Origin: Alphaproteobacteria bacterium
Lineage (GTDB): Bacteria; Pseudomonadota; Alphaproteobacteria; Micropepsales; Micropepsaceae
DNA: 64,000 nucleotides
Reading direction: 5' to 3'
NCBI GenBank assembly: GCA_019241645.1
Contig: JAFAWQ010000043.1
Span: forward strand, 62,001-126,000
Shown here: one piece after another, positions 1 to 64,000 of the stretch
Numbering within the stretch: position 1 is the first letter of the stretch
How the letters are laid out: each line of letters begins with the position of its first letter
Notes under the pieces: model-generated
Seen by the model: only the letters and a program-made list of their open reading frames with translations
Told to the model about the DNA's origin: nothing
The model's database searches: none
Translations under genes and position numbers: made by a program

Positions 1-1005
1 ATCTACAAATTCCCCGTCGGTTGCGGCCTGGACGGTTGCGAACCGTTCGGAAACCTCATCATCGACAAGGATGGCAACCTCTACGGCACAGCGTACGAAG
101 GCGGCGCGTTCGGAGCCGGAACAATCTACAAGCTTTCGCCGAACGCCCAACACAGCAAATGGGCATTCGAAACGCTCTACGATTTCGGATCGGCACTCGC
201 CGGTGGACCGTCCGCAGGCCTGACATACCGAGGCGCCTCCGCTGGCAATTCGTATGACGGTAAATCTCCCCTCTACGGCACAACGGTTTTCGGCGGCCTA
301 AACGACGGGGGCGTTGTGTATGCCCTTAACCAGAAGCATGGCACTTGGGCAGAGACCGATCTCTACAGCTTCTGTTCGCAGGCCAATTGCGCGGATGGAA
401 ATCTTCCGGACGCAGAACTTCTTGTCGCCGCGGATGGCCATCTTTTCGGAACGACATTGCAGGGCGGCGCGAACGGCAGCGGCGTGATTTTCGAACTCGC
501 CAAAAAGGGCGGCGCCTGGAAGCAGACTGTGCTTCACAGCTTCTGCGAAATCGCGAATTGCGCAGACGGCAGTTTCACGCAGCGCGCCATGATCATGGAT
601 GCTTCCGGAAACCTCTACGGCACCCTTGGATCGGGGGGCGCGCATGGCGGCGGCGTGGTGTTCAGTCTCGCGCCCAGTGGAACACAGTCCGGATACAAAG
701 TGCTCTACGATTTCTGCAAGCGGGAGGGCTGCAAAGACGGAAAGCAGCCGGACTCGGAATTGTTCCTCGATCCGCATGGAGATCTTTACGGCACAACGAT
801 TAACGGCGGGAATGGCAGCGGAACGGCGTTCAGGTTACGCGGTACAGCGCTTCGCACCTTGTACAGTTTCTGCTCGCGTTCAGCCTGCGCCGACGGCGAA
901 CAACCCCGCGGCGGGCTGGTCAGGAACGAGTCCGGACACCTCTTTGGCAACACGTCCCTCGGCGGCAATAATGGCGAGGGTTCGGTGTTCGAAATTTCGC
1001 CTTAG
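1..1005 (+). CDS. GloVer-repeat secreted protein, 5' truncated by the window edge
   Basis: The reading frame is open from base 1 to a TAG at 1003-1005, so the start and any signal peptide lie outside the window. The protein consists of tandem units with the pattern NLYGTT-x-GG-x-GxVF-x-L followed by a SFC-x4-C-ADG segment. This matches the TIGR03803 (Gloeo_Verruco, 'choice-of-anchor tandem repeat GloVer') family, whose molecular role is unknown. Most of the visible repeats contain two Cys four residues apart (for example SFCSQANC, SFCEIANC, DFCKREGC), which suggests one disulfide per repeat in an exported protein. It is followed after 19 bp by a full-length paralogue in the same direction, so the two probably form an operon or a tandem duplication. 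The family call is firm; the function is not known. Confidence 0.85.
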   Translation: MYKFPVGCGLDGCEPFGNLIIDKDGNLYGTAYEGGAFGAGTIYKLSPNAQHSKWAFETLYDFGSALAGGPSAGLTYRGASAGNSYDGKSPLYGTTVFGGLNDGGVVYALNQKHGTWAETDLYSFCSQANCADGNLPDAELLVAADGHLFGTTLQGGANGSGVIFELAKKGGAWKQTVLHSFCEIANCADGSFTQRAMIMDASGNLYGTLGSGGAHGGGVVFSLAPSGTQSGYKVLYDFCKREGCKDGKQPDSELFLDPHGDLYGTTINGGNGSGTAFRLRGTALRTLYSFCSRSACADGEQPRGGLVRNESGHLFGNTSLGGNNGEGSVFEISP

Positions 1006-1024
1006 CGGCAACATCGGAGGGGTT

Positions 1025-2335
1025 ATGCTATTGAAACAAACAAGACGCGCTGGGCTCGTGTCCCTTATCATCGCGCTTGCGGCGTTTCCCACAGGCGCCT
1101 ATGCCGCGACGTTTAAGGTCATTCACTCTTTCTGCGCCAAGGCGAATTGCGCGGATGGTTCGACCCCGATGAGCGACGTGTTCATCGACTCCTTGGGAGC
1201 AATTTACGGCTCAGCCCTCACTGGCGGCGCGCACAATGGCGGCGTGATTTATCGGCTGCGCCAGGATGCCGGCGGCAAGTGGAAATATGACACGCTATAC
1301 GACTTCTGCGCCAAGACGGGCTGCGCCGACGGCAGCGCGCCGATGAGCCGGCTGATCGCCGACGCGAAGGGTAATCTCTACGGCACAACGCGCGCCGGCG
1401 CGAATGGCGGCACGGCGTTCAAGTTGATGCCGCAAGGGGCCAATTGGAACCTCAAGACGATCTATCGATTCTGCACAAAGCCCGGTTGCCGCGACGGCTC
1501 CCAGCCAAGCAGCGGCCTCTCCTACCCGGGCGCCGACGAAGGCGCAGTCTATGACGGCATCTCTCCTCTGTATGGGGAAACGCAGTTCGGCGGCTCCGTA
1601 GGCCAAGGCGTTGTGTATTCGCTGACCCCGAACGGAGGAAAGACACTTTGGCGGTCGCGCACGATTCACACGTTCTGCAGCGAAACGGAGGATTGCGGCC
1701 TCACCGATGGCAGCCTGCCGACAGGCGGACTGCTGGTCGACGACAGTGGAAATCTCCTCGGTTCCACCGCGGGCGGCGGCGAGAACTTCTCCGGCGTGAT
1801 TTTCCGCTTTTCTCCCCATCGCGAGGACAAATGGAAGGAGAAGATTTTCTACACGTTCTGCCCCATCGGCTGTGCCGACGGACAATCGCCCACCGGCATC
1901 ATTCGCGACGATCTCGGCAACCTGTTCGGCACGACTGTCGGGATGGGAGGCCATGGCAAGGGCGGCACCCTTTTCAAGTTCGCGACGGACGGCACATTCA
2001 CCGTTCTGCATGATTTCTGCAGCGATGCCGATTGTGCCGACGGCCATCAACCGGGCGCGCCGCCGCGTCTCGATTCCTCCGGCAACCTTTACGGCACCAC
2101 GGCAATCGGGGGCGGCAACGATCGCGATGACGGCCATTTGGGCGGCGGCGTGATCTACCGGCTTTCCACAGGTGGCGATTTGAAGGTGTTGCACGCCTTC
2201 TGCGCGGAGCAAAACTGCACGGACGGGGCGACGCCGTTCGCGGGCGTGACAATAAATTCAGCTGGGCATCTCTTCGGCACGACCAGCGACGGCGGTAAGT
2301 TCGGCTCTGGCGTCGTCTACGAGTTGACGCCGTAA
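1025..2335 (+). CDS. GloVer-repeat secreted protein (TIGR03803 family)
   Basis: The product is 436 aa. The ATG at 1025 is chosen because a GGAGG-type ribosome site sits just upstream and because the next residues form a classic signal peptide (basic MLLKQTRR, hydrophobic stretch, then GAYAA cleavage region near residue 23). The open frame extends further upstream but only as an overlap with the previous gene. The mature part holds seven repeats with NLYGTT/GG/GVIY-type cores, each with a Cys pair (SFCAKANC, DFCAKTGC, RFCTKPGC, TFCSETEDC, TFCPIGC, DFCSDADC, AFCAEQNC), usually followed by ADG or DGS. A beta-propeller-like exported protein is likely. It is paralogous to the truncated gene just upstream and more distantly to the gene at 41734. 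Function unknown. Confidence 0.88.
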   Translation: MLLKQTRRAGLVSLIIALAAFPTGAYAATFKVIHSFCAKANCADGSTPMSDVFIDSLGAIYGSALTGGAHNGGVIYRLRQDAGGKWKYDTLYDFCAKTGCADGSAPMSRLIADAKGNLYGTTRAGANGGTAFKLMPQGANWNLKTIYRFCTKPGCRDGSQPSSGLSYPGADEGAVYDGISPLYGETQFGGSVGQGVVYSLTPNGGKTLWRSRTIHTFCSETEDCGLTDGSLPTGGLLVDDSGNLLGSTAGGGENFSGVIFRFSPHREDKWKEKIFYTFCPIGCADGQSPTGIIRDDLGNLFGTTVGMGGHGKGGTLFKFATDGTFTVLHDFCSDADCADGHQPGAPPRLDSSGNLYGTTAIGGGNDRDDGHLGGGVIYRLSTGGDLKVLHAFCAEQNCTDGATPFAGVTINSAGHLFGTTSDGGKFGSGVVYELTP

Positions 2336-2526
2336 GGCGATCGCCGAGCTTTAGAACGGCTAAACGTAGCTGCTTGCCAATCGTGGCGGTCGGCGGCCCA
2401 CACACCGTTCCGCTGCCACTGTTGAGGCGTGCCGGCAGCACCTCATCCCGGCAGCGCCGCGAAGGTGCCAGCTCCCGCCGCCGACCACCCGACTACCATG
2501 GCCGGTTCCTTACGGCGGCAAGGTCT

Positions 2527-2554
2527 TTGAATCCAAGGCCTGCGCCTGTATTGC
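2527..2554 (+). promoter_or_regulatory. possible sigma70-type promoter of the FKBP gene
   Basis: TTGAAT and TATTGC hexamers are separated by 16 bases, about 37 bases ahead of the FKBP start codon. The -35 matches the consensus in four positions and the -10 is weak, so this is only a candidate. The rest of the 2336-2590 gap shows no gene. Confidence 0.25.
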
Positions 2555-2590
2555 TCTGAGGCAGTGGCGTAGACGGCAAGGAGAAGTTGC

Positions 2591-3088
2591 ATGCGGCGGT
2601 TAGGCATATTGGCGGTTGTGGTCGCAACCGTGCTGAGCAGCGCGGCACAGGCCGCCGACAATGCGCTCAGCGCAGAGGCCAACGCCGCCTATCTCGCGGC
2701 CAACGCCAAGAAACCGGGCGTGGTGGTCGAGCCGAGCGGCTTGCAGCACCGCGCTATCCACACCGGCTTCGGCAAGCGGCCCAAAGCGACGGATCTGGTG
2801 ACCGTGAACTACAAGGGCAGTCTGATCACCGGAAAGGTTTTCGATGCGACCGAGCCTGGCCTTCCGGCGCAGTTCGGCGTCAACAAGCTCATCCCGGGCT
2901 GGACTGAAGCGCTGCAGTTGATGCGCGAAGGCGACGAGTGGGAGCTCGTGATTCCGGCCAATCTCGCCTATGGCGCGCGGGGCGCCGGCGGTGGGGCCAT
3001 CCCCCCCAACCAGGTTCTCGTGTTCGACCTGACGCTGATTTCCGTCGCCGAACCGCCGAAGGAACAACAGAAAGACGATCAGCAATAA
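2591..3088 (+). CDS. FKBP-type peptidyl-prolyl cis-trans isomerase, exported
   Basis: The product is 165 aa and should catalyse cis-trans isomerisation of Xaa-Pro bonds in envelope proteins. The start at 2591 follows an AAGGAG ribosome site. Residues 1-21 form a signal peptide ending AAQA. The FKBP_C domain spans roughly residues 60-152, with family signatures VTVNYKGSLITGKVFDAT, a GWTEALQLMREGDEW segment and the end IPPNQVLVFDLTLI. Residues 22-59 form a short charged linker, and the C-terminus is Gln/Lys rich. It is far shorter than dimeric FkpA/Mip proteins, so it is probably a monomeric periplasmic isomerase. It stands alone, about 100 bp ahead of the glucan synthase gene. Confidence 0.92.
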   Translation: MRRLGILAVVVATVLSSAAQAADNALSAEANAAYLAANAKKPGVVVEPSGLQHRAIHTGFGKRPKATDLVTVNYKGSLITGKVFDATEPGLPAQFGVNKLIPGWTEALQLMREGDEWELVIPANLAYGARGAGGGAIPPNQVLVFDLTLISVAEPPKEQQKDDQQ

Positions 3089-3189
3089 ATGGCCATGCAG
3101 TAAACGCTGGTCCTTCAGATGGGTTCTATCTTAACATTGGAGGCTGCGAGCATTCTCTTGCTGCGGGAAGCAATCCAGGCGGAGCTGAC

Positions 3190-5844
3190 ATGGTCCGCAA
3201 GCTGACCAGTCGAATCTCGGGTGGCACCGGCCGCATCGCCATCGCGCTGTTGCTGGTGGTGGCTTCCAGCGTCCTTTTCTGGGCGAGCCGCGACTTCGCT
3301 GTCATCGCGCCCGACTGGGATGGGCAAGTGCGGGGCATCTCCTACGATCCCAGCCACATGTTCACCGAGAAGCAGCATCGCCACGTTTCGCCGGAGCAGA
3401 TCGACCGCGACATGGCGCAGCTGGCGCAGATTACCGGACGTGTACGGACGTACAGCGTATCGCGCGGACTGGACCGCGTTCCCGAGGTGGCGCGGCGCTA
3501 TGGGCTCATCGTTTCTCTGGGCTGCTGGATCAGCTCCGATCTCGAAGAAAACGAGAAGGAGATCGCCAAATGCATTCGCGTGGCGTCCAACAACCGCCGC
3601 GTGATCGATCGGGTTTTCGTCGGGAACGAAGCCATGATGTTCGGTTACATCGGACCCGAGCAACTGAACAGCTACATCCGCCGCGTGCGCGAGGCACTTC
3701 CCGCCCGCATCAAAATCACCACCGCCGAACCATGGTCCACCTGGCTGCTGTATCCGGAAATCGCCAAATACGTCGATGTGGTTTCCGTCCACATCATTCC
3801 GTATTGGGAAGGTATCTACGTCCGCGACGCGCTGACTTTCGCGCAGCACGCCTACCAGCATGTGCAGGATGCAATACCCAACAAGCCGATCATCGTTGGC
3901 GAATCCGGCTGGCCGTCGGGAGGGCGTACACGGAAGCTCGCCGAGCCGTCGCTCGCCAATCAGGCGTTTTATGTCCGCAGCTTTGTGCAGCTCGCCATGC
4001 GGAAGGGTTGGGACTACTACCTGATCGAGGCTTACGACCAGCCTTGGAAGGGCAACGAAGGCGCGGTCGGCGCTTATTGGGGCCTGTTCGATGCCGAGGG
4101 GCATCCCAAATTTGCCTTCGCCGGCATGCTTCGCAATTTCCCGCAATGGCGCACTTATGCCTTCCTGGCGGGCGTGTTCTCTCTGCTGCTTGGCCTGCTG
4201 ATTCTCAGCCGCATGCCGCGGCTGCGCCAGCCCGGCTATTTCGTGATGGGTGGACTCGTGGCGGCCATCACTACCGGGCTTCTGGTGCTGCTGGACGCGA
4301 CCACGCTGGAGTACATCGAGCCGAGCGACATCGCGGTAATCCTCGCGATGGTGCCGCTGATTCTGCTCGCCGCGACCGTGATCCTGACCGAGGGAATAGA
4401 ACTCGTAGCCAGTCTGTGGCGCGTGGAACGTCGCGCGGTTCCGGCCGCCATTCCGCTGGAAGCGCCTTTCGTTTCCATTCACGTTCCCACCTACAACGAG
4501 CCGCCGGAGATGGTGATCGGGACGCTGGATGCGCTAGCCCGCCTGGATTATGAGAATTTCGAAGTCGTCTTGCTCGACAACAACACACCGGATGCCGCCG
4601 TCTGGCGGCCGGTGGAAGAGCATTGCGCGAAGCTCGGCGCGCGGTTCCGGTTTTTTCATCTCGACGGCGTGCGCGGCTTCAAGGCCGGCGCTCTGAATGA
4701 AGCGCTCAAGCGAACGGACAGCCGAGCCGAATTCGTCGGAGTGATCGATAGCGACTACCAGGTGGAACCGTTCTGGCTGCGTCGCTCGCTGCCCTATTTC
4801 GCCGCGCCTCAGACCGCGCTGGTGCAGGGACCGCAGGATTATCGCGACAGCGGCGAAAGCACCTTCAAATCGATGTGCTACGAGGAGTATCGCGGCTTCT
4901 TCCAGATCGGCATGGTGGAGCGGAACGAGCACAACGCCATCATTCAGCATGGCACCATGACGATCGTGCGCCGCGATGCGCTCGATCAGGTGGGCGGCTG
5001 GAGCACCTGGTGCATTACCGAGGATACGGAACTCGGTTTGAAATTGTTCGAAGCCGGCTATGCGGCGGCCTACATTCCGGAGAGTCTGGGAAAGGGGCTG
5101 ACGCCCGATACGCTCGGCGCTTTCATGACGCAGCGCTACCGTTGGGTCTATGGCGCCATGCAGATCATGAAGCGTCACGCCGCCGCGATTTTCTTCGGCC
5201 GCAAGAAACTCGGCTGGGGGCAGCGCTACCATTTCTTGAGCGGCTGGCTGCCTTGGGTGTCGGATGGACTTGCACTGGTCATCACTGTTCTGGCGCTGGC
5301 CTGGACTCTGCTGATGAGCATTGCGCCCCGGCATTTCGACGTCCCAATGATGGCGCTGTCGGGAGCGGCCATTGCGCTTTTCGCGGCCAAGACAGCGAAG
5401 ACTCTTCTGCTCTACCCGAAGAAGGTACGATCCGGCGTAAAGGGTGCGCTGTACGCGTCCACCGCCGGCCTGGCATTGACTCACACGGTTGCCAAGGCCG
5501 TCTGGGCCGGACTGTTCACCTCGCGCAAGCCATTCCTGCGAACACCGAAATGCGAAGATTCAGCTTCGCTCGGCCAGGTGCTGCGGCTGGCCTGGCAGGA
5601 AACCGCGCTGCTTGCCCTGGGCATCTTGGCCATCGCTGGTGTGATGGTCAGCCGCGGCTTTGACGATCCCGCCGCTATTCTCTGGATGTGCATGCTCTCG
5701 ATCCAGAGTCTGCCGTATCTCGCGACCGTTCTGACGGCGGCGTTGAGCGCGCAATCGAATGCGCGCTTCCGGCGCTTGGCTGTTGTTCTGCCTCTGCCCG
5801 GCAAGACGACGGATCCCAAGCCGGTACTGCCAAAGGCCGCATAG
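3190..5844 (+). CDS. GH17-GT2 fusion protein, beta-glucan synthase (NdvB/NdvC-like)
   Basis: The product is 884 aa. The ATG at 3190 follows a GGAG site; the longer open frame overlaps the FKBP gene. After an N-terminal membrane anchor (about 12-31) comes a glycoside hydrolase family 17 domain, with the expected proton donor at E147 (VFVGNEAMMFGY) and nucleophile at E238 (GESGWPSGG). Two or three membrane segments (about 315-410) lead to a family 2 glycosyltransferase with SIHVPTYNE from 428, D520-x-D522, TED at 610-612 and Q648-R-Y-R-W, the hallmarks of a processive membrane synthase. More membrane helices follow. In Pseudomonas NdvB and rhizobial NdvC, such domains make and cyclise beta-1,3 or beta-1,3/1,6 periplasmic glucans. 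That substrate is inferred from the family. The gene abuts the next one tail to tail with no spacer. Confidence 0.85.
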   Translation: MVRKLTSRISGGTGRIAIALLLVVASSVLFWASRDFAVIAPDWDGQVRGISYDPSHMFTEKQHRHVSPEQIDRDMAQLAQITGRVRTYSVSRGLDRVPEVARRYGLIVSLGCWISSDLEENEKEIAKCIRVASNNRRVIDRVFVGNEAMMFGYIGPEQLNSYIRRVREALPARIKITTAEPWSTWLLYPEIAKYVDVVSVHIIPYWEGIYVRDALTFAQHAYQHVQDAIPNKPIIVGESGWPSGGRTRKLAEPSLANQAFYVRSFVQLAMRKGWDYYLIEAYDQPWKGNEGAVGAYWGLFDAEGHPKFAFAGMLRNFPQWRTYAFLAGVFSLLLGLLILSRMPRLRQPGYFVMGGLVAAITTGLLVLLDATTLEYIEPSDIAVILAMVPLILLAATVILTEGIELVASLWRVERRAVPAAIPLEAPFVSIHVPTYNEPPEMVIGTLDALARLDYENFEVVLLDNNTPDAAVWRPVEEHCAKLGARFRFFHLDGVRGFKAGALNEALKRTDSRAEFVGVIDSDYQVEPFWLRRSLPYFAAPQTALVQGPQDYRDSGESTFKSMCYEEYRGFFQIGMVERNEHNAIIQHGTMTIVRRDALDQVGGWSTWCITEDTELGLKLFEAGYAAAYIPESLGKGLTPDTLGAFMTQRYRWVYGAMQIMKRHAAAIFFGRKKLGWGQRYHFLSGWLPWVSDGLALVITVLALAWTLLMSIAPRHFDVPMMALSGAAIALFAAKTAKTLLLYPKKVRSGVKGALYASTAGLALTHTVAKAVWAGLFTSRKPFLRTPKCEDSASLGQVLRLAWQETALLALGILAIAGVMVSRGFDDPAAILWMCMLSIQSLPYLATVLTAALSAQSNARFRRLAVVLPLPGKTTDPKPVLPKAA

Positions 5845-7257
5845 TCAGACGGCCACTACCTTTCCCGGATTGAGAATGTTGTGGGGATCGAGCGTGCGTT
5901 TGAGCGCGCGCATGGTTTCGATTTCGACGTTGCTCTTATAACGCAGAATTTCGTTGCGTTTCATGATTCCAACGCCGTGTTCGGCGCTGATCGAGCCCCC
6001 AAATGTGTGCACGATATCGTGCACCGTGCGGTTGATCTCTTCCCAGCGCGAGAGGAATGCGGCGCTGTCGCTGCCTTTAGGCATGCTGAAATTGAAGTGA
6101 ATATTGCCGTCGCCGAGATGCCCGAACGGCACCGGTCGCACTCCCGGTATAAGCCTTTCGACGGCGGCAGTGCCGCGCGCAAGAAAATCCGGGATTGCCG
6201 CGATCGGCAAGGAGATGTCGTGCTTGATGGAGCCGCCCTCGTGCTTTTGGGCTTGGGAAAGGCTGTTTCTGAGGCGCCACAGCGCGTCACGCTGGGCCCC
6301 GCTAGCGGCAATTACCGCATCAGTTGCCATTCCTTTGGAAATAACGGAGCCAAGCGTCCGTTCCATTTCTTCGCGCAAAGCAGACTGTGCACCGCCGGCC
6401 GCTTCCATCAATACATACCACGGCGAAGGCGCGCTAAGCGGATCTGTCGTTTTTCCGATATGCGCCAATACCATTTCGAGCCCGATGCGTGGCATCAGTT
6501 CGAAGGCAGACAAAAGTCCGCCGGTCGTCTCCTGCGTGCGGTGAAGCAGCGCTATCGCGGCGCTCACATCGGGCACGGCTACGAAGGCGGTGACCCACTC
6601 CGCCGGAAGAGGAAAAAGTTTTAGCGCGGCCGCGGTGACGATCCCCAGCGTGCCCTCCGCGCCAATGAACAGCTGCTTCAGGTCGTAGCCGGTGTTGTCC
6701 TTGCGCAGGGTGCGCAGCAAATCGAGCACTCGGCCATCCGCGAGAACGACCTCCAGGCCCAACACGAGATTTCGCATGTTGCCGTAGCGCAATACCGCTT
6801 CGCCGCCCGCATTTGTGGAGATGTTCCCGCCGATGGTGCAACTGCCTTCCGAGGCGAGACTGAGCGGGAAATAGCGGCCGGCGGCTTGGGCCTCCTGGTG
6901 CAGCGTCGCCAGAATGACGCCCGCTTCAACAATCGCTGACATGCCATCCGCATCCACGTGTCTGACAGCGTTCAGGCGCGACAGGCTAAGAAGGACTTCG
7001 CCGTTGAAGGGGATTTGCCCTCCGACCAGCCCCGAGTTGCCGCCTTGCGGGACAACCGGCGTTAGGGTCTCATTGCAGATCGCGAGAATGCGGCTTACCG
7101 CTTGCACATCCCGCGGCTTCAGGAGCAACGGCGAGCGGCCTTGGTAGCGGCCGCGCCATTCGCTGAGATGCGGCGCAATCTCCTGCTGGTCTTCCGTGAA
7201 GCCGTTCTGTCCGGCGGCTTTCTTCAGGCGTGCGATAACGTCGGCAGCAACCGTCAT
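5845..7257 (-). CDS. FAD-binding oxidoreductase of the GlcD / D-2-hydroxy acid dehydrogenase type
   Basis: The product is 470 aa and should oxidise a D-2-hydroxy acid (lactate, glycolate or 2-hydroxyglutarate type) using FAD. The N-terminal FAD_binding_4 domain shows PQGGNSGLVGGQIP and the glycine-rich SEGSCTIGGNISTNAGG. The C-terminal FAD-oxidase_C domain shows GHLGDGNIHFN and the terminal AEHGVGIMKR signature with the helix up to NPGKVV. The length is normal for the family. The start overlaps the stop of the upstream threonylcarbamoyl-AMP synthase gene by 4 bp (ATGA), so the two are translationally coupled. The exact substrate cannot be told from sequence alone; D-2-hydroxyglutarate or D-lactate dehydrogenase are the main options. 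Confidence 0.88.
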   Translation of the reverse strand: MTVAADVIARLKKAAGQNGFTEDQQEIAPHLSEWRGRYQGRSPLLLKPRDVQAVSRILAICNETLTPVVPQGGNSGLVGGQIPFNGEVLLSLSRLNAVRHVDADGMSAIVEAGVILATLHQEAQAAGRYFPLSLASEGSCTIGGNISTNAGGEAVLRYGNMRNLVLGLEVVLADGRVLDLLRTLRKDNTGYDLKQLFIGAEGTLGIVTAAALKLFPLPAEWVTAFVAVPDVSAAIALLHRTQETTGGLLSAFELMPRIGLEMVLAHIGKTTDPLSAPSPWYVLMEAAGGAQSALREEMERTLGSVISKGMATDAVIAASGAQRDALWRLRNSLSQAQKHEGGSIKHDISLPIAAIPDFLARGTAAVERLIPGVRPVPFGHLGDGNIHFNFSMPKGSDSAAFLSRWEEINRTVHDIVHTFGGSISAEHGVGIMKRNEILRYKSNVEIETMRALKRTLDPHNILNPGKVVAV

Positions 7258-8210
7258 GCGGCCGTCACCGGTGTGGCTGCGCGGCGCAGGCGGTCATTGA
7301 TGGCTTCACCCAGTCCGTGATCGGGAATCGGCATCACGGCAATGCATTGAGCGCCGCTCACATCCAACTCGCGCAACATGGCGAACAGATTCGCCGCCGC
7401 TTCCTTCAGATCGCCTGACCGGCTGAGATTGCGGACGATCCCCTCCGTATCCGAGACCCTTGGCCCAAACGCCAGCAGGACTTCGCCCGGCAGCACGGCA
7501 TCGGCATTCAGGCGCAAGGGTGTTTGAGGCGCATAATGGCTAGCGAGTTGCCCCGGGGACGAAACACGATCGGGCCCGAAAGCGCCAAGCGCGCCGGCGA
7601 TTTCTTCGATGTCTTCACGCACAACCGCACCTGGCCGAAGCAAGACTGCGCTATCTCCCGCGAAGCCAACAACCGTGGATTCGATGCCATGGGCCGTCCG
7701 CCCGCCATCCAGAATGAAATCCACACGCGCGCCGAAATCGTCGGCGACATGGTGCGCAGTCGTCGGACTCACATGACCGGACCGGTTGGCGCTTGGCGAC
7801 GCGATCGCGAGCTCGCTCGAAGCAAGGAGTGCGCGTGCCACGGGATGAGCGGGAACCCTCAAGGCGATGGTGTCGAGCCCGGCACTCGCGAGAAGCGACA
7901 ACGGACAATTCAGCTTCCGCGGCACCACCAATGTCAATGGTCCCGGCCAGAACCGCTCTGCCAGTTGGACAGCAGCAGGCGCCAATTCCGCGAGCTTCGC
8001 AGCCGCATCGAAATCCAAAACGTGGACAATGAGTGGATTGAAGCGCGGCCGGCCCTTTGCTTCAAAAATGCCCGCAACAGCGTTGTCATTCGTTGCGTCG
8101 GCGCCGAGGCCATATACCGTCTCCGTGGGAAAGGCGACAAGGCCTCCCTTGCGCAGAACGTCCGCGGCGCAGGCAATACCGCGACGGTCAGCGGAGATGA
8201 TATTCGCCAT
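7254..8210 (-). CDS. L-threonylcarbamoyladenylate synthase (Sua5/YwlC type)
   Basis: The product is 318 aa from the ATG at 8210. An in-frame GTG at 8228 would add six residues. It makes threonylcarbamoyl-AMP from Thr, bicarbonate and ATP for the t6A37 modification of ANN-decoding tRNAs. The TsaC/YrdC domain occupies the first 200 residues, with FPTETVYGLGADA, KGRPRFNPLIVHV, a GPLTLVVPRK segment and SANRSGHVSPTTAHHV. A C-terminal Sua5 domain (PGQLASHYAPQTPLRL onward) distinguishes it from the short TsaC form. It is coupled by a 4-bp overlap to the downstream oxidase gene. It is an essential housekeeping function in most bacteria. Confidence 0.92.
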   Translation of the reverse strand: MANIISADRRGIACAADVLRKGGLVAFPTETVYGLGADATNDNAVAGIFEAKGRPRFNPLIVHVLDFDAAAKLAELAPAAVQLAERFWPGPLTLVVPRKLNCPLSLLASAGLDTIALRVPAHPVARALLASSELAIASPSANRSGHVSPTTAHHVADDFGARVDFILDGGRTAHGIESTVVGFAGDSAVLLRPGAVVREDIEEIAGALGAFGPDRVSSPGQLASHYAPQTPLRLNADAVLPGEVLLAFGPRVSDTEGIVRNLSRSGDLKEAAANLFAMLRELDVSGAQCIAVMPIPDHGLGEAINDRLRRAATPVTAA

Positions 8211-8260
8211 CGGGACGGTCACGTCCACCCCGACGTCCCGATGATGTCGAACGATGGCAA

Positions 8261-8821
8261 TCAGGAGCCTTTGGTCGCGGTAAGATCAATGGTAACCGTC
8301 ACTGCTTGCGCCACGGGATCGGGCTTTGCCCATTCGCCGGTACCGACATGGAAGTCCGTGCGCACTATCTGGGTCTTGCCCACAACATGCGCCGTGTTTC
8401 CGGACAATGTCAGCGTGAAGGGAAGAGTGACGTCGCGCGAGATGCCCTTTATGGACAGAGTTCCGGCTGCGACATAGCTGGGACCAGCTTTGTGCGTGAA
8501 CCCAGTCGAGCGGAATGTCGCTACGGGAAACTGGCCCGCCGCAAAACCCTCCGCGCCCTTTATTCCCGCGTCTGTTTCGCTGTCAGACGAGGTTTCGCTG
8601 GCGAGATCGATAGTGATCGCGGCATGCGAGTGCGCCAGATCGGCCGGATCGAAATCAATCGCGGCCTTCCAGGAACGAAACGCGGCGACGAATGGCTCGC
8701 CACTCCAGCTCACCGAAAATCCCAGCTTGCTTTTGGCGTAGTCTACGTTCCAGTGCTGGGCCGCGCAGGCAGGCGAGATTACCATTGAAGCCATCAACGC
8801 CAATGTGGTTCGTGTTATCAT
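8261..8821 (-). CDS. YceI family periplasmic protein
   Basis: The product is 186 aa with a signal peptide at residues 1-20 (ending SPACA, before AQHWNVD). The rest is a YceI domain, a lipocalin-like barrel that binds isoprenoid or other hydrophobic molecules: WNVDYAKSKLGFSVSW, then FDPADLAHSHAAITIDL and a central GTLSIKGISRDVTLPFTL. Members are often encoded with cytochrome b561, and here the upstream cytochrome gene overlaps this one by 4 bp. A role in lipid or quinone handling in the periplasm is the usual inference, but the ligand is not known. Confidence 0.9.
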   Translation of the reverse strand: MITRTTLALMASMVISPACAAQHWNVDYAKSKLGFSVSWSGEPFVAAFRSWKAAIDFDPADLAHSHAAITIDLASETSSDSETDAGIKGAEGFAAGQFPVATFRSTGFTHKAGPSYVAAGTLSIKGISRDVTLPFTLTLSGNTAHVVGKTQIVRTDFHVGTGEWAKPDPVAQAVTVTIDLTATKGS

Positions 8822-9411
8822 CGCATCGTCTCCGCACGCATGCGGCGGTAGGGCAGCATGCGCAAAAGCAGTTCATCCCGGCGAATGAACTGGTGGTAAA
8901 GCGCCGCTGCGACATGCAGCGGGATCAGCACGATGGCCGTCCAGGCAAGCACCACATGAACACTTACCAAAGTGTCATGCATGCCGACTTTCTGCTGACG
9001 CGGCAAATCGGCGAGAACTGAGATGTGTGGCCAGTTGAACAAATGGAAAAACACGGTCGGCCGGCCGCTTGCCGAGGCGGAGACCATGATCCATCCGGTC
9101 AGCGGAATGGCAACCACCAGAAAATAGAAGAGGTAATGGCTGAGGCGTGCTGCCATACGCAAGTGCCAAGGCAAATCTTCCGGCAGCGGCGGCACGGAAT
9201 GCGTCAGGCGCCAGACGAGGCGCAAGATGCTCAGCACCAGCACCGTGAGGCCGATCGATTTGTGCCATTGGGCCAGCTCACCTTTCCAGGCATCCGGAGG
9301 CAAGTCGGCAAAGTAGAGGCCGAGCACGATATTGGCGATCAGAAGCGCCGCGATACCCCAGTGGAACAGCATGGCCACTGTTCCATATCGCAGCCGAATA
9401 CCATCGTTCAT
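8818..9411 (-). CDS. cytochrome b561 family protein
   Basis: The product is 197 aa with four predicted membrane helices (approximately 15-33, 49-67, 92-112 and 143-165). It belongs to the prokaryotic cytochrome b561 family, which carries two b haems between helices and passes electrons from the quinone pool. Candidate haem ligands are the His in VAMLFHWGIAAL, the His in QWHKSIGLTV, RLSHYLFY and the His pair in SVHVVLAWTAIV / LHVAAALYH. The start is the first gene of a two-gene unit with yceI, joined by a 4-bp overlap. This cyb561-yceI pairing is common in proteobacteria. Confidence 0.9.
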   Translation of the reverse strand: MNDGIRLRYGTVAMLFHWGIAALLIANIVLGLYFADLPPDAWKGELAQWHKSIGLTVLVLSILRLVWRLTHSVPPLPEDLPWHLRMAARLSHYLFYFLVVAIPLTGWIMVSASASGRPTVFFHLFNWPHISVLADLPRQQKVGMHDTLVSVHVVLAWTAIVLIPLHVAAALYHQFIRRDELLLRMLPYRRMRAETMR

Positions 9412-9495
9412 TCATACGGGTCCGAGATTGACCCCGGATTATACCTTATCGCAGGCGACCCTGCACAACTCGCTGCAATGCCGGGCGAAGGCTGC

Positions 9496-9720
9496 CTAGA
9501 CAGCCGTATGCAGGGCTCGCGTGGCCATGCATACAACAAGTCGGGCGGCCGATCGCGTGGCTTGCCAGGCAGCCGTCTGCATCTGGGCGGGAGCGGTGTA
9601 GGTTGCGTGGAAGCCAGGGCCATGAGTCGCTTGCGAACCGCTGATGCCCCCGCCGATCATGGCAAGCACTATGGCGATGGCAACGGTTGCAAGCTTCAGG
9701 AGATAATAGCGGCGATCCAT
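9496..9720 (-). CDS. small single-pass or exported protein of unknown function
   Basis: The product is 74 aa. The ATG at 9720 is preferred to the longer upstream frame because GGAGG sits eight bases upstream and a positively charged MDRRYYLLK followed by a hydrophobic helix (about residues 10-26) begins there. It could be an exported or membrane-anchored peptide; the remainder is Ala/Thr/His rich with no recognised domain. It is divergent from the nuclease-fold gene, with a 62-bp shared promoter region. It could also be a chance frame, but the ribosome site and membrane segment argue for a real gene. Confidence 0.45.
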   Translation of the reverse strand: MDRRYYLLKLATVAIAIVLAMIGGGISGSQATHGPGFHATYTAPAQMQTAAWQATRSAARLVVCMATRALHTAV

Positions 9721-9782
9721 TTCGCGTCCTCCACGATAAATGGACGCTTGGCGCTTATCATTTATTTCAGTCCGTACCAATC

Positions 9783-10610
9783 ATGGCTGCTATGAAATTA
9801 CGGCAATCTCACGCGGTGGTGATTGTGGCCATGGGCTGTGGCTTTGCGGCGCCGCTCGCCAGCGCCTCGGTGGCCTCACCTGCTTCGACAGCCACATTGC
9901 CGGTCTGCCTGCCACCGGTTGCTATCGCGAACGCGCACGTCGCCAGAATCGAAGGAAACGGTGTTCTGGCCCTGAGCAGCGGACAGACTCTTAGGCTGGA
10001 AGGCCTGCTGTGGCCGACGAACGTTGAAGGCGCGCCCCGCAGGTTGTTGTCACAGACAGCGGCTCTGCTGCGCGACATGACGCGTGGCGCGCTAACCCTT
10101 CGCCTGCAATTTCCAAAACTTGACCGCTATGGACGGTTGCGGGCTCAGGCGTTTTCGGGAGATGGCAGATGGTTGCAGCGCGAAATGCTGCTACGCGGTC
10201 TGGCGCGCGTCTCATTGTCACCAGATCGTCGAGAATGCGCGGCCGAACTCCATGCCGCGGAAATGAAAGCCCGCGCGGCACATGCGGGCCTTTGGGCAAT
10301 TGCAGTCTATCGGGTTCGCGATCCCGCGTCGCTGCGCTGGCAAGACCTCGGCTCGTTCCAGATCGTGGAAGGGCGCGTGCTGAGCGCGAAAGTGACCGGC
10401 GGCCGCGCATACCTCAACTTTGGCCGTGACTGGCGCACCGATTTCACCGCAACGATTTCACCCGAGGACATGAAAACGTTTCGGCACGCGACGGTCGATC
10501 CATACCGTTACGCCGGCAAATCCGTGCGCGTACGCGGTTATGTCGAACGCATGAACGGCTTCGAGATCGAAGTGCCTTCCCCGGAGGCCATCGAGATTCT
10601 GAAGCAATAA
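9783..10610 (+). CDS. SNase-like (thermonuclease-fold) protein, probably not catalytic
   Basis: The product is 275 aa with an N-terminal signal/anchor segment (about 9-30). Residues 50-165 follow the staphylococcal nuclease layout: the strand with R71 (QTLRLEG), LDRYGR at 113-118 giving the second arginine R118, and the helix with LLRGLARVS. The usual DAPE/DTPE catalytic loop reads LLWPTN here, so the catalytic Glu aligns with T79 and a metal ligand Asp with L76. The C-terminal 80 residues form a separate conserved part (DLGSFQIVEGRVL to the end), OB-fold-like. Such proteins are annotated as thermonuclease family. Loss of the acid suggests a binding role. The gene ends at a shared hairpin terminator. 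Confidence 0.75.
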   Translation: MAAMKLRQSHAVVIVAMGCGFAAPLASASVASPASTATLPVCLPPVAIANAHVARIEGNGVLALSSGQTLRLEGLLWPTNVEGAPRRLLSQTAALLRDMTRGALTLRLQFPKLDRYGRLRAQAFSGDGRWLQREMLLRGLARVSLSPDRRECAAELHAAEMKARAAHAGLWAIAVYRVRDPASLRWQDLGSFQIVEGRVLSAKVTGGRAYLNFGRDWRTDFTATISPEDMKTFRHATVDPYRYAGKSVRVRGYVERMNGFEIEVPSPEAIEILKQ

Positions 10611-10611
10611 C

Positions 10612-10638
10612 GAAGGCCCGAATACCATCCGGGCCTTC
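10612..10638. terminator. bidirectional hairpin terminator between the SNase-like gene and carD
   Basis: A perfect 9-bp inverted repeat, GAAGGCCCG and CGGGCCTTC, encloses a 9-base loop. It lies between the convergent stop codons of the SNase-like gene (10610) and carD (10665). The T-tract is poor on both sides, so termination efficiency is uncertain. Confidence 0.6.
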
Positions 10639-10664
10639 TGTAGCCGTTTCGATCCGGATCGAAC

Positions 10665-11207
10665 CTAAGCGGCCTTCTTCAGCAGGGCGACTTCCAGCCG
10701 CTTCACCGCCGCCTGCTCATCGATACGTTCGACCGCGGCAAGCTCGCGCGCCATGCGGGCAAGAGCGGCTTCATACAGCTGCCGCTCGGAGTAGGACTGC
10801 TCGGGCTGGCCGCTGGCGCGGTGAAGGTCCCTCACCACCTCGGCGATCGAGACCAGATCGCCTGAATTGATCTTCGCCTCGTACTCCTGTGCCCGGCGCG
10901 ACCACATTGTCCGCTTGATTCGGGCCCGGCCCTTCAGCGTGTTCAGCGCACTGGAAACGACATCCGGCGAAGACAGCTTGCGCATGCCGACAGCCTTGGC
11001 CTTCGCGGTGGGCACGCGCAGGGTCATCTTGTCCTTCTCGAAGGTGATGACAAAAACCTCCAGCTTGTGGCCGGCGACTTCCTGCTCTTCCACCTTGGTG
11101 ATCTTGCCGACACCATGGGTAGGGTAAACCACATGGTCATTCGCCTTGAAATCAAGCTTCCGGTTGGAGTTCGCCGGCACCTTTTTTTTCGCTACCGCAG
11201 TTGTCAT
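10665..11207 (-). CDS. CarD/CdnL family transcription regulator
   Basis: The product is 180 aa from the ATG at 11207, chosen because AAGGA lies at good spacing upstream; the frame extends 13 codons further without a ribosome site. The N-terminal CarD_TRCF RNA-polymerase-interaction domain begins with NDHVVYPTHGVGKI and runs to about residue 80. The helical C-terminal part (residues 95-180) contains the MWSRRAQEYEAKINSGDL segment used to contact the promoter fork. In alphaproteobacteria (Caulobacter CdnL) this protein stabilises open complexes at rRNA and housekeeping promoters. A Lys-rich N-terminal extension of about 25 residues is typical of the class. Confidence 0.93.
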   Translation of the reverse strand: MTTAVAKKKVPANSNRKLDFKANDHVVYPTHGVGKITKVEEQEVAGHKLEVFVITFEKDKMTLRVPTAKAKAVGMRKLSSPDVVSSALNTLKGRARIKRTMWSRRAQEYEAKINSGDLVSIAEVVRDLHRASGQPEQSYSERQLYEAALARMARELAAVERIDEQAAVKRLEVALLKKAA

Positions 11208-11550
11208 TTGGTTATCCGTCCTTGAAAGCCGACCGCTTTTTCTCATGTGCCGCGCGCCCTACGCTGCACTGCAACAACGCCCCCTTTTGACTAACGGCAC
11301 GCATCGGTCCGCCGAAAACACGGCGATAAAGAAATTGCCTCCACGCGATGATGCGCAGATCCATCTCTTGGTGCCGACTCTCGGGAATATACCGGAACTT
11401 TTCAGTTTTGTGAAGTCTCTGTACAGCAAGTCATTGATGAAAAAGAGGGATTTTTCTCCCTGTGCGGAAAATCCGTAAGCAATATCAGGGGATTAGAAGC
11501 AGGATGCTCGGCAGGGCCAAGTAGGAGCCTAATCCACGCAAAATAAAATT
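11208..11550. other. 343-bp gap between carD and fdxA
   Basis: No gene is evident. The right part holds the carD 5' leader, and the middle carries a hairpin that can terminate fdxA. An AT-rich run around 11390-11450 stands out from the surrounding GC-rich DNA. No other signal is clear. Confidence 0.5.
11440..11461 (-). terminator. probable intrinsic terminator of fdxA
   Basis: On the minus strand AGGGA and TCCCT form a 5-bp stem around a 6-base loop, followed by CTTTTTC. It lies about 90 bases past the fdxA stop codon. The stem is short, so the call is moderate. Confidence 0.45.
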
Positions 11551-11889
11551 TCAGGAACCGCTACCAGGTTTGTCAGAAAAGTACTTATCGAACTTGTCCG
11601 GAACGCCTTCGAATTCCTTCGCATCTGCGGGAGCCGTGCCTTTGCGGGTTATGTTCGGCCAACTCTTCGAATAATCCGCATTGAGCGTCAGCCACCGCTC
11701 CAGTCCCGGCTCGGTATCGGGCTTTATTGCCTCTGGCGGACATTCCGGCTCGCAAACCCCGCAGTCGATGCAGATGTCAGGATCGATCACCAGCATGTTC
11801 TCGCCCTCATAGAAGCAATCCACGGGGCACACTTCCACGCAATCCATGTACTTGCATTTGATGCAGGCGTCGGTGACGACGAACGTCAT
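11551..11889 (-). CDS. fdxA: 7Fe/8Fe ferredoxin FdxA
   Basis: The product is 112 aa, the usual length of FdxA. The N-terminal half has the two cluster-binding motifs: [18 protein letters not shown] (with the extra spacing that supports a 3Fe-4S or 4Fe-4S cluster) and [15 protein letters not shown] for the second 4Fe-4S cluster. The C-terminal half, with [17 protein letters not shown], is the conserved extension of the Azotobacter-type ferredoxin. It serves as a low-potential electron carrier in the cytosol. GGAG lies upstream of the ATG. It is the last gene of a run helicase - S4 protein - fdxA, the same order commonly seen with carD in alphaproteobacteria. Confidence 0.95.
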
Positions 11890-11915
11890 TTCAAGAACTC
11901 CGGAATGGCCGTCCC

Positions 11916-12207
11916 TTACGCGGCAGAGACAGTCTTATCAAGCGCACCCCCGTCGCCGAGCACTTCGTACAGTGCCTGTGCTTCGCAGGCGGGGCCCCGG
12001 CGGATGCCAAGCGCTTGGACGCGAACGACCGTCACACCGCGGTGGCCGCGAGGTACGGTGAGAACATCGCCCGGCTTTACGGACACCCCTGCCTTTTGGA
12101 CCCGAGCGTTGTTGAGCCGGACGATGCCGGAACAGGCTGCAGCTTGCGCGAGGCCGCGGGTTTTGTAGAACCGGGCGTGCCACAGCCACTTGTCGATGCG
12201 CAGACTT

Positions 12208-12218
<11 letters not shown>
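11916..12218 (-). CDS. S4-domain RNA-binding protein (Hsp15-like)
   Basis: The product is 100 aa. An S4 domain covers residues 8-70, beginning [19 protein letters not shown] and including [12 protein letters not shown] and the [10 protein letters not shown] turn. Relatives such as E. coli Hsp15 bind stalled 50S subunits that carry a nascent chain. The start lies inside the end of the helicase gene (11-bp overlap), so the two are translated together. The C-terminal tail is Ala rich and lacks the long basic extension of Hsp15, so the RNA target is uncertain. Confidence 0.87.
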
Positions 12219-14790
<2,572 letters not shown>

Positions 14791-14912
14791 AGTGGCCCGA
14801 ATGTGGTGCTTCCAGGTGGCAGGCGCAATAACCTAAGAGGGTGCCGGCAGAGCCGCATGCTTCTCGCAATCGTTTCACACCGGCCGGAGCAGCTGCTTCG
14901 TGGCACGAATAG

Positions 14913-15563
14913 CTAGCTTCCCCGCAGGATGAGGTGCAGGAAGACGCCGACGCCAAACAGCGTCACGATGACGCCGGACACCTTGTTGATGAGTCGCATG
15001 ATCCGTTCGTCGATTTTCTTGTGAAACAAGCCCGTGATGCTGGTGAGCGCGAACCACCAGAACGTGGATCCCGCCAGCACACCCGCGACCAGAAATATGG
15101 CGCCGTGATAAGTGGCTTCCTGCCCCACAATTCCGGCCACGCCGGCGAACATGGCGGTGAATGCAAAAAGCGTCGCGGGATTCGTTACCGCCAACGCGAA
15201 GGTGGAGGCCATGGCGCGCAGCAGCGGCAGTGTTTTGGACTCCCCCGCCTGCACTCCCTCTTCCAGCCGGAGATTAGATGGCGCGAAAAACATCTTCGCG
15301 CCAAAGAAGAACAGCATCAGGCCGCCGACAATCTGCAGAGTGGTGGAGTGACCGCTGATCATCCGCGCAATCGCGGTGAAACCGAAGCCTGTGATCGAAG
15401 CGTACACAGCATCCGCCAATACCGCGCCGACGCCCGTCATGAACCCATGGAGTGGATCGTAGGCGAGCGTTCGCCGAACCACGAGCAGGTTCACCGGCCC
15501 GATGGGAATGGCGGCAATCAGTCCGATTAGAAAGCCGAGAACAATAACGGTGAGATATTCCAT
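14913..15563 (-). CDS. LysE family amino acid exporter
   Basis: The product is 216 aa with about six hydrophobic helices and the family signature near the start: GLIAAIPIGPVNLLVVRRTL, corresponding to the LysE/RhtB GP-x-N motif. It should export an amino acid or related metabolite from the cytosol; the substrate cannot be predicted. It is separated by about 120 bp from the helicase gene and divergent from usg. Length is normal for the family. Confidence 0.88.
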   Translation of the reverse strand: MEYLTVIVLGFLIGLIAAIPIGPVNLLVVRRTLAYDPLHGFMTGVGAVLADAVYASITGFGFTAIARMISGHSTTLQIVGGLMLFFFGAKMFFAPSNLRLEEGVQAGESKTLPLLRAMASTFALAVTNPATLFAFTAMFAGVAGIVGQEATYHGAIFLVAGVLAGSTFWWFALTSITGLFHKKIDERIMRLINKVSGVIVTLFGVGVFLHLILRGS

Positions 15564-15867
15564 TCGTGCTGCTGCTTAAGGAGACGAAAGATAACGAGCA
15601 CATCGGCATTCGCGTCGCACGGGAAAACTCCGTCTGCTGAACATTGGCGGCTGCGTAGCACACGTCTGGCACTTGCGAAAATCGAGTGCTGCCAAACCAG
15701 GCGAATGCGGCGCGAAAAGCACAGGAAAACTACAAAGGCGTCAAGTCAGGGTCTTGTGAAGCGCGTTTTGCGCCGGAACGCTCGACAGCCAGGAACGCCA
15801 GGCTCACCCTTTTGTTAGCATTTTGGCGCACGATTAACGAACAGGAGGCGCCATTCGCGGAGGAAGG
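15564..15867. other. 304-bp divergent gap between the LysE gene and usg
   Basis: It should contain promoters for both flanking genes. A GGAAC followed after 16 bases by TGTT occurs at about 15791-15815, one base off the EcfG-type promoter consensus, on the usg strand. A GGAGGAAGG ribosome site precedes usg. Nothing else is recognised. Confidence 0.3.
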
Positions 15868-16131
15868 ATGAGCGAATTTGAACAGATGGTGCGCGGCTAT
15901 CGCCTGATGACGGCGGAGATTCTCTATCACATGCCGGACCATCCGGAGCTGCTGCAGAGCTTTCTCTGGCAGGAATTCGACCTGGCGCCGCGCTTTCCGG
16001 TGTTGAACAAGTTTTTGAGATTCTGGGAAACGAACATCGAGGGCCGCCTGCACACCGTTCGCGTAGCCGCGCGCGGCCTGATCGCACCGACCGAGTTGAA
16101 ATTGGCTGGCGGCGAGTTCACGCTGCACTAG
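15868..16131 (+). CDS. usg: Usg family protein
   Basis: The product is 87 aa and matches the alphaproteobacterial Usg family throughout: QMVRGYRLMTAEILYHMPDH, LLQSFLWQEFDLAPRFPVL and FLRFWETNIEGRLHTVRV. The family was first noticed next to tryptophan genes and is sometimes annotated as a subunit of phosphoribosylanthranilate isomerase; there is no firm biochemical evidence for that. A strong GGAGGAAGG ribosome site fixes the start. It converges with the dihydroorotase gene, overlapping it by 14 bp. Confidence 0.88.
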   Translation: MSEFEQMVRGYRLMTAEILYHMPDHPELLQSFLWQEFDLAPRFPVLNKFLRFWETNIEGRLHTVRVAARGLIAPTELKLAGGEFTLH

Positions 16132-17461
16132 GCGCCAGCGTTTCAACAAAGCGCACCGGCGCGCCCCTGCCTTCTGCCAGGACTGCGCCGTCGCGCATGA
16201 CGGTCTGGCCGCGGATGATGGTGGCTACGGGCCAGCCAGTCGTGGTCATGCCGTCGAACGGCGTCCAGCCGCATTTCGATGCGATCCAGCTATTTTCGAT
16301 TTTTCGCTTGGCGTTTACGTCGACAATCGTGAAATCCGCGTCATAGCCCTGCGCGATGCGTCCCTTCCCGGCAATCCCCAAAATGCGCGCCGCGCCCGCA
16401 CTGGTAAGATCGACAAAGCGCGGCAGCGAAAGCCGGCCCGCATTCACGTGATCCAGCAGAATCGTCACGAGTGTCTGCACTCCCGGCATCCCCGACGGCG
16501 TATCCGGATAGGTACGCTCCTTCTCTTCCCGCGTATGCGGCGCGTGGTCGGAGCCGATGACATCGATCAATCCCTCGCTTACCGCGCGCCACAGCGCATC
16601 GCGGTGGCGCGCTTCGCGGATCGGCGGGTTCATTTGCGCGTAGGTGCCGAGCCGCTCGTAGCATTCTGGCGCCGCCAGGGTGAGATGCTGCGGCGTCGTT
16701 TCCGCCGTGGCGAAATCGCGCGCCTCCGCGAGCAACGGCAGTTCTTCGGCCGTCGTCACATGCAGCACGTGCAGGCGCCGCCCGGCTTGGCGCGCCAAAC
16801 GCAGAACGCGCTCAGTGGAGACGCGCGCGGTCTCCACATCGCGCCAAAACGGATGGGTACGGACGTCTCCCGACTTGGCAAGCGGCTTGCGCTCTCGCAA
16901 CCGCGCCTCGTCTTCCGAATGAACCGCAACGCGACGGCGCCCCGCCTTCAGCATGGTGGCAATGTCGTCTTCGTGATCCAGCAGAAGGCTTCCCGTCGAC
17001 GAACCCAGAAAGGCTTTCACGCCGGCCACTCCGGGCAAGTTCTCCAGTATCCCTAGGGCCCCGATGTTGTCGGGTGTTGCCCCCACATAGAACGCGTGAT
17101 CGCAATGCATGCGGCTGCTGGCCCGCGCAAGTTTGTCGTCCAGCGCAAGCCGCGAGGTTGTGGGAGGATTGGTGTTCGGCATCTCGAACACGGCGGTGAC
17201 GCCACCCAGCACGGCCGCGCGGCTGCCGCTTTCCAGATCCTCCTTGTGCTCATTGCCGGGCTCGCGGAAGTGCACCTGGGTGTCGATTACGCCAGGCAGC
17301 ACATGCAGGCCTTTCGCCTCGAAAACCTCCGCCGCCTTGGCATTCGAGAGCGAACCGATGACGGCGATGCGCCCGCCGATCACGCCGACATTGGCCTCTT
17401 CCACGCCGTTCGGCGTCACGCAGGTGCCGCCTCGAATGAGCAGATCGAAAGCTTGGCTCAT
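16118..17461 (-). CDS. pyrC: dihydroorotase, class I-like amidohydrolase
   Basis: The product is 447 aa from the ATG at 17461, which overlaps the end of the asparagine synthase gene by 4 bp. It should cyclise N-carbamoyl-aspartate to dihydroorotate in pyrimidine synthesis. Motifs include HFREPGNEHKEDLESGSRAA, MPNTNPPT, VKAFLGSSTGSLL, HVLHVTTAEE and IGSDHAPHTREEK. The usual first metal site H-x-H reads Q62-V-H64, so one metal ligand His is replaced. This variant may be a known alphaproteobacterial subtype, but the substitution makes the precise substrate less sure; a related cyclic amidohydrolase is possible. It is the last gene of the GT4 - asnB - pyrC run. Confidence 0.82.
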   Translation of the reverse strand: MSQAFDLLIRGGTCVTPNGVEEANVGVIGGRIAVIGSLSNAKAAEVFEAKGLHVLPGVIDTQVHFREPGNEHKEDLESGSRAAVLGGVTAVFEMPNTNPPTTSRLALDDKLARASSRMHCDHAFYVGATPDNIGALGILENLPGVAGVKAFLGSSTGSLLLDHEDDIATMLKAGRRRVAVHSEDEARLRERKPLAKSGDVRTHPFWRDVETARVSTERVLRLARQAGRRLHVLHVTTAEELPLLAEARDFATAETTPQHLTLAAPECYERLGTYAQMNPPIREARHRDALWRAVSEGLIDVIGSDHAPHTREEKERTYPDTPSGMPGVQTLVTILLDHVNAGRLSLPRFVDLTSAGAARILGIAGKGRIAQGYDADFTIVDVNAKRKIENSWIASKCGWTPFDGMTTTGWPVATIIRGQTVMRDGAVLAEGRGAPVRFVETLAPSAA

Positions 17462-19224
17462 GCCGTCTCCAACGCCTCCATCACAGAGAGGTCGGAACGG
17501 CCGCCTTCGATATGAATCCGATGCCACAGCGCGTAGAACAGCAGCTGCCAGCAGGCGATGCCGGCGCGCTTGTTTCCCGCCAACGACTCAAAAAGTGCTT
17601 TCACACTCTCGGGATAGCACAACGCCGCAATACCCGGCGAGCGTGCCACCAGCGGTGCCAATTGCACCGCTTTTGTCGATATCCACTCCGCCACCGGCAC
17701 GGTGAAGCCGCGTTTGGGCTCGAACGGTTTGGCTTCCGGCAGCGCGCGCGCAAGCCACTTGCGCAGGAGATACTTGCCGAGCCGGCGTTGCACCTTGAGC
17801 CGGTCCGGCAGCCGGAAAGCAAAGTTCGACACCACGGGATCGAGGAATGGCGTGCGGCCTTCCACCCCGTGCGCCATCAGGCAGCGGTCGAGCTTGAGAA
17901 GGAGATCGTGCGGCAGCCAGTCGGCACAGTCCGTCGCCTGCGCCACCTGCAGCTTCGTTCGCCCCGGTTGGCCCGCCTCCGATTCGGCTGCCGCGATGCC
18001 GTCACGCCAAGCCATGTTTTCGGCCCGCAGAACACCAAGGCTATCGAGAATACCCTTACGCCGCATCTCACGACCGCCCAGGAACCACGGCCGCATGGCG
18101 GAGCGATAACGGCCATAACCGCCGAACAGTTCGTCGCCGCCTTCGCCGCAAAGCACAACTTTCAGCTCGCGCCGCGCCGCCTTAGCCAGCATGTAGGTGG
18201 GAATAATGGCGTAGTCCGCAGCAGGGTCGTCCATCGCGGCAACAATGGCCGGCAGCTCGCGCCAGAAATCCTGCGCCGTCACTTCGATCTCGATGTGCTC
18301 GGCACCGGCGGCTCTCGCCACGTTGCGCGCGTGCGTTCGCTCATCGTGCACGCCGGTTCCCGGAAAGCCGGCTGTGAAGGCCCGCACCGGCCTATCGTTC
18401 AGCCGCGCCATGCAGGCCAGCAGCGCGGACGAATCGATACCGCCAGAGAGGAACATGCCGTAGGGAACATCGGAGCGCTGATGCACCATCACGCTATCCA
18501 GCAGCACCCGTTCCAATTGCGTGATCGCGTATGCTTCATCAATGTCGATGGGGCCATCGCCAGGAAACGCGGCACGCCGCATCCGCGACTCGATCTCGCC
18601 GGCTCGGATGCCCAGAGTTTCGCCGGGCAATACGCGTTTGATACCGTCGAATATCGTTTGGTCACCGGTTGTGAATTGCAGCTGCAGCAGTTCGCGTGCC
18701 TTCTCGGGCACCACGCGCTGCGAGAGGAGCCCGGCGCGAATGAGTGCCTGCGGTTCCGAGGCAAAGGCACAGCCGAATGTCCCTTCCGTGTAATACAGCG
18801 GTTTGATGCCAAACGGATCGCGCGAAAGATAAAGTTCTGGCGCTTTTGGATCGTCGAGTGCGATGCCGTACATACCCCGCAGGCCGGAAGCGAAACGGCC
18901 ACCATCTCGCGCATAGGTAAACAGCGGCAGCTCACAGTCCGCGTGGGTGGCAAAATTGTAGCCGTGCGCCTCCTGCCGCAGTTCGATGTAGTTGTAGATT
19001 TCCCCATTGGCGACAAGCGCCGTTCCGCCTGGCCCAAACAGCGGTTGATCGCCAGTTTGAAGATCGATGATGGCTAGGCGCTTTTGAGCGAACGCCACAT
19101 CACCGGCAGCGTAGCGCCCCTCGCCATCCGGCCCCCGATGCGCAAGCGCGCGCAGCATCATGTCGATAGCGGCGGACGGCGGCGCGGAACCGTCGGCGGT
19201 CATCAGGCCCGCAATGCCGCACAT
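17458..19224 (-). CDS. asnB: glutamine-hydrolysing asparagine synthase
   Basis: The product is 588 aa. Cys2 of MCGIAGLM is the nucleophile of the N-terminal class II glutamine amidotransferase domain. The C-terminal synthetase domain has the ATP-pyrophosphatase loop FLSGGIDSSALL and GEGGDELFGGYGRY. It converts Asp, Gln and ATP to Asn. Its upstream partner is a GT4 glycosyltransferase (1-bp stop/start overlap) and downstream is the dihydroorotase (4-bp overlap). AsnB homologues sitting beside glycosyltransferases sometimes amidate sugars in polysaccharide loci, so a role outside free Asn synthesis is possible. Length and motifs are complete. Confidence 0.9.
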   Translation of the reverse strand: MCGIAGLMTADGSAPPSAAIDMMLRALAHRGPDGEGRYAAGDVAFAQKRLAIIDLQTGDQPLFGPGGTALVANGEIYNYIELRQEAHGYNFATHADCELPLFTYARDGGRFASGLRGMYGIALDDPKAPELYLSRDPFGIKPLYYTEGTFGCAFASEPQALIRAGLLSQRVVPEKARELLQLQFTTGDQTIFDGIKRVLPGETLGIRAGEIESRMRRAAFPGDGPIDIDEAYAITQLERVLLDSVMVHQRSDVPYGMFLSGGIDSSALLACMARLNDRPVRAFTAGFPGTGVHDERTHARNVARAAGAEHIEIEVTAQDFWRELPAIVAAMDDPAADYAIIPTYMLAKAARRELKVVLCGEGGDELFGGYGRYRSAMRPWFLGGREMRRKGILDSLGVLRAENMAWRDGIAAAESEAGQPGRTKLQVAQATDCADWLPHDLLLKLDRCLMAHGVEGRTPFLDPVVSNFAFRLPDRLKVQRRLGKYLLRKWLARALPEAKPFEPKRGFTVPVAEWISTKAVQLAPLVARSPGIAALCYPESVKALFESLAGNKRAGIACWQLLFYALWHRIHIEGGRSDLSVMEALETA

Positions 19225-20276
19225 CAGACGCGCCCTTTCGGCCGGACCCGTTCAAACATATCGAGATACTGCTGGATCACGACCTCCTCGGAAAACTCCT
19301 GGTCGATGCGCTTTCGGCCGCTCTCGACCAGGCGATTCGCCAATTCCTTCGAGGCAAGGACTTGGCGGATGCCAGCAGCAAGCGCCTCAGCGTCATCGAC
19401 TGGCACTAGAATGGCGTCTTCTCCGTTTCGCGCGAGGAAAGACGGACCGGTACTCGCGGCCGCAACCAGCGGCACCCCATAGCCCCATGCTTCCACCACC
19501 ACGTTGCCGAACGGCTCCTCACGCGAGGGGAACACGCACACATCCGCCGCTTTGAGCAGCGCGCCGCGGTCCGTTCGCCAACCAAGAAACTTCACCCGCT
19601 GGTCAAGGCCCAACTCGCCCGCCATTCTTTTCAGCCTGCCTTCTTCCTCTCCTTCGCCCGCGATCCAGACCCACATATCGGGAATTTGTGCTGCTGCCTT
19701 CAACAGCACGTCCAAGGCCTTGTTCGTATGCAGCCGACCCAATGCCACCGCCAACGGCACACGCGCCGGCGTGCCAAGGCTTGCACGTTCGACGGCCGGT
19801 GCGGGGTCGATATGGGGGAAATTAGGAATGTAGAACACCCGGTCCGCCGCCCAGCCGCCGCCAGTCACATACCGAACAAGGTCGGGTGTGTTGCAGACCA
19901 GGTAATCGCAGCGGCGAAAATAGTCGAAATTGTAATAGCCGCCGAGCCGCCCGATCAGCGCGTAGTCGCCCGGCGGTGTCATCGCCGCTCCACGGCCGGT
20001 AATGGTCAGCACCGCATCGGGGCGGAAGGCATTCGCGATACGTCTGAATCTTCTTTCCGTAATCCAGTCGAAGCGGCGGAAAAACGGCAACGCGCTGAAG
20101 GGCACGCCCGCGTCCCGTAGTGCTGCCTCGCGAATACGGTTGCGTTTCAACGCCGACCGGACGTCTACGCCGGCGCGTTTCAGCCCCAGGGTCAGCGTAA
20201 CGAAAAACGTCTCGGAGCCGCCCAGTGCCGAGGCTCCACAAACCGTGACAACTTTGAGAGGACCGGGGGAGATCAT
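19224..20276 (-). CDS. GT4-family glycosyltransferase
   Basis: The product is 350 aa. The C-terminal GT-B donor-binding half shows FLGWRTDRGALLKAADVCVF and the E-x7-E signature SREEPFGNVVVEAWGYGVP. The N-terminal half starts VVTVCGASALGGSETFFV, typical of an acceptor domain. It probably transfers a sugar from a nucleotide donor to a lipid or polysaccharide acceptor at the inner membrane. The sugar and acceptor are unknown. It is the first gene of a tightly overlapped run with asnB and pyrC and is divergent from ygfZ. Confidence 0.87.
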   Translation of the reverse strand: MISPGPLKVVTVCGASALGGSETFFVTLTLGLKRAGVDVRSALKRNRIREAALRDAGVPFSALPFFRRFDWITERRFRRIANAFRPDAVLTITGRGAAMTPPGDYALIGRLGGYYNFDYFRRCDYLVCNTPDLVRYVTGGGWAADRVFYIPNFPHIDPAPAVERASLGTPARVPLAVALGRLHTNKALDVLLKAAAQIPDMWVWIAGEGEEEGRLKRMAGELGLDQRVKFLGWRTDRGALLKAADVCVFPSREEPFGNVVVEAWGYGVPLVAAASTGPSFLARNGEDAILVPVDDAEALAAGIRQVLASKELANRLVESGRKRIDQEFSEEVVIQQYLDMFERVRPKGRV

Positions 20277-20339
20277 GCGGGAGCCGTGGCCCTACAACAG
20301 GGGCTTGCGACTTGGCAAACGATAGGCTCCTTTCCCATC

Positions 20340-21134
20340 ATGAGTGGTGTTTTGACGGATCGCGTTGTAATTGCCATCTCCGGCCCGGAGGCAAAAAGCT
20401 TTCTGCAGGGTTTGACCACCAACGATATCAACAGCCTTACGCCGGATGTTCCTCTCTATTCGGCCTTGCTGACACCGCAGGGAAAGGTCTTGTTCGATTT
20501 CCTGCTCAGCGAGCGGGACGAAGCCATTTTCCTCGACTGCGCTACGAGCTCTGCGCAGGCGCTGTTGAAGCGGCTCACCATGTATCGCCTCCGGGCCAAG
20601 GTGGATTTGGTACTTCGCGAGGATTTGGCGGTGTGCTGGAATGGAGCCGGCGGGTCCGCCGATCCGCGGCTCACCGAATTGGGCACTCGTTCCGTCTTGC
20701 CGGCGAACTCGTCTGACGCCTCCATCGAATATCTATCGCGGCGGCTGGAACTGGGAGTTCCCGAAGGGGCGGATTTCGGCTCCGACAAGATGTTCGCATT
20801 GGACGCCGGGCTGGAGGAGTTGCACGGCGTCTCCTTCGAGAAGGGCTGCTATGTCGGCCAGGAGCTCACCGCGCGCATGAAGCATCGCGGTACCGCTCGC
20901 AAGCGCCTCCTGCCGGTTTCCGCAGTGGACGGAAACGACCTGCCATCGCCAGGCACCGAAATACGCGCGATTAACGTGGCGCTGGGCGAAATCACCTCGA
21001 CTTACGGGACGCGTGGCTTCGCCCTGATCCGGCTGGATCGCTGGAAGGAAGCCAGTGATGCGCCTTTGCTCGCGGGCGAGCAGCCTGTGCATGTCACAAA
21101 ACCAACATGGTCGGCGGCAGGGCTTGACGAATAG
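20340..21134 (+). CDS. folate-binding YgfZ/CAF17-type protein
   Basis: The product is 264 aa starting at ATG 20340 (MSGVLTDR). The frame extends 18 codons upstream into the intergenic region. It has the GcvT-like fold with FLQGLTTNDINSL at the N-terminus and the diagnostic KGCYVGQELTARMKHRG motif, whose Cys is conserved in YgfZ. These proteins bind tetrahydrofolate and help assemble or repair 4Fe-4S clusters in enzymes such as MiaB. It starts the rightward run of genes ygfZ - VOC - tag - membrane protein. Confidence 0.9.
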   Translation: MSGVLTDRVVIAISGPEAKSFLQGLTTNDINSLTPDVPLYSALLTPQGKVLFDFLLSERDEAIFLDCATSSAQALLKRLTMYRLRAKVDLVLREDLAVCWNGAGGSADPRLTELGTRSVLPANSSDASIEYLSRRLELGVPEGADFGSDKMFALDAGLEELHGVSFEKGCYVGQELTARMKHRGTARKRLLPVSAVDGNDLPSPGTEIRAINVALGEITSTYGTRGFALIRLDRWKEASDAPLLAGEQPVHVTKPTWSAAGLDE

Positions 21135-21179
21135 CCGGCAAAGAACAGAGTCGCTGCTTTTCACGAAGGAGATTTTCGA

Positions 21180-21662
21180 ATGCTGCATCATGTGTCTGTC
21201 GGGGTGCGCGATGTGGAGCGTGCCGCGAAATTCTACGACCCGGTTCTCAAGACGCTCGGCTACCGGCGAGTAATGGAGTTCCTGCCCTATGCCATCGGCT
21301 ATGGCGAAACGCGCGACCGGCCGGAGTTCTGGATTCAACTGCCGCACAACAAGCAGCCCGCCAGCGTGGGCAATGGTGTGCACGTCGCGTTCCTGGCAAA
21401 GAACAAAGCGGTGGTCGACAAATTCCACACGCAGGCACTGAAACAGGGCGGCAGCAATGGCGGCGAGCCCGGTCCCCGGCCTGACTACACGCCATCCTAC
21501 TATGGCGCCTTCACCTTCGACCTCGACGGCAACAAGCTCGAAGCGATGCTGATGGTGCTGGTGAAGGATGTGGCAAAGACGGCTGCGAAGAAGCCCGCGC
21601 GCAAGGCGAAGGCGAAAACGGCGAAGAAAGCCGGTAGGGCGAAAAAGAAATCGCGCCGGTGA
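21180..21662 (+). CDS. VOC (glyoxalase-fold) protein with a histone-like basic tail
   Basis: The product is 160 aa. GAAGGAG precedes the ATG. Residues 1-128 form a glyoxalase/bleomycin-resistance (VOC) fold: LHHVSVGVRDVERAAKFYDP, an FWIQLPHNKQPA segment and AFTFDLDGNKLEAM with a metal-type Glu. The last 28 residues are a run of Lys, Ala and Arg (KKPARKAKAKTAKKAGRAKK), resembling the tail of histone H1 and able to bind nucleic acids. The stop overlaps the GTG start of the Tag glycosylase gene (GTGA), so the two are co-translated. VOC substrates are diverse and not predictable here; a link to DNA damage is inferred only from tail and neighbour. Confidence 0.85.
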   Translation: MLHHVSVGVRDVERAAKFYDPVLKTLGYRRVMEFLPYAIGYGETRDRPEFWIQLPHNKQPASVGNGVHVAFLAKNKAVVDKFHTQALKQGGSNGGEPGPRPDYTPSYYGAFTFDLDGNKLEAMLMVLVKDVAKTAAKKPARKAKAKTAKKAGRAKKKSRR

Positions 21663-22252
21663 AGGCTCGCGTCCGCTGCGGCTGGCCCGGCGCCGACCCG
21701 CTCTACGTCGCCTACCACGACGAGGAGTGGGGCGTGCCGGAATACGATCCGCGCGCGCTGTACGAGAAGCTTGTGCTGGATGGATTCCAGGCCGGTCTTT
21801 CCTGGATCACCATCCTGCGCAAGCGGGAGAATTTCCGGCAGGCCTTTGGCGGTTTCGATCCCGAAATAATCGCGCGCTACGGCAAACGCGACATCGCCCG
21901 GCTTTTGAAGAACGAAGGGATCATCCGCAGCCGCGCCAAGATCGAGGCAGCGATCCGCGGCGCGCGAGCGTGGCTTGAGATAGAAGAAAAACAGGCGGGC
22001 GGTTTCACCGGGTTTATCTGGAAGCATGTGAACGGGCGCATGGTGGTGAACCGCCGCCGGGAAGGCGAAGCGCCGTTCGTCAAGACCGCAATGAGCGAGG
22101 CGCTGTCCAAAGACCTGAAGCAGCACGGCTTCAATTTTGTCGGCCCGGTGATCGTCTACGCTTTCGCGCAGGCGGTCGGCATGGTGAACGATCACGCGGT
22201 CGAATGCTTCCGCCACGCCGAGTGCACAAAACTCGGCAAGACAAGGCGCTGA
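21659..22252 (+). CDS. tag: DNA-3-methyladenine glycosylase I
   Basis: The product is 197 aa with a GTG start overlapping the VOC stop codon. It removes 3-methyladenine from alkylated DNA. Tag family signatures run through the protein: RCGWPGADPLYVAYHDEEWG near the N-terminus, LDGFQAGLSWITILRKRENFR, and the late FVGPVIVYAFAQAVGMVNDH region with His and Cys residues (EWG, C-x-H) for zinc. Length is typical. It follows the VOC gene and precedes a small membrane protein gene by 2 bp, so these form one operon. Confidence 0.93.
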   Translation: MKARVRCGWPGADPLYVAYHDEEWGVPEYDPRALYEKLVLDGFQAGLSWITILRKRENFRQAFGGFDPEIIARYGKRDIARLLKNEGIIRSRAKIEAAIRGARAWLEIEEKQAGGFTGFIWKHVNGRMVVNRRREGEAPFVKTAMSEALSKDLKQHGFNFVGPVIVYAFAQAVGMVNDHAVECFRHAECTKLGKTRR

Positions 22253-22254
22253 TC

Positions 22255-22506
22255 ATGTCGCTGCCTGACATCGCAGGTTTGGCCGGCGCGGTTCTCGTGG
22301 CAATCGCCTACTTTGGAAATATCCAGGGCCGGTTGCAGGCAACAGACGTTGCATATTCGGTTCTCAACCTCGGCGGCGCGATTCTGATCCTGACCTCGCT
22401 CTGGTTCTCGTGGAATCTGGCGGCTGCCATCATCGAGGTGTTCTGGGGGCTAACCAGCATCTACGGACTTTGGCGAGCAATGATAACTCAGCCGCGAGCG
22501 CGATAG
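22255..22506 (+). CDS. small three-helix membrane protein (CBU_0592-like)
   Basis: The product is 83 aa starting at ATG 22255, two bases after the tag stop. It has three hydrophobic segments (about 4-22, 33-52 and 55-73) and the pattern [26 protein letters not shown], which fits the CBU_0592 family of small inner-membrane proteins. Function is unknown. Its 3' end overlaps the convergent queF gene by 19 bp. Confidence 0.7.
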
Positions 22507-22940
22507 GGCGAGACGCCTGGCTCAGGAAGCGTAACGCCGCCCGGCAGCCTTCCGGTTCGCCAGAACACGTCGATGGGAATGCCGCCGCGCGGATACCAGA
22601 ATCCCGCGATGCGCAGGAACTTCGGCTTGATGGCAGCAGCCATCCGCTTGCCGATCGCCACCGTGCAATACTCGTGGAAGGCGCCGTGGTTTCGGAAGCT
22701 CGCTAGAAAAAGCTTCAGCGACTTCGATTCCAGAATGGATTTCGCCGGCACGTAGTCGATGACGAAATGCGCGAAGTCCGGCTGGCCGGTGATGGGGCAG
22801 AGACAAGTGAATTCCGGTGCCGTGAAGCGCACGGCGTAATCGGTGTCGCGATGCGGATTGGGCACGGCATCGAGCGTTGCGTCGTCCGGAGATTTTGGCA
22901 ACGGCACGGCGCGGCCAAGCTGCAGCTTTCCCTTCGCCAT
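22488..22940 (-). CDS. queF: NADPH-dependent 7-cyano-7-deazaguanine reductase
   Basis: The product is 150 aa, the short unimodular QueF. It reduces preQ0 to preQ1 in queuosine synthesis. Signatures are [18 protein letters not shown], holding the thioimide-forming Cys, and the QueF motif [20 protein letters not shown]. It overlaps the stop of the upstream queD-like gene by 1 bp, so the two are co-expressed. The C-terminal 40 residues are normal for this subfamily. Confidence 0.94.
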
Positions 22941-23296
22941 CAGCTCGCCTCGTACACGCAGCTCTGGCCATAGGATGGCCGGCGGATTTTCACCCGCACG
23001 ACTTCCGGCAGCTGCGGTTTCACCCGCTCGAAGATGTAGCGCGCGAGGTTTTCCAGGGTCGGCGTGCCCAGACCTTCAAGCTCGTTCAGGAGCCGGTGAT
23101 CCAACTCCGCGCGCAAGGCATCCAGCACCGTCTTGATTTCGTCCAGCTCGCGCAGCACGCCGGTGCGAGGGTCCGGCTCGCCGCGCAAGGTCACCTCCAC
23201 ATAGAAGGAATGGCCGTGCAAGCGGCGGTTCTCGTTCGCGCCGACGCCGAGATAGTGCGCGGCGTCGAAGCCGAATTCCTGGGTGAGCTCGATCAT
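22940..23296 (-). CDS. QueD/PTPS-fold protein, catalytic Cys not conserved
   Basis: The product is 118 aa of the 6-pyruvoyl-tetrahydropterin synthase fold. Three zinc His are present: H14 (FDAAHYLG), H27 and H29 ([14 protein letters not shown]). In canonical QueD a Cys sits three residues before the LHGH segment; here that position is N23, with E22 beside it, so the usual nucleophile is missing. Next to queF, the simplest role is still 6-carboxytetrahydropterin synthase or a partner step of the preQ0 pathway. A related pterin enzyme (PTPS-III uses Glu in place of Cys) is an alternative. Confidence 0.8.
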
Positions 23297-23354
23297 GGCG
23301 CCGGGCTTGTGGCTGCTGGACGGCAGAGCGTCAAGTTTAAGCCGCGAGTTCTTT

Positions 23355-23897
23355 CTACTTGTGCGTCTCCTTCCAGGCCTTCACCGCCGCCATCGTGCGC
23401 GAGACATGCTCGGCCGGATCGAGATTGGTGTAGGCCAGCAGGATGGTTCCGTCCGGCGCGATCACATACGAGGTCCGGTCGGCATATTCCGGTTTCTTCG
23501 CCAGCACGGCATCGTACGCCTTGATGACCTTCTGTTCCGGATCGGCGGCGACGGCGAATTTGCTGCGGCACTCGCTGACGGAGAACTTGTCCAGCTTGTC
23601 GATTCTGTCGGCGCTCACGCCGATCACGGTGGCGTTCAACGCCGCGAATTTGTCGGTCGCCTTGGCAAAGTCATGCGCCTCCTGGGTGCAGCCGGAGGTG
23701 AAGGCCGCCGGATAGAAGTAGAGAACCACCGGCCCCTTCTTCAGCGCTTCGGCCATGGAGAAGGAGAATTCCTTGCCGCCGAGCGAAGCCTGCGCGGAAA
23801 AATCCGGTGCCTTGGCGCCGACCGCAAGTGCTGCCCATGCCGCGCCGGAAACCAGTGTCGCTGCCGCCAGAACCGCCGCACCCAATTGCCGCTTCAT
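23355..23897 (-). CDS. exported peroxiredoxin (Bcp/AhpC-TSA family)
   Basis: The product is 180 aa with a signal peptide at residues 1-22 (ending WAA). The thioredoxin-fold domain has the peroxidatic site YPAAFTSGCTQEAHDF, with C70 as the active Cys, and a second Cys in FSVSECRSKFAV that could resolve the disulfide. The TDK/SVDSK-like segments fit Bcp-type peroxiredoxins, here targeted to the periplasm. It reduces peroxides using an unknown thiol partner. It stands 58 bp from queD and may share its transcript. Confidence 0.9.
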   Translation of the reverse strand: MKRQLGAAVLAAATLVSGAAWAALAVGAKAPDFSAQASLGGKEFSFSMAEALKKGPVVLYFYPAAFTSGCTQEAHDFAKATDKFAALNATVIGVSADRIDKLDKFSVSECRSKFAVAADPEQKVIKAYDAVLAKKPEYADRTSYVIAPDGTILLAYTNLDPAEHVSRTMAAVKAWKETHK

Positions 23898-24402
23898 CTC
23901 AAATCCTCCGTATCCGGACTAACCTTCGGCCAGCATAATACTGGACCCGCCGGCGCGCCAGCCAGTGCCTATTTCTCGTGCCTCCCTGCCCCTCCACCCC
24001 CGCATGGGAGCAATGGAATTGTTCGTTTTGTTTGGTAGTAAGTGGGGCCACCCCCTCCCCTGCATTGAATTGTTCGTTTTGTTCGGCGAAAAATGGTGAG
24101 GGGGGTGTCCCCCCTCCATCTTCGCAGGACACCAGATGTTGTGCTTCGCGCGCGGGCGAGCAGTCGATGTCAAAGATTCGCGTGTTGTAAAGCGCATGAC
24201 TCCACGTCTCTCTATCATCTCGGCCCGCCCTCCGCGAACACATTTGGAGCAGCCGTGCATCATTGGCCGGGGCGAGCGCCACGACGGAAACGTGCAGCGA
24301 TGGGAAAAGCGCATTCATGCGCGCAAACATAAGTATTGAAGCGCCGAGTTACATTAGCGGCAAAAAGATTTTTTCTTTCGCTGACCGCGAACGGCTGGCG
24401 CG
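23898..24402. other. 505-bp intergenic region with repeats and a hairpin
   Basis: No gene is convincing, though open frames cross it on both strands. It holds two copies of a 20-bp repeat and a strong G/C hairpin (annotated separately). Sequence composition is irregular, with C-rich and G-rich runs next to AT-rich ones. It separates the peroxiredoxin and the GLUG-repeat gene. Confidence 0.5.
24016..24119. repeat. 20-bp direct repeat pair and GC hairpin
   Basis: GAATTGTTCGTTTTGTTTGG at 24016-24035 and the same sequence with one change at 24067-24086 lie 51 bp apart. Right after the second copy is a hairpin at 24098-24116: GAGGGGGG and CCCCCCTC around a 3-base loop. The origin is unknown; a small mobile or regulatory repeat is possible. 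Confidence 0.6.
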
Positions 24403-25941
24403 CTACCGCGGCGGGTTGGCGAGCAGATACGGATAGCCATTGTTGATGTTGGGGCTCTGTCCCCAGATATTGCCGTCGAACTCGTCAGGCAAAGCAGAAA
24501 CAAATTCCTGAGTCGACAATCCCGTAACTCCAGGACATTGACGATTGCCGCAGCCCACTGCAACTCCCGCGGTATCGGTATCCCAGTAGCTGTGGGTAGC
24601 GCTTTTGTGGAGGTCAAGTTTGCCGATGAAGCCGCCAATCTTTCTCGGATCGTCCACAGCAAGGGCACCAACGGCGTACGATGTGCTGATCGAAAAACCT
24701 CGACCAACCAATCCGCCGATATAACTTTTTTTGCCTGTGGACACTGCGCCAGTTGCATAGCAGTTACTTATTTCCTGGCCAGCGCCCGCGAACCCTCCGG
24801 CGACGACATGGCTCAAATTCGCGACTACTGTTCCGGTCGCATACGATTGCGAGAGCTTGCTCCCGCCTCCTACCAAACCTCCAATAACAGACGTTCCAGG
24901 TCCGCCAATGACGTTTCCGGTGGAAAACGACATGCTCACATTGCTCGCCCCGCCGGCCAATCCACCCACTCCCGCACCTCCAAATACGGTGCCGGACGCA
25001 TTTGAAAGGGTGATCTCACCTAGACTCGAGCCTACCAACCCCCCAGTGGTCGACGCGCCGGTGGCTGTAACATCAACTGCAGATGCGCTGTTAGCGATGG
25101 TGCCGTAGTTTGTACCGACAAGACCGCCGACCTCAGCACTCACTGCTGTCAGAGTTCCAGCCGTTACCACGTGCGATATATTTCCATCGTTCCGCCCAGC
25201 CAGGATGCCGACGCTCCTAGCTTCCTGCGATGAAACCTTGGCATGCGTGAATGCAACATCCCGCACAATCCCAGAAGGAAGGACGTAGCCAAAAAAACCT
25301 TGGCGATCACCTTTTGGGTTCTTGATCTTCAGATGCAAGATTCTCTGACCGAGTCCCTCGAAAGTGCCAGCGAAGTCGGTCGGGATTGGGACAGTCTGAA
25401 AGACATTTGGCTTCGAATCGTAGCTGTTCGCCAGCGCGTAAAAGCCGGAGGGATTGCTAGCGATCTTTGTCGCCAAAGTTGCTATATCGTTCACGAGTTC
25501 GTAGCTCTGCCCATTCATAATGAGACTGCTGCCCACATCCGCGAAGCTGATACGTCCATTCTTTTCAAACAGAACGTCGCCTTCCGAGCCACCGTCATTG
25601 GTGGCAATGCTGAGCGCACCAGGCCCGGAGACCGTGACGGGCTTGTCGATGGCGACAGATCGAAGCGCATCTAGAGTTAGGCGATTTGTGCTGGTCCAGG
25701 TTAGCGGTTGATGAATGTCGATATCTTTAGCGATACTTCCCGTCTTCACCGCTACGTCACCCCCGGCGAGCATGTTCTGAAGCTCAAAAACGTTCAGAAT
25801 TGCATTTGGGGCGGTTGCCATGCACACACCGCTGTCGCAACTCATGTTCTGTGTCGGCTTGTTGGAGATTGACACGTCGGCGTTCGCCGCGGGTGAAACC
25901 AACAAGGCTGCTGCAACGGCCGTCCATTTCGCACCCACCAT
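24403..25941 (-). CDS. secreted GLUG-motif repeat protein
   Basis: The product is 512 aa starting at ATG 25941, where a purine-rich ribosome site and a signal peptide (cleaved after SPAANA near residue 21) coincide. The N-terminal third begins like a filamentous haemagglutinin/autotransporter-type passenger (LTLDALRSVAIDKPVTVSG). From about residue 245 on there are six or more GLUG-type repeats, GGLVG-x-NYGTIANS, GGLVGSSLGEITLSN and similar. A typical final segment SYWDTDTAG then leads to GLSTQEF. Such proteins are exported surface or biofilm adhesins and often carry beta-helix structure. No transporter partner lies nearby. Its codon and base use look less GC-rich than neighbouring genes, suggesting transfer. 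Confidence 0.8.
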   Translation of the reverse strand: MVGAKWTAVAAALLVSPAANADVSISNKPTQNMSCDSGVCMATAPNAILNVFELQNMLAGGDVAVKTGSIAKDIDIHQPLTWTSTNRLTLDALRSVAIDKPVTVSGPGALSIATNDGGSEGDVLFEKNGRISFADVGSSLIMNGQSYELVNDIATLATKIASNPSGFYALANSYDSKPNVFQTVPIPTDFAGTFEGLGQRILHLKIKNPKGDRQGFFGYVLPSGIVRDVAFTHAKVSSQEARSVGILAGRNDGNISHVVTAGTLTAVSAEVGGLVGTNYGTIANSASAVDVTATGASTTGGLVGSSLGEITLSNASGTVFGGAGVGGLAGGASNVSMSFSTGNVIGGPGTSVIGGLVGGGSKLSQSYATGTVVANLSHVVAGGFAGAGQEISNCYATGAVSTGKKSYIGGLVGRGFSISTSYAVGALAVDDPRKIGGFIGKLDLHKSATHSYWDTDTAGVAVGCGNRQCPGVTGLSTQEFVSALPDEFDGNIWGQSPNINNGYPYLLANPPR

Positions 25942-25972
25942 CACTCCCCTCCCCTGCACTGCCGCCGAAACG

Positions 25973-27199
25973 TCACTTGTCGCGCTTATCGTACTTCCCA
26001 AACTCCGCCTTCGCGATGGTGCGGTTGTGCACTTCGTCGGGGCCATCGGCCAGCCGCAAGGTGCGCATGCTCGCGTACATGCGCGCCAGGCCGGAATCGG
26101 TGGTGACGCCGCCGCCGCCCCAGGCCTGAATGGCATCGTCGATCACCTTCAGCGCCATGCGCGGCGCCGCCACCTTGATCATGGCGATCTCCGCGCGCGC
26201 CGCCTTGTTGCCCAGCTTGTCCATCATGTCGGCGGCTTTCAGCGTGAGCAGGCGGCACATGTCGATCTCGATGCGCGCTTCGGCCACGCGCTGCTCCCAC
26301 ACCGATTGCTGCGCGATTTTTTTGCCGAAGGCGGTGCGCGAGAGCAGCCGCTGGCACATCAGCTCCAGCGCGCGCTCCGCCACGCCGATGGCGCGCATGC
26401 AGTGATGGATGCGCCCCGGGCCGAGCCGCCCCTGTGCGATCTCGAAGCCGCGGCCTTCGCCGAGCAGGATGTTCTCCGCCGGTACCTCCACATTCTCGAA
26501 CACCACTTCGCCGTGGCCGCGCGGCGCGTCGTCGAAACCGAACACGGGCAGCATCCGTTTTACCGTGACACCCGGTGTGTCCATCGGCACAAGAATTTGC
26601 GACTGCTGCTTGTGCTTCTCGGCATCCGGATCGGTCTTGCCCATCACAATGAGGATCTTGCAGCGCGGATCGCCGGTGCCGGTGGACCACCATTTGCGGC
26701 CGTTGATAATGTAACTATCGCCGCGCCGTTCGATGCGCGTGGCAATGTTGGTGGCGTCGGACGAGGCAACGTCCGGTTCGCTCATCAGAAAGGCGGAGCG
26801 GATTTTGCCGTCCAGCAACGGCGTCAGCCATTTGTCCTGCTGCGCCGGCGTGCCGTAACGCTCCAGCACCTCCATGTTGCCGGTGTCCGGTGGCGAGCAG
26901 TTGAACACCTCCGAGGCAAAGTGCACCCGCCCCATGATCTCGGCCAGCGGCGCATATTCGAGATTGGAAAGCCCGGCGCCGTGCGAGCCATTCGGCAGGA
27001 ACAGGTTCCACAGCCCCCGCGCCTTTGCTTTCGCCTTCAGCTCCTCCACGACCGGAACGACGATGAAGGGGTTGGCGCTTTCGCGCGCCGCATTCAGCTG
27101 CTCGTGATGAACGGCTTCGGCCGGGTACACATGCGCCCGCATGAAGTCGTCGATACGCTTCATCCATTCGCGCTGGCGCGGTGAATAATCGAAATTCAT
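25973..27199 (-). CDS. acyl-CoA dehydrogenase
   Basis: The product is 408 aa from the ATG at 27199 ([12 protein letters not shown]). It is a flavoenzyme that puts a double bond in acyl-CoA thioesters. The N-terminal, middle and C-terminal acyl-CoA dehydrogenase domains are all present: [32 protein letters not shown], and the C-terminal [20 protein letters not shown] with the helix near [21 protein letters not shown]. The IKWWSTG/GPDE motifs resemble the ACAD10/11 subgroup. Chain length preference is unknown. It is separated by 31 bp from the downstream GLUG gene and diverges from the PAP2 gene. Confidence 0.93.
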
Positions 27200-27283
27200 T
27201 CCAACCCCTTGGTGATGCGGAAGGAGTCTAAACCGGCGCGCTGCTGTTTGACAGCCGCAGGCGGACCCGGCAATCACACCCCC

Positions 27284-27904
27284 ATGCTGCTTTGGGCGGG
27301 GCTTTTGCTGTTGGCGTTGGGATTTGCCGCGTTCGCTGTTGACCGGCGCGCCACGCACCTCTTTCACGACCGGATATCCTCGCGCCTGTTCCACCACATC
27401 CGCATGACCACCGACTATGCCAAGGGTGCGCGCTGGCTTATCCTTTCGATCACGTTGATTGCGCTGTCGTGGTGCGCGCGGAAGATATGGGGCGACATTT
27501 CCCTGTTGGTGCGCGTTTTCCGCGCCTCGTTGGGATTTCTCGCTTGCCTCGCGGTGGCCAGCGGCGTGCTGCACAGCATCAAGCTGGTGGTCGGGCGCAG
27601 GCGGCCGCGCGACGAGATCGAGCACCAGATCTATGGCTTCCGGCTGTTTCACTACGACTGGCAGCACGATTCGTTTCCGTCAGGCCACGCCATGACCATC
27701 TTCTGCGTCGCCGTGGTTCTATGCGGAGTCTTTCCTACTATGGCGCCGCTTTGGCTCGTGCTGGCGCTCTATCTCGCGCTGACCCGTGCAGTGCTGAACG
27801 CGCATTATTTGAGCGATGTGTTCTTTGGCGCGGCGATCGGCTTGCTGGCGTCGCGCGAAACCATATTGTTTCTCTTTCCCGATCTGTCCCAACCCTGGTT
27901 CTGA
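27284..27904 (+). CDS. PAP2-family membrane phosphatase
   Basis: The product is 206 aa with several membrane helices. The three phosphatase motifs are present: K-x6-RP as [14 protein letters not shown] as SFPSGHAMT, and SR-x5-H-x3-D as [14 protein letters not shown]. It should dephosphorylate a lipid pyrophosphate or phosphatidic acid at the membrane. The start at 27284 is chosen because the hydrophobic N-terminus begins there. It is followed without spacer by the terC-like gene (stop TGA then ATG), so both are in one operon. Confidence 0.9.
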
Positions 27905-28651
27905 ATGAGCGCGCTCAACCTCCTCTCCGATCCGCACGCCTGGGCGAGCCTCGCCACGCTGACCGTGCTCGAGATCGTGCTGGGGATCGACAACATCGTG
28001 TTCCTGTCGATTGCTTCGCATCGCCTGGCGCCGGAGAGCCGGCCCGCGGCGCGGCGCATCGGCCTTTCGCTGGCGCTCATCATGCGCATTGCGCTGCTCA
28101 CCAGCATCGCGGCGATTATCGGATTGTCCCGGCCGGTCGTCACCTTGTGGGGCGAAGCATTTTCGTGGCGCGACATCGTGTTTGCGGCTGGCGGCCTGTT
28201 TCTGCTCACCAAGGGCACGCGCGAAATCCACGGCATGGTGGAGGGCGAAGAGGACGAACACCGGCAAGGGGGACATGCCTCGTTTGCCGGCGTCATCGTG
28301 CAGATCGCGCTGTTCGATCTCGTCTTCTCCATCGACTCCGTGGTGACCGCGGTGGGCATGGCGGAGCATCTGACGGTGATGATCGCCGCAGTAGTGCTGG
28401 CGATGATCGTGATGCTGGCGGCGTCGGGCCCCGTTTCCGAGTTCGTGCATCGCAACCCCACCGTGAAAATGCTGGCGCTGAGTTTCCTGTTGCTGATCGG
28501 CATGTCGTTGGTGGCGGATGCCATGCACGTGCACATCCCGCGGGGTTACCTATACTTCGCGATCGCCTTCTCGGGCATTGTCGAAGCGCTCAACCGATTG
28601 GCCGCGCGACGGCGGCGGAAAAATCAGACTGCTCCACCCCGGCGCGCCTGA
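27905..28651 (+). CDS. TerC family integral membrane protein
   Basis: The product is 248 aa with about seven membrane helices. The TerC signatures LEIVLGIDNIVFLSIASHRL and DLVFSIDSVVTAVGM carry the acidic residues thought to bind metal ions. Members (YgaP/Alx-like) export Mn2+ or help protein secretion complexes. The cytosolic loop near residue 110 is charged and histidine-containing (EGEEDEHRQGGHA). It starts directly after PAP2 and its end overlaps the convergent tadA by 28 bp. Confidence 0.9.
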   Translation: MSALNLLSDPHAWASLATLTVLEIVLGIDNIVFLSIASHRLAPESRPAARRIGLSLALIMRIALLTSIAAIIGLSRPVVTLWGEAFSWRDIVFAAGGLFLLTKGTREIHGMVEGEEDEHRQGGHASFAGVIVQIALFDLVFSIDSVVTAVGMAEHLTVMIAAVVLAMIVMLAASGPVSEFVHRNPTVKMLALSFLLLIGMSLVADAMHVHIPRGYLYFAIAFSGIVEALNRLAARRRRKNQTAPPRRA

Positions 28652-29085
28652 AAGAATTTGCGCAAGAGGTCACCAGCCCCATTCGCATCGCCGGCGCGCG
28701 AAACTTGCGGCCGATGATTGCAGGTAGGCTGCTCGAAAAAGCGCGGGCCATGCAGCACCGCGCCGCCCTTTGAATCCTCGGCCGCGAACACCAGCCGCGC
28801 GATCCGCGCCAGCGCAATCGCGCCGACGCACATCGCGCACGGTTCCAGCGTCACATAGAGCGTGGTGCCGACCAGCCGCTCGTTGTCCATGATCCGCGCG
28901 CCGTTGCGGATCACCAGCATCTCGGCATGCGCGGTGGGATCGCGTTTCTCGACAATGCGGTTGCCGTCGGCCGACAGGAATTCGCCGTCTGCGCCCACCA
29001 GCACCGCGCCCACGGGTACTTCCCCGCGCTTGGCCGCCGCCTCGGCCTCGTGCAGCGCCTGTGCTATCCAGCCTTCGTCATCCAT
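28624..29085 (-). CDS. tadA: tRNA-adenosine (A34) deaminase
   Basis: The product is 153 aa. It converts A34 to inosine in tRNA-Arg(ACG). The start at 29085 (MDDEGWIAQALHEAEAAAKR) is chosen because it is where family similarity begins; an open frame runs much further upstream but overlaps rluB. Zinc and catalytic residues are H53-A-E55 (TAHAEML) and C83-x2-C86 (LEPCAMCVGAI). The PVGAVLV segment near residue 24 is conserved. It is divergent from rluB, with starts only 15 bp apart. Confidence 0.93.
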   Translation of the reverse strand: MDDEGWIAQALHEAEAAAKRGEVPVGAVLVGADGEFLSADGNRIVEKRDPTAHAEMLVIRNGARIMDNERLVGTTLYVTLEPCAMCVGAIALARIARLVFAAEDSKGGAVLHGPRFFEQPTCNHRPQVSRAGDANGAGDLLRKFFQARRGGAV

Positions 29086-29100
29086 CTCGCGGGCGCCTCC

Positions 29101-29862
29101 TTGGCCGACGATAGCAGCGAAGCGGGCGAACGCATCGCCAAGATCATCGCCCGGGTGGGCATCTGCTCCCGGCGCGACGCCGAGAAGCTGATCGCCGACG
29201 GCCGGGTGACGCTCGACGGCGAGGCCGTCAGCCAGCAGGGCACCCGCGCGCGCGAAGACCAGGCCATCGCCATCGACGGCCGGCCGATCAAGAATGCCGA
29301 ACCCACGCGGCTGTGGCGCTACCACAAGCCGACAGGGCTGGTGACCACCCACCGCGACCCGCAGGGCCGCCCTACCGTGTTCGAGAAGCTGCCGTCGCGG
29401 CTGCCGCGGGTAGTCTCGGTCGGCCGCCTGGATATCAACTCGGAAGGGCTGCTGCTGCTGACCAATGACGGCGCCTTCGCCCGCAGCCTCGAGCTGCCGG
29501 CCGCCGGCTGGGAGCGGAAATACCGCGTCCGCCTGTTCGGCCGCATCACCCAGGCCGACCTCGACAGGCTGGCGCTGGGCACCACCTTGGACGGCGTCCG
29601 ATATGGCCCGGTGATCGCCGACCTGGAGCGCTCCAAAGGGCACTACGCCTGGGCCAGCGTGCGCCTCAAGGAGGGCAAGAACCGCGAGGTGAAGCGGCTG
29701 ATGGAGTCGCTGGGCTGCAAGGTCGCCCGCCTGATCCGGACACAGTTCGGGCCGTTCCATCTCGGCCAGCTGGAGCCCGGCCACACGGAGGAAATCGCCG
29801 CCAAAGTCTGGCGCCCGCTTCTGGGGATGGGGAAGAAAAAGCCGCCGGTCGCTTCCAATTAG
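29101..29862 (+). CDS. 23S rRNA pseudouridine synthase of the RluB/RsuA type
   Basis: The product is 253 aa if translation begins at the TTG at 29101, just beyond the divergent tadA start; no ATG fits without overlapping tadA and there is no strong ribosome site, so the start is uncertain. The S4 domain lies at residues 8-60 (ERIAKIIARVGICSRRDAEK) and the catalytic loop is GRLDINSEGLLLLTNDG with the active Asp. The C-terminal AWASVRLKEGKNREVKRLME motif is typical. It modifies uridine in the large (or small) subunit rRNA. Confidence 0.88.
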   Translation: MADDSSEAGERIAKIIARVGICSRRDAEKLIADGRVTLDGEAVSQQGTRAREDQAIAIDGRPIKNAEPTRLWRYHKPTGLVTTHRDPQGRPTVFEKLPSRLPRVVSVGRLDINSEGLLLLTNDGAFARSLELPAAGWERKYRVRLFGRITQADLDRLALGTTLDGVRYGPVIADLERSKGHYAWASVRLKEGKNREVKRLMESLGCKVARLIRTQFGPFHLGQLEPGHTEEIAAKVWRPLLGMGKKKPPVASN

Positions 29863-29870
29863 CAGAATAT

Positions 29871-30004
29871 CCTCCCCCGCTGGCGGGGGAGGTGGATCCC
29901 ATGAGCGAAGCGAAATGCGAGACGGTAGGGGGCGGCGTAGAACAAGTCCCCCTTCCGCCTCGCCCGCAACAGCGGCTCGGCACCTCCCCCGCGAGCGGGG
30001 GAGG
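29871..30004. repeat. 134-bp intergenic palindromic repeat element
   Basis: Both ends are 22-bp near-perfect palindromes of the type CCTCCCCCGC...GGGGGAGG (29871-29892 and 29983-30004). The interior has complementary patches, such as GAGCGAAGCGAA and GGCTCGGCACCTCC. This structure is typical of short repetitive intergenic elements dispersed in alphaproteobacterial chromosomes, often seen after genes in GC-rich genomes. It sits after rluB and directly before the accessory island. It could act as a transcript end or as a remnant of a small non-autonomous element. Confidence 0.75.
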
Positions 30005-30015
30005 ATAAGCAGGCG

Positions 30016-30426
30016 TCAGAAGAATGTGGCGAGGAACGCGGCAGCGTCGTCGGAGATGCCGGCGATCTTGTCGGTGGCCTGGCGGTAGAATTTGAAATTG
30101 AGCTCGGTTTCCGGCCGGCCGTCCTTCCAGTCGGTGAAGGGCTTGAGTTCGCTCCGCCCCAGCGCGCGTTTAGCGAGCGCTGTGCGCTGCACGGTGATGC
30201 TCACCCGCGGCGTCTGCCGTTCCACGCCACGTTTTTTTGGCGTCGCTTCCGCCGACGTGACGCGACCGCGCGCGATCAGCCCCGGCCCGCCCGTGTTCTC
30301 GCTGGCGAAGACGAACACGGTGTCGCCCGGCGCGATGTGCTTGCCGCCATACATCGTCTTCTGCGCGATGAAGACGAACACCTTCGCCCGCACATCCGGC
30401 ACATGAGCTTTGATGACGTAGGGCAT
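30016..30426 (-). CDS. small PUA/EVE-like protein, function unknown
   Basis: The product is 136 aa from the ATG at 30426; a longer in-frame start adds nine residues. The N-terminal half (KAHVPDVRAKVFVF, then APGDTVFVFASENTGGPGLI) has the pattern of a PUA-like barrel such as EVE or ASCH, in which a 'pGD-x-v-x-vy' strand is followed by 'v-a-x-g-x-v'. The fold assignment is inferred from pattern only. The C-terminus (KPFTDWKDGRPETELNFKFY) would close the barrel. The first 125 bp recur twice further right, each after a toxin-antitoxin module. EVE domains read modified bases and are frequent in defence islands. Confidence 0.6.
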   Translation of the reverse strand: MPYVIKAHVPDVRAKVFVFIAQKTMYGGKHIAPGDTVFVFASENTGGPGLIARGRVTSAEATPKKRGVERQTPRVSITVQRTALAKRALGRSELKPFTDWKDGRPETELNFKFYRQATDKIAGISDDAAAFLATFF

Positions 30427-30545
30427 GTCGGTCTTTCGATCTGGCGAGCGCATTCATGTGGCACTGCGGCGGCATCGCGCAAGCCCGCTATTGCCAGACA
30501 AGTCTCCTTTCAATATGATAAACAGTAAGGATGTAAGGAGGATGG

Positions 30546-30761
30546 ATGGCGACTGGAACGCTCACGAGCAAGGGACAAACCACGATACCGAAGCAAATCC
30601 GGGACGGATTGGGGCTGCGGCCCAAAGACGAGATTCACTACACTCTGCTGCCCGATGGCACCGTCATCATGCGGGCCAAGAAGCGCGGGCTCACCAGCCT
30701 TTATGGCGCGTTGCATCGGCCGGGCCGCCGGCCTCTACCCTTGGCGAAGTTGAAGCGTTGA
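30546..30761 (+). CDS. AbrB/SpoVT-fold antitoxin (VapB/MazE-like)
   Basis: The product is 71 aa. A strong AAGGAGG ribosome site precedes the start. Residues 4-45 are the swapped-hairpin AbrB DNA-binding domain: TLTSKGQTTIPKQIRDGLGL, RPKDEIHYTLLPDGTVIM. The C-terminal tail (LHRPGRRPLPLAK) is the toxin-neutralising part. It is followed after 3 bp by a PIN-domain toxin, so it is the antitoxin of a type II module and probably represses its own promoter. Confidence 0.9.
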   Translation: MATGTLTSKGQTTIPKQIRDGLGLRPKDEIHYTLLPDGTVIMRAKKRGLTSLYGALHRPGRRPLPLAKLKR

Positions 30762-30764
30762 GCG

Positions 30765-31166
30765 ATGCGCGGCCTCGACACCAACGTATTGATCCGCTTT
30801 CTGCTGCGCGACGATCGCCGGCAGGCGGCGGCCGCGCGTGCGGCGATTGAACAGGCGCTGGCCACAGGCGAGCCCGCTGTCATCTCGCTGGTCACACTGG
30901 CGGAGACCGAATGGGTGCTGCGCTCCCGGGCCAAACTGGGCAAGCACGCCCTCCTCGCCGTGTTCAAGCAGCTGCTTGAGGCGCGCGACCTTCTCTTCGA
31001 AAGCGAAGAGGCGGTGGAGGAAGCGGTTTTTTCGTACGAACACAGCAAGGCGGATTTCGCGGAATGCCTGATGCTGGCGCAGTATCGCCGCATGGGCTGC
31101 GCCGCGATGCTCACCTTCGATGCCCGTGCCGCGAAATTGCCCGGCGTGGAACTAATCGCGGCCTGA
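30765..31166 (+). CDS. PIN-domain ribonuclease toxin (VapC-like)
   Basis: The product is 133 aa with a full PIN active site: D5 (GLDTNVLIR), E47 (LAETEWVL), D97 (KADFAECL) and D119 (LTFDARA). It should cleave RNA, usually tRNA or rRNA, when free of its antitoxin. The adjacent AbrB-type antitoxin ends 3 bp before it. Right after its stop codon comes the first truncated copy of the PUA/EVE-like gene start. Confidence 0.9.
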   Translation: MRGLDTNVLIRFLLRDDRRQAAAARAAIEQALATGEPAVISLVTLAETEWVLRSRAKLGKHALLAVFKQLLEARDLLFESEEAVEEAVFSYEHSKADFAECLMLAQYRRMGCAAMLTFDARAAKLPGVELIAA

Positions 31167-31184
31167 CCCCCCTGGCCGTCCGCA

Positions 31185-31307
31185 TTCTCGCTAGCAAACG
31201 AACACGATGTTGCCGGCCGCGATCTGCTTGCCGCCAACCATCGTCTTCTGCGCGGTGAAGACGAACACCCTCGCCCGCACATCCTGGCCAGGAGCTTTGA
31301 TGACGTA
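31185..31307 (-). pseudogene. truncated copy of the PUA/EVE-like gene start (copy 2)
   Basis: This 123-bp stretch is clearly homologous to 30296-30420, the first 125 bp of the PUA/EVE-like gene, on the same strand. It has lost 2 bp, which puts a stop after FVC, and shows about ten or more other changes. Only the 5' part of the gene is represented; the copy stops close to the PIN toxin's stop codon. It is not expected to make a protein. Confidence 0.8.
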
Positions 31308-31344
31308 GGTTGGCACTTGTTTTGCGGAGGCTCTCTAGAGTAAT

Positions 31345-31361
31345 GTGACTATTGTAGTCAC
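31345..31361. promoter_or_regulatory. palindromic operator of the Phd-PIN module
   Basis: A perfect inverted repeat GTGACT-N5-AGTCAC sits 12 bp before the Phd antitoxin start. Type II antitoxins of the Phd family repress their own operon by binding such palindromes, so this is the likely autoregulatory operator. Confidence 0.6.
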
Positions 31362-31372
31362 GGAGGCTCGTC

Positions 31373-31615
31373 ATGCGCAACATCCAGCTTCGCGAGGCGA
31401 AGGAGCGCCTTTCGGCGGTGGTGGACGATGCCGTGGAGGGAAAGCCTTCTGTCATTACGCGCCACGGCAGGCGCGATGCCGTGGTGCTCGGCTACGAGCA
31501 GTGGAAGAAGCTTTCGTCGGTACCCTCTTTGGGTCAGCTGCTGATGGCGGCGCCGGTCGAGCCATCCGACATTCCCGCGCGCAACCGGAAAGGCCTGCGC
31601 AGCGCGAAACTCTAG
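31373..31615 (+). CDS. Phd/YefM-family antitoxin
   Basis: The product is 80 aa. The N-terminal Phd/YefM DNA-binding domain reads IQLREAKERLSAVVDDAVEG, then PSVITRHGRRDAVVLGYEQW. The C-terminal part (ARNRKGLRSAKL) should wrap the partner toxin. It is preceded by a GGAGG ribosome site and a palindromic operator, and the PIN toxin begins one base after its stop, so they are co-translated. Confidence 0.9.
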   Translation: MRNIQLREAKERLSAVVDDAVEGKPSVITRHGRRDAVVLGYEQWKKLSSVPSLGQLLMAAPVEPSDIPARNRKGLRSAKL

Positions 31616-31616
31616 C

Positions 31617-32051
31617 ATGTACCTGTTCGATACCGACGTGATCTCCGCGAGCGCGCCGGCGAGGCGGAGCAATCCGGCCCTGCTCGACTGGATGCATCGG
31701 AATTCCGAGCAGCTCTATCTCTCCGCCATCACGGTTGCCGAAATCGAGGACGGCATTGCGAAAGCGCGGCGGCAAGGTGCCAGCCGCAAAGCCCAGCTGC
31801 TGTCGCAGTGGCTGGAGGTGCTGCTGCACCTCTACAGCGAGCGGGTGCTTCCCTTCGACGTGGCAGCGGCGCGGATTGCCGGTGGCCTGTCAGACATGGC
31901 GCGAAGCAAAGGCCAGTCGCCGGGCTTTCCCGATATCGCCATTGCGGCCATCGCGCAGGCGAACGGGTTGACGGTGCTGACCCGGAACCTGAAACACTTC
32001 TCCGTTTTTGGCACCCCCACTCACGATCCTTTCCGCGCCTTGCCAGATTAA
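31617..32051 (+). CDS. PIN-domain ribonuclease toxin (FitB/VapC-like)
   Basis: The product is 144 aa. Active site residues are D5 (LFDTDVIS), E42 (TVAEIEDGI), D106 (GFPDIAIAAIA) and N124 (VLTRNLKHF), the usual FitB/VapC layout with Asn in the last position. It forms a type II module with the Phd antitoxin. It has no close similarity to the PIN toxin at 30765. Its stop codon lies 26 bp before the second truncated copy of the PUA/EVE-like gene start. Confidence 0.9.
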   Translation: MYLFDTDVISASAPARRSNPALLDWMHRNSEQLYLSAITVAEIEDGIAKARRQGASRKAQLLSQWLEVLLHLYSERVLPFDVAAARIAGGLSDMARSKGQSPGFPDIAIAAIAQANGLTVLTRNLKHFSVFGTPTHDPFRALPD

Positions 32052-32077
32052 CGGACAAGGTGACCTAGCCGCCTACA

Positions 32078-32202
32078 TTCTCGCTGGCGAAGACGAACAC
32101 GGTGTCGCCCGGCGCGATGTTCTTGCCGCCATACATCGTCTTCTGCGCGGTGAAGACGAACACCTTCGCCCGCACATCCGGCACATGGGCTTTGATGAGA
32201 TA
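32078..32202 (-). pseudogene. truncated copy of the PUA/EVE-like gene start (copy 3)
   Basis: This 125-bp stretch aligns with 30296-30420 without gaps and with only a handful of mismatches, on the same strand. Its reading frame remains intact up to a stop right after ASENVGG, just inside the homologous segment, so at most a 45-aa peptide is possible. It lies between the second PIN toxin and the FRG-DUF262 operon. Confidence 0.82.
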
Positions 32203-32306
32203 GCGCAAGTTTTCGCCGCGACAGATTCTAAGCCGGAAAACACTACCATAACAATTCTGTATCATAGGCAGTAAGATTATTTGGAGCGAATCAGCGCTGG
32301 TTGCCA

Positions 32307-33113
32307 ATGGCGCGAATAATAATCTTTCGACCGACTAGTCTGCCCAACTACATGCAGACCGTTCAGGACCTACAGCGCCGCGCCGGGCACGCGCTTTGGT
32401 TTCGAGGAAGTGGCAACATCGCTCACGCACTGGAGCCCTCACTCTATCGGCATCCGACGAGTAAGAAGCCCCTAGAACTACAGCTTCTTGAGCGGCAACT
32501 CATGACCCGGTTTCGTCAACGGAGCCTTCCTTACCATTCGCGCAACCTGTCGGATGATTGGGAAGCGCTGTTCTTCATGCAGCACTACGGCGTACCAACT
32601 CGCCTTTTAGACTGGACAGAAAACTCGCTAGTCGCTCTACATTTTGCGCTGATGTCGTCCTCAATCGGCGGGCGATCAGGCAAACCTAAGACTGCAATCA
32701 TTTGGGTCCTGAATCCGCACCTGTGGAACGAGCGGTCGCTTCAACATCTCTCATATCAAGGTGGACCACTTGCCCCCGGTGATGCTGGTCTTAAAGGTTA
32801 CGCACCGGCGGATTTGCCCGGCGTCGTCGCAGACTTCCCAGTTTGCTTGTATGGAGCGTACAACAGTCCTCGCATTGCTGCTCAACAAGGCGTATTCACA
32901 ATTTTTGGAACCAGTGGCGACTCCATGCAATCGCTAGTCAAAAATGGAACATTTCCCCTGAAGGCGTTGAGCGGCATTGCGATTCACCCATCGCGTATTT
33001 CGCGCATGCGCACCGCCCTTCTTAACCAAGGCATAACCGAGTCAGTAGTGTTTCCAGACCTAGAGGGTTTGGCTCGTGAAACAAAAAGGCACTTCGGATT
33101 TAAGGTGCGATGA
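32307..33113 (+). CDS. FRG-domain protein, first gene of a candidate defence operon
   Basis: The product is 268 aa (ATG at 32307; a TTG six bases earlier is possible, and the nearest GGAG at 32283 is distant). The FRG domain starts with W31-F-R-G34 and contains the diagnostic M91-QHYGVPTRLLDW103 segment followed by LVALHFAL. The domain name reflects the conserved Phe-Arg-Gly; its biochemical activity is not established. The remaining half (AIIWVLNPHLWN onward) is the usual C-terminal extension. It is AT-richer than its surroundings and overlaps the DUF262 gene by 4 bp (ATGA). The pair is not one I recognise as a characterised defence system. Confidence 0.85.
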   Translation: MARIIIFRPTSLPNYMQTVQDLQRRAGHALWFRGSGNIAHALEPSLYRHPTSKKPLELQLLERQLMTRFRQRSLPYHSRNLSDDWEALFFMQHYGVPTRLLDWTENSLVALHFALMSSSIGGRSGKPKTAIIWVLNPHLWNERSLQHLSYQGGPLAPGDAGLKGYAPADLPGVVADFPVCLYGAYNSPRIAAQQGVFTIFGTSGDSMQSLVKNGTFPLKALSGIAIHPSRISRMRTALLNQGITESVVFPDLEGLARETKRHFGFKVR

Positions 33114-34219
33114 GTAAGTCCAAATCGAACCTCAAAGTGACACCCGGCGAGGCTAGAACGCTTTCTTGGTGGAAGACCCGCAAAGACAAAATCGACATGG
33201 ACCCGCCGTACCAACGCAGAGGGCGGTTGTGGTCCAAGACTGATAAGGGGTATCTTATCGACTCAATCCTAAATGGATTTGATGTTCCGAAATTGTATGT
33301 CGCGGACTTCACGTATGTAGACTCTAAGCTCAACCGCAAGCGACTTCCTTACGCGATTATCGATGGCAAACAACGGTTCGAGGCAATTTTCGATTTCTTT
33401 GCGGGAGAAATCACTCTTAATCCCGATTTCTTGTTGCTGGAAAATCCGGGTCTCAAACTTGGGGGGTTGGGATACCGTGATCTTGCTCGGAACCACGCGG
33501 AAATTGCAGAGACATTCGATAATTACAATCTATCCGTAATGAGCGTGATCACTAACAGCGAGGCGCTTATCAACGAACTGTTTGTGCGCCTAAATCGAAG
33601 CAAACCCCTTACGGGTGCAGAAATCAGAAATGCTATGGCGGGCCCCGCGCCGGCGGTAATTCGCCAGCTCGCAAAGCACGAGTTCTTTGTAGAGCTAGTG
33701 TCCTTTACCATGCAACGCGGCCAAGATCTCAACGCGGCGTCGAAGCTCCTGTTATTTGAGTTCAGCGACAAACCTCAAGAGACAAAGAAAAGCAGTTTGG
33801 ACAGTTTCGTTAGATCGGCGACCAAAAAACGTTCTCAATTGGAACTTGCTGCTCGCCGGACTATTGCCGGCCTCAATATAATGACAGAAATCTTCCTTCC
33901 AAAGGACCGGCTTTTAGTGTCGAACGGCGTGATACCAGTCTATTATTGGTTCATTCGCTCACTCAAAGAACCCGAGTATCGCCTAGTACGTGACTTTCTT
34001 GTCCGATTTGAAGAACAACGGAAAGCGAACAGACAAAGGGCGGAAAGAAGTAGCCGAACTGCCAGCCTTGATCAGGAGTTACTGGAGTACGATCAGTACA
34101 ACCGCAGTACGAATGATTTGGCAAGCTACAATGGCCGAATCGAAATTTTGAAGCGGCGCTTTTCCAAGTTTGTTTCTACCGCGGGGGCACCGAATCTCTT
34201 CGAATCGCAGGAGCGATGA
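33110..34219 (+). CDS. DUF262-domain protein, second gene of the FRG operon
   Basis: The product is 369 aa. The DUF262 (GmrS-N-type, ParB-like) domain is marked by PPYQRRGRLWSKTDKGYLI, the nucleotide-site signature D85-G-K-Q-R89 (canonical DGQQR) and F158-V-R-L-N162 with KPLTGAEIRNAM. In GmrSD, SspE and BrxU this domain binds or hydrolyses nucleotides and controls an attached nuclease. No DUF1524/HNH motif is present here, and the C-terminal 100 residues are charged and helical, so an effector may come from the FRG partner. Base composition is notably lower in GC than in the flanks, and rarer codons are used. Coupled to the FRG gene by a 4-bp overlap. Confidence 0.87.
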   Translation: MSKSKSNLKVTPGEARTLSWWKTRKDKIDMDPPYQRRGRLWSKTDKGYLIDSILNGFDVPKLYVADFTYVDSKLNRKRLPYAIIDGKQRFEAIFDFFAGEITLNPDFLLLENPGLKLGGLGYRDLARNHAEIAETFDNYNLSVMSVITNSEALINELFVRLNRSKPLTGAEIRNAMAGPAPAVIRQLAKHEFFVELVSFTMQRGQDLNAASKLLLFEFSDKPQETKKSSLDSFVRSATKKRSQLELAARRTIAGLNIMTEIFLPKDRLLVSNGVIPVYYWFIRSLKEPEYRLVRDFLVRFEEQRKANRQRAERSSRTASLDQELLEYDQYNRSTNDLASYNGRIEILKRRFSKFVSTAGAPNLFESQER

Positions 34220-34260
34220 GGCATACATGGGTAAAGAGTCAGACGCGTAGCCGCCGCGTT

Positions 34261-34479
34261 CTAGGGGTTTAGTATTTTGTGGTGTCCCCGCCAATTCGCC
34301 CGCGCCGCATTGAGGCTTTCGCGGTTGGCGCCGCCGGCGAGATCGGGATGATCGGCCGATTGCGCGGGATCGTCCTCCCAGCCGCACACCTTGCAGATTT
34401 CATAAGCGCCGCGTTCGCTTAGCGGCCTATGTCTGCAAACGCGGCCAGGCTTTCTTGCGATGAATTCCCCTGGCCCCAC
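34261..34479 (-). CDS. CPCC-type small protein, N-terminus degenerate
   Basis: The product is at most 72 aa. The second half matches the cysteine-rich CPCC family: GAYEICKVCGWEDDPAQSAD and GGANRESLNAARANW. The family's N-terminal C-P-C-C-G motif is missing; at that point the frame reads GRVCRHRPLSERG with only one Cys. The first residues come from sequence that lies against the flank of the island, so the gene may have been cut or may be decaying. Function of the family is unknown. Confidence 0.5.
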   Translation of the reverse strand: MGPGEFIARKPGRVCRHRPLSERGAYEICKVCGWEDDPAQSADHPDLAGGANRESLNAARANWRGHHKILNP

Positions 34480-34552
34480 TAACGGCCACCGCGGGAGCCG
34501 AGTGGGCGGGGCTGCGGGGCTGCGACCAAGAGGGTGGGAACCAGCTCTCTCG

Positions 34553-34600
34553 CCAATGGTTTGCAGTCACTCCTCCAATGGTTTGCAGTCACTCCTCCAA
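34553..34600. repeat. 22-bp tandem repeat, 2.2 copies
   Basis: The unit CCAATGGTTTGCAGTCACTC plus CT is repeated exactly twice, then four more bases. It lies just upstream of the alpha/beta hydrolase start, at the right edge of the island. Confidence 0.85.
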
Positions 34601-34615
34601 CCAAACGCGGCTTGT

Positions 34616-35575
34616 ATGATCCTCTCAAATGTTTCGTCGCGTCCGGTTGTCCGCTGGACGGCAGCAACCGCTTCGGCGCTGGCGGCCGCTGGACTTGCGA
34701 ATGCCTGGCTGGCGCGAAAGGCGGAGCGCGAACGTCCGCCGCTCGGCCGTTTTCTGCGCGTGCGGGGCCAGCGGCTGCATGTGGTGGACCGCGGTGAAGG
34801 AAAGCCGCTGGTGCTGCTCCACGGCAACGGCAGTTCGGTGGAAGATTTCGCTGTCAGCGGCCTCATCGACCGTGCAGCCGCAAGATACCGCGTCATCGCG
34901 TTCGATCGGCCGGGCTTCGGGCACAGCCCGCGCGGCACGGGACGCTTTCAGAGTCCCGAGCAACAGGCGGACCTGCTCGCTGCCGCCTTGCGGAAGCTTG
35001 GCGCGCAGCGAGCAATTATCTTCGGGCATTCGTGGGGCACCCTGGTGGCACTGGCGCTAGCCATTCGTCATCCCAGCGCGGTTGCCGGGCTGGTGCTCGC
35101 CTCCGGCTATTACTTTCCCACGCCGCGGCCGGATGCGTTGCTGTTCTCGCCGCCCGCTATTCCGCTGATCGGCGATGTTCTCGCCTACACTGTGTGGCCG
35201 CTCATCAGCCGGCTCACCTGGCGGCTGCTGATGCAGCAACTGTTCGCGCCCGCCGCGGTTTCGCAAAGGCTATCGCGCTGCCTGAAGCCCCTGGCGTTGC
35301 GCCCCACTCAGGTGCGCGCCGCAGCTGCGGAATCCGCCTCCATGATTCCGGCCGCAAATCGATTGTCGGATCATTACAGAGACATTCGTGCGCCCGTGAC
35401 GATCATTGCCGGAGATGGCGACCGCATCGTATCGCCGGAGCAGGCACACCGGCTGCAGGGCGCGCTGCGTATCAGCTCACTGGAACTGGCAAACGGTGTG
35501 GGCCACATGGTGCATCACAGCGCGCCTGAACTGGTAACGGCAGTCATCGACCGTGCCATGATCCACGCGACGTAA
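34616..35575 (+). CDS. alpha/beta hydrolase, membrane anchored
   Basis: The product is 319 aa from the ATG at 34616; there is no clear ribosome site and the frame is open to 34460, so the start is uncertain. Residues 12-30 can form an N-terminal anchor. The catalytic triad is visible: nucleophile Ser in GHSWGTLVALA, the acid in AGDGDRIVSPEQA and the base in VGHMVHH. HGNGSSVEDF supplies the oxyanion region, and FDRPGFGHSPRG is the usual loop. The substrate is unknown. It stands alone, to the right of the accessory island. Confidence 0.88.
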   Translation: MILSNVSSRPVVRWTAATASALAAAGLANAWLARKAERERPPLGRFLRVRGQRLHVVDRGEGKPLVLLHGNGSSVEDFAVSGLIDRAAARYRVIAFDRPGFGHSPRGTGRFQSPEQQADLLAAALRKLGAQRAIIFGHSWGTLVALALAIRHPSAVAGLVLASGYYFPTPRPDALLFSPPAIPLIGDVLAYTVWPLISRLTWRLLMQQLFAPAAVSQRLSRCLKPLALRPTQVRAAAAESASMIPAANRLSDHYRDIRAPVTIIAGDGDRIVSPEQAHRLQGALRISSLELANGVGHMVHHSAPELVTAVIDRAMIHAT

Positions 35576-35586
35576 ACGGTTTCGCT

Positions 35587-35604
35587 CCGCCGGGTGGCCG
35601 GCGG
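35587..35604. terminator. possible terminator hairpin after the hydrolase
   Basis: CCGCCGG and CCGGCGG form a perfect 7-bp stem around a GTGG loop, 11 bp after the stop codon. There is no T-tract on the plus strand, so it may be a pause or attenuation hairpin. Confidence 0.4.
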
Positions 35605-35745
35605 ATGTCCGCCAGAATAAAGAACTACATATGTTAATGGGCCGAAGGAATATGCGGCGGCCCTGCTCCGTCCTTCTGGCATAAGGGGTCAGGCGCGGGG
35701 ACATTCCGCTGCCCAACCCCGTTCCGCAACGTAACAGGGGTTATC

Positions 35746-36759
35746 ATGAGAACCGCACTCTGCCTCGCGGCGGGCTTGACGCTGCTCGCGTCGGCCGCCG
35801 CCACCAACGCCAAGCAGGCGAAATTCAATATCGTGCCGCTGGTTTCCGACCAGGCAGGCCAGGCACCGCACGTCGATCCGAATCTCGTCAATCCGTGGGG
35901 GCTGTCGTATTCGTCTTCCGGTCCGGCATGGATTTCCGACGCAGGCACCAGCCTCTCGACGGTTTATAACCGGAGCACCGGCGCGCCAGTCTCGCTCGTC
36001 GTCAACATCACGGGCAAGTTTCCGTCCGGCCAGGTCTTCAACAAGGGAAGCGGCTTCAAGGTCACCAAGAACGGACACACCGGCGCCTCGACCTTCATCT
36101 TCGCCACCTTGAGCGGCACCATCGACGGCTGGAGTTCCAGCGTCGACGGCGCGAACACGGTCGTCGCCGTGGACGATTCCGGCGAAGGCGCCGTATACAC
36201 CGGCATGGCGATCGATCCGACTGCGAAACATATTTACACCGCCAACTTCGCCAACAACGAGGTTTCGATCTACGACGATACGTTCGCCGAAACCGGATCC
36301 TTCACCGACAATACTCTTCCCAAGAACTTCGCGCCGTTCAATGTCGCCGTGCTCAACGGCAAGGTCTATGTTGCCTTTGCCAAGCGGTCGAAGAAGGGAG
36401 ACGAAAAAGCGGGCAAGGGCCTAGGCTACGTGGATGTCTTCGATCTGAGCGGGAATCTGCTGCAGCACCTGATCTCCAACGGTGACCTCAATGCGCCGTG
36501 GGGCATGACGATCGCGCCCGCCGGTTTCGGCGGCCTCGACGGCAAGCTTCTCGTCGGCAATTTCGGCGACGGCACGATCCATGCCTATGACGCCGATACG
36601 GGCGCGGGCGGAACGGCGTTGCGCGGTGCAAACAAAAAACCTCTGAAGATCGACGGCCTGTGGACGGTGGACGCTGGCCCAGGCAGCAGCGTGGCATTCA
36701 CGGCCGGTCCCGAGGAGGAAACCCATGGTCTCTATGGGCTGATCCAGCCCGCAAGCTAA
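35746..36759 (+). CDS. TIGR03118-family secreted protein
   Basis: The product is 337 aa with a signal peptide at residues 1-20 or so (ending AAATNA). The family pattern is seen at VDPNLVNPWGLSYSSSGPAW, the GTIDGWSS segment, YTGMAIDPTAKHIYTANFAN and LNAPWGMTIAPAGFGGLDGK, with a late ALRGANKKPLKIDGLW. This is the TIGR03118 family, a beta-propeller-like exported protein of unknown function common in soil bacteria. No anchor is seen, so secretion to the periplasm or outside is likely. It opens the second block of secreted repeat proteins. Confidence 0.8.
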   Translation: MRTALCLAAGLTLLASAAATNAKQAKFNIVPLVSDQAGQAPHVDPNLVNPWGLSYSSSGPAWISDAGTSLSTVYNRSTGAPVSLVVNITGKFPSGQVFNKGSGFKVTKNGHTGASTFIFATLSGTIDGWSSSVDGANTVVAVDDSGEGAVYTGMAIDPTAKHIYTANFANNEVSIYDDTFAETGSFTDNTLPKNFAPFNVAVLNGKVYVAFAKRSKKGDEKAGKGLGYVDVFDLSGNLLQHLISNGDLNAPWGMTIAPAGFGGLDGKLLVGNFGDGTIHAYDADTGAGGTALRGANKKPLKIDGLWTVDAGPGSSVAFTAGPEEETHGLYGLIQPAS

Positions 36760-36837
36760 CATCCCCAGAGGCAACTATGCGGCGGCGGAATCTCTCCGCC
36801 GCCGACTCTTTTGCTGCGCCGCCGAGCGTTCGCTCGA

Positions 36838-37041
36838 TCAGGAGCCACGCCGCCGTCGCAGGAAACCGAGCAGCATCAACACGAGACCGGGCCAGAAGCT
36901 GACGAAGGCGAGCAAGCCTGGGCCGATCGGATTGGGATCGGCATCCGCCCACAACCCCAGTTGCGCCGCGACGATGATCAAGATCAGCGGCGCCTGTCCG
37001 AGCACGAACACGCCTGCTCCGATCCAGAACAATTTTGGCAT
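36838..37041 (-). CDS. small membrane protein of unknown function
   Basis: The product is 67 aa from ATG 37041 (MPKLFWIGAGVFVLGQAPLI). It has two hydrophobic helices, about 5-26 and 43-60, and a basic RRRRGS end. An upstream start at 37104 gives 88 aa. The structure suggests a two-span inner-membrane protein. No family is recognised. Confidence 0.55.
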   Translation of the reverse strand: MPKLFWIGAGVFVLGQAPLILIIVAAQLGLWADADPNPIGPGLLAFVSFWPGLVLMLLGFLRRRRGS

Positions 37042-37115
37042 GTACGGGCGACTCTCCGGCGTCGCGTGGCAGATTGCGCCCAGGCAGACAGTAAAGGCGC
37101 GCACAGAGTGCGCGG

Positions 37116-37376
37116 TCAGATTTTCTTCGCGGAGGGTTTGCGCGAGCGCGGCTTCACGGTGGCTTCCGCCTTGGGCGCGTTGGCCTCGGCAATCCGGTCG
37201 GCCTCTTCCTTGGCGAGCCGCAGCGCCCTGAGTTTGGCGGTACGCGCGTCCACCTCGGCGCGTTCGGCCGCGATGATCTGCCAGACGGAGGCTTCGCGCT
37301 CGGCCGCGGTGAATTGCGCGTTGGCGCGTTTGCGTGCGGCGGCGGTCTTTTCCGAAGGGGATCGGGTGTCGGCCAT
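37116..37376 (-). CDS. hypothetical charged helical protein
   Basis: The product is 86 aa, rich in Ala, Arg, Glu and Lys, with a long predicted helix (residues 8-65, including AARKRANAQFTAAEREASVW). The C-terminal end is basic (KPRSRKPSAKKI). Small proteins of this composition are common and unassigned in alphaproteobacteria. It lies downstream of the cold-shock gene, beyond a terminator. Confidence 0.6.
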   Translation of the reverse strand: MADTRSPSEKTAAARKRANAQFTAAEREASVWQIIAAERAEVDARTAKLRALRLAKEEADRIAEANAPKAEATVKPRSRKPSAKKI

Positions 37377-37401
37377 GGCGGCCTCCCTGTGGGATGAAAC
37401 G

Positions 37402-37427
37402 AAAAGGGCGGCGGAAAACCGCCGCCC
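37402..37427 (-). terminator. intrinsic terminator of the cold-shock gene
   Basis: On the minus strand a 9-bp stem GGGCGGCGG / CCGCCGCCC with a TTTT loop is followed by TTTTCG. It lies 16 bp after the csp stop codon. Stem, loop and T-run are all classic. Confidence 0.75.
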
Positions 37428-37442
37428 TCCGAAAGCACGGCT

Positions 37443-37646
37443 TTAGACGGCTTTCAGATTCGCCGCCTTGGCGCCACGCGCGTCGGGCTGGATGTCAAAC
37501 GACACCTTCTGCCCTTCGGCGAGGCTGCGCATGCCAGCGGCTTCCACGGCCGAGGCGTGAACGAACACGTCCTTGCCGCCGCCTTCCGGCGCAATGAAAC
37601 CGAAGCCTTTGCTGGTGTTGAAGAATTTGACAGTACCGATGGTCAT
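37443..37646 (-). CDS. CspA-family cold-shock protein
   Basis: The product is 67 aa, a single cold-shock domain. RNP1 is [17 protein letters not shown] with the K-G-F-G-F-I start, RNP2 is DVFVHASA. It binds single-stranded RNA or DNA and melts RNA structure. The ATG at 37646 follows an AAGGGA site. The leader of at least 40 bases has no clear cold-shock box. The gene ends at a strong terminator. Confidence 0.95.
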
Positions 37647-37938
37647 CTTTTTCCCTTGATCATCGAGGTTCCACGCGCGCGACAACCGCGCGAGCGGACG
37701 TGGAAAACGGGAACATCAGGTTTCGGAAGTATCGGCTGGTCGAACTCGCAGCGAAGCGGGGTCGGAACAACGAGAGTGCTTCGCCTGACGGGCGCAAAAC
37801 CACGTGCCCCCAACTTAGACGATGCCGGAGGAAATTACAATGAAGGGCAAACCCCCATTTCGCTGGATTCTTTACGCGCGACAGCTTGTGGCCTGGGCGC
37901 AGACAGCCACCTTATCGCTCAAGCATTGTTCGTGGCGG

Positions 37939-38283
37939 TTACCGGCCATGCGTCGCGGTCTGCCACAGGGGGCGGTCTTCCCGCGAATAGATCACGACGT
38001 TGCCATCGGTCTGCACAGCAAGATAGGCCGATTGATTGCCTTGCGTCCCGGTGGCCCAGAGGGCCTTTTCCCGGGCATCGTAGATCACCAGATTGCCGTC
38101 ATCCTGCATGGCGAGTTTCGATGCTTCGCTGCCGCTCGTTCCGCTTTGCCATAGAAGATTTCTGGAGGCGCTGTTCCAAAGCTCCAGGTTACCCCGTCCG
38201 GTAAAATACAGGAGATATTTGCCTGCCTCCCAGCGCTGACCGGGCCTCGCCTCGGTCGCGCGCAGATGAATTTTATCTGTCAT
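37939..38283 (-). CDS. bulb-type (mannose-binding) lectin domain protein
   Basis: The product is 114 aa from ATG 38283. The B_lectin domain is nearly the whole protein: GQRWEAGKYLLYFTGRGNLE, then two mannose-site motifs Q-x-D-x-N-x-V-x-Y as MQDDGNLVIYD and VQTDGNVVIYS, and LWATGTQG / LWQTATHG blade ends. There is no signal peptide, so it would remain in the cytosol or leave by another route. Relatives include bacteriocins of the lectin-like class (which have two domains). The ribosome site is weak and another Met lies 10 codons upstream. A long dyad lies upstream. Confidence 0.75.
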   Translation of the reverse strand: MTDKIHLRATEARPGQRWEAGKYLLYFTGRGNLELWNSASRNLLWQSGTSGSEASKLAMQDDGNLVIYDAREKALWATGTQGNQSAYLAVQTDGNVVIYSREDRPLWQTATHGR

Positions 38284-38323
38284 GACTTGGTCCCACCACA
38301 ACAGGACGATCATGCCACGCTTC

Positions 38324-38354
38324 TGTGACATTTTACAGAAAGGCAATTGTCACA
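38324..38354. promoter_or_regulatory. inverted repeat upstream of the lectin gene
   Basis: TGTGACA (38324-38330) and TGTCACA (38348-38354) are perfect inverted copies 17 bp apart, 41 to 71 bp upstream of the lectin ATG. The half-sites resemble CRP/FNR ones but the spacing is larger than their 6-bp gap. It is probably an operator for an unknown regulator. Confidence 0.35.
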
Positions 38355-38719
38355 AATTGTCGCCAAATGCTTGGGATTAGAATATGCGTATGCGGACAAT
38401 TCTCCTCCCGGCGCGTTTCGCATGCCGGGTTTGGCGGTGAGTTGTAGGAAGGGCGGCTTGCCCGAGGGAAGATCGGCAAGCCGCCCCGTACGCCAAGGGG
38501 AGGTTGATCCAGTCACCGTATTTTTATCTACTAGCTCTGTCAAGTAAGTCGTGTTAGAGCGGCGCGTCCTGGCGGCTGGGCGACCTAAAACCCTTCAGGG
38601 CCGCCTGTGATCGTGGGAGCCGCCGGGCGCGCGCGGTGGCTCCCATAACTTTCCTCGGCCATTATCCCTGGCGTTCGAGCGGACTCTAGTATAGCCTGCA
38701 ATCAGGAGTTGGGGGACCG
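38355..38719. other. 365-bp gap before the HAF-like gene
   Basis: No gene is convincing. A hairpin at 38615-38644 pairs GGGAGCC with GGCTCCC with extra GC pairs inside. An AT-rich patch (ATTTTTATCTACTAG at about 38519) is present. The HAF-like gene start follows an AGGAG ribosome site at 38703. Confidence 0.4.
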
Positions 38720-39724
38720 ATGCGCGCGAAACTTTGCGTGGCTCTTGCGCTTGCGTTGTGCGTGGGGCCCATCACGCAATCATCAGCCAGACACATCTAT
38801 GCAAACTTCACCGTGCCGGGCGGGTTCGACACCTTTCCCACCGACATCAACGACAATGAGGTGGTCGTCGGCAACTATTCAGACGATGCAGGGAACGATC
38901 ATGGCTTCATCAGAACGCCGGATCACACCATAACGACCTTCGACGTGCCCGGGGCCCAGTCGATGCAAGCCGAGTGGATCAACAACAAGGGACAGATCAG
39001 CGGATATTTTCGCGACAGTTCTGGAACGTTTCACGGTTTCCTGCGCGCCCGGAACGGGTCGATTACCGTTGTCGATCCAGCAGGTTCAACCACCACATTC
39101 GCCGGCGAGATCAACAACAAGGGCGTAGTGACCGGATCGTTCACCGACGCCGCTGGTGGCAGATATGGTTTTTTGCGCAACCGAAAAGGCGACTACACTG
39201 TCTTCAATGTCAGCGGTACGCCTGTCACCACCCCCAATTCCCTAAACACAGAGGGCGACGTTGCGGGAACATACTGTGTCAGCAGCTGCGGCAGCTTCGA
39301 TGGGTTCCTGAGACTATCGAGTGGCGCGATCACGACGTTCTCGATTGCCGGCGCGCAGCATCTCACGGTCAATGGCATGAACTCTCATCGCGAAATCGTC
39401 GGACGGTATGACACGTTCGACGAGGGAATCGAGGCCGGATTCATTCGCCAGCCGGACGGCCAGATCAGCTCGGGTGTGGGATGCGGCTGGTCCGACGTGA
39501 ACAACAAGGGCCGCGTGGTCGGCTCGGTGACGGATGAACACGGCGTCAATCGGGGATGTTTGCGCTCGCCTGACGGGAAACTGACATTTTTCGACGACTT
39601 CCGGGCAGGGAAATCGTTCGGTCAGGGAACGTGGGCAAGTTCTTTGAATAATGGCCATGCCGTCACCGGCTACTACCGGGATGACAACTACGCCTTTCAC
39701 GGGTTTGTAGCCCATCTGCATTGA
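38720..39724 (+). CDS. secreted HAF-like tandem repeat protein
   Basis: The product is 334 aa with a signal peptide at residues 1-24 (ending SSARH). Six or seven repeats of about 40-45 residues follow the pattern INNKG-x-I-x-GYF-x-D-x-G-x-HGFLR-x-x-G-x-I-x-T-x-D, for example WINNKGQISGYFRDSSGTF and EINNKGVVTGSFTD. This resembles the HAF extracellular repeat, which builds a beta-propeller. Role unknown. One repeat (DVAGTYCVSSCGSFDGFLR) carries a Cys pair. It belongs to the block of exported repeat proteins at 35.7-45.1 kb. Confidence 0.8.
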   Translation: MRAKLCVALALALCVGPITQSSARHIYANFTVPGGFDTFPTDINDNEVVVGNYSDDAGNDHGFIRTPDHTITTFDVPGAQSMQAEWINNKGQISGYFRDSSGTFHGFLRARNGSITVVDPAGSTTTFAGEINNKGVVTGSFTDAAGGRYGFLRNRKGDYTVFNVSGTPVTTPNSLNTEGDVAGTYCVSSCGSFDGFLRLSSGAITTFSIAGAQHLTVNGMNSHREIVGRYDTFDEGIEAGFIRQPDGQISSGVGCGWSDVNNKGRVVGSVTDEHGVNRGCLRSPDGKLTFFDDFRAGKSFGQGTWASSLNNGHAVTGYYRDDNYAFHGFVAHLH

Positions 39725-39739
39725 CGGACATCTGAGGCT

Positions 39740-40231
39740 CTAGCCGAACAGCGCCTCGCGGCGCGCGAGGCTTTCCGCCGGCCATTCGGCATTCATCTCG
39801 TAATAATCGTTGCATACGAGCGGCGTCTTGCCGGTCGTGGCCCCCACGCCATCACCTGGCAGCACCACCCAGGCCTGCTTCGAGCGCGTGTAGATGTGCA
39901 CGTCGGGGACAAATTCCCGCGCCTTCTCCAGCGTGCCGATACGGACGAAACGCATCTGCTCCCGGCCGCCATAGTTACTCCACACCGCAGTGCCGCAATC
40001 CGGACAGCGATGGATGACATGCGGCCGTCCCGACTCCGTCGGCTGCGGGAAACTGCGCGTATCGCCCTCCAGGATTTTTACTCGGTCGGTTTCGATCAGC
40101 GCATTGAGCACGAAAGCGGAGCCCGTTTGCCGTTGGCAGTCGGTGCAGTGGCAGCAATGGATGAACATCGGCGCGCTGGCGAGCCGGTACTTCACCATGC
40201 CGCAGGAACACGAACCGGAAAAGTCCGTCAT
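39740..40231 (-). CDS. GFA-family (glutathione-dependent formaldehyde-activating enzyme-like) protein
   Basis: The product is 163 aa from ATG 40231. Zinc-binding Cys are seen in GSCSCGMVKYRL, then MFIHCCHCTDCQRQTGSAF and HRCPDCGTAVWSNY, the complete GFA set. The family is related to Gfa, which condenses formaldehyde with glutathione, but most members have no proven activity. It converges with the HAF-like gene and is divergent from the PQQ-like gene. Confidence 0.9.
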   Translation of the reverse strand: MTDFSGSCSCGMVKYRLASAPMFIHCCHCTDCQRQTGSAFVLNALIETDRVKILEGDTRSFPQPTESGRPHVIHRCPDCGTAVWSNYGGREQMRFVRIGTLEKAREFVPDVHIYTRSKQAWVVLPGDGVGATTGKTPLVCNDYYEMNAEWPAESLARREALFG

Positions 40232-40395
40232 AAGCGCCTCGTCTGTTTTGGCCGGCAACAGCATAATCCAGACCCGTCTGGCGGAAGGTCATTTTTGTGC
40301 GGACCGGTGGAATAGAGGGGGCCGCCTCATCCGTCATGGAGCCAAGACACACGGCCCGGGTCGATGGGGGGCCATTATTTCGAGGGCCACCTGCC

Positions 40396-41715
40396 ATGTT
40401 CCACAATCATTTTTCCGCCCTTGCGGCCAGTCTGATCGCGCTTGGCGTGACCGTCTTCGCTACGTCCCCCCATTGGGCGCAGGCGGCACAGGCAAAGTCC
40501 CCGACTACGATCGACTGGCCGCATTTCCGCTTCGACGAGAAACACGATGGGTATCAGCGGTTCGAGACAACACTGAACCGGAACAATGTTCCCCAGCTCA
40601 GCCTGCTGTGGCAGGCGGACCTGCAAGGGGAGCTTGTCTACCACTCCTCACCGGCCGTGGTGAACGGCGTCGTCTATATCGGCGAGGATACCGGCGTTCT
40701 GTGGGCCTTTCCGGCGGATGGCTGCGGCTCGGATCTCTGCACCGCGCCACTCTGGAAATCGACTTATCTGGCGCAGATTGTCGACTCGCCCACGGTGGTG
40801 AACGGCATCGTCTATGTCGGCTCGCAGACCAGCTTCGATTCCAACGACGGCAAGCTGAACGCGTTCGCTGCGAAGGGTTGCGGCCACAAGTCGGAGTGCG
40901 CGCCGCTGTGGCAAGGCGATGCCGGCAAGGAATCGATACTGGAGTCTTCGCCCGTCTACGCCAACGGCGTGATCTTCATCGGCAGTTATGGCGGCAAGCT
41001 CTATGCCTTTAATGCGGAGGGCTGCGGCAAGAAACTGTGTCAGCCGCTATGGACCGGCAAGATGGGAAGCACCAATTCCACCGCGCTGGTATACAAGAAC
41101 GTCGTCTATATCGGCTCGAACGATGGACACCTCTACGCCTTCAACGCAGAAGGCTGCGGCAAGAAGAGCTGCAATCCCATCTGGACGGGCGACACGCACG
41201 GCGCCACGTTCGATTCCTCGCCCGCAGTGGCGAACGGCATCGTCTACATCGGCTCCGCGCACGCGCTCTCGGCTTTCGATGCCAGCGGCTGCGGCGCGAA
41301 AACCTGCACCGCACTGTGGCAGGCAATTGACGATGAGGCCTTCTTCGACGCCTCGCCAGCAATCTACAGGGGCCGCGTGTATCTGCCGTGGGAGTCGCAG
41401 ATCAACATCTACGACGCCAAGGGCTGCGGAAAGGAAACATGCGGCCCGGTGGCGGTGCTATTCGGAACGGGCATGCAGGATGCGATCGCATCTTCGCCGA
41501 CCATCGCCAACGGTGTCGTCTATGCCGGAAGAAACAGCGGTGAAATCCTCGCCTGGAACGCGGACTGCAAGGGCACCTGCGACCAAATCTGGAGTCGTTT
41601 GCTGGACGATCCCATCGTCAATTCCTCGCCGACCGTTGTGAACGGCAAAATTTATATCGGCGGCTCAAATCACGGCTTCAGCGGGCGGCTCTATGTCCTC
41701 GGCCTGGCGCAATAG
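40396..41715 (+). CDS. secreted PQQ-like beta-propeller protein with Cys pairs
   Basis: The product is 439 aa. The ATG at 40396 begins a signal peptide (hydrophobic core to about residue 29, AQAAQA). The body is a PQQ-type propeller: blades have VNGVVYIG, YAFNAEG and LWTGK-like strands. Most blades include a loop GCG-x3-5-C (ADGCGSDLC, AEGCGKKLC, ASGCGAKTC, AKGCGKETC), giving two Cys per blade, and the final blade has ADCKGTC. The PQQ cofactor is unlikely to bind because dehydrogenase motifs are missing. It is 3.4 kb from a paralogue with the same architecture. Role unknown; an envelope scaffold or binding protein is plausible. Confidence 0.82.
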   Translation: MFHNHFSALAASLIALGVTVFATSPHWAQAAQAKSPTTIDWPHFRFDEKHDGYQRFETTLNRNNVPQLSLLWQADLQGELVYHSSPAVVNGVVYIGEDTGVLWAFPADGCGSDLCTAPLWKSTYLAQIVDSPTVVNGIVYVGSQTSFDSNDGKLNAFAAKGCGHKSECAPLWQGDAGKESILESSPVYANGVIFIGSYGGKLYAFNAEGCGKKLCQPLWTGKMGSTNSTALVYKNVVYIGSNDGHLYAFNAEGCGKKSCNPIWTGDTHGATFDSSPAVANGIVYIGSAHALSAFDASGCGAKTCTALWQAIDDEAFFDASPAIYRGRVYLPWESQINIYDAKGCGKETCGPVAVLFGTGMQDAIASSPTIANGVVYAGRNSGEILAWNADCKGTCDQIWSRLLDDPIVNSSPTVVNGKIYIGGSNHGFSGRLYVLGLAQ

Positions 41716-41733
41716 CGCAGGGCGATTCGCGCG

Positions 41734-42906
41734 ATGGTTTCCGGACCGACGTCGCACCGTACCGCATTGCTCTACCTAGCAATCGCGATGGCGGCTTCGG
41801 CGGCGATCGGGGATGCATGGGGCGCTGACTACAAGGTTCTTTACAACTTCGCCGGCGGAAGGACGGACGGAGCGCATCCGGACGCGGACCTGATATTGCA
41901 GGGCGGAAATCTTTACGGCACCACGGAGCTCGGCGAGAGCGACGGGCTGCTGGGGCCCGGTACCGTTTTCAAGCTGACGCTCAACGGCAAAGAGACCGTG
42001 CTGCACGTGTTCGATTACGACCACGGCAACGGTCCACAAGCCGGCGTAACCTTGGACCGTGCTACCGGCGAACTCTACGGCAGCACGACAGACGGAGGCG
42101 CCTACGGGCGGGGAATTCTGTTCAAGCTGAACGCGCACGGCAAGGAGATTGTGCTTCACAATTTCAATCCGAATATCGACGGCAATTTCCCCAGAGGCCG
42201 CCTCATTCGCGACCCGCTGGGCAATCTCTACGGCATCGCCAGCAGTCTCGGAGGCAGCAACGATGGCACCATCTATAAGCTGGCTGCGAACGGGACGTTC
42301 ACGGTTCTCCATACATTTATCGGCAGCGATGGCGAAGATCCTGCCGCGCGGCTCGACCGCGATAAAGCCGGCAACCTCTACGGCACGACGTTTTTTGGCG
42401 GCGACGACAATTCCGGGACCGTTTTCAAGCTGACGCCAGAGGGAACCTTCACCACGCTTTATACCTTCACCGGCGGAGTCGATGGCAGCAGACCTGCGGG
42501 CGGCTTGGTGCGTGACAAGTCGGGAAATCTCTATGGAACCACGCTTCTCGGCGGAGTGGCGGACATGGGTGTGGTTTTCAAACTGGCGCCGGATGGAAAG
42601 GAGACGGTGCTTCACAGTTTCAAGGGAGGGACCGACGGCGCCCATCCAGAGGCCGATCTCCGACGAATCGGCAATACACTTTACGGCACCACAGGAACCG
42701 GAGGTGGCGCCTGCGACTGCGGCACAGTGTTCAGGATGTCGCTCGATGGAGCCGAGACAATTCTGCATAGCTTTGCGGGCAGCCCAAGCGACGGCGCCAA
42801 CCCATATGCCGGACTGGTGGAAGGAAAGAACGGCATCCTGTATGGGACAACTGACAACGGCGGGGCCAGCGGCCATGGCGTCGTGTTCAGTGTAAAGAAC
42901 AAATAG
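41734..42906 (+). CDS. GloVer-repeat secreted protein without Cys pairs
   Basis: The product is 390 aa with a signal peptide at residues 1-32 (ending AWGAD). Nine or so TIGR03803 repeats follow with LYGTT-x-GG-x-GTVFKLT and LHSF-x-GG-x-DGA patterns, for example GNLYGTTFFGGDDNSGTVFK. Unlike the two paralogues at 1-2335, the F-x-G-x-D segment replaces the FC-x4-C segment, so disulfides are not expected. It begins 18 bp after the PQQ-like gene and 9 bp before a methyltransferase gene, so all are in one transcript. Role unknown. Confidence 0.85.
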   Translation: MVSGPTSHRTALLYLAIAMAASAAIGDAWGADYKVLYNFAGGRTDGAHPDADLILQGGNLYGTTELGESDGLLGPGTVFKLTLNGKETVLHVFDYDHGNGPQAGVTLDRATGELYGSTTDGGAYGRGILFKLNAHGKEIVLHNFNPNIDGNFPRGRLIRDPLGNLYGIASSLGGSNDGTIYKLAANGTFTVLHTFIGSDGEDPAARLDRDKAGNLYGTTFFGGDDNSGTVFKLTPEGTFTTLYTFTGGVDGSRPAGGLVRDKSGNLYGTTLLGGVADMGVVFKLAPDGKETVLHSFKGGTDGAHPEADLRRIGNTLYGTTGTGGGACDCGTVFRMSLDGAETILHSFAGSPSDGANPYAGLVEGKNGILYGTTDNGGASGHGVVFSVKNK

Positions 42907-42915
42907 CCCAGTCCG

Positions 42916-43623
42916 ATGCAAAATCCATACGCCCTGCATGGCGCTGCGCTGATGGACTATTACCGTGGCGATGTCGGCGCGACATTGGTCAGTCACCAGG
43001 ACGGCCAGCGCGACGATGTGCCGGCTGCTTTCTGGTTCCGGGAAAATATCGATCCCATAGAGGATCTCGCGGTCGACCTATGCCGAGGAAGGATACTGGA
43101 TGTCGGAGCTGGAACAGGCGTCCATTCGCTTAAGCTGCAAGGCCGGGGGCAGTCAGTCACTTCGATCGATATTGTGCCTGAATGCGTGGCGATCATGCAG
43201 GAACGAGGAGTCCGTAATGCCATGGTGGCCGATGTGTGCGATTTTGCGGGCCCGGCTTTCTATACAATCCTCTGCATCTGCAATGGTCTGGACAAGGTCG
43301 GCCGTTTCAGTGATTTGCCGCGCTTTCTGACCCGGGTTCGCGAACTTCTCTCTCCGGACGGTCAGCTGATTGCCGACTCGTTCGATCTTCGAATTGGCGC
43401 AGACTTAGCGCAGCGTGCCGAGTTCGCCCGAAAAGAGGCGGAGGGCCGCTATTTCGGCGAGTTGGACATGCGTTTCGAATACAAGTCCTGCATAGGAGAG
43501 CCCTTCACGGTGCTTCAGGTTGATTTCGAAACCTTGAGACAAGTCGCCGAAGACAATGGCTGGTCGTGTGAGTTGGTGAAGGCCGATCGAGGCCACTATC
43601 TCGCCCGCGCGCGTCCGCGGTGA
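42916..43623 (+). CDS. class I SAM-dependent methyltransferase
   Basis: The product is 235 aa. The Rossmann SAM site motif I is RILDVGAGTGVHSLKLQG, followed by the acidic end of strand 2 (SIDIVPECVAIM) and VADVCDF. The later FDLRIG and DMRFEYKSC region probably contacts the acceptor. No target-specific domain is seen. It is co-directional with the secreted repeat-protein genes and could modify one of their products or a small molecule. No clear ribosome site is seen, so the start is moderately sure. Confidence 0.85.
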   Translation: MQNPYALHGAALMDYYRGDVGATLVSHQDGQRDDVPAAFWFRENIDPIEDLAVDLCRGRILDVGAGTGVHSLKLQGRGQSVTSIDIVPECVAIMQERGVRNAMVADVCDFAGPAFYTILCICNGLDKVGRFSDLPRFLTRVRELLSPDGQLIADSFDLRIGADLAQRAEFARKEAEGRYFGELDMRFEYKSCIGEPFTVLQVDFETLRQVAEDNGWSCELVKADRGHYLARARPR

Positions 43624-43814
43624 TGCAATTCGCAGATGCTGAAGCGCCGGTGCACCTATACGCAGACACACCACCCCATAACCGATTTTACCAAGGTCCG
43701 ACGACGCGTTCCCCCTTGGTCTGCGCTTATTAGAACCGGGAAGGAATAAAGTGCGGCTGACCCTACGTCTTACTGGCAGACCAGCAATTTGGCAGGAACT
43801 CGGGGAGCTCCTTC

Positions 43815-45125
43815 ATGTCTCGCGCCGGTTTGAAATCTGTTACCGCCCCTCTGGCCGTTCTCTTGCTGACAGCCCTGCCGCTGTCTGCCGTTGAGGCGGC
43901 AGCGGGTGCTGCACCGCCAAAGGCGGTGGACTGGCCACACTATCGCTTTGACGAAAAGCACACTGGCTATCAGAAATTCGAAACAACGCTGAACAAGAAC
44001 AACATCCAAAACGTCGTGCGGCTATGGCATGGTTTTCTGGGTGGCGAACTCGTCTATCAGTCATCCGCAGCAGTCGCCGACGGCGTTGCCTATATCGGCG
44101 AAGAGGACGGTACGCTATCCGCCATCGCGGCCGACGGCTGCGGTTCCGACAGTTGCCGCCCCCTTTGGCAGTCGAGCTATCTCGCTCAGGTCACCTCATC
44201 GCCGGCAGTGGCGAACGGCATTGTTTATGTCGGTTCGCAGACCGGCTTCGATGACAACAGCGGAAAACTGAATGCCTTCGATGCGAAGGGCTGCGGCAAG
44301 GATGTCTGCCCACCGTTGTGGCAAGGCAAGATGCCCACGGGCGATTCCGGCTCCTCTCCCATCGTCGACAACGGGCTCGTGTATATCGGCAATGACGGTC
44401 TTTACGTGTTCGATGCCGAAGGGTGCGGCAAGAAGCTGTGCGATCCGCTGTGGAAGGGAAAAGTACAAGGCGGAATCGGCTCGACCGCGGTTGTCTATAA
44501 GGGCGTTGTTTATGTTGGCTCCTCGCATGGCGCGCTCGATGGCAGGCTCTATGCGTTCGATGCCAAGGGCTGCGGCAAGGCGGTCTGCAAGCCGCTGTGG
44601 AGCGGCGACACCCACGGCGCCACCTACGATTCGTCCCCCGCGATCTACAAGGGGATCGTCTACATCGGCTCGTATCATGCAATCTCGGCGTTCGACGCCA
44701 AGGGCTGCGGCGCCCAGAGCTGCGCGCCGGTCTGGCAGGTGAAAGAGGACGATTTCTACTTCTACGGCTCGCCTGCCGTCGCCAATGACCGGGTCTATAT
44801 CGATCTCGAGGATCGCGTTGCGGTGTACAATGCGGTCGGATGCAAAAACTGTCAGGGCAACGCGTCCCTGTTCGGCAGCGGCAACCAGGCCGCGTTCGCG
44901 GCCTCCCCAGTCGTTGCGAACGGCCTCGTGTATGGAGCGCGGAACACCGGCGAACTGTTCGTTTGGCCCGCGGACTGCAAGGGCAGCTGCTATGAAACAA
45001 AAAAGTGGCTTCTGGACGATCCGTTGCTCAACTCCTCACCGACGATTGTGAACGGCAAAATCTATATCGGAAGCTCGGAGCATGGCTTCGGCGGCCGCCT
45101 CGATGTCTTCGGGCTTCCGGACTAG
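43815..45125 (+). CDS. secreted PQQ-like beta-propeller protein with Cys pairs (paralogue)
   Basis: The product is 436 aa with a signal peptide at residues 1-26 (ending AVEAAAG). Its blades follow the same order as the gene at 40396, with KAVDWPHYRFDEKHTGYQKF at the N-terminus matching TIDWPHFRFDEKHDGYQRF there, and the GCGKxxC loops (ADGCGSDSC, AKGCGKDVC, AEGCGKKLC, AKGCGAQSC) in the same places. The last blade ends with VNGKIYIGSSEHGFGGRLDVF. The two are clearly products of one duplication. A 191-bp gap with no recognised signal precedes it. Role unknown. Confidence 0.82.
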   Translation: MSRAGLKSVTAPLAVLLLTALPLSAVEAAAGAAPPKAVDWPHYRFDEKHTGYQKFETTLNKNNIQNVVRLWHGFLGGELVYQSSAAVADGVAYIGEEDGTLSAIAADGCGSDSCRPLWQSSYLAQVTSSPAVANGIVYVGSQTGFDDNSGKLNAFDAKGCGKDVCPPLWQGKMPTGDSGSSPIVDNGLVYIGNDGLYVFDAEGCGKKLCDPLWKGKVQGGIGSTAVVYKGVVYVGSSHGALDGRLYAFDAKGCGKAVCKPLWSGDTHGATYDSSPAIYKGIVYIGSYHAISAFDAKGCGAQSCAPVWQVKEDDFYFYGSPAVANDRVYIDLEDRVAVYNAVGCKNCQGNASLFGSGNQAAFAASPVVANGLVYGARNTGELFVWPADCKGSCYETKKWLLDDPLLNSSPTIVNGKIYIGSSEHGFGGRLDVFGLPD

Positions 45126-45131
45126 AGGGCG

Positions 45132-46064
45132 TCAACTCCGCGCCAGGCCGGCGGGGCGCTCCAGTCCCGCCGGATCCTGGTGGATGATCACTTCGGATTT
45201 GGGGAATTCCGCGCACACGGACCTTTCCACGGCATCGCTGATCTCGTGCGCGCGGGTGATGCTGATGGCGGGATCGAGTTCGATGTGAAACTGGATGAAG
45301 GTGTGCACGCCGGCGGCGCGCGTGCGCAGATCGTGCAGGTTGCGCACTTCCGGATGCCGCATGATGATCGTTTTGATTTGCTCCCGCTCCGCGTCCGGCA
45401 GTTCGCGGTCCATCAGCTGGTTGTAGCTTTGGAGAAAGACGCCCCAGGCGCTGTAGACCAGAATGCCGGCGATCAGCAGCGCAATGATTGGGTCCGCCAG
45501 CCGCCAGCCGAACCATTGCGTCAGCCCGATCGCCACCACAACGCCGATGTTGGTGATAAGATCGCTGGCGTAATGCATGCGGTCGGCGGCAATGGCGATC
45601 GAACCTGTTTTCGCCACGACGCGGCGTTGATACATGATCAGCGCCAGTGTCGCCGCGATGGAAATTGCCATCACGATCAGCCCTGCCGTTGGATGGTCCA
45701 GCGGCTGCGGCGCGATGAAGCGGTTGATCGCCTGGACCACGAGAAATGTTGCCGAGCCAGCGATGAAGGCGCCCTGCGCGAGGCCCGCCAGCGGCTCCGC
45801 CTTGCCGTGACCGAAGCGATGCTCGGCGTCGGCCGGCGTCAGCGCCGAACGGATGGCGACAAGATTGAGCGTGGAGCTGAAAAGATCGAGCGCGGAATCG
45901 GCCAGCGATGCCAGCATCGCCACCGAATTGGTGAGCAGGTAGGCCATCGCCTTCAATGCGACGAGCGCGACGGATACGCCGACAGAGGCGAACGCGGCGC
46001 GACGCATGAGCCGGCCGTGCGTGCCGTCCACGGCAGCCGCGGCCACGGCGAAGTTCTCGCTCAC
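45132..46064 (-). CDS. cation diffusion facilitator transporter
   Basis: The product is 310 aa. A GTG start at 46064 overlapping the pdxH stop (GTGA) is preferred; an ATG 24 bases upstream would overlap more. Six membrane helices are predicted, with metal sites [11 protein letters not shown] in helix 2 and [15 protein letters not shown] in helix 5, and a cytosolic C-terminal CDF domain ([20 protein letters not shown]). The H/D pattern (HxxxD) fits a zinc or iron/cobalt antiporter. It is co-translated with pdxH. Confidence 0.92.
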
Positions 46065-46687
46065 GGAAACAGGCGCTCGGTGCGCCACGGCGCGTCCGGC
46101 GCTGCGCGGCGATAAACGAGCCGGTCATGCAGCCGGAACGGCCGATTGCGCCAGAATTCGATTTCAATGGGCGCCAGCCGAAAGCCGCCCCAATAAGGCG
46201 GACGCGGCACTTTGCCGAGCGCGTATCTGGCGGCGTATTTCGTGACTTCCTTCTCAAACGCGAAGCGGCCTTCCATCGGCCGCGACTGCGCGCTGGCCCA
46301 CGCGCCGATCTGACTGTCCTTGGCTCGCGAGGCGAAATAGGCATCCGATTCGGCCTCGCTGACCTTGGCGACGGCGCCGCGCGCACGGACCTGTTTGCCA
46401 ATGCCTTTCCAGAGAAAGCAGAGCGCGGCGTGCGGATTGGCGAGCAACTCGCTTCCCTTCGCGCTTTCATAGTTGGTATAGAAAACGAAGCCGCTGGCAT
46501 TCGCTTCCTTCAGCAGCACCATGCGCACATTGGGGCGGCCTTCCCTATCGGCGGTGGCTAGCGCCATGGCGTTCGGCTCGCTCGGCTCGGATTTCTTTGC
46601 TTCCTCGAACCAGGCATCGAACAGGGCGAAGGGATCGTCGCGCGGACCTATCCCGCCATCGTCCAAAGGCCGACCGACATCGCTCAT
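46061..46687 (-). CDS. pdxH: pyridoxamine/pyridoxine 5'-phosphate oxidase
   Basis: The product is 208 aa and makes pyridoxal phosphate using FMN. Family motifs: [20 protein letters not shown] near residue 41, [13 protein letters not shown] (FMN phosphate site), [25 protein letters not shown], and C-terminal [17 protein letters not shown] then RLHDR. Length matches the family. It overlaps the CDF transporter gene by 4 bp and diverges from the Sel1-repeat gene. Confidence 0.94.
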
Positions 46688-46744
46688 GGCCGCTGCCTAG
46701 CACCTCCGACTTGCCCCTTAAAGCGCCGCTGCTAAGGTCCATCC

Positions 46745-47371
46745 ATGGGGCCGGTTCTTCTCTTGTTTGTCTTGCTTCTCGTGGCGTCTCCCGCGCTGGC
46801 GCAGCAGTCGACGCCGCTGCTGGGCGATGCGCCCTTCCCCACGCAGCAGGAGCAGCCGGATCAGCAGGGTGCGCCGCCTATCCCCGGCGATCAAGCGATG
46901 TTCAACCGCGGCACCGCCTATTTCGACGCCCGCGACTACGTGCATGCCTATCAGGTGTTTTACTGGCTCGCGGATCACGACGATGTCGCCGCCATGCGCA
47001 ACGTGGCGCTGCTGAAACGCCGCGGCTGGGGTACCGCGCGGGATCCGCAAGGCGCGTTGCAGTATCTCAAGCAGGCGGCGGATGCCGGACTGACCACCGC
47101 GCAATCCGATCTGGCGGACATGTATCTCAATGGAGAGGTGGGCCCGCCGGATCCGCAATCCGCGCTGCCATGGCTAGAAGCCGCCGCGAAGATGAACCAC
47201 CCCACGGCACAATTCCGGCTGGCAGAAATCTACGAGCGGGGGCAGGTGGTACCGCGCGACGTGGCGCGTGCGGAAGAACTTTATGCGCAGGCCGCGGCGC
47301 GCGGCGTCCCGCATGCCGCGGACCGCCTGGCCATTCTGAAGTCCGGTGCGGTATCGCCGCCGAGGCCTTAA
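46745..47371 (+). CDS. exported Sel1-like repeat protein
   Basis: The product is 208 aa with a signal peptide (residues 1-20, ending ALAQQ). From about residue 55 there are four Sel1/TPR-like helical repeats: GTAYFDARDYVHAYQVFYWL, GWGTARDPQGALQYLKQAAD, GEVGPPDPQSALPWLEAAAK and GQVVPRDVARAEELYAQAAA. Such solenoids bind other proteins in the periplasm. It ends 64 bp before the DnaJ-like gene. Confidence 0.87.
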   Translation: MGPVLLLFVLLLVASPALAQQSTPLLGDAPFPTQQEQPDQQGAPPIPGDQAMFNRGTAYFDARDYVHAYQVFYWLADHDDVAAMRNVALLKRRGWGTARDPQGALQYLKQAADAGLTTAQSDLADMYLNGEVGPPDPQSALPWLEAAAKMNHPTAQFRLAEIYERGQVVPRDVARAEELYAQAAARGVPHAADRLAILKSGAVSPPRP

Positions 47372-47435
47372 CGGCGCTTGACGAATCCCCATATTGTAGG
47401 CTGGCCGCGATTATCGACCGGCGGCCGGAGACAGC

Positions 47436-48365
47436 ATGCGCGATCCATATGACATTCTGGGGGTGAGCAAGGGCGCGAGCGAAGCCGACATCAAGAAGGC
47501 TTTCCGCTCGCTGGCCAAGAAGCACCATCCCGATACCAAGGGCGGTGACGCCACCGCGCAGAAGAAATTTCAGGAGATCAGCGGCGCCTACGACATCCTG
47601 GGTGACAAGGAGAAGCGCGCCAAGTTCGACCGCGGCGAAATCGACGCCAGCGGCAATCCGCGCGGCTTCGATCCGCGCTCGCATGGCGGTTTCGAAGGCA
47701 ACCCGTTCGGGGGTCGCGGCGGTTTCCAGCATACCTGGAGCGGCGGCGAGACCGCGGAAGGATTCCACCCCGAGGACATCCTTTCTGAGCTGTTCGGCGG
47801 CGGTGGTGGCGGCGGCGGCCGGCGCAGGCGCGCGCGCCCCGGCGAGACCTACGAGATGTCTGTCACCGTCAGTTTTGCCGATGCTGCCAAAGGCGGCACG
47901 CGCCGTGTCTACATGCCCGACGGGCGTGAGGTGGACGTGCGCATTCCGGTGGGCCTGCGTGACGGGCAGCAAATTCGCCTCAAGGGCCAAGGTGGCGAAG
48001 GCCGCAATGGCGGCCCGCGCGGCGATATCCTGCTGAATGTCGCGGTCTCGCCGCATCCCTATCTGACGCGCGACAGCAACGATCTGCGCATGGACTTGCC
48101 GATCACGCTGCAGGAAGCCGTACTGGGCGGAAAGATCACCGTACCGACGCTTACGGGTTCGGTGGCACTCAGCGTCGCTGCGAACTCGAATTCCGGCACG
48201 GTTCTGCGCCTGAAGGGCAAGGGTATTCCCGCGCATGGAAATGAGGCGGCGGGCAATCTCTATGTGAAGTTGGTCGTCGCGCTTCCCGATGGCGCCGATG
48301 CCGAGCTGCGCAAATTCGCGGAGAGCTGGACGGCCAACTACAATCCGCGCGCGAAGCTGCGCTAG
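47436..48365 (+). CDS. DnaJ-family co-chaperone without zinc finger (CbpA-like)
   Basis: The product is 309 aa. The J domain is at 3-65 with the HPD motif (KKHHPDTKGGD), followed by a Gly/Phe-rich linker and a Gly run before RRRRARPGE. The C-terminal DnaJ substrate-binding domains (MSVTVSFADAAKGGTRRVYM, GLRDGQQIRLKGQGGEG, VLGGKITVPTLTG) are present. The central CxxCxGxG zinc finger is missing, so this is a type II DnaJ/CbpA form. It activates DnaK ATPase in protein folding. It faces away from the stress/membrane cluster. Confidence 0.9.
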   Translation: MRDPYDILGVSKGASEADIKKAFRSLAKKHHPDTKGGDATAQKKFQEISGAYDILGDKEKRAKFDRGEIDASGNPRGFDPRSHGGFEGNPFGGRGGFQHTWSGGETAEGFHPEDILSELFGGGGGGGGRRRRARPGETYEMSVTVSFADAAKGGTRRVYMPDGREVDVRIPVGLRDGQQIRLKGQGGEGRNGGPRGDILLNVAVSPHPYLTRDSNDLRMDLPITLQEAVLGGKITVPTLTGSVALSVAANSNSGTVLRLKGKGIPAHGNEAAGNLYVKLVVALPDGADAELRKFAESWTANYNPRAKLR

Positions 48366-48444
48366 GCTGAGTTCCCACATCACAAAAAAACGCGAACGAG
48401 GCGCTCGAAAGCAGCCTCGTCCACGCCGGGGTAATTCTCGTTGT

Positions 48445-49302
48445 CTACAGTCGGGCCGGGCGCGACGACCAGGTGCGCCATGTCGGCGCGCCGCCGATCT
48501 CGCGCTCGCGGCCACCTTCACGTGCTGCGTACCACGACACGGCGGCACCGAGCAGCAAGGCGACGGCCGACAGGAACGCGATCATCACACCTGCCTGCCG
48601 CGCGCGTTTTAGCGCGTCATGCGAGCGAGGGATGATCTTGCTCACCCGCGCATCGGCTTCTTCCGGCGAGACATGCGCGCGGGTGGAGACGAGCATCGTC
48701 AGGTAGTCGCGATCCTCCGCCGAGACTCCGCTATGGCCCGACGACGTCAATAGAATCCGCGCCGCCTCCGCGCGGGCGTAGTTGACATCGTCCGCCGGCA
48801 ATGGCCGCTCGGAGCGGAACAATTGATCGAGCTCATAAGCCAGCGAATCTTCGCCGGCTACCGACGTGGACGGCCCAGCGCTGCCGCTGCCGGGTACGGC
48901 CGCGGGCGCCGCCACGCCAGCCGCACCGAGCGCAATCACCGCGCCCAACACAATCGCCAGTGCCCACGCGAGCAGGCCATGCATGCCGTCGCGAAACTCA
49001 CTTTCGTCAGAGGCCACCACCGAGGCGGTGCGCGTCCGCAAACGGCCGGCGACGTAACCGCCCAGGCCGAAGCTCAACAGCGCAACCAGGACAAGATAGA
49101 GGCCGGAAAGGAACCATAGAGCAAAGGATGCATCTCGCCAGGTGGGGGACACGGAACTGACCGCAAGACCCACGCCCGCTCCAAAGGCAAGCAGCACGAA
49201 CGAAACAGCCGCCGCGGCAATGGCGCCGGCAATAATCGAACCCCAGTGCACGCTGACAACCGGGCCGGTGACCGGCACGGTACTTTCCTGAACGATGGCC
49301 AT
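48445..49302 (-). CDS. membrane protein with glycine-rich helices, unknown function
   Basis: The product is 285 aa. Membrane segments are seen at about 23-50, 65-85, 108-132 and 246-265, rich in Gly and Ala (WGSIIAGAIAAAAVSFVLLA, ALLSFGLGGYVAGRL). A hydrophilic domain of about 110 residues lies between helices 3 and 4 and contains a GEDSLAYELDQLFRSERP segment. No domain is recognised; the layout resembles stress-linked TM proteins of alphaproteobacteria. It follows the 24-aa protein gene by 21 bp on the same strand. Confidence 0.75.
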   Translation of the reverse strand: MAIVQESTVPVTGPVVSVHWGSIIAGAIAAAAVSFVLLAFGAGVGLAVSSVSPTWRDASFALWFLSGLYLVLVALLSFGLGGYVAGRLRTRTASVVASDESEFRDGMHGLLAWALAIVLGAVIALGAAGVAAPAAVPGSGSAGPSTSVAGEDSLAYELDQLFRSERPLPADDVNYARAEAARILLTSSGHSGVSAEDRDYLTMLVSTRAHVSPEEADARVSKIIPRSHDALKRARQAGVMIAFLSAVALLLGAAVSWYAAREGGREREIGGAPTWRTWSSRPARL

Positions 49303-49323
49303 GGTTATCTCCTGGTTCTCAGC

Positions 49324-49398
49324 TCAACGCAGGCCGAAGAACGACAGGATCGCCAGAATGACGACGATAAGGCCCACCAGATAAATCAATCCGTTCAT
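49324..49398 (-). CDS. 24-aa single-span membrane peptide
   Basis: The reading frame starts ATG AAC GGA at 49398 and ends at TGA 49324. A GGAG site sits at good distance upstream. It encodes 24 residues, starting MNGLIYLVGLIVVILAI and ending FFGLR: one hydrophobic helix with a basic C-terminus. It is too short for routine gene calling. It lies at the 5' end of the unit that also contains the 285-aa membrane protein, and a weak EcfG-like match (gcAAC-N17-CGTT, reverse strand) lies about 50-75 bp upstream. Confidence 0.55.
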   Translation of the reverse strand: MNGLIYLVGLIVVILAILSFFGLR

Positions 49399-49510
49399 GT
49401 CCGACTCCGCAGAATCCGCTCGTTATGCCCCCTCGGATGGCTCAAGAACGCGGCGACGCCATGAAAAGTTGCAATTCGATGGATTGCTCCCCCAGGGAGC
49501 CGACAAACGG

Positions 49511-50563
49511 TCAGGCGTGAAGGCGCGGGGCCTTGCCGGCGACGCCCAAAGGATGCTCTTTCGCTTCCTTTTCGGGATGTTTGCTCGAATCCAGGATTTC
49601 GTTCACCTCCTCGCCGATCAGGATGACGATCACCGAAATCCAGATCCAGGTCATGAAGCCAATGCCCGCGCCAAGCGAGCCGTAGGTTTGATTAAAGGTG
49701 CCGAAGCGCGCCGCGTAATACGCAAACCCCATCGAAGCAACGATCCACACAAAAGCAGCCAGCGCGCTACCCCAGCTGATCCAGCGCCACGGAATGCCAC
49801 TGCGGCCGGGACCAAAACGGTAGAGCAGCGCGATCCCCAGCGCGAGCACTCCCCAGACGACCGGCCATCGCACAAGATCGATCGCGAATTCGAGATAGCG
49901 GCTCCACGAAACGGTCTTCAAGAAAGCCGGTACGACTCCCATGGCGGCAATCGCCAGCAGCACGAAGAAGAGCATGCCCGCGGTGAATGTCAGCGATATC
50001 AGATTGAGCCTAATGAATCCCCGGGTTTCCTTTTCCCTGAGCACGATGTTAAGCGCGTCGAACAGCGCTTTCATGCCCGCATTCGCGCTCCACAACGAGA
50101 AGGCCAAACCGCCCAAGGCGGCAAGCCCCAGCGCCTTGTCGCTCTTGGACGCGAGACGCTGAATCTGTTCCCCGAGTATTGAGACGGCGCCGCCCGGAAG
50201 AATGGTGGACAGCGACGAGAGATCGCCATGGATCGAGCGTGTGTCCGCAAAAATTCCGTAAATCGAAATGATCGCCGCGGTCGCAGGGAAGATCGCCAGG
50301 AGCAGGAAGAAGGTGACACCCGCTGAGATCGCCACAACGCGGTCATCGTAGATTTGCTTGTAGAGCTCCAGGAGGAACGATTTGGGTGTCAGTCGCGCAA
50401 GCTTGGGTTGAACTGGAGTGGTGCTGAAGCGGCGCGGATGTTCGTGCCGACCGAAGCCGGCGCCAAGCAGAAGAGCAGCGAGCGCTGCCGAAGCGAGCCG
50501 CGGCGTCCAAGCCGCAGCTCGCTGGCCGTGATCCTCAGTGGCGGTAAGCGTTCGCTCCGTCAT
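49511..50563 (-). CDS. YihY/BrkB-family membrane protein
   Basis: The product is 350 aa. The ATG at 50563 lies within the end of the upstream gene (29-bp overlap). Six hydrophobic helices follow an N-terminal cytosolic region. The BrkB/YihY domain is seen from YKQIYDDRVVAISAGVTFFL through LPGGAVSILGEQIQRLA, NAGMKALFDALNIVLREKE and GSLGAGIGFMTWIWISVIVI. The family was first linked to serum resistance but its activity is unknown. It is the last gene of the unit started by the EcfG-type promoter at 52555. Confidence 0.88.
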   Translation of the reverse strand: MTERTLTATEDHGQRAAAWTPRLASAALAALLLGAGFGRHEHPRRFSTTPVQPKLARLTPKSFLLELYKQIYDDRVVAISAGVTFFLLLAIFPATAAIISIYGIFADTRSIHGDLSSLSTILPGGAVSILGEQIQRLASKSDKALGLAALGGLAFSLWSANAGMKALFDALNIVLREKETRGFIRLNLISLTFTAGMLFFVLLAIAAMGVVPAFLKTVSWSRYLEFAIDLVRWPVVWGVLALGIALLYRFGPGRSGIPWRWISWGSALAAFVWIVASMGFAYYAARFGTFNQTYGSLGAGIGFMTWIWISVIVILIGEEVNEILDSSKHPEKEAKEHPLGVAGKAPRLHA

Positions 50564-51608
50564 CGGAGGCGCCTTCCGACCCCTGCGTCCCGACGGTCTT
50601 ATCGCCGGTCGTGGTTGTCCCGGCCTCGCTTTTTTCGGTCTCGCTGCGAATGGTTTCCGCCGCCGCATCATAGGTGCGCTGCGCCACGGATTTCACCTTT
50701 TCGTAGCCTTCATCGGCCAATTCGCGGGCCCTGCCTTTTAACTTCTCGGCCTGCTCACCAAGCATGCTGTTTTCCAGCCGGCTCAAGGGCAAAAGCGCGC
50801 CCAGTGCCACGCCGATCGCGAAACCTACACCTGCCACCAACAGAGGTTGCTCGCGGGCCAGCTGTCCCACACCCGAACCCGCGCGGCTCGCCGTGTTGCT
50901 CGCAGCGCGTCCTGTTCTTCGTGCCATTTCCGTTGTCCTTTCCTTGACGGAAGAGGCAGCCTCACCGACTGCATCCGCCGCACTGCTGATTGCTTCTCCG
51001 GACTTGTGCAACGCCGTATGGGCGAAACCGGTTGCCATCTCCTGTGTCCGGTTGGCAGCGCTCTTGGCGGCGTCGCGCCCTTTCTGCACCGTTCGGCCCA
51101 CAAACCCGCGCGAACGATCGCTGCCTTCTGTTTCGTTCTGAAGCGCGGCTTCGCCCGGTTCGAGTCTGCCGTCGCCGTTTTTGCCCGAACTTGTCATCGT
51201 TAACTCCTGCTGTCCTTGTGCCGCGACAATACGCGGTCGCGCGCGCGCCTCCCGAAGATGGTCAACAATCCGCCTCACTGCCCCAGGCGATCCAGCGCCT
51301 TCGAGTTCGTCATAACCTTGATAGTCGAGCCCATCGTGAAGCGGCACCACTCGCTGCCTTCGCAGACTGTCGGCGAGCACAATCCAGGCCACTCCAGTAA
51401 CGATCAGGGCGACAGGCACCGGATTTCGACGAAACTGCCGCTGTGCCTCGTGAACCAGCATGCGAACCATGTCGCGACCGGCGTCCGGACCCAACAACTG
51501 GTTGGCGATTTCGCCCGGTGTGACATGCGCCCGCAGCTCATCGACCAGCGCTGCAATATTGGCGCGATGTTGTTCCGAATCGCGCTCGATGGCGGGGATG
51601 TCGCTCAT
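50535..51608 (-). CDS. DUF3618-like / YqjD-like membrane protein, possibly two products
   Basis: The product is 357 aa. Residues 1-90 look like DUF3618 (DSEQHRANIAALVDELRAHV, GEIANQLLGPDAGRDMV) with a membrane helix around 70-88. Residues from M138 (MTSSGKNGDG) have a low-complexity stretch, then a long amphipathic region AADAVGEAASSVKERTTE and a final glycine-zipper helix (LLVAGVGFAIGVALGALLPL), as in YqjD/ElaB ribosome-docking proteins. A clean GCAGGAG site precedes the in-frame ATG of M138 (51197), so a separate 220-aa protein may be made. The start at 51608 follows the holin-like gene's stop (TGATG). Confidence 0.8.
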   Translation of the reverse strand: MSDIPAIERDSEQHRANIAALVDELRAHVTPGEIANQLLGPDAGRDMVRMLVHEAQRQFRRNPVPVALIVTGVAWIVLADSLRRQRVVPLHDGLDYQGYDELEGAGSPGAVRRIVDHLREARARPRIVAAQGQQELTMTSSGKNGDGRLEPGEAALQNETEGSDRSRGFVGRTVQKGRDAAKSAANRTQEMATGFAHTALHKSGEAISSAADAVGEAASSVKERTTEMARRTGRAASNTASRAGSGVGQLAREQPLLVAGVGFAIGVALGALLPLSRLENSMLGEQAEKLKGRARELADEGYEKVKSVAQRTYDAAAETIRSETEKSEAGTTTTGDKTVGTQGSEGASDDGANAYRH

Positions 51609-51997
51609 CACGCCTGAACCTGTGCCCGCACGCTCGCAACGTCGCGCCGAATCTGGTCGGCCGTCTTGGTTTCGGACAGTTTACCAACCTTGAGCCGGCC
51701 CAGTCCCAGCCAAATCGCAAGCCCACCCATCGCAAAAATGACCGCGCCCACGATCAGGCAGGACACGGCGAAATTCAGGCCCAGCAGCATCAAGCCGCCC
51801 ACGGCGGCTTCGAGCAGGAAGACAAGCGACAAAATCAGCACGAAGAGCCCGGCCACCATCATTGCCAGACCGATGGCCATGCGGCGCACCTTCTCGACCG
51901 CTTCCGCCTTGGCCAGCCGGATTTCGTTGCGGATCAGCGCGCTGATTTCGCCCAGCAACTCGGAAAAGACGGTACCGATCCCCCGATCGAGGTTCAT
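51608..51997 (-). CDS. phage holin-X / YqjE-like membrane protein
   Basis: The product is 129 aa. An N-terminal amphipathic helix (FSELLGEISALIRNEIRLAKAEA) precedes two membrane segments (about 44-66 and 73-98). The pattern matches the Act-holin-X (PF07332) family, found in non-phage loci with YqjD-like proteins. Start and stop overlap both neighbours (4 bp upstream, 3 bp downstream), so it is part of the stress operon and not a phage lysis gene. Confidence 0.8.
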   Translation of the reverse strand: MNLDRGIGTVFSELLGEISALIRNEIRLAKAEAVEKVRRMAIGLAMMVAGLFVLILSLVFLLEAAVGGLMLLGLNFAVSCLIVGAVIFAMGGLAIWLGLGRLKVGKLSETKTADQIRRDVASVRAQVQA

Positions 51998-52500
51998 TCC
52001 TCGTCCTCGTCCGCTAAGGTCACCGAACTGCGCAAAAGCCGCGAAACCACGAAGCCCGCGGCGAGCGCACTCCCGATAAACACGACCGGACGTTCCTCCG
52101 CGAAATCGATAGCCATCCGCGCCAGATCTTCGACGCTGTTGTCCCGCAACAACCCGGAAGCATCGTCAAGCTTTCCGGCCACCGAATGGATATAGTCGGC
52201 CGCGAACGGAACCTCACGGGCGATTTCATCGGCCGCACCGTGCACCGCCTGTGCGATGCCGCCGAGGCGTTCGGCGCCGCGGGATTTCTGTTCCTCTGCC
52301 ATGCTCTTTGCATTCTTCGCGATCGGCTGAATTGCAGCCGATGCCTGCGACTTGGCGGTTTGCGCGAGCTCCGAAATTTGCCCCTTCACGCCGCTGGACC
52401 GGTTGCCCTGGCCCTGACCGGCGTCGTCACTTCTTTCTGGCGGTGTCAATTCGGTCCCCTCCGCGAGATATGGGCTGGTTGGTTCGTGCTGCGAGCTCAT
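51994..52500 (-). CDS. stress-associated protein, nutrient-deprivation (NdiA)-like
   Basis: The product is 168 aa. The first 40 residues are polar (SPYLAEGTELTPPERSDD); the central part is a long amphipathic helix (GQISELAQTAKSQASAAIQP, EEQKSRGAERLGGIAQAVHG) and the end has a hydrophobic helix FIGSALAAGFVVSRLLRSS. Similar proteins are annotated 'nutrient deprivation-induced' in rhizobia. It is the first gene of an overlapping four-gene operon and has an EcfG-type promoter, which supports a general-stress role. Confidence 0.72.
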   Translation of the reverse strand: MSSQHEPTSPYLAEGTELTPPERSDDAGQGQGNRSSGVKGQISELAQTAKSQASAAIQPIAKNAKSMAEEQKSRGAERLGGIAQAVHGAADEIAREVPFAADYIHSVAGKLDDASGLLRDNSVEDLARMAIDFAEERPVVFIGSALAAGFVVSRLLRSSVTLADEDEE

Positions 52501-52554
52501 GGGTCAATCCTTTCGCTGCCGCGCGAACTGCGCGACTCTTTACACCAGCGGTAC

Positions 52555-52579
52555 AACGGCACGCCGTGACCGGAGTTCC
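52555..52579 (-). promoter_or_regulatory. EcfG-type general stress promoter
   Basis: On the minus strand GGAAC (52575-52579) and CGTT (52555-52558) are separated by exactly 16 bases. This matches the EcfG sigma factor consensus GGAAC-N16/17-CGTT. It is 54 bp upstream of the NdiA-like gene, leaving a normal leader. Confidence 0.75.
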
Positions 52580-52639
52580 GGTATTCTCCCATTTCTTTCC
52601 CGGAATGGAAGGCCGCACGCCAAAGAAGGTAAGCCAATC

Positions 52640-54178
52640 CTAGCCCGCTTCAACCGCCAGCTTGCTTTCATCCGCAAGAGCGGTCACTGCGGGGCCGTTC
52701 AAGGCGGTGCCGTCCGGCGCGAACTGGGAGCCGTGACAGGGGCAATCCCAGCACTGCTCCAGCGAATTCCAATGCACGACACAGCCCATGTGGGTGCAGG
52801 AGGCGGACCGCGTGTGCAGGACACCGTTGGCATCGCGGCAAGCTGCAACCTTGTGCAGGCCCTTGCGATAGAGACCGCCCTCGCCCGGCTTCAGCTTTTC
52901 GAGAGAATCTATATCGCCGGGGGTGACATATTCGGCAAAATTCTTGGCCACACCAAGATTCTCGGTGAGATATTCGCCAAGGCTCCCGGCGACTTTGCGC
53001 GACGGATTGTACACTTCGCTCCAGGGATTTGCGCCCGTCGCGATCAGGTCCGCGATAACCATTCCTCCGACGATGCCGTTGGTGATGCCCTGCCCCGAAT
53101 CACCACTCACCATGTAAACATGGTCGTTGCCGGGATTCTTTCCGATGAAGCCGCAATGGTCGACGGGCTCCAACACCTGCCCCGACCAGCGATGCGTGAT
53201 TTCTTTCAGCTGTGGAATGCGAGCACGCGCCCACTGCTCCAGCCTGCCAAAGCGCTCTTCGCCGTCATCGGCCTTCCCGGATTTGTGATCCTCACCGCCG
53301 ACGATTATGAGATCGTCGCGATCTGACCACGGTTGCAGCCGAACATAGTGGTAAGCCTCCAGCGTGTCCCAATAAAGCGCGTCCGCCAGGCTTCCATGCG
53401 GAATCGTCCCGCTGACAACGTATGTGCGGTAGGGCGCCTGTTTGGTGTGGACGGCGACGTGATCGTTGATCGGCGAGTTGGTGGCGACAATAGCATCGCG
53501 CGCGCGCACTTCGTGTCCTTCGGACGTCTTGACCAGCACCGTGCCGTCCAGCTCCTCCACAGACGTGACGCACGTGTTGGCATACAGCGAGCCGCCGCGC
53601 CCCAGTATCGCTTCCTGCAGCCCAGCGAGATACTTCAGGGGGTGGAACCGGGCCTGCCGGGCGAAACGCAAGGCGGGAACATTGCTCATTCCGCCCAGCG
53701 GGATGCCGCGCTGCTCGACAACCGCGACGCCAAGCCCGCGGCAGGTTTCGAATTCGCTGTGAAGATCCTCGCGCGGCGTGTCCGGCGCCAGAAACAAGTA
53801 CCCGTCCAGCCGGGCAAAGTCACAATCGAAACCTTCGGTGGCGCAAATCTGTTCAGCCCGGTCGATCGACGCCGCGAGGCTTTCGTGCAGAAGCCGCGCA
53901 GTGCTCTGGTCGCGCGACTTGATCAGCTCCGAGTAAAAATCATCCAGGGCGGAGGCGAGATGGGCCGTGGTGCGGGCCGTCATGCCGCTGCCAATCCCAC
54001 CGCGATCCAGCACGATCACAGAACGCCCGCGCGCCGCGAGCTCGTAGGCCACGGAAAGCCCGGCAATGCCGGAGCCGATCACGACCGCGTCTGCTTCCAT
54101 ATTGCCATGCAATGCCCGCCTCCGCGGCAGCGGGAATTCCATCCAGCAGGATTTCGTGCGTTCGTCAGCGACGTTCAT
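52640..54178 (-). CDS. FAD-dependent oxidoreductase with C-terminal Rieske domain
   Basis: The product is 512 aa. The ATG at 54178 follows GGAGG and lies just downstream of an EcfG-type promoter. The N-terminal DAO fold has the dinucleotide site VIGSGIAGLSVAYELAARG. The C-terminal 85 residues carry a Rieske 2Fe-2S domain, with C-T-H-M-G-C and CPCHGSQF as the two ligand pairs, within the GAYAC-like SASCTHMGCVVHWNSLEQ. The fusion is seen in stress-linked oxidoreductases of soil alphaproteobacteria. Substrate is unknown; glycine/sarcosine-oxidase-like chemistry is a guess from the fold. Confidence 0.9.
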   Translation of the reverse strand: MNVADERTKSCWMEFPLPRRRALHGNMEADAVVIGSGIAGLSVAYELAARGRSVIVLDRGGIGSGMTARTTAHLASALDDFYSELIKSRDQSTARLLHESLAASIDRAEQICATEGFDCDFARLDGYLFLAPDTPREDLHSEFETCRGLGVAVVEQRGIPLGGMSNVPALRFARQARFHPLKYLAGLQEAILGRGGSLYANTCVTSVEELDGTVLVKTSEGHEVRARDAIVATNSPINDHVAVHTKQAPYRTYVVSGTIPHGSLADALYWDTLEAYHYVRLQPWSDRDDLIIVGGEDHKSGKADDGEERFGRLEQWARARIPQLKEITHRWSGQVLEPVDHCGFIGKNPGNDHVYMVSGDSGQGITNGIVGGMVIADLIATGANPWSEVYNPSRKVAGSLGEYLTENLGVAKNFAEYVTPGDIDSLEKLKPGEGGLYRKGLHKVAACRDANGVLHTRSASCTHMGCVVHWNSLEQCWDCPCHGSQFAPDGTALNGPAVTALADESKLAVEAG

Positions 54179-54198
54179 GAGATACCTCCGCCCTCGGC

Positions 54199-54223
54199 AA
54201 CGGCACGGCAGCAGAGAGGTTCC
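54199..54223 (-). promoter_or_regulatory. EcfG-type general stress promoter of the FAD-Rieske gene
   Basis: On the minus strand GGAAC (54219-54223) and CGTT (54199-54202) are separated by exactly 16 bases, the EcfG consensus. The CGTT ends 21 bp before the start codon, leaving a short leader of about 14 bases that still holds the ribosome site. Confidence 0.75.
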
Positions 54224-54303
54224 GGTCAAGCGTCGATGGCGGAATGCTTGCCTTTTCGGGCAAACGGCCTTAGCCCCGCCAATGCCGCCACGGAGTGATG
54301 GGG

Positions 54304-55122
54304 ATGTCCACGCAAGGACTGATGAGCGGAAAACGCGGGCTCGTCATGGGCGTCGCCAATGACCGCTCCATCGCCTGGGGCATCGCCAGGGCGTTGCACG
54401 AGGCTGGCGCGGAGCTGGCTTTTTCCTATCAGGGGGAAACCTTCCGCAAGCGCGTGCTGCCGCTGGTCGAGCCGTTGAACCCGGCTGCCGTGATCGACTG
54501 CGATGTTTCGCAGCCGGAATCGCTCGACGCCGCGTTCGCCGACCTTGGCGGCAAATGGGACTCGCTCGACTTCGTCGTCCACGCCATTGCCTTTTCCGAC
54601 AAGGATCAGCTCAAGGGCCGCTACATCGACACCACGCCGGAAAACTTCCGGATGACGATGGACATCTCGTGCTACTCCTTCACAGCCGTGGCGCAGCGTG
54701 CGGAGAAGCTGATGCCCAACGGCGGCGGCATGCTGACACTCAGTTATTACGGCGCCGAGAAAGTGATGCCGCACTACAACGTCATGGGTGTCGCGAAGGC
54801 GGCATTGGAAGCCAGCGTTCGCTACATGGCCGAGGATCTCGGCAAGCGCGCCATCCGCGTGAACGCGATTTCCGCGGGACCGATCAAAACACTGGCATTC
54901 GCCGGCATCGCCGATTCCCGCTACATCCTGAAATGGAACGAGTACAATTCGCCGCTTCGCCGCACCGTGACACTTGAGGAAGTCGGCTCGACGGCGCTGT
55001 TCCTGCTCTCCGATCTCGGCCGCGCCGTCACCGGCGAGGTGCTGCACGTGGATTGCGGCTATCACGCCGTCGGCATGAAGGCAGTGGATGCGCCGGACAT
55101 CACGGTTCCGAAACCGGAATGA
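54304..55122 (+). CDS. fabI: enoyl-[acyl-carrier-protein] reductase (NADH)
   Basis: The product is 272 aa from ATG 54304, where a GGAG site sits at 8-bp spacing; GTG or ATG slightly upstream are possible. It reduces trans-2-enoyl-ACP in fatty acid elongation. The NAD site is GKRGLVMGVANDRSIAWGIA, and the catalytic Tyr-x6-Lys is in SYYGAEKVMPHYNVMGVAKAA. The C-terminal RRTVTLEEVGSTALFLLSD is typical. It overlaps the next gene by 4 bp. Confidence 0.94.
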   Translation: MSTQGLMSGKRGLVMGVANDRSIAWGIARALHEAGAELAFSYQGETFRKRVLPLVEPLNPAAVIDCDVSQPESLDAAFADLGGKWDSLDFVVHAIAFSDKDQLKGRYIDTTPENFRMTMDISCYSFTAVAQRAEKLMPNGGGMLTLSYYGAEKVMPHYNVMGVAKAALEASVRYMAEDLGKRAIRVNAISAGPIKTLAFAGIADSRYILKWNEYNSPLRRTVTLEEVGSTALFLLSDLGRAVTGEVLHVDCGYHAVGMKAVDAPDITVPKPE

Positions 55123-55712
55123 GCGACTTCCGGTCGCTGACTCTCTATCTCATCCGTCACGGCGAATGCCAACACAACCTGAAGGGACGTGTCGCTGGGC
55201 AGAGCGATTCCCCTCTCACCGCGCGCGGCAGGCTGCAGGCGTGTCGCGCCGGAGAATTGCTTGTAGAGGTCGAGCCCAAACTCCCTGACTTCCAGTTTTA
55301 CGCAAGCCCGCTGCATAGGGCTGCCACAACCATGGAGATCGCGCGAGAAGCCGCGGGCCTCCCGCTTTACGACTACATTTCCGACCGGCGCCTTTCTGAA
55401 CTGGATTGCGGAGCGAACACTTTTCGGCAATGGCACGAAATCGAGACGGAAATGAAGGCGGACCCCGCTTTTGCGGATCGATGGAACTGGCCGCATCCGG
55501 GCGGGGAAAGTCTCTTGGACCTCCACTGTCGCGTGGGCGATTTTCTTGCGTCGCTGGAAAAGAACGCCGTCATCGTTTCTCATGCAGGGACTGTCCGGAT
55601 GATTCGCGCACACTATCTGCAACTTCCCACAGACGCTGTTCTTGCTTTCCAGCCATTGCACGCCACAATTATCCGCCTCACAGCCGGCACGGAAACGGAT
55701 TGGCGTAACTAG
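55119..55712 (+). CDS. histidine phosphatase (phosphoglycerate mutase-like)
   Basis: The product is 197 aa, starting at ATG 55119 that overlaps the fabI stop (ATGA). The phospho-His site is [10 protein letters not shown]; the second His is in [23 protein letters not shown] and [14 protein letters not shown] complete the family pattern. Substrate could be a phosphosugar or nucleotide; the usual product name is GpmA/CobC-like. It sits between fabI and aroC, a conserved order in this class. Confidence 0.88.
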
Positions 55713-55714
55713 CG

Positions 55715-56824
55715 ATGTCGTTCAACACCTTCGGACATCTGTTTCGCGTGACCACGTTTGGCGAGAGTCACGGCCCGGCCATCGGCTGCGTGGTGGATGG
55801 CTGCCCGCCCGGCATTCCGCTCGTCGAAGCCGACATCCAGGCCGAGCTGGATCGCCGCCGTCCTGGTCAATCGAAATATGTCAGCCAGCGCAAAGAGCCG
55901 GACACGGTTCGTATCCTGTCCGGAGTGTTTCAGGATGAGCGGCTGCCCGCGCAGGTGACGACAGGAACGCCGATCGCCCTGCTGATCGAAAATGTGGACG
56001 CAAAGTCTAAGGACTATTCCGAAATCCGCGACAAATTCCGCCCCGGCCATGCCGATTACACCTATTGGGCGAAGTATGGCGTGCGTGACTATCGCGGCGG
56101 CGGACGGCAAAGCGCGCGCGAGACAGCCTTGCGCGTCGCGGCCGGCGCCATCGCCCGCAAGGTGCTTCACCAGATGTATGCCGGCGCGACGATCCGCGCC
56201 GCGCTCATCCAGATGGGCAGCGAATCCATCGAGCGGGCGCGGTGGGATTGGAAGGAGGTTCCCCGCAATCCCTTCTTCTGCCCGGATGCAGAAGCAGTGC
56301 AACCGTGGGCGGAATATCTCGAGCAGGTGCGAAAGCAGGGGTCGTCCTGCGGCGCGGTGATCGAAGTGGTGGCGGAGGGGATTCCGGCCGGTCTCGGCGC
56401 GCCCGTTTACGGCAAGCTCGATGCCGATCTTGCGGCCGCCATGATGAGCATCAATGCCGTGAAGGGTGTGGAGATCGGCGATGGATTCGCCACCGCCATG
56501 CTGTCCGGTGAAGAGAATGCGGACGAAATGCGCGCCGGCAATGATGGCAGGCCGCGCTTTCTCTCCAATCGCGCGGGCGGAATTCTCGGCGGAATTTCCT
56601 CGGGCCAGCCGATCGTGGTGCGCTTCGCGGTGAAGCCAACGTCCTCCATCCTCTTGCCGCGCAAGACGATCGACGTGGCCGGCAGAGAGACGGAGATCGT
56701 GACCAAGGGCCGCCACGATCCGTGTGTCGGCATACGCGCGGTGCCGGTGGGGGAAGCGATGATGGCCTGCGTGCTGGCCGATCACGCGCTGCGCCACAGG
56801 GGCCAGATGGGCGCGGTACTTTAG
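55715..56824 (+). CDS. aroC: chorismate synthase
   Basis: The product is 369 aa. It converts EPSP to chorismate with reduced FMN. Signatures: [51 protein letters not shown], then [20 protein letters not shown] and [18 protein letters not shown]. The length is normal. It begins 2 bp after the phosphatase gene stop, in the fabI operon. Confidence 0.95.
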
Positions 56825-56836
56825 AAGGGGCAGGAC

Positions 56837-57751
56837 ATGGAACTTTTCGATTTGATCGTACTCTTCCTGGCCGGACTGTTCCTGCTGGGTTTGATCTTCG
56901 GCAGCGTTTATACGGTGCAGCAACAAACCCGCGCCATCATCGAGCGCTTTGGCAAGTATGTCCGCACCGCCCGACCGGGGCTCAATTTCAAAATCCCGTA
57001 TATCGAGCACGTCGTGCAGCGCGTCTCCCTGCGCGTGCAGCAGCTGCTCGTGGAGGTCGAAACAAAAACGCTCGACAATGTTTTCGTGCGGCTGTTCGTG
57101 GCCGTGCAGTATCGCGTGGTGGAAGGCAGCGAGGCGGATTCCTTTTACAAGCTCCAGGACCATGAGGAGCAGATCAAATCCTACGTGCTGGACGTTGTGC
57201 GCGCCAAGGTTCCGAAGATGAATCTGGACGAGGTGTTCGAGAAGAAGGACGACGTGGGCGCCGCGGTCAAGACCGAGCTCGACGTCTCGATGCGGCAGTA
57301 CGGCTTCGAGATTCCCAATGCACTGGTGACCGACGTTAATCCCGCCGACAACGTCAAGGCGGCGATGAACGAAATCCAGACCCAGCAGCGCCTGCAGGTC
57401 GCCGCCGCGGCGAAGGGCGAAGCGAACAAGATCCTGGTGGTGAAGAACGCCGAAGCCGAGGCCGAATCCAAACACCTCCAGGGCGAAGGCATTGCCAAGC
57501 AGCGCCGTGCCATCATCGACGGCCTGCGCGAATCCATTGCCGCTTTCACGGATAAGATTGGCAGCGTCAACGAACACGAGGTGCTGAACCTTGTCCTGCT
57601 GACCCAATATTTCGACACCATGAAGGAGATCGGGATTTCGTCTGGCAGCAAGGTCATCCTGATGCCGCACTCACCGGCCGGAATGAGCGACATCACCGAC
57701 CAGCTCCGCGCGGCGATCATTCAGGGGAACGAAGCAGCCTCTCAGCGCTAG
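56837..57751 (+). CDS. SPFH/stomatin-like protein (QmcA type)
   Basis: The product is 304 aa. An N-terminal membrane helix (about 6-24) precedes an SPFH domain (TVQQQTRAIIERFGKYVRTA, PGLNFKIPYIEHVVQRVSLR). The C-terminal coiled coil is rich in Ala and Glu (NAEAEAESKHLQGEGIAKQR). Such proteins form inner-membrane scaffolds with FtsH or in microdomains. It follows aroC by 12 bp and converges with tatC. Confidence 0.9.
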   Translation: MELFDLIVLFLAGLFLLGLIFGSVYTVQQQTRAIIERFGKYVRTARPGLNFKIPYIEHVVQRVSLRVQQLLVEVETKTLDNVFVRLFVAVQYRVVEGSEADSFYKLQDHEEQIKSYVLDVVRAKVPKMNLDEVFEKKDDVGAAVKTELDVSMRQYGFEIPNALVTDVNPADNVKAAMNEIQTQQRLQVAAAAKGEANKILVVKNAEAEAESKHLQGEGIAKQRRAIIDGLRESIAAFTDKIGSVNEHEVLNLVLLTQYFDTMKEIGISSGSKVILMPHSPAGMSDITDQLRAAIIQGNEAASQR

Positions 57752-57757
57752 TCGTTG

Positions 57758-58570
57758 TCAGCTTGCTTCAGCGGCGCGGGCCGCCGCGTCCCGGTCGCGC
57801 TGCCGTTCGATCAGTTTCACGCACCAGATCGAGAGTTCGTACAGCAGGATTAACGGAATCATCAGCGTGAAGGGGCTGATAAAATCCGGCGGCGTGAGAA
57901 TGGCGGCCACCACGGTGATCGCCAGAATGGCATAGCGGCGCGCCCCGCGCAGCTGCGCGCTGGTGACCAGTCCCACGCGACCCAGCAATGACAGCAGCAC
58001 CGGCAGCTGGAACGTGAGACCAAACGCGAAGATCAGCGTCGTCACGAAATCCAGATACTCGCTCACTTTCGGCATCAATTCGATGCCGAGGTTGTTCGGC
58101 CCGCCGGGCGTTTCGTAGCCGACGAAAAAGCGGATGGCGAAAGGCAGCATCACATAAAACACGAATCCCGCGCCGATCAGAAAAAGGATTGGCGTCGCCA
58201 TCAGGAAAGGCAGAAAAGCCTTGCGCTCCTGCCGGTAGAGGCCCGGCGCCACGAACATCCATATCTGCGAGGCGATGACCGGAAACGCCAGGCAAAGCCC
58301 TCCGAACACCGACAGTTTCACGTAAGTAAAGAAGGTTTCGTAGACGCTTGTGTAAATTAAGTGATGATTGGGCTGACCCTTCAGAGCGTGCGCCAGCGGC
58401 TCCGTAAGAAAGGCGTAAATCTCCTTCGAGAACGCAAAGCAGATGGCGAACGACACTGCGAGGGCCAGCAACGACCAGATGATGCGCTTGCGCAGCTCGA
58501 TAAGGTGGTCGAGCAGAGGCGCCTTCGTAGCGTCGATCGCCGCTTCGTCCTCATCTGTGCGGACGGTCAT
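57758..58570 (-). CDS. tatC: twin-arginine translocase subunit TatC
   Basis: The product is 270 aa with six membrane helices. TatC motifs include LLDHLIELRKRIIWSLLALA, the Glu-rich IYAFLTEPLAHAL and SLLGRVGLVTSAQLRGARRY, with TPPDFISPFTLMIPLILLYE. It recognises twin-arginine signal peptides. It overlaps tatB by 4 bp. Confidence 0.95.
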   Translation of the reverse strand: MTVRTDEDEAAIDATKAPLLDHLIELRKRIIWSLLALAVSFAICFAFSKEIYAFLTEPLAHALKGQPNHHLIYTSVYETFFTYVKLSVFGGLCLAFPVIASQIWMFVAPGLYRQERKAFLPFLMATPILFLIGAGFVFYVMLPFAIRFFVGYETPGGPNNLGIELMPKVSEYLDFVTTLIFAFGLTFQLPVLLSLLGRVGLVTSAQLRGARRYAILAITVVAAILTPPDFISPFTLMIPLILLYELSIWCVKLIERQRDRDAAARAAEAS

Positions 58571-58959
58571 GATGGCGGCGGTTCGCTACCGGGCGCAATC
58601 GGCAGCGGGGGGGCGGCGTCATGGCTTTGCTCATGCGCCGCTTCGAGTTCCGCGGGCGTTGCGACGCCAAATTGGGGGGCCGGCTCGTGCGGCAAAACAG
58701 GTTGGTGCAGCGTCTGTTCAATTCCCGCGAAAGGCCGCTCGTTCCGCAGCGCCTGGATTTCCTTGCGCAATTCGTCCAGATCGTGCTGGCGGGACATCTC
58801 GTCGAAGCTTTTGCGGAACTGATCCGCCATGGCGCGCGCCTTGGCCAGCCAGCGGCCGATCGTGTGCATCAGGCGCGGCAAATCCTTAGGGCCGACCACC
58901 ACCAGCGCGACCACCAATACGATAAGAATGTGGCTCCAGGAGAGATCGATCATCGGCAA
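58567..58959 (-). CDS. tatB: twin-arginine translocase subunit TatB
   Basis: The product is 130 aa. A single N-terminal helix LSWSHILIVLVVALVVVGPK is followed by an amphipathic helix (DLPRLMHTIGRWLAKARAMA) and a variable acidic tail. It pairs with TatC in substrate binding. It lies between tatA and tatC, with 3 bp between tatA and tatB. Confidence 0.93.
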   Translation of the reverse strand: MPMIDLSWSHILIVLVVALVVVGPKDLPRLMHTIGRWLAKARAMADQFRKSFDEMSRQHDLDELRKEIQALRNERPFAGIEQTLHQPVLPHEPAPQFGVATPAELEAAHEQSHDAAPPLPIAPGSEPPPS

Positions 58960-58962
58960 GGC

Positions 58963-59187
58963 CTAACGGCCGACGGTGCGATCCCTGTTCGCCAGCGTCT
59001 CATCCTGCCGTTGATCAGGAAGCGAGCGTGGGCGCTCATCCTCTTCCGGTTCGCTTAGTCCTTTGCGGAAGCTTTTGATGCCCTTGGCGACATCGCCCAT
59101 CAGTTCCGAAATCTTGCCGCGGCCGCCGAAGAGGAGCACGGCAATCATCGCCACAATGAGAATGTGCCAGATGCTCAAACCACCCAT
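58963..59187 (-). CDS. tatA: twin-arginine translocase subunit TatA
   Basis: The product is 74 aa starting at ATG 59187 after GAAGGAG. Signature: [20 protein letters not shown] followed by the amphipathic [17 protein letters not shown] with the FGG/G hinge. It forms the protein-conducting ring. A polar tail ends RDRTVGR. First gene of tatABC. Confidence 0.94.
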
Positions 59188-59280
59188 CTTACGCTCCTTC
59201 GCCCCGCCGTTACGCGCCGGTGGCAACCACCCATCACCACGGGCGAGACCGTTAAAGACCGCGCGGCCAGCGGTTGCAAG

Positions 59281-60807
59281 CTAAACAAGGTCCACCTCGC
59301 CCCGCCGGTCCAGCGCCTGGGCCAACGCTGCCACGCGCTTGTGCACGGGCTCGCCGTTCACGGCCGCCCGCTCCCTTGGGATTTTCAGCAGAAAACGCTG
59401 TCCGGTGGACTCCAACGAATATCGGGACAATTCGCCAATTGCCGAACTGGACAAGGCAAACCCCAGGCGCGCCGCGAGGCCGATCTGCCGTGCCAGTCGC
59501 GAGTCTTCCGGGTTCAGCAACTCGCCAAGCCCATTACCCAGAGGAAAATCTTCGTCCCCCGAATAGCGATGAAAAACCGCCGTCGCGACCAGAGCGCGTA
59601 CGCGGTGGGAGGCGCCAACGAATGGACCCGAGATAATCTGATTGAAGGCGCCAGCAGCGCGGTCGTCGGGATGGCGCCGCCAGCCCACGTCGGAAAACAG
59701 GCACGCGGCTTTGCGGATGCGAAGGGCTTCCGCGTCTTCTTCCCCAAATAAGGGCGACATCCAGTGAAACAATTCGTCCGCATGCCCCGGGGCACGCGCG
59801 ATCCGCCGGTTCGTGTCGGCGGCAAATTGGATGAGTGGGTCCTTTTCGCGTTCATCCGGCGCGAGACGGCTGTGCAGGATTCCCTCGCGCAAGCCGTAGG
59901 CGGAAATCACCACCCGCTCCATGCGGCTCGCCAGCAGCAGCCTTTCGAGGACGACCGCGCCATATGGCAGGGCCTCCGCGCGCCGACGCGAGATGATTCC
60001 GAGACGATCCAGCGATTTGCGCGACATCCGCGCTACCACGCGGGCAAGCCTCAACGCCCGCCCGCGCGGAATTTCGTAATGGTGCAGGACGTGAAGCGGA
60101 TAGCGAACCTCTTCCATGTCGACGCGGGCAAAGCTGCGCCATGCTCCACCCACCGCGTACAGCGCGGACCCGGCCCATTCGCGCATATCCGGGATCTGCG
60201 AAAGGCCGTCGTCCACGATTTTGCGTGCCTTGTCGGGATCTCCCTTGGAGAGGTCGATGAGCCGCAACGGACCGAATGGAAAGGTCAGCGGCGTGCCTGT
60301 CTCGCCATTCCGGACCGGCACCATGTCGAGACTTCCGCCGCCCAGATCCGCGGCAAGTCCGTCCGCGTCTGGAATGCCCGAAAGCACGCCTTCGGCCGCG
60401 ACGCGCGCTTCCTCTTCGCCTGAAAGAATTCGGATGGGCCGGCCCCAGGCCGCTTCCGCCCGCCGGACGAATTCCCTCCCATTCGGCGCGTCGCGCGCGG
60501 CCGCCGTCGCCACTGCCTCGCGAAGTTCGACACGATGCGCGTCAGCGACGACCCGATACCGACCGAGGACCTGCAGCGCCGATCGTATGCCGTCTTCGCT
60601 GAGCCGGCCGCTTGACACCATGTTGCGGCCGATCGCGCAGATCATCTTTTCATTATGAAGGATCGCCGGCGTGCGCGAACAGGCTTCATAAATAACGAGA
60701 CGCACTGAATTCGAGCCAATATCGACGATCGCCACCGGCTGCTGCCGATCGCGGGGACGGCTCATGCCCTGCTGCTCGCGACGCGTCTCCGCGCTGACAA
60801 TGCCCAT
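59281..60807 (-). CDS. ppx: Ppx/GppA-family exopolyphosphatase
   Basis: The product is 508 aa from the ATG at 60807; other starts (60831 TTG, 60765 ATG) are possible. It degrades polyphosphate or pppGpp. The ASKHA fold shows IVDIGSNSVRLVIYE and the second phosphate loop ADLGGGSLDMVPV; the C-terminal HD-like region matches alphaproteobacterial Ppx. It is 4 bp downstream of ppk1, forming a polyphosphate operon. Confidence 0.92.
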   Translation of the reverse strand: MGIVSAETRREQQGMSRPRDRQQPVAIVDIGSNSVRLVIYEACSRTPAILHNEKMICAIGRNMVSSGRLSEDGIRSALQVLGRYRVVADAHRVELREAVATAAARDAPNGREFVRRAEAAWGRPIRILSGEEEARVAAEGVLSGIPDADGLAADLGGGSLDMVPVRNGETGTPLTFPFGPLRLIDLSKGDPDKARKIVDDGLSQIPDMREWAGSALYAVGGAWRSFARVDMEEVRYPLHVLHHYEIPRGRALRLARVVARMSRKSLDRLGIISRRRAEALPYGAVVLERLLLASRMERVVISAYGLREGILHSRLAPDEREKDPLIQFAADTNRRIARAPGHADELFHWMSPLFGEEDAEALRIRKAACLFSDVGWRRHPDDRAAGAFNQIISGPFVGASHRVRALVATAVFHRYSGDEDFPLGNGLGELLNPEDSRLARQIGLAARLGFALSSSAIGELSRYSLESTGQRFLLKIPRERAAVNGEPVHKRVAALAQALDRRGEVDLV

Positions 60808-60811
60808 GATG

Positions 60812-63022
60812 CTAACGGCTTTCGCCGACAATCGATACTGGCCTCCGCTGGACCATTTTCAAAGCGCGGCCGCGGCCGGACAATGATGGATTGGTCATGA
60901 AGTAGGTATGGGCGGAGAACGCGTCCTCCCGCAGGTAAGCGGGATGACGGACATAGCTGCCATCCGCTTGCATGCTCCAGCTTTGCGCGTGGTCCTTGAA
61001 AAGCGCGACCATGATTTGTCCCATCACCTGTTCGTGCACTGTCGGATTGTCGATGGGAACCAACGCTTCGACGCGCCGATCGAGGTTTCGCGGCATCCAG
61101 TCCGCTGACGTAATAAACACCTTCGCCTTTGGCGAAGGAAGACCATGCCCGTTGCCGAAACAAACGATACGGCCGTGTTCGAGGAACCGCCCGATAATGC
61201 TCTTGACCCGGATGTTATCCGACAACCCTGGCACGCCCGGCCGCAGGCAACAGATTCCGCGCACCACCAGATCGATCCGCACGCCTGCCTGGCTCGCCGT
61301 ATACAAGCCGTCGATGATGCGTGAATCCACGAGTGAATTCAGTTTCACCCAAATCGCCGCCGGCCGTCCGGCACGCGCATGGGCGATTTCCTCCTGGATC
61401 GCATCCACAAGCTTGGCCCGCATGTTGAGCGGTGAGATTGCAATCTTTTCGAGGCTGGCAGGCTCCGCGTAGCCGGTGACAAAATTGAACAGTTGCGCGG
61501 CATCGCGGCCCAGTGCGGGGTCGGCCGAGAACAGGGATATGTCCGTGTAAATCTTGGCATTGACGGGATGATAGTTGCCGGTGCCGTAATGCACATAGGT
61601 GCGCAGATGCCCCGCTTCGCGGCGTACCACCAGGCTCACCTTGGCGTGGGTCTTCAGCTCGATGAACCCGTACACCACCTGGACGCCAGCCCGTTCCAGA
61701 TCGCGGGACCATTTGATGTTGGCGGCCTCGTCGAAACGCGCTTTCAATTCCACGAGCGCCGTGACCGACTTGCCTGACTCTGCGGCTTCCACCAATGCCT
61801 TGACGATTGGCGAATTCTCCGACGTTCGATAAAGCGTCTGCTTGATGGCCACGACATTCGGATCGATGGCCGCCTGCCGAAGGAATTGCACCACCACATC
61901 GAAACTTTCAAAAGGATGGTGGACGACGATGTCCTTGGCGCGTATCGCGGCGAAGCAATCTCCACCGTAGTCCCGGATGCGTTCAGGAAAACGCGCAACG
62001 AATGGCTTGTATTGCAGGTCGGGACGCTCGTCCAAAATCAACTGCTTTGTGTCATTCAGTCCCAACAGATATTTGACGATGATCAGGTCTGACAGCTCAA
62101 CGTCCAGATGGTCGGCGATGAAGCGTCGCAGATCGTGCGGCATGGTCTCGCTGCACTGAACGTGAATGACCGAGCCGCGGCGTCTGCGGCGCAGCATGGT
62201 CTCGAACAGCAGCACGAGATCCTCAGCCTCTTCTTCGATTTCCACATCGCTGTCGCGGATGATGCGGAACAGGCCCGTGCCATTGACATGGTAGCCGGGA
62301 AAAAGCTGGTCCAGATAAAGCCCGATCACGCGTTCCAGCGTCAGAAAGCGCGCTTCTCGCGTATCAGTCGGCAGCCGGATGAAACGCTGCAGCTGCGGCG
62401 GTATGGGCAGCAGCGAGGTCACGCTTTTGCCGTCCTTCTTGCGCGTGAGCTGGAGCGCAAGCGTGAAGGCGAGATTGGGAATGAAAGGGAAGGGATGCGC
62501 CGGATCGAGCGCGAGCGGCGTCAGGACGGGAAATATCTGCTCGCAGAAATGCGCATCGAGCCAGGCGCGATCGAGTTCACTCAACTCTTCGCGCTTCATG
62601 ACCACGATTCGCGCATTGCGCAGTTCAGCCCGCAGGTTGGACCACATGTTCTGCTGATCCGCGATCAATTCGCCCGCGGTCTGCTCGATACTCGCCAGCT
62701 GCTGCGCTGGTGTCAGGCCATCGTCGCTCGGCGCCGCAACGCCGGCCGAGACCATCCCCCGAAGTCCGGCCACCCGGACCATGTAGAACTCATCCAAGTT
62801 GGAGGCTGAGATGGAGAGAAACCGCAGCCGCTCCAGCAACGGATGCCGCAGGTTTTTCGATTCTTCCAGCACGCGCCGGTTAAAGGCGAGCCATGACAGC
62901 TCACGATTGATAAACCGGTTTGGGGTCTCGGTGGGCGAAGAACCCAACTGTCCGTCCGCAGCGTACGACCGAGCGTCCGTTTCGGGCCTGACTTCCAGAC
63001 TGCTATTTGCTGCCTTCGCCAT
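60812..63022 (-). CDS. ppk1: polyphosphate kinase 1
   Basis: The product is 736 aa from ATG 63022, which lies in the last 20 bp of hdaA. It makes polyphosphate from ATP. Signatures: [38 protein letters not shown], the C-terminal autophosphorylated His in [19 protein letters not shown] and the second in [36 protein letters not shown] is also conserved. With ppx and hdaA it forms a conserved alphaproteobacterial run. Confidence 0.95.
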
Positions 63023-63764
63023 TGGGGGAGTCTCGCACAATTTCATGACCAGACGTAAATGGTCCCTGGAAGCCAGCGTCCCTGGCGTCCGGATCGGGCA
63101 TTTTGGCCAGCAACTCGCGAACCAACGCCGAATTGATGGGACGGCCTTCCGCCAAGGCCTTGGCGTCAGCCTGCGCAACAAAGGCGTAGACCGCCGCAGG
63201 TGACCGCTCCAGGCACCGGAGCATCTTCTCAATCGTAGAGTCCGGCACCGCCAGCTGGCGATCGTCCAACAATTTCCGGGCCAGACCACGCAGCAGATCG
63301 TCGCTGGGGGCCCACAGCGAAAACCCGACCAACGCGCCGAATCGCGATGCGAGATCCGGCAGTACCGTGGGCCACCCCCCCGGTTCCCCACGCCCGGTCA
63401 ACAATACGGGCGTGGCGGCGGTCGCCGCCTCCATCAAATCAAAAATCGCCGAATCCCGCGCTGGATTTGGCACGCTGGAATCGACATCCTCCACGATGAC
63501 CGGAACACCGCGCTCAAGCAGCACGAAAGCGCTGCCGCTCAAGGCCGCGGCGGCAACCCTCTGGGCGCCACTCCGGCCCGCCCAGATTTCCGCGAGATGG
63601 GTTTTTCCGGACGCGGGGGGGCCGTAGACCGCCGCGGCAGCAACGCTCCAGGCTGGCCAGGAGTCGATAAAGGCGAGCGCATCGCGATTGGCGTCGGAGA
63701 CAATAAAGTTGCCCCGGGTGAAGTCCGGGGCACTCTCAAGTGGTAGAGGGATTTGCGATGGCAC
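63003..63764 (-). CDS. hdaA: HdaA, DnaA-related regulatory ATPase
   Basis: The product is 253 aa with a GTG start at 63764 after GGAG. It has the DnaA-type AAA+ fold: Walker [16 protein letters not shown], Walker B-like VIVEDVDS and sensor regions ([37 protein letters not shown]). It lacks the DnaA DNA-binding domain. HdaA stimulates ATP hydrolysis on DnaA with the beta clamp to limit re-initiation; the Q-x-PL-x-L element near the N-terminus ([11 protein letters not shown]) fits clamp binding. It overlaps ppk1 by 20 bp. Confidence 0.92.
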
Positions 63765-63776
63765 GGGTTTCTCCGC

Positions 63777-64000
63777 CTAGGCGGCTCCGCGCTGACGAGC
63801 CTGAAATGCCTTCAGCCACAGCCACGTATAAGCCAGCCAGGATGCGACCGTGAACCCAGCCACAACGAAAGCTGCGCCCTCCAGGGTCACCGGAGCCTCA
63901 CGGCGAAGCGCAAGCAGCAATAGAACGAACGCAACATAGGCGACCTGGACAGCGGTGCAGAACTTTCCAATGGCGAGCGGCTCTATGCGCAGCGGCAGCG
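63777..64000 (-). CDS. CDP-alcohol phosphatidyltransferase family protein, C-terminal part
   Basis: Only the last 74 codons are in the window; the stop TAG is at 63777-63779, 12 bp before the hdaA start. Two hydrophobic helices (for example VAYVAFVLLLLALR and GAAFVVAGFTVASWLAYTWL) follow PLAIGKFCTAVQVA, the C-terminal pattern of the CDP-alcohol phosphatidyltransferases that precede hdaA in many alphaproteobacteria. The catalytic motif is outside the window. The call rests on pattern and context. Confidence 0.65.
   Translation of the reverse strand, partial: LPLRIEPLAIGKFCTAVQVAYVAFVLLLLALRREAPVTLEGAAFVVAGFTVASWLAYTWLWLKAFQARQRGAA

Follow-up and report, generated by a model that had tools for sequence, protein, structure and literature searches.

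EcfG-type promoters probably place a FAD-Rieske oxidoreductase gene and a membrane-protein operon of a Micropepsaceae bacterium in the general stress regulon

The 64-kb stretch of DNA analysed here (the window) holds two strict matches to the motif GGAAC-N16-CGTT. With a probability of roughly 0.88, both serve EcfG, the general stress sigma factor, as true promoters, and a variant third site drives the genes for a 24-aa microprotein and a 285-aa membrane protein. Judged from sequence, EcfG control of the FAD-Rieske gene and of the NdiA-like operon is very probable. EcfG promoters and the regulons of the alphaproteobacterial general stress response (GSR) are well known, and the promoters described here are a known kind of finding, better supported than an earlier note on this DNA could know. 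That note had tied the genes to PhyR-NepR-EcfG, and the tie is supported here by the sites themselves, by phyR, nepR and ecfG genes in the genome, by genome-wide enrichment of the motif in promoter positions and by recurrence of the motif before orthologues.

Results

Two strict sites and their placement

Scanning the window with spacers of 15-18 nt returned GGAAC-N16-CGTT only twice, both times on the minus strand and exactly where the earlier note had placed it (Table 1). From the end of the -10 element to the ATG there are 54 nt at the NdiA-like gene (52500) and 20 nt at the FAD-Rieske gene (54178); these are promoter-like distances, as the earlier note had also judged. GGAGG lies directly 5' of the FAD-Rieske ATG; this start is supported by orthologue alignment, and our own gene caller favoured 54100. 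Both sites combine a -35 GGAAC and a -10 CGTT with a spacer in the 16-17 nt range of EcfG promoters. In their -35, -10, spacing and position before a gene, and in occurring in a genome with phyR, nepR and ecfG, they agree with known EcfG (sigma-EcfG, RpoE2) promoters, from which the two strict sites show no difference, whereas the third site differs by its GCAAC -35. A scan for sigma-70 promoters and terminators over 48300-54400 gave nothing decisive.

Table 1 Features of the window connected with the EcfG-type sites.
Feature	Position	Strand	Basis
EcfG-type promoter GGAAC-N16-CGTT of FAD-Rieske gene	54199..54223	-	Exact match; motif recurs before orthologues
FAD-Rieske oxidoreductase, 512 aa, DAO fold and C-terminal Rieske domain	52640..54178	-	Pfam DAO 6e-52, Rieske 2e-8
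EcfG-type promoter GGAAC-N16-CGTT of NdiA-like operon	52555..52579	-	Exact match; motif recurs before NdiA relatives
NdiA-like protein, 168 aa, one C-terminal membrane-like segment	51994..52500	-	ORF; hydropathy
YqjE-like membrane protein, 129 aa, PF07332 ('holin-X')	51608..51997	-	E 1.1e-21
358-aa ORF, N-terminal DUF3618	50535..51611	-	DUF3618 E 7e-6 (N-terminal part)
BrkB/YihY-family inner membrane protein, 350 aa, last operon gene	49511..50563	-	PF03631 E 9e-55; TIGR00765 over cut-off
Variant EcfG-type promoter GCAAC-N17-CGTT	49447..49472	-	Scan allowing GCAAC -35; same place in G056 (L275)
24-aa membrane microprotein MNGLIYLVGLIVVILAILSFFGLR	49324..49398	-	Relatives behind motif; codon-position differences
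285-aa membrane protein, four membrane-like segments	48445..49302	-	ORF; hydropathy

The NdiA-like operon and its relatives

The four genes of the operon, encoding the NdiA-like, YqjE-like, DUF3618 and BrkB proteins, overlap by 4, 4 and 29 nt. Our caller treated the DUF3618 ORF as one gene; two genes sharing a reading frame are the alternative. By hydropathy, the NdiA-like protein has a single hydrophobic segment (residues 138-156 of 168); it matched no Pfam family at E 0.01 and no NCBIfam model. The second protein scores 77.4 bits with PF07332 (cut-off 28.4), and E. coli YqjE reaches 75.8 bits (3.5e-21) with the same model. Because PF07332 also includes YqjE, the 'holin-X-like' label used before misleads.

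NdiA is found in five of the 96 genomes of our Micropepsaceae sample, its own included, and the four other loci all carry a site, with N16 in G056, N17 in G043 and G002, and a TGTT form in G025 that stands before the gene preceding NdiA. Across the class, 28 of 385 genomes have an NdiA match, again counting its own. Within 300 nt upstream of the 28 NdiA loci besides the window's own, the strict motif occurs in 11 and the relaxed motif in 19, and nine are without even the relaxed form; the reversed motif was present in 0/28, strict or relaxed, and the wrong spacing in 1/28. The flanks of these loci contain a YqjE relative in 15 cases and a DUF3618 relative in 17, part of the latter count perhaps reflecting alanine-rich tails. 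On a Bradyrhizobium plasmid, a relaxed site (AGTT) precedes a DUF3618 gene, followed by an NdiA relative ('hypothetical protein'), a 'phage holin family protein', a hypothetical gene and a member of GlsB/YeaQ/YmgE, a family of stress response membrane proteins. Among the matches listed (20 of 34), NdiA relatives in plasmid records are annotated as 'hypothetical protein' or not at all. An NdiA relative flanks just three (L165, L224, L232) of the best 80 of 320 FAD-Rieske loci, and the adjacency seen in the window is therefore not general. S. meliloti ndiA appears as rpoE2 (RpoE2)-dependent in the part of PMC2651895 available to us, which makes the promoter type the same; the name NdiA was given here by the earlier note, and S. 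meliloti ndiA is a putative counterpart by that name.

The operon resembles yqjC-yqjD-yqjE-yqjK of E. coli and PA3040-3042 of P. aeruginosa, in which YqjE likewise follows a protein with a single C-terminal segment and a stress sigma factor is involved, as far as the accessible text of these sources goes. The available part of the E. coli report describes a sigmaS-dependent yqjD promoter, recruitment of ribosomes to the membrane by YqjD, and a stop of growth on overproduction of YqjD or YqjE (PMC10746276); excerpts on PA3040-3042 (DUF883, YqjE-like) describe induction by cell envelope stress under AlgU control (PMC11302039). The operon in the window differs from the E. coli one in carrying DUF3618 instead of YqjK, in the added BrkB gene and in an NdiA that is not DUF883, and sigmaS and EcfG are sigma factors unrelated in kind.

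NdiA was also considered as a DUF883 (YqjD/ElaB/YgaM) protein, and this assignment was rejected: Pfam was negative, whereas YqjD matches both DUF883 models. Against a YqjD/ElaB/YgaM profile, the C-terminal tail alone aligned (32 columns, probability 31%). The single C-terminal membrane anchor typical of these proteins is present by hydropathy. Given the negative DUF883 result, NdiA can be likened to YqjD in its possible action but is not established as a YqjD.

On weaker grounds, and by analogy, we infer that the NdiA-YqjE-DUF3618 operon may work like the sigmaS-controlled yqjD-E-K genes. A wider proposal would give Alphaproteobacteria a conserved branch of the general stress response at the membrane, made up of EcfG-driven proteins that are tail-anchored or very small (NdiA, YqjE, DUF3618 and the 24-aa microprotein). 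As yqjD-E-K would for sigmaS in E. coli, this set would tether ribosomes to the inner membrane during stress and silence them; the proposal seems to us rather unlikely. We give about even odds to EcfG control being real but the membrane operon serving envelope maintenance under stress instead of acting on ribosomes or growth arrest. The missing DUF883 match of NdiA, with its tail-only alignment, fits envelope maintenance, as do the BrkB/YihY membrane protein at the end of the operon and the envelope stress induction of the AlgU-controlled PA3040-3042 genes in the excerpts cited above; the shared YqjE family, a neighbour order resembling yqjD-E-K, and the growth stop caused by excess YqjD or YqjE, as given in the available E. 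coli text, point away from it.

The FAD-Rieske gene and its upstream sites

Two domains are recognised in the FAD-Rieske protein, one with the DAO fold of amine/glycine oxidases and one Rieske domain of the cytochrome b6f/bc1 type. Nearest in sequence to the DAO-fold part are sarcosine/glycine oxidases, and to the Rieske part cytochrome b6f. In an alignment of six rows, CPCHGS and C[ST]H are present in all six, and the strict form CTHxGC in four, with CSH in L138 and L139; a count that sets CSHxGC and CSHxWC apart gives CTHxGC in five. No chain among 50 matched sequences spans both domains, and the best NCBIfam scores lie far under the cut-offs. An AlphaFold model obtained from six sequences has a mean pLDDT of 67.7, which is moderate confidence only. 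We infer, again on weaker grounds, that the protein may be a soluble flavin dehydrogenase sending electrons through a high-potential Rieske centre of the bc1/b6f type.

In the family sample, five other genomes have a full-length FAD-Rieske orthologue (about 48-70% identity; a split copy in G067 was left out). The strict motif stands upstream in G043 (N17), G026 (N16) and G042 (N17) and a GGTT variant in G055, giving a strict or one-letter-variant site in four of the five; G066 has no site upstream.

We extended the comparison to a collection of species genomes, taking the best 80 of the 320 loci that matched; all have alphaproteobacterial titles, and Bradyrhizobium is dominant. Within 250 nt upstream (one locus has just 114 nt of upstream sequence), the strict motif was found in 51 of these 80 loci and the relaxed NGTT form in 61, compared with 0.8 and 1.6 expected from the rate elsewhere in the same loci. 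The reversed motif gave 0/80 strict and 1/80 relaxed matches, and spacings of 20-21 and 12-13 gave 1/80 and 4/80. These loci are related to one another and dominated by Bradyrhizobium, and are therefore not independent trials. The 51 strict matches among the best 80 of 320 have 44 distinct spacers, and for 49 of them the gap between the end of the site and the beginning of the match is 15-65 nt. For both promoters, the orthologous sites differ in spacer sequence, with a spacer of either 16 or 17 nt.

The remaining 19 of these best 80 of 320 loci, which have no relaxed site, were sorted by eye. Ten keep GGAAC in place without the -10 (Rhizobium, Sinorhizobium/Ensifer and one Mesorhizobium; L197, L202-L205, L207, L208, L213, L228 and L195), which may be a promoter form recognised by a paralogue of EcfG. 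Three have GCAAC followed by CGTT (two Reyranella, one Rhodospirillales), and six show no clear site directly upstream. In three non-alphaproteobacterial records (Gemmatirosa, Haladaptatus and Pontibacter only), G[GC]AAC-N16/17-NGTT was absent within 250 nt upstream, and bare GGAAC occurred in two; three records are too small a set to carry weight.

A probable third unit encoding a microprotein

The earlier note held that two sites define the regulon of the window. Both sites stand, and a third probable unit spanning 48445-49472 had been missed. Its variant site lies 48 nt before the 24-aa ORF, and the same three parts (site, microprotein and 285-aa gene) recur in G056. Neither the microprotein nor the 285-aa protein has a Pfam match.

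Relatives of the 285-aa protein occur in 29 of 289 class genomes, its own included. Among 30 loci with such relatives, the window's own included, the 600 nt upstream contain the strict motif in eight and a relaxed motif (NGTT or GCAAC) in 20, with the reversed motif in two; a recognisable microprotein is present in six. One strict site (L021, G000:C26:27752-27776) stands directly upstream of a paralogue of the 285-aa gene in the same genome.

A search for the GGAAC motif followed after 20-50 nt by a microprotein start found the arrangement in 10 of 385 class genomes, and in 0/385 with the reversed control. The genome studied here falls outside these ten because its -35 is GCAAC. Nine of the ten ORFs encode 24 aa and one 22 aa. 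For 11 sequences of 24 aa (from nine class genomes, the window and G056), pairwise differences at codon positions 1, 2 and 3 number 330, 58 and 715, the pattern of a protein under selection as read from sequence comparison. A tblastn search with the microprotein gave no match in plasmid records, though it missed a copy in the same collection. This copy (L357:2270, B. japonicum plasmid) is a 24-aa ORF before a 285-aa relative, unlisted in an incomplete gene table, and has no motif of the scanned forms directly upstream.

The phyR-nepR-ecfG locus and other sigma factors

The genome has one NepR match, adjoining an EcfG-type sigma factor gene and divergent from phyR, and Pfam domains were found for all three proteins. 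The intergenic region between phyR and nepR-ecfG holds a strict site on each strand. The locus that the earlier note had named as a check is thus present, including the ecfG gene whose absence would have spoken against that note's reading, and its layout is close to one in S. granuli (PMC7083833, as far as the available text shows). For S. granuli, experiments yielded GGAAC-N16-CGTT as the GSR motif; in the same source, GCAAC is one of the two most frequent -35 elements, AAC is almost invariant and the -10 is flexible (PMC7083833, available text). A consensus given elsewhere is GGAAC-N17-20-GTT (PMC6599016, in the portion available).

Six proteins in the genome contain sigma-70 region 2. Apart from EcfG itself, three have a length short enough for an ECF sigma factor; the alignment with EcfG is at 34% for one of the three and at 30% for another. 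GGAAC-like -35 boxes are common to several ECF groups. The sites could in principle be real promoters of such a second ECF factor also reading GGAAC, and we regard this as improbable: the sites between phyR and nepR-ecfG have the same -35, -10 and spacing as those in the window, and the motif matches the one derived by experiment in S. granuli (PMC7083833, available text).

Position, not number, sets the sites apart

The number of motif matches was rejected as evidence, as window and genome counts both equal their controls. Two strict matches were observed in the window against 2.30 expected (at least two in 63 of 100 shuffles), and allowing one mismatch gave 13 against 15.7 expected. Across the whole genome, 64 strict matches compare with 72 of the reversed motif. 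Given this lack of excess over reversed controls, the perfect matches stressed in the earlier note are not evidence on their own.

Position separates the two sets. When each of the 64 matches and each of the 72 reversed controls was examined in its context, 47 of the former and 7 of the latter were intergenic (Fisher p about 1e-14), and 32 versus 3 lay at most 300 nt before a gene on the same strand. With the same words at a spacing of 20-21, 4 of the 30 matches examined (from 56) were intergenic and 2 promoter-like. Genes were called with our own codon-usage caller trained on the window, which misses very short genes, for example the 57-aa DUF1328 gene behind site C47:200230-200255. The placement of the sites before genes is far above chance. 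The idea that a degenerate motif in a G+C-rich genome fell between genes by accident agrees with the unremarkable number of matches, and is made very improbable by the intergenic share (47/64 against 7/72 and 4/30) and by recurrence before FAD-Rieske orthologues, where the 51 strict matches in the best 80 of 320 loci have 44 different spacers.

Other genes behind intergenic sites

We scanned with Pfam 34 genes outside the window that lie on the same strand at most 350 nt behind an intergenic site. At E 1e-4, 24 of the 34 had a match, in one case under the curated cut-off of the model; for the last four genes the scan was run at E 0.01, and their matches also pass 1e-4. Among the matches are DUF1328, CsbD, two DUF4142 proteins, iron/manganese superoxide dismutase, PRC-barrel, hemerythrin and DJ-1/PfpI. 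Others are a pyridoxamine-oxidase-like protein, a family-20 glycosyltransferase (trehalose-6-phosphate synthase), a CBM48/alpha-amylase protein and a transketolase, and further genes encode a KaiC-like ATPase, a single-strand binding protein and two YkuD proteins, alongside phyR and ecfG. Besides trehalose synthesis, several of these families are usual GSR targets. The otsA/otsB genes for trehalose synthesis are under EcfG control in B. diazoefficiens, according to the available part of PMC8092242.

Within the window, two looser sites were also seen between genes. GGAAC-N16-TGTT at 15792-15816 lies 51 nt before a Usg-family gene (15868-16131), and GGAAC-N16-GGTT at 34537-34561 lies 198 nt before an alpha/beta hydrolase gene (34760-35575). 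A gene at 33110-34219 encodes a GmrSD_N (restriction endonuclease-like) domain.

Discussion

Taking the partner switch and the recognition of the motif by EcfG from established knowledge, we propose that under stress phosphorylated PhyR would take NepR off EcfG. Freed EcfG, with RNA polymerase, would then transcribe the FAD-Rieske gene from one strict site and the operon of NdiA-like, YqjE-like, DUF3618 and BrkB genes from the other, and the variant third site would drive the 24-aa microprotein and the 285-aa membrane protein. In the open-access literature, as far as the texts covered go, neither the FAD-Rieske gene nor the microprotein is given among the targets of EcfG.

If the NdiA-YqjE-DUF3618 module works like yqjD-E-K, different bacterial classes would have put a comparable membrane response under sigma factors that are not related, and if the ribosome-tethering proposal were true, one and the same module would have come under unrelated stress sigma factors in different classes. 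The microprotein is conserved as a protein and has a stress motif before it in several genera, and so is a directly testable component of the stress response. Throughout the class, EcfG-type sites are found again before the FAD-Rieske oxidoreductase gene and before the NdiA-YqjE-DUF3618 module, and the promoters described here would assign seven genes, mostly without known function, to a defined stress regulon in a genome that has been little studied.
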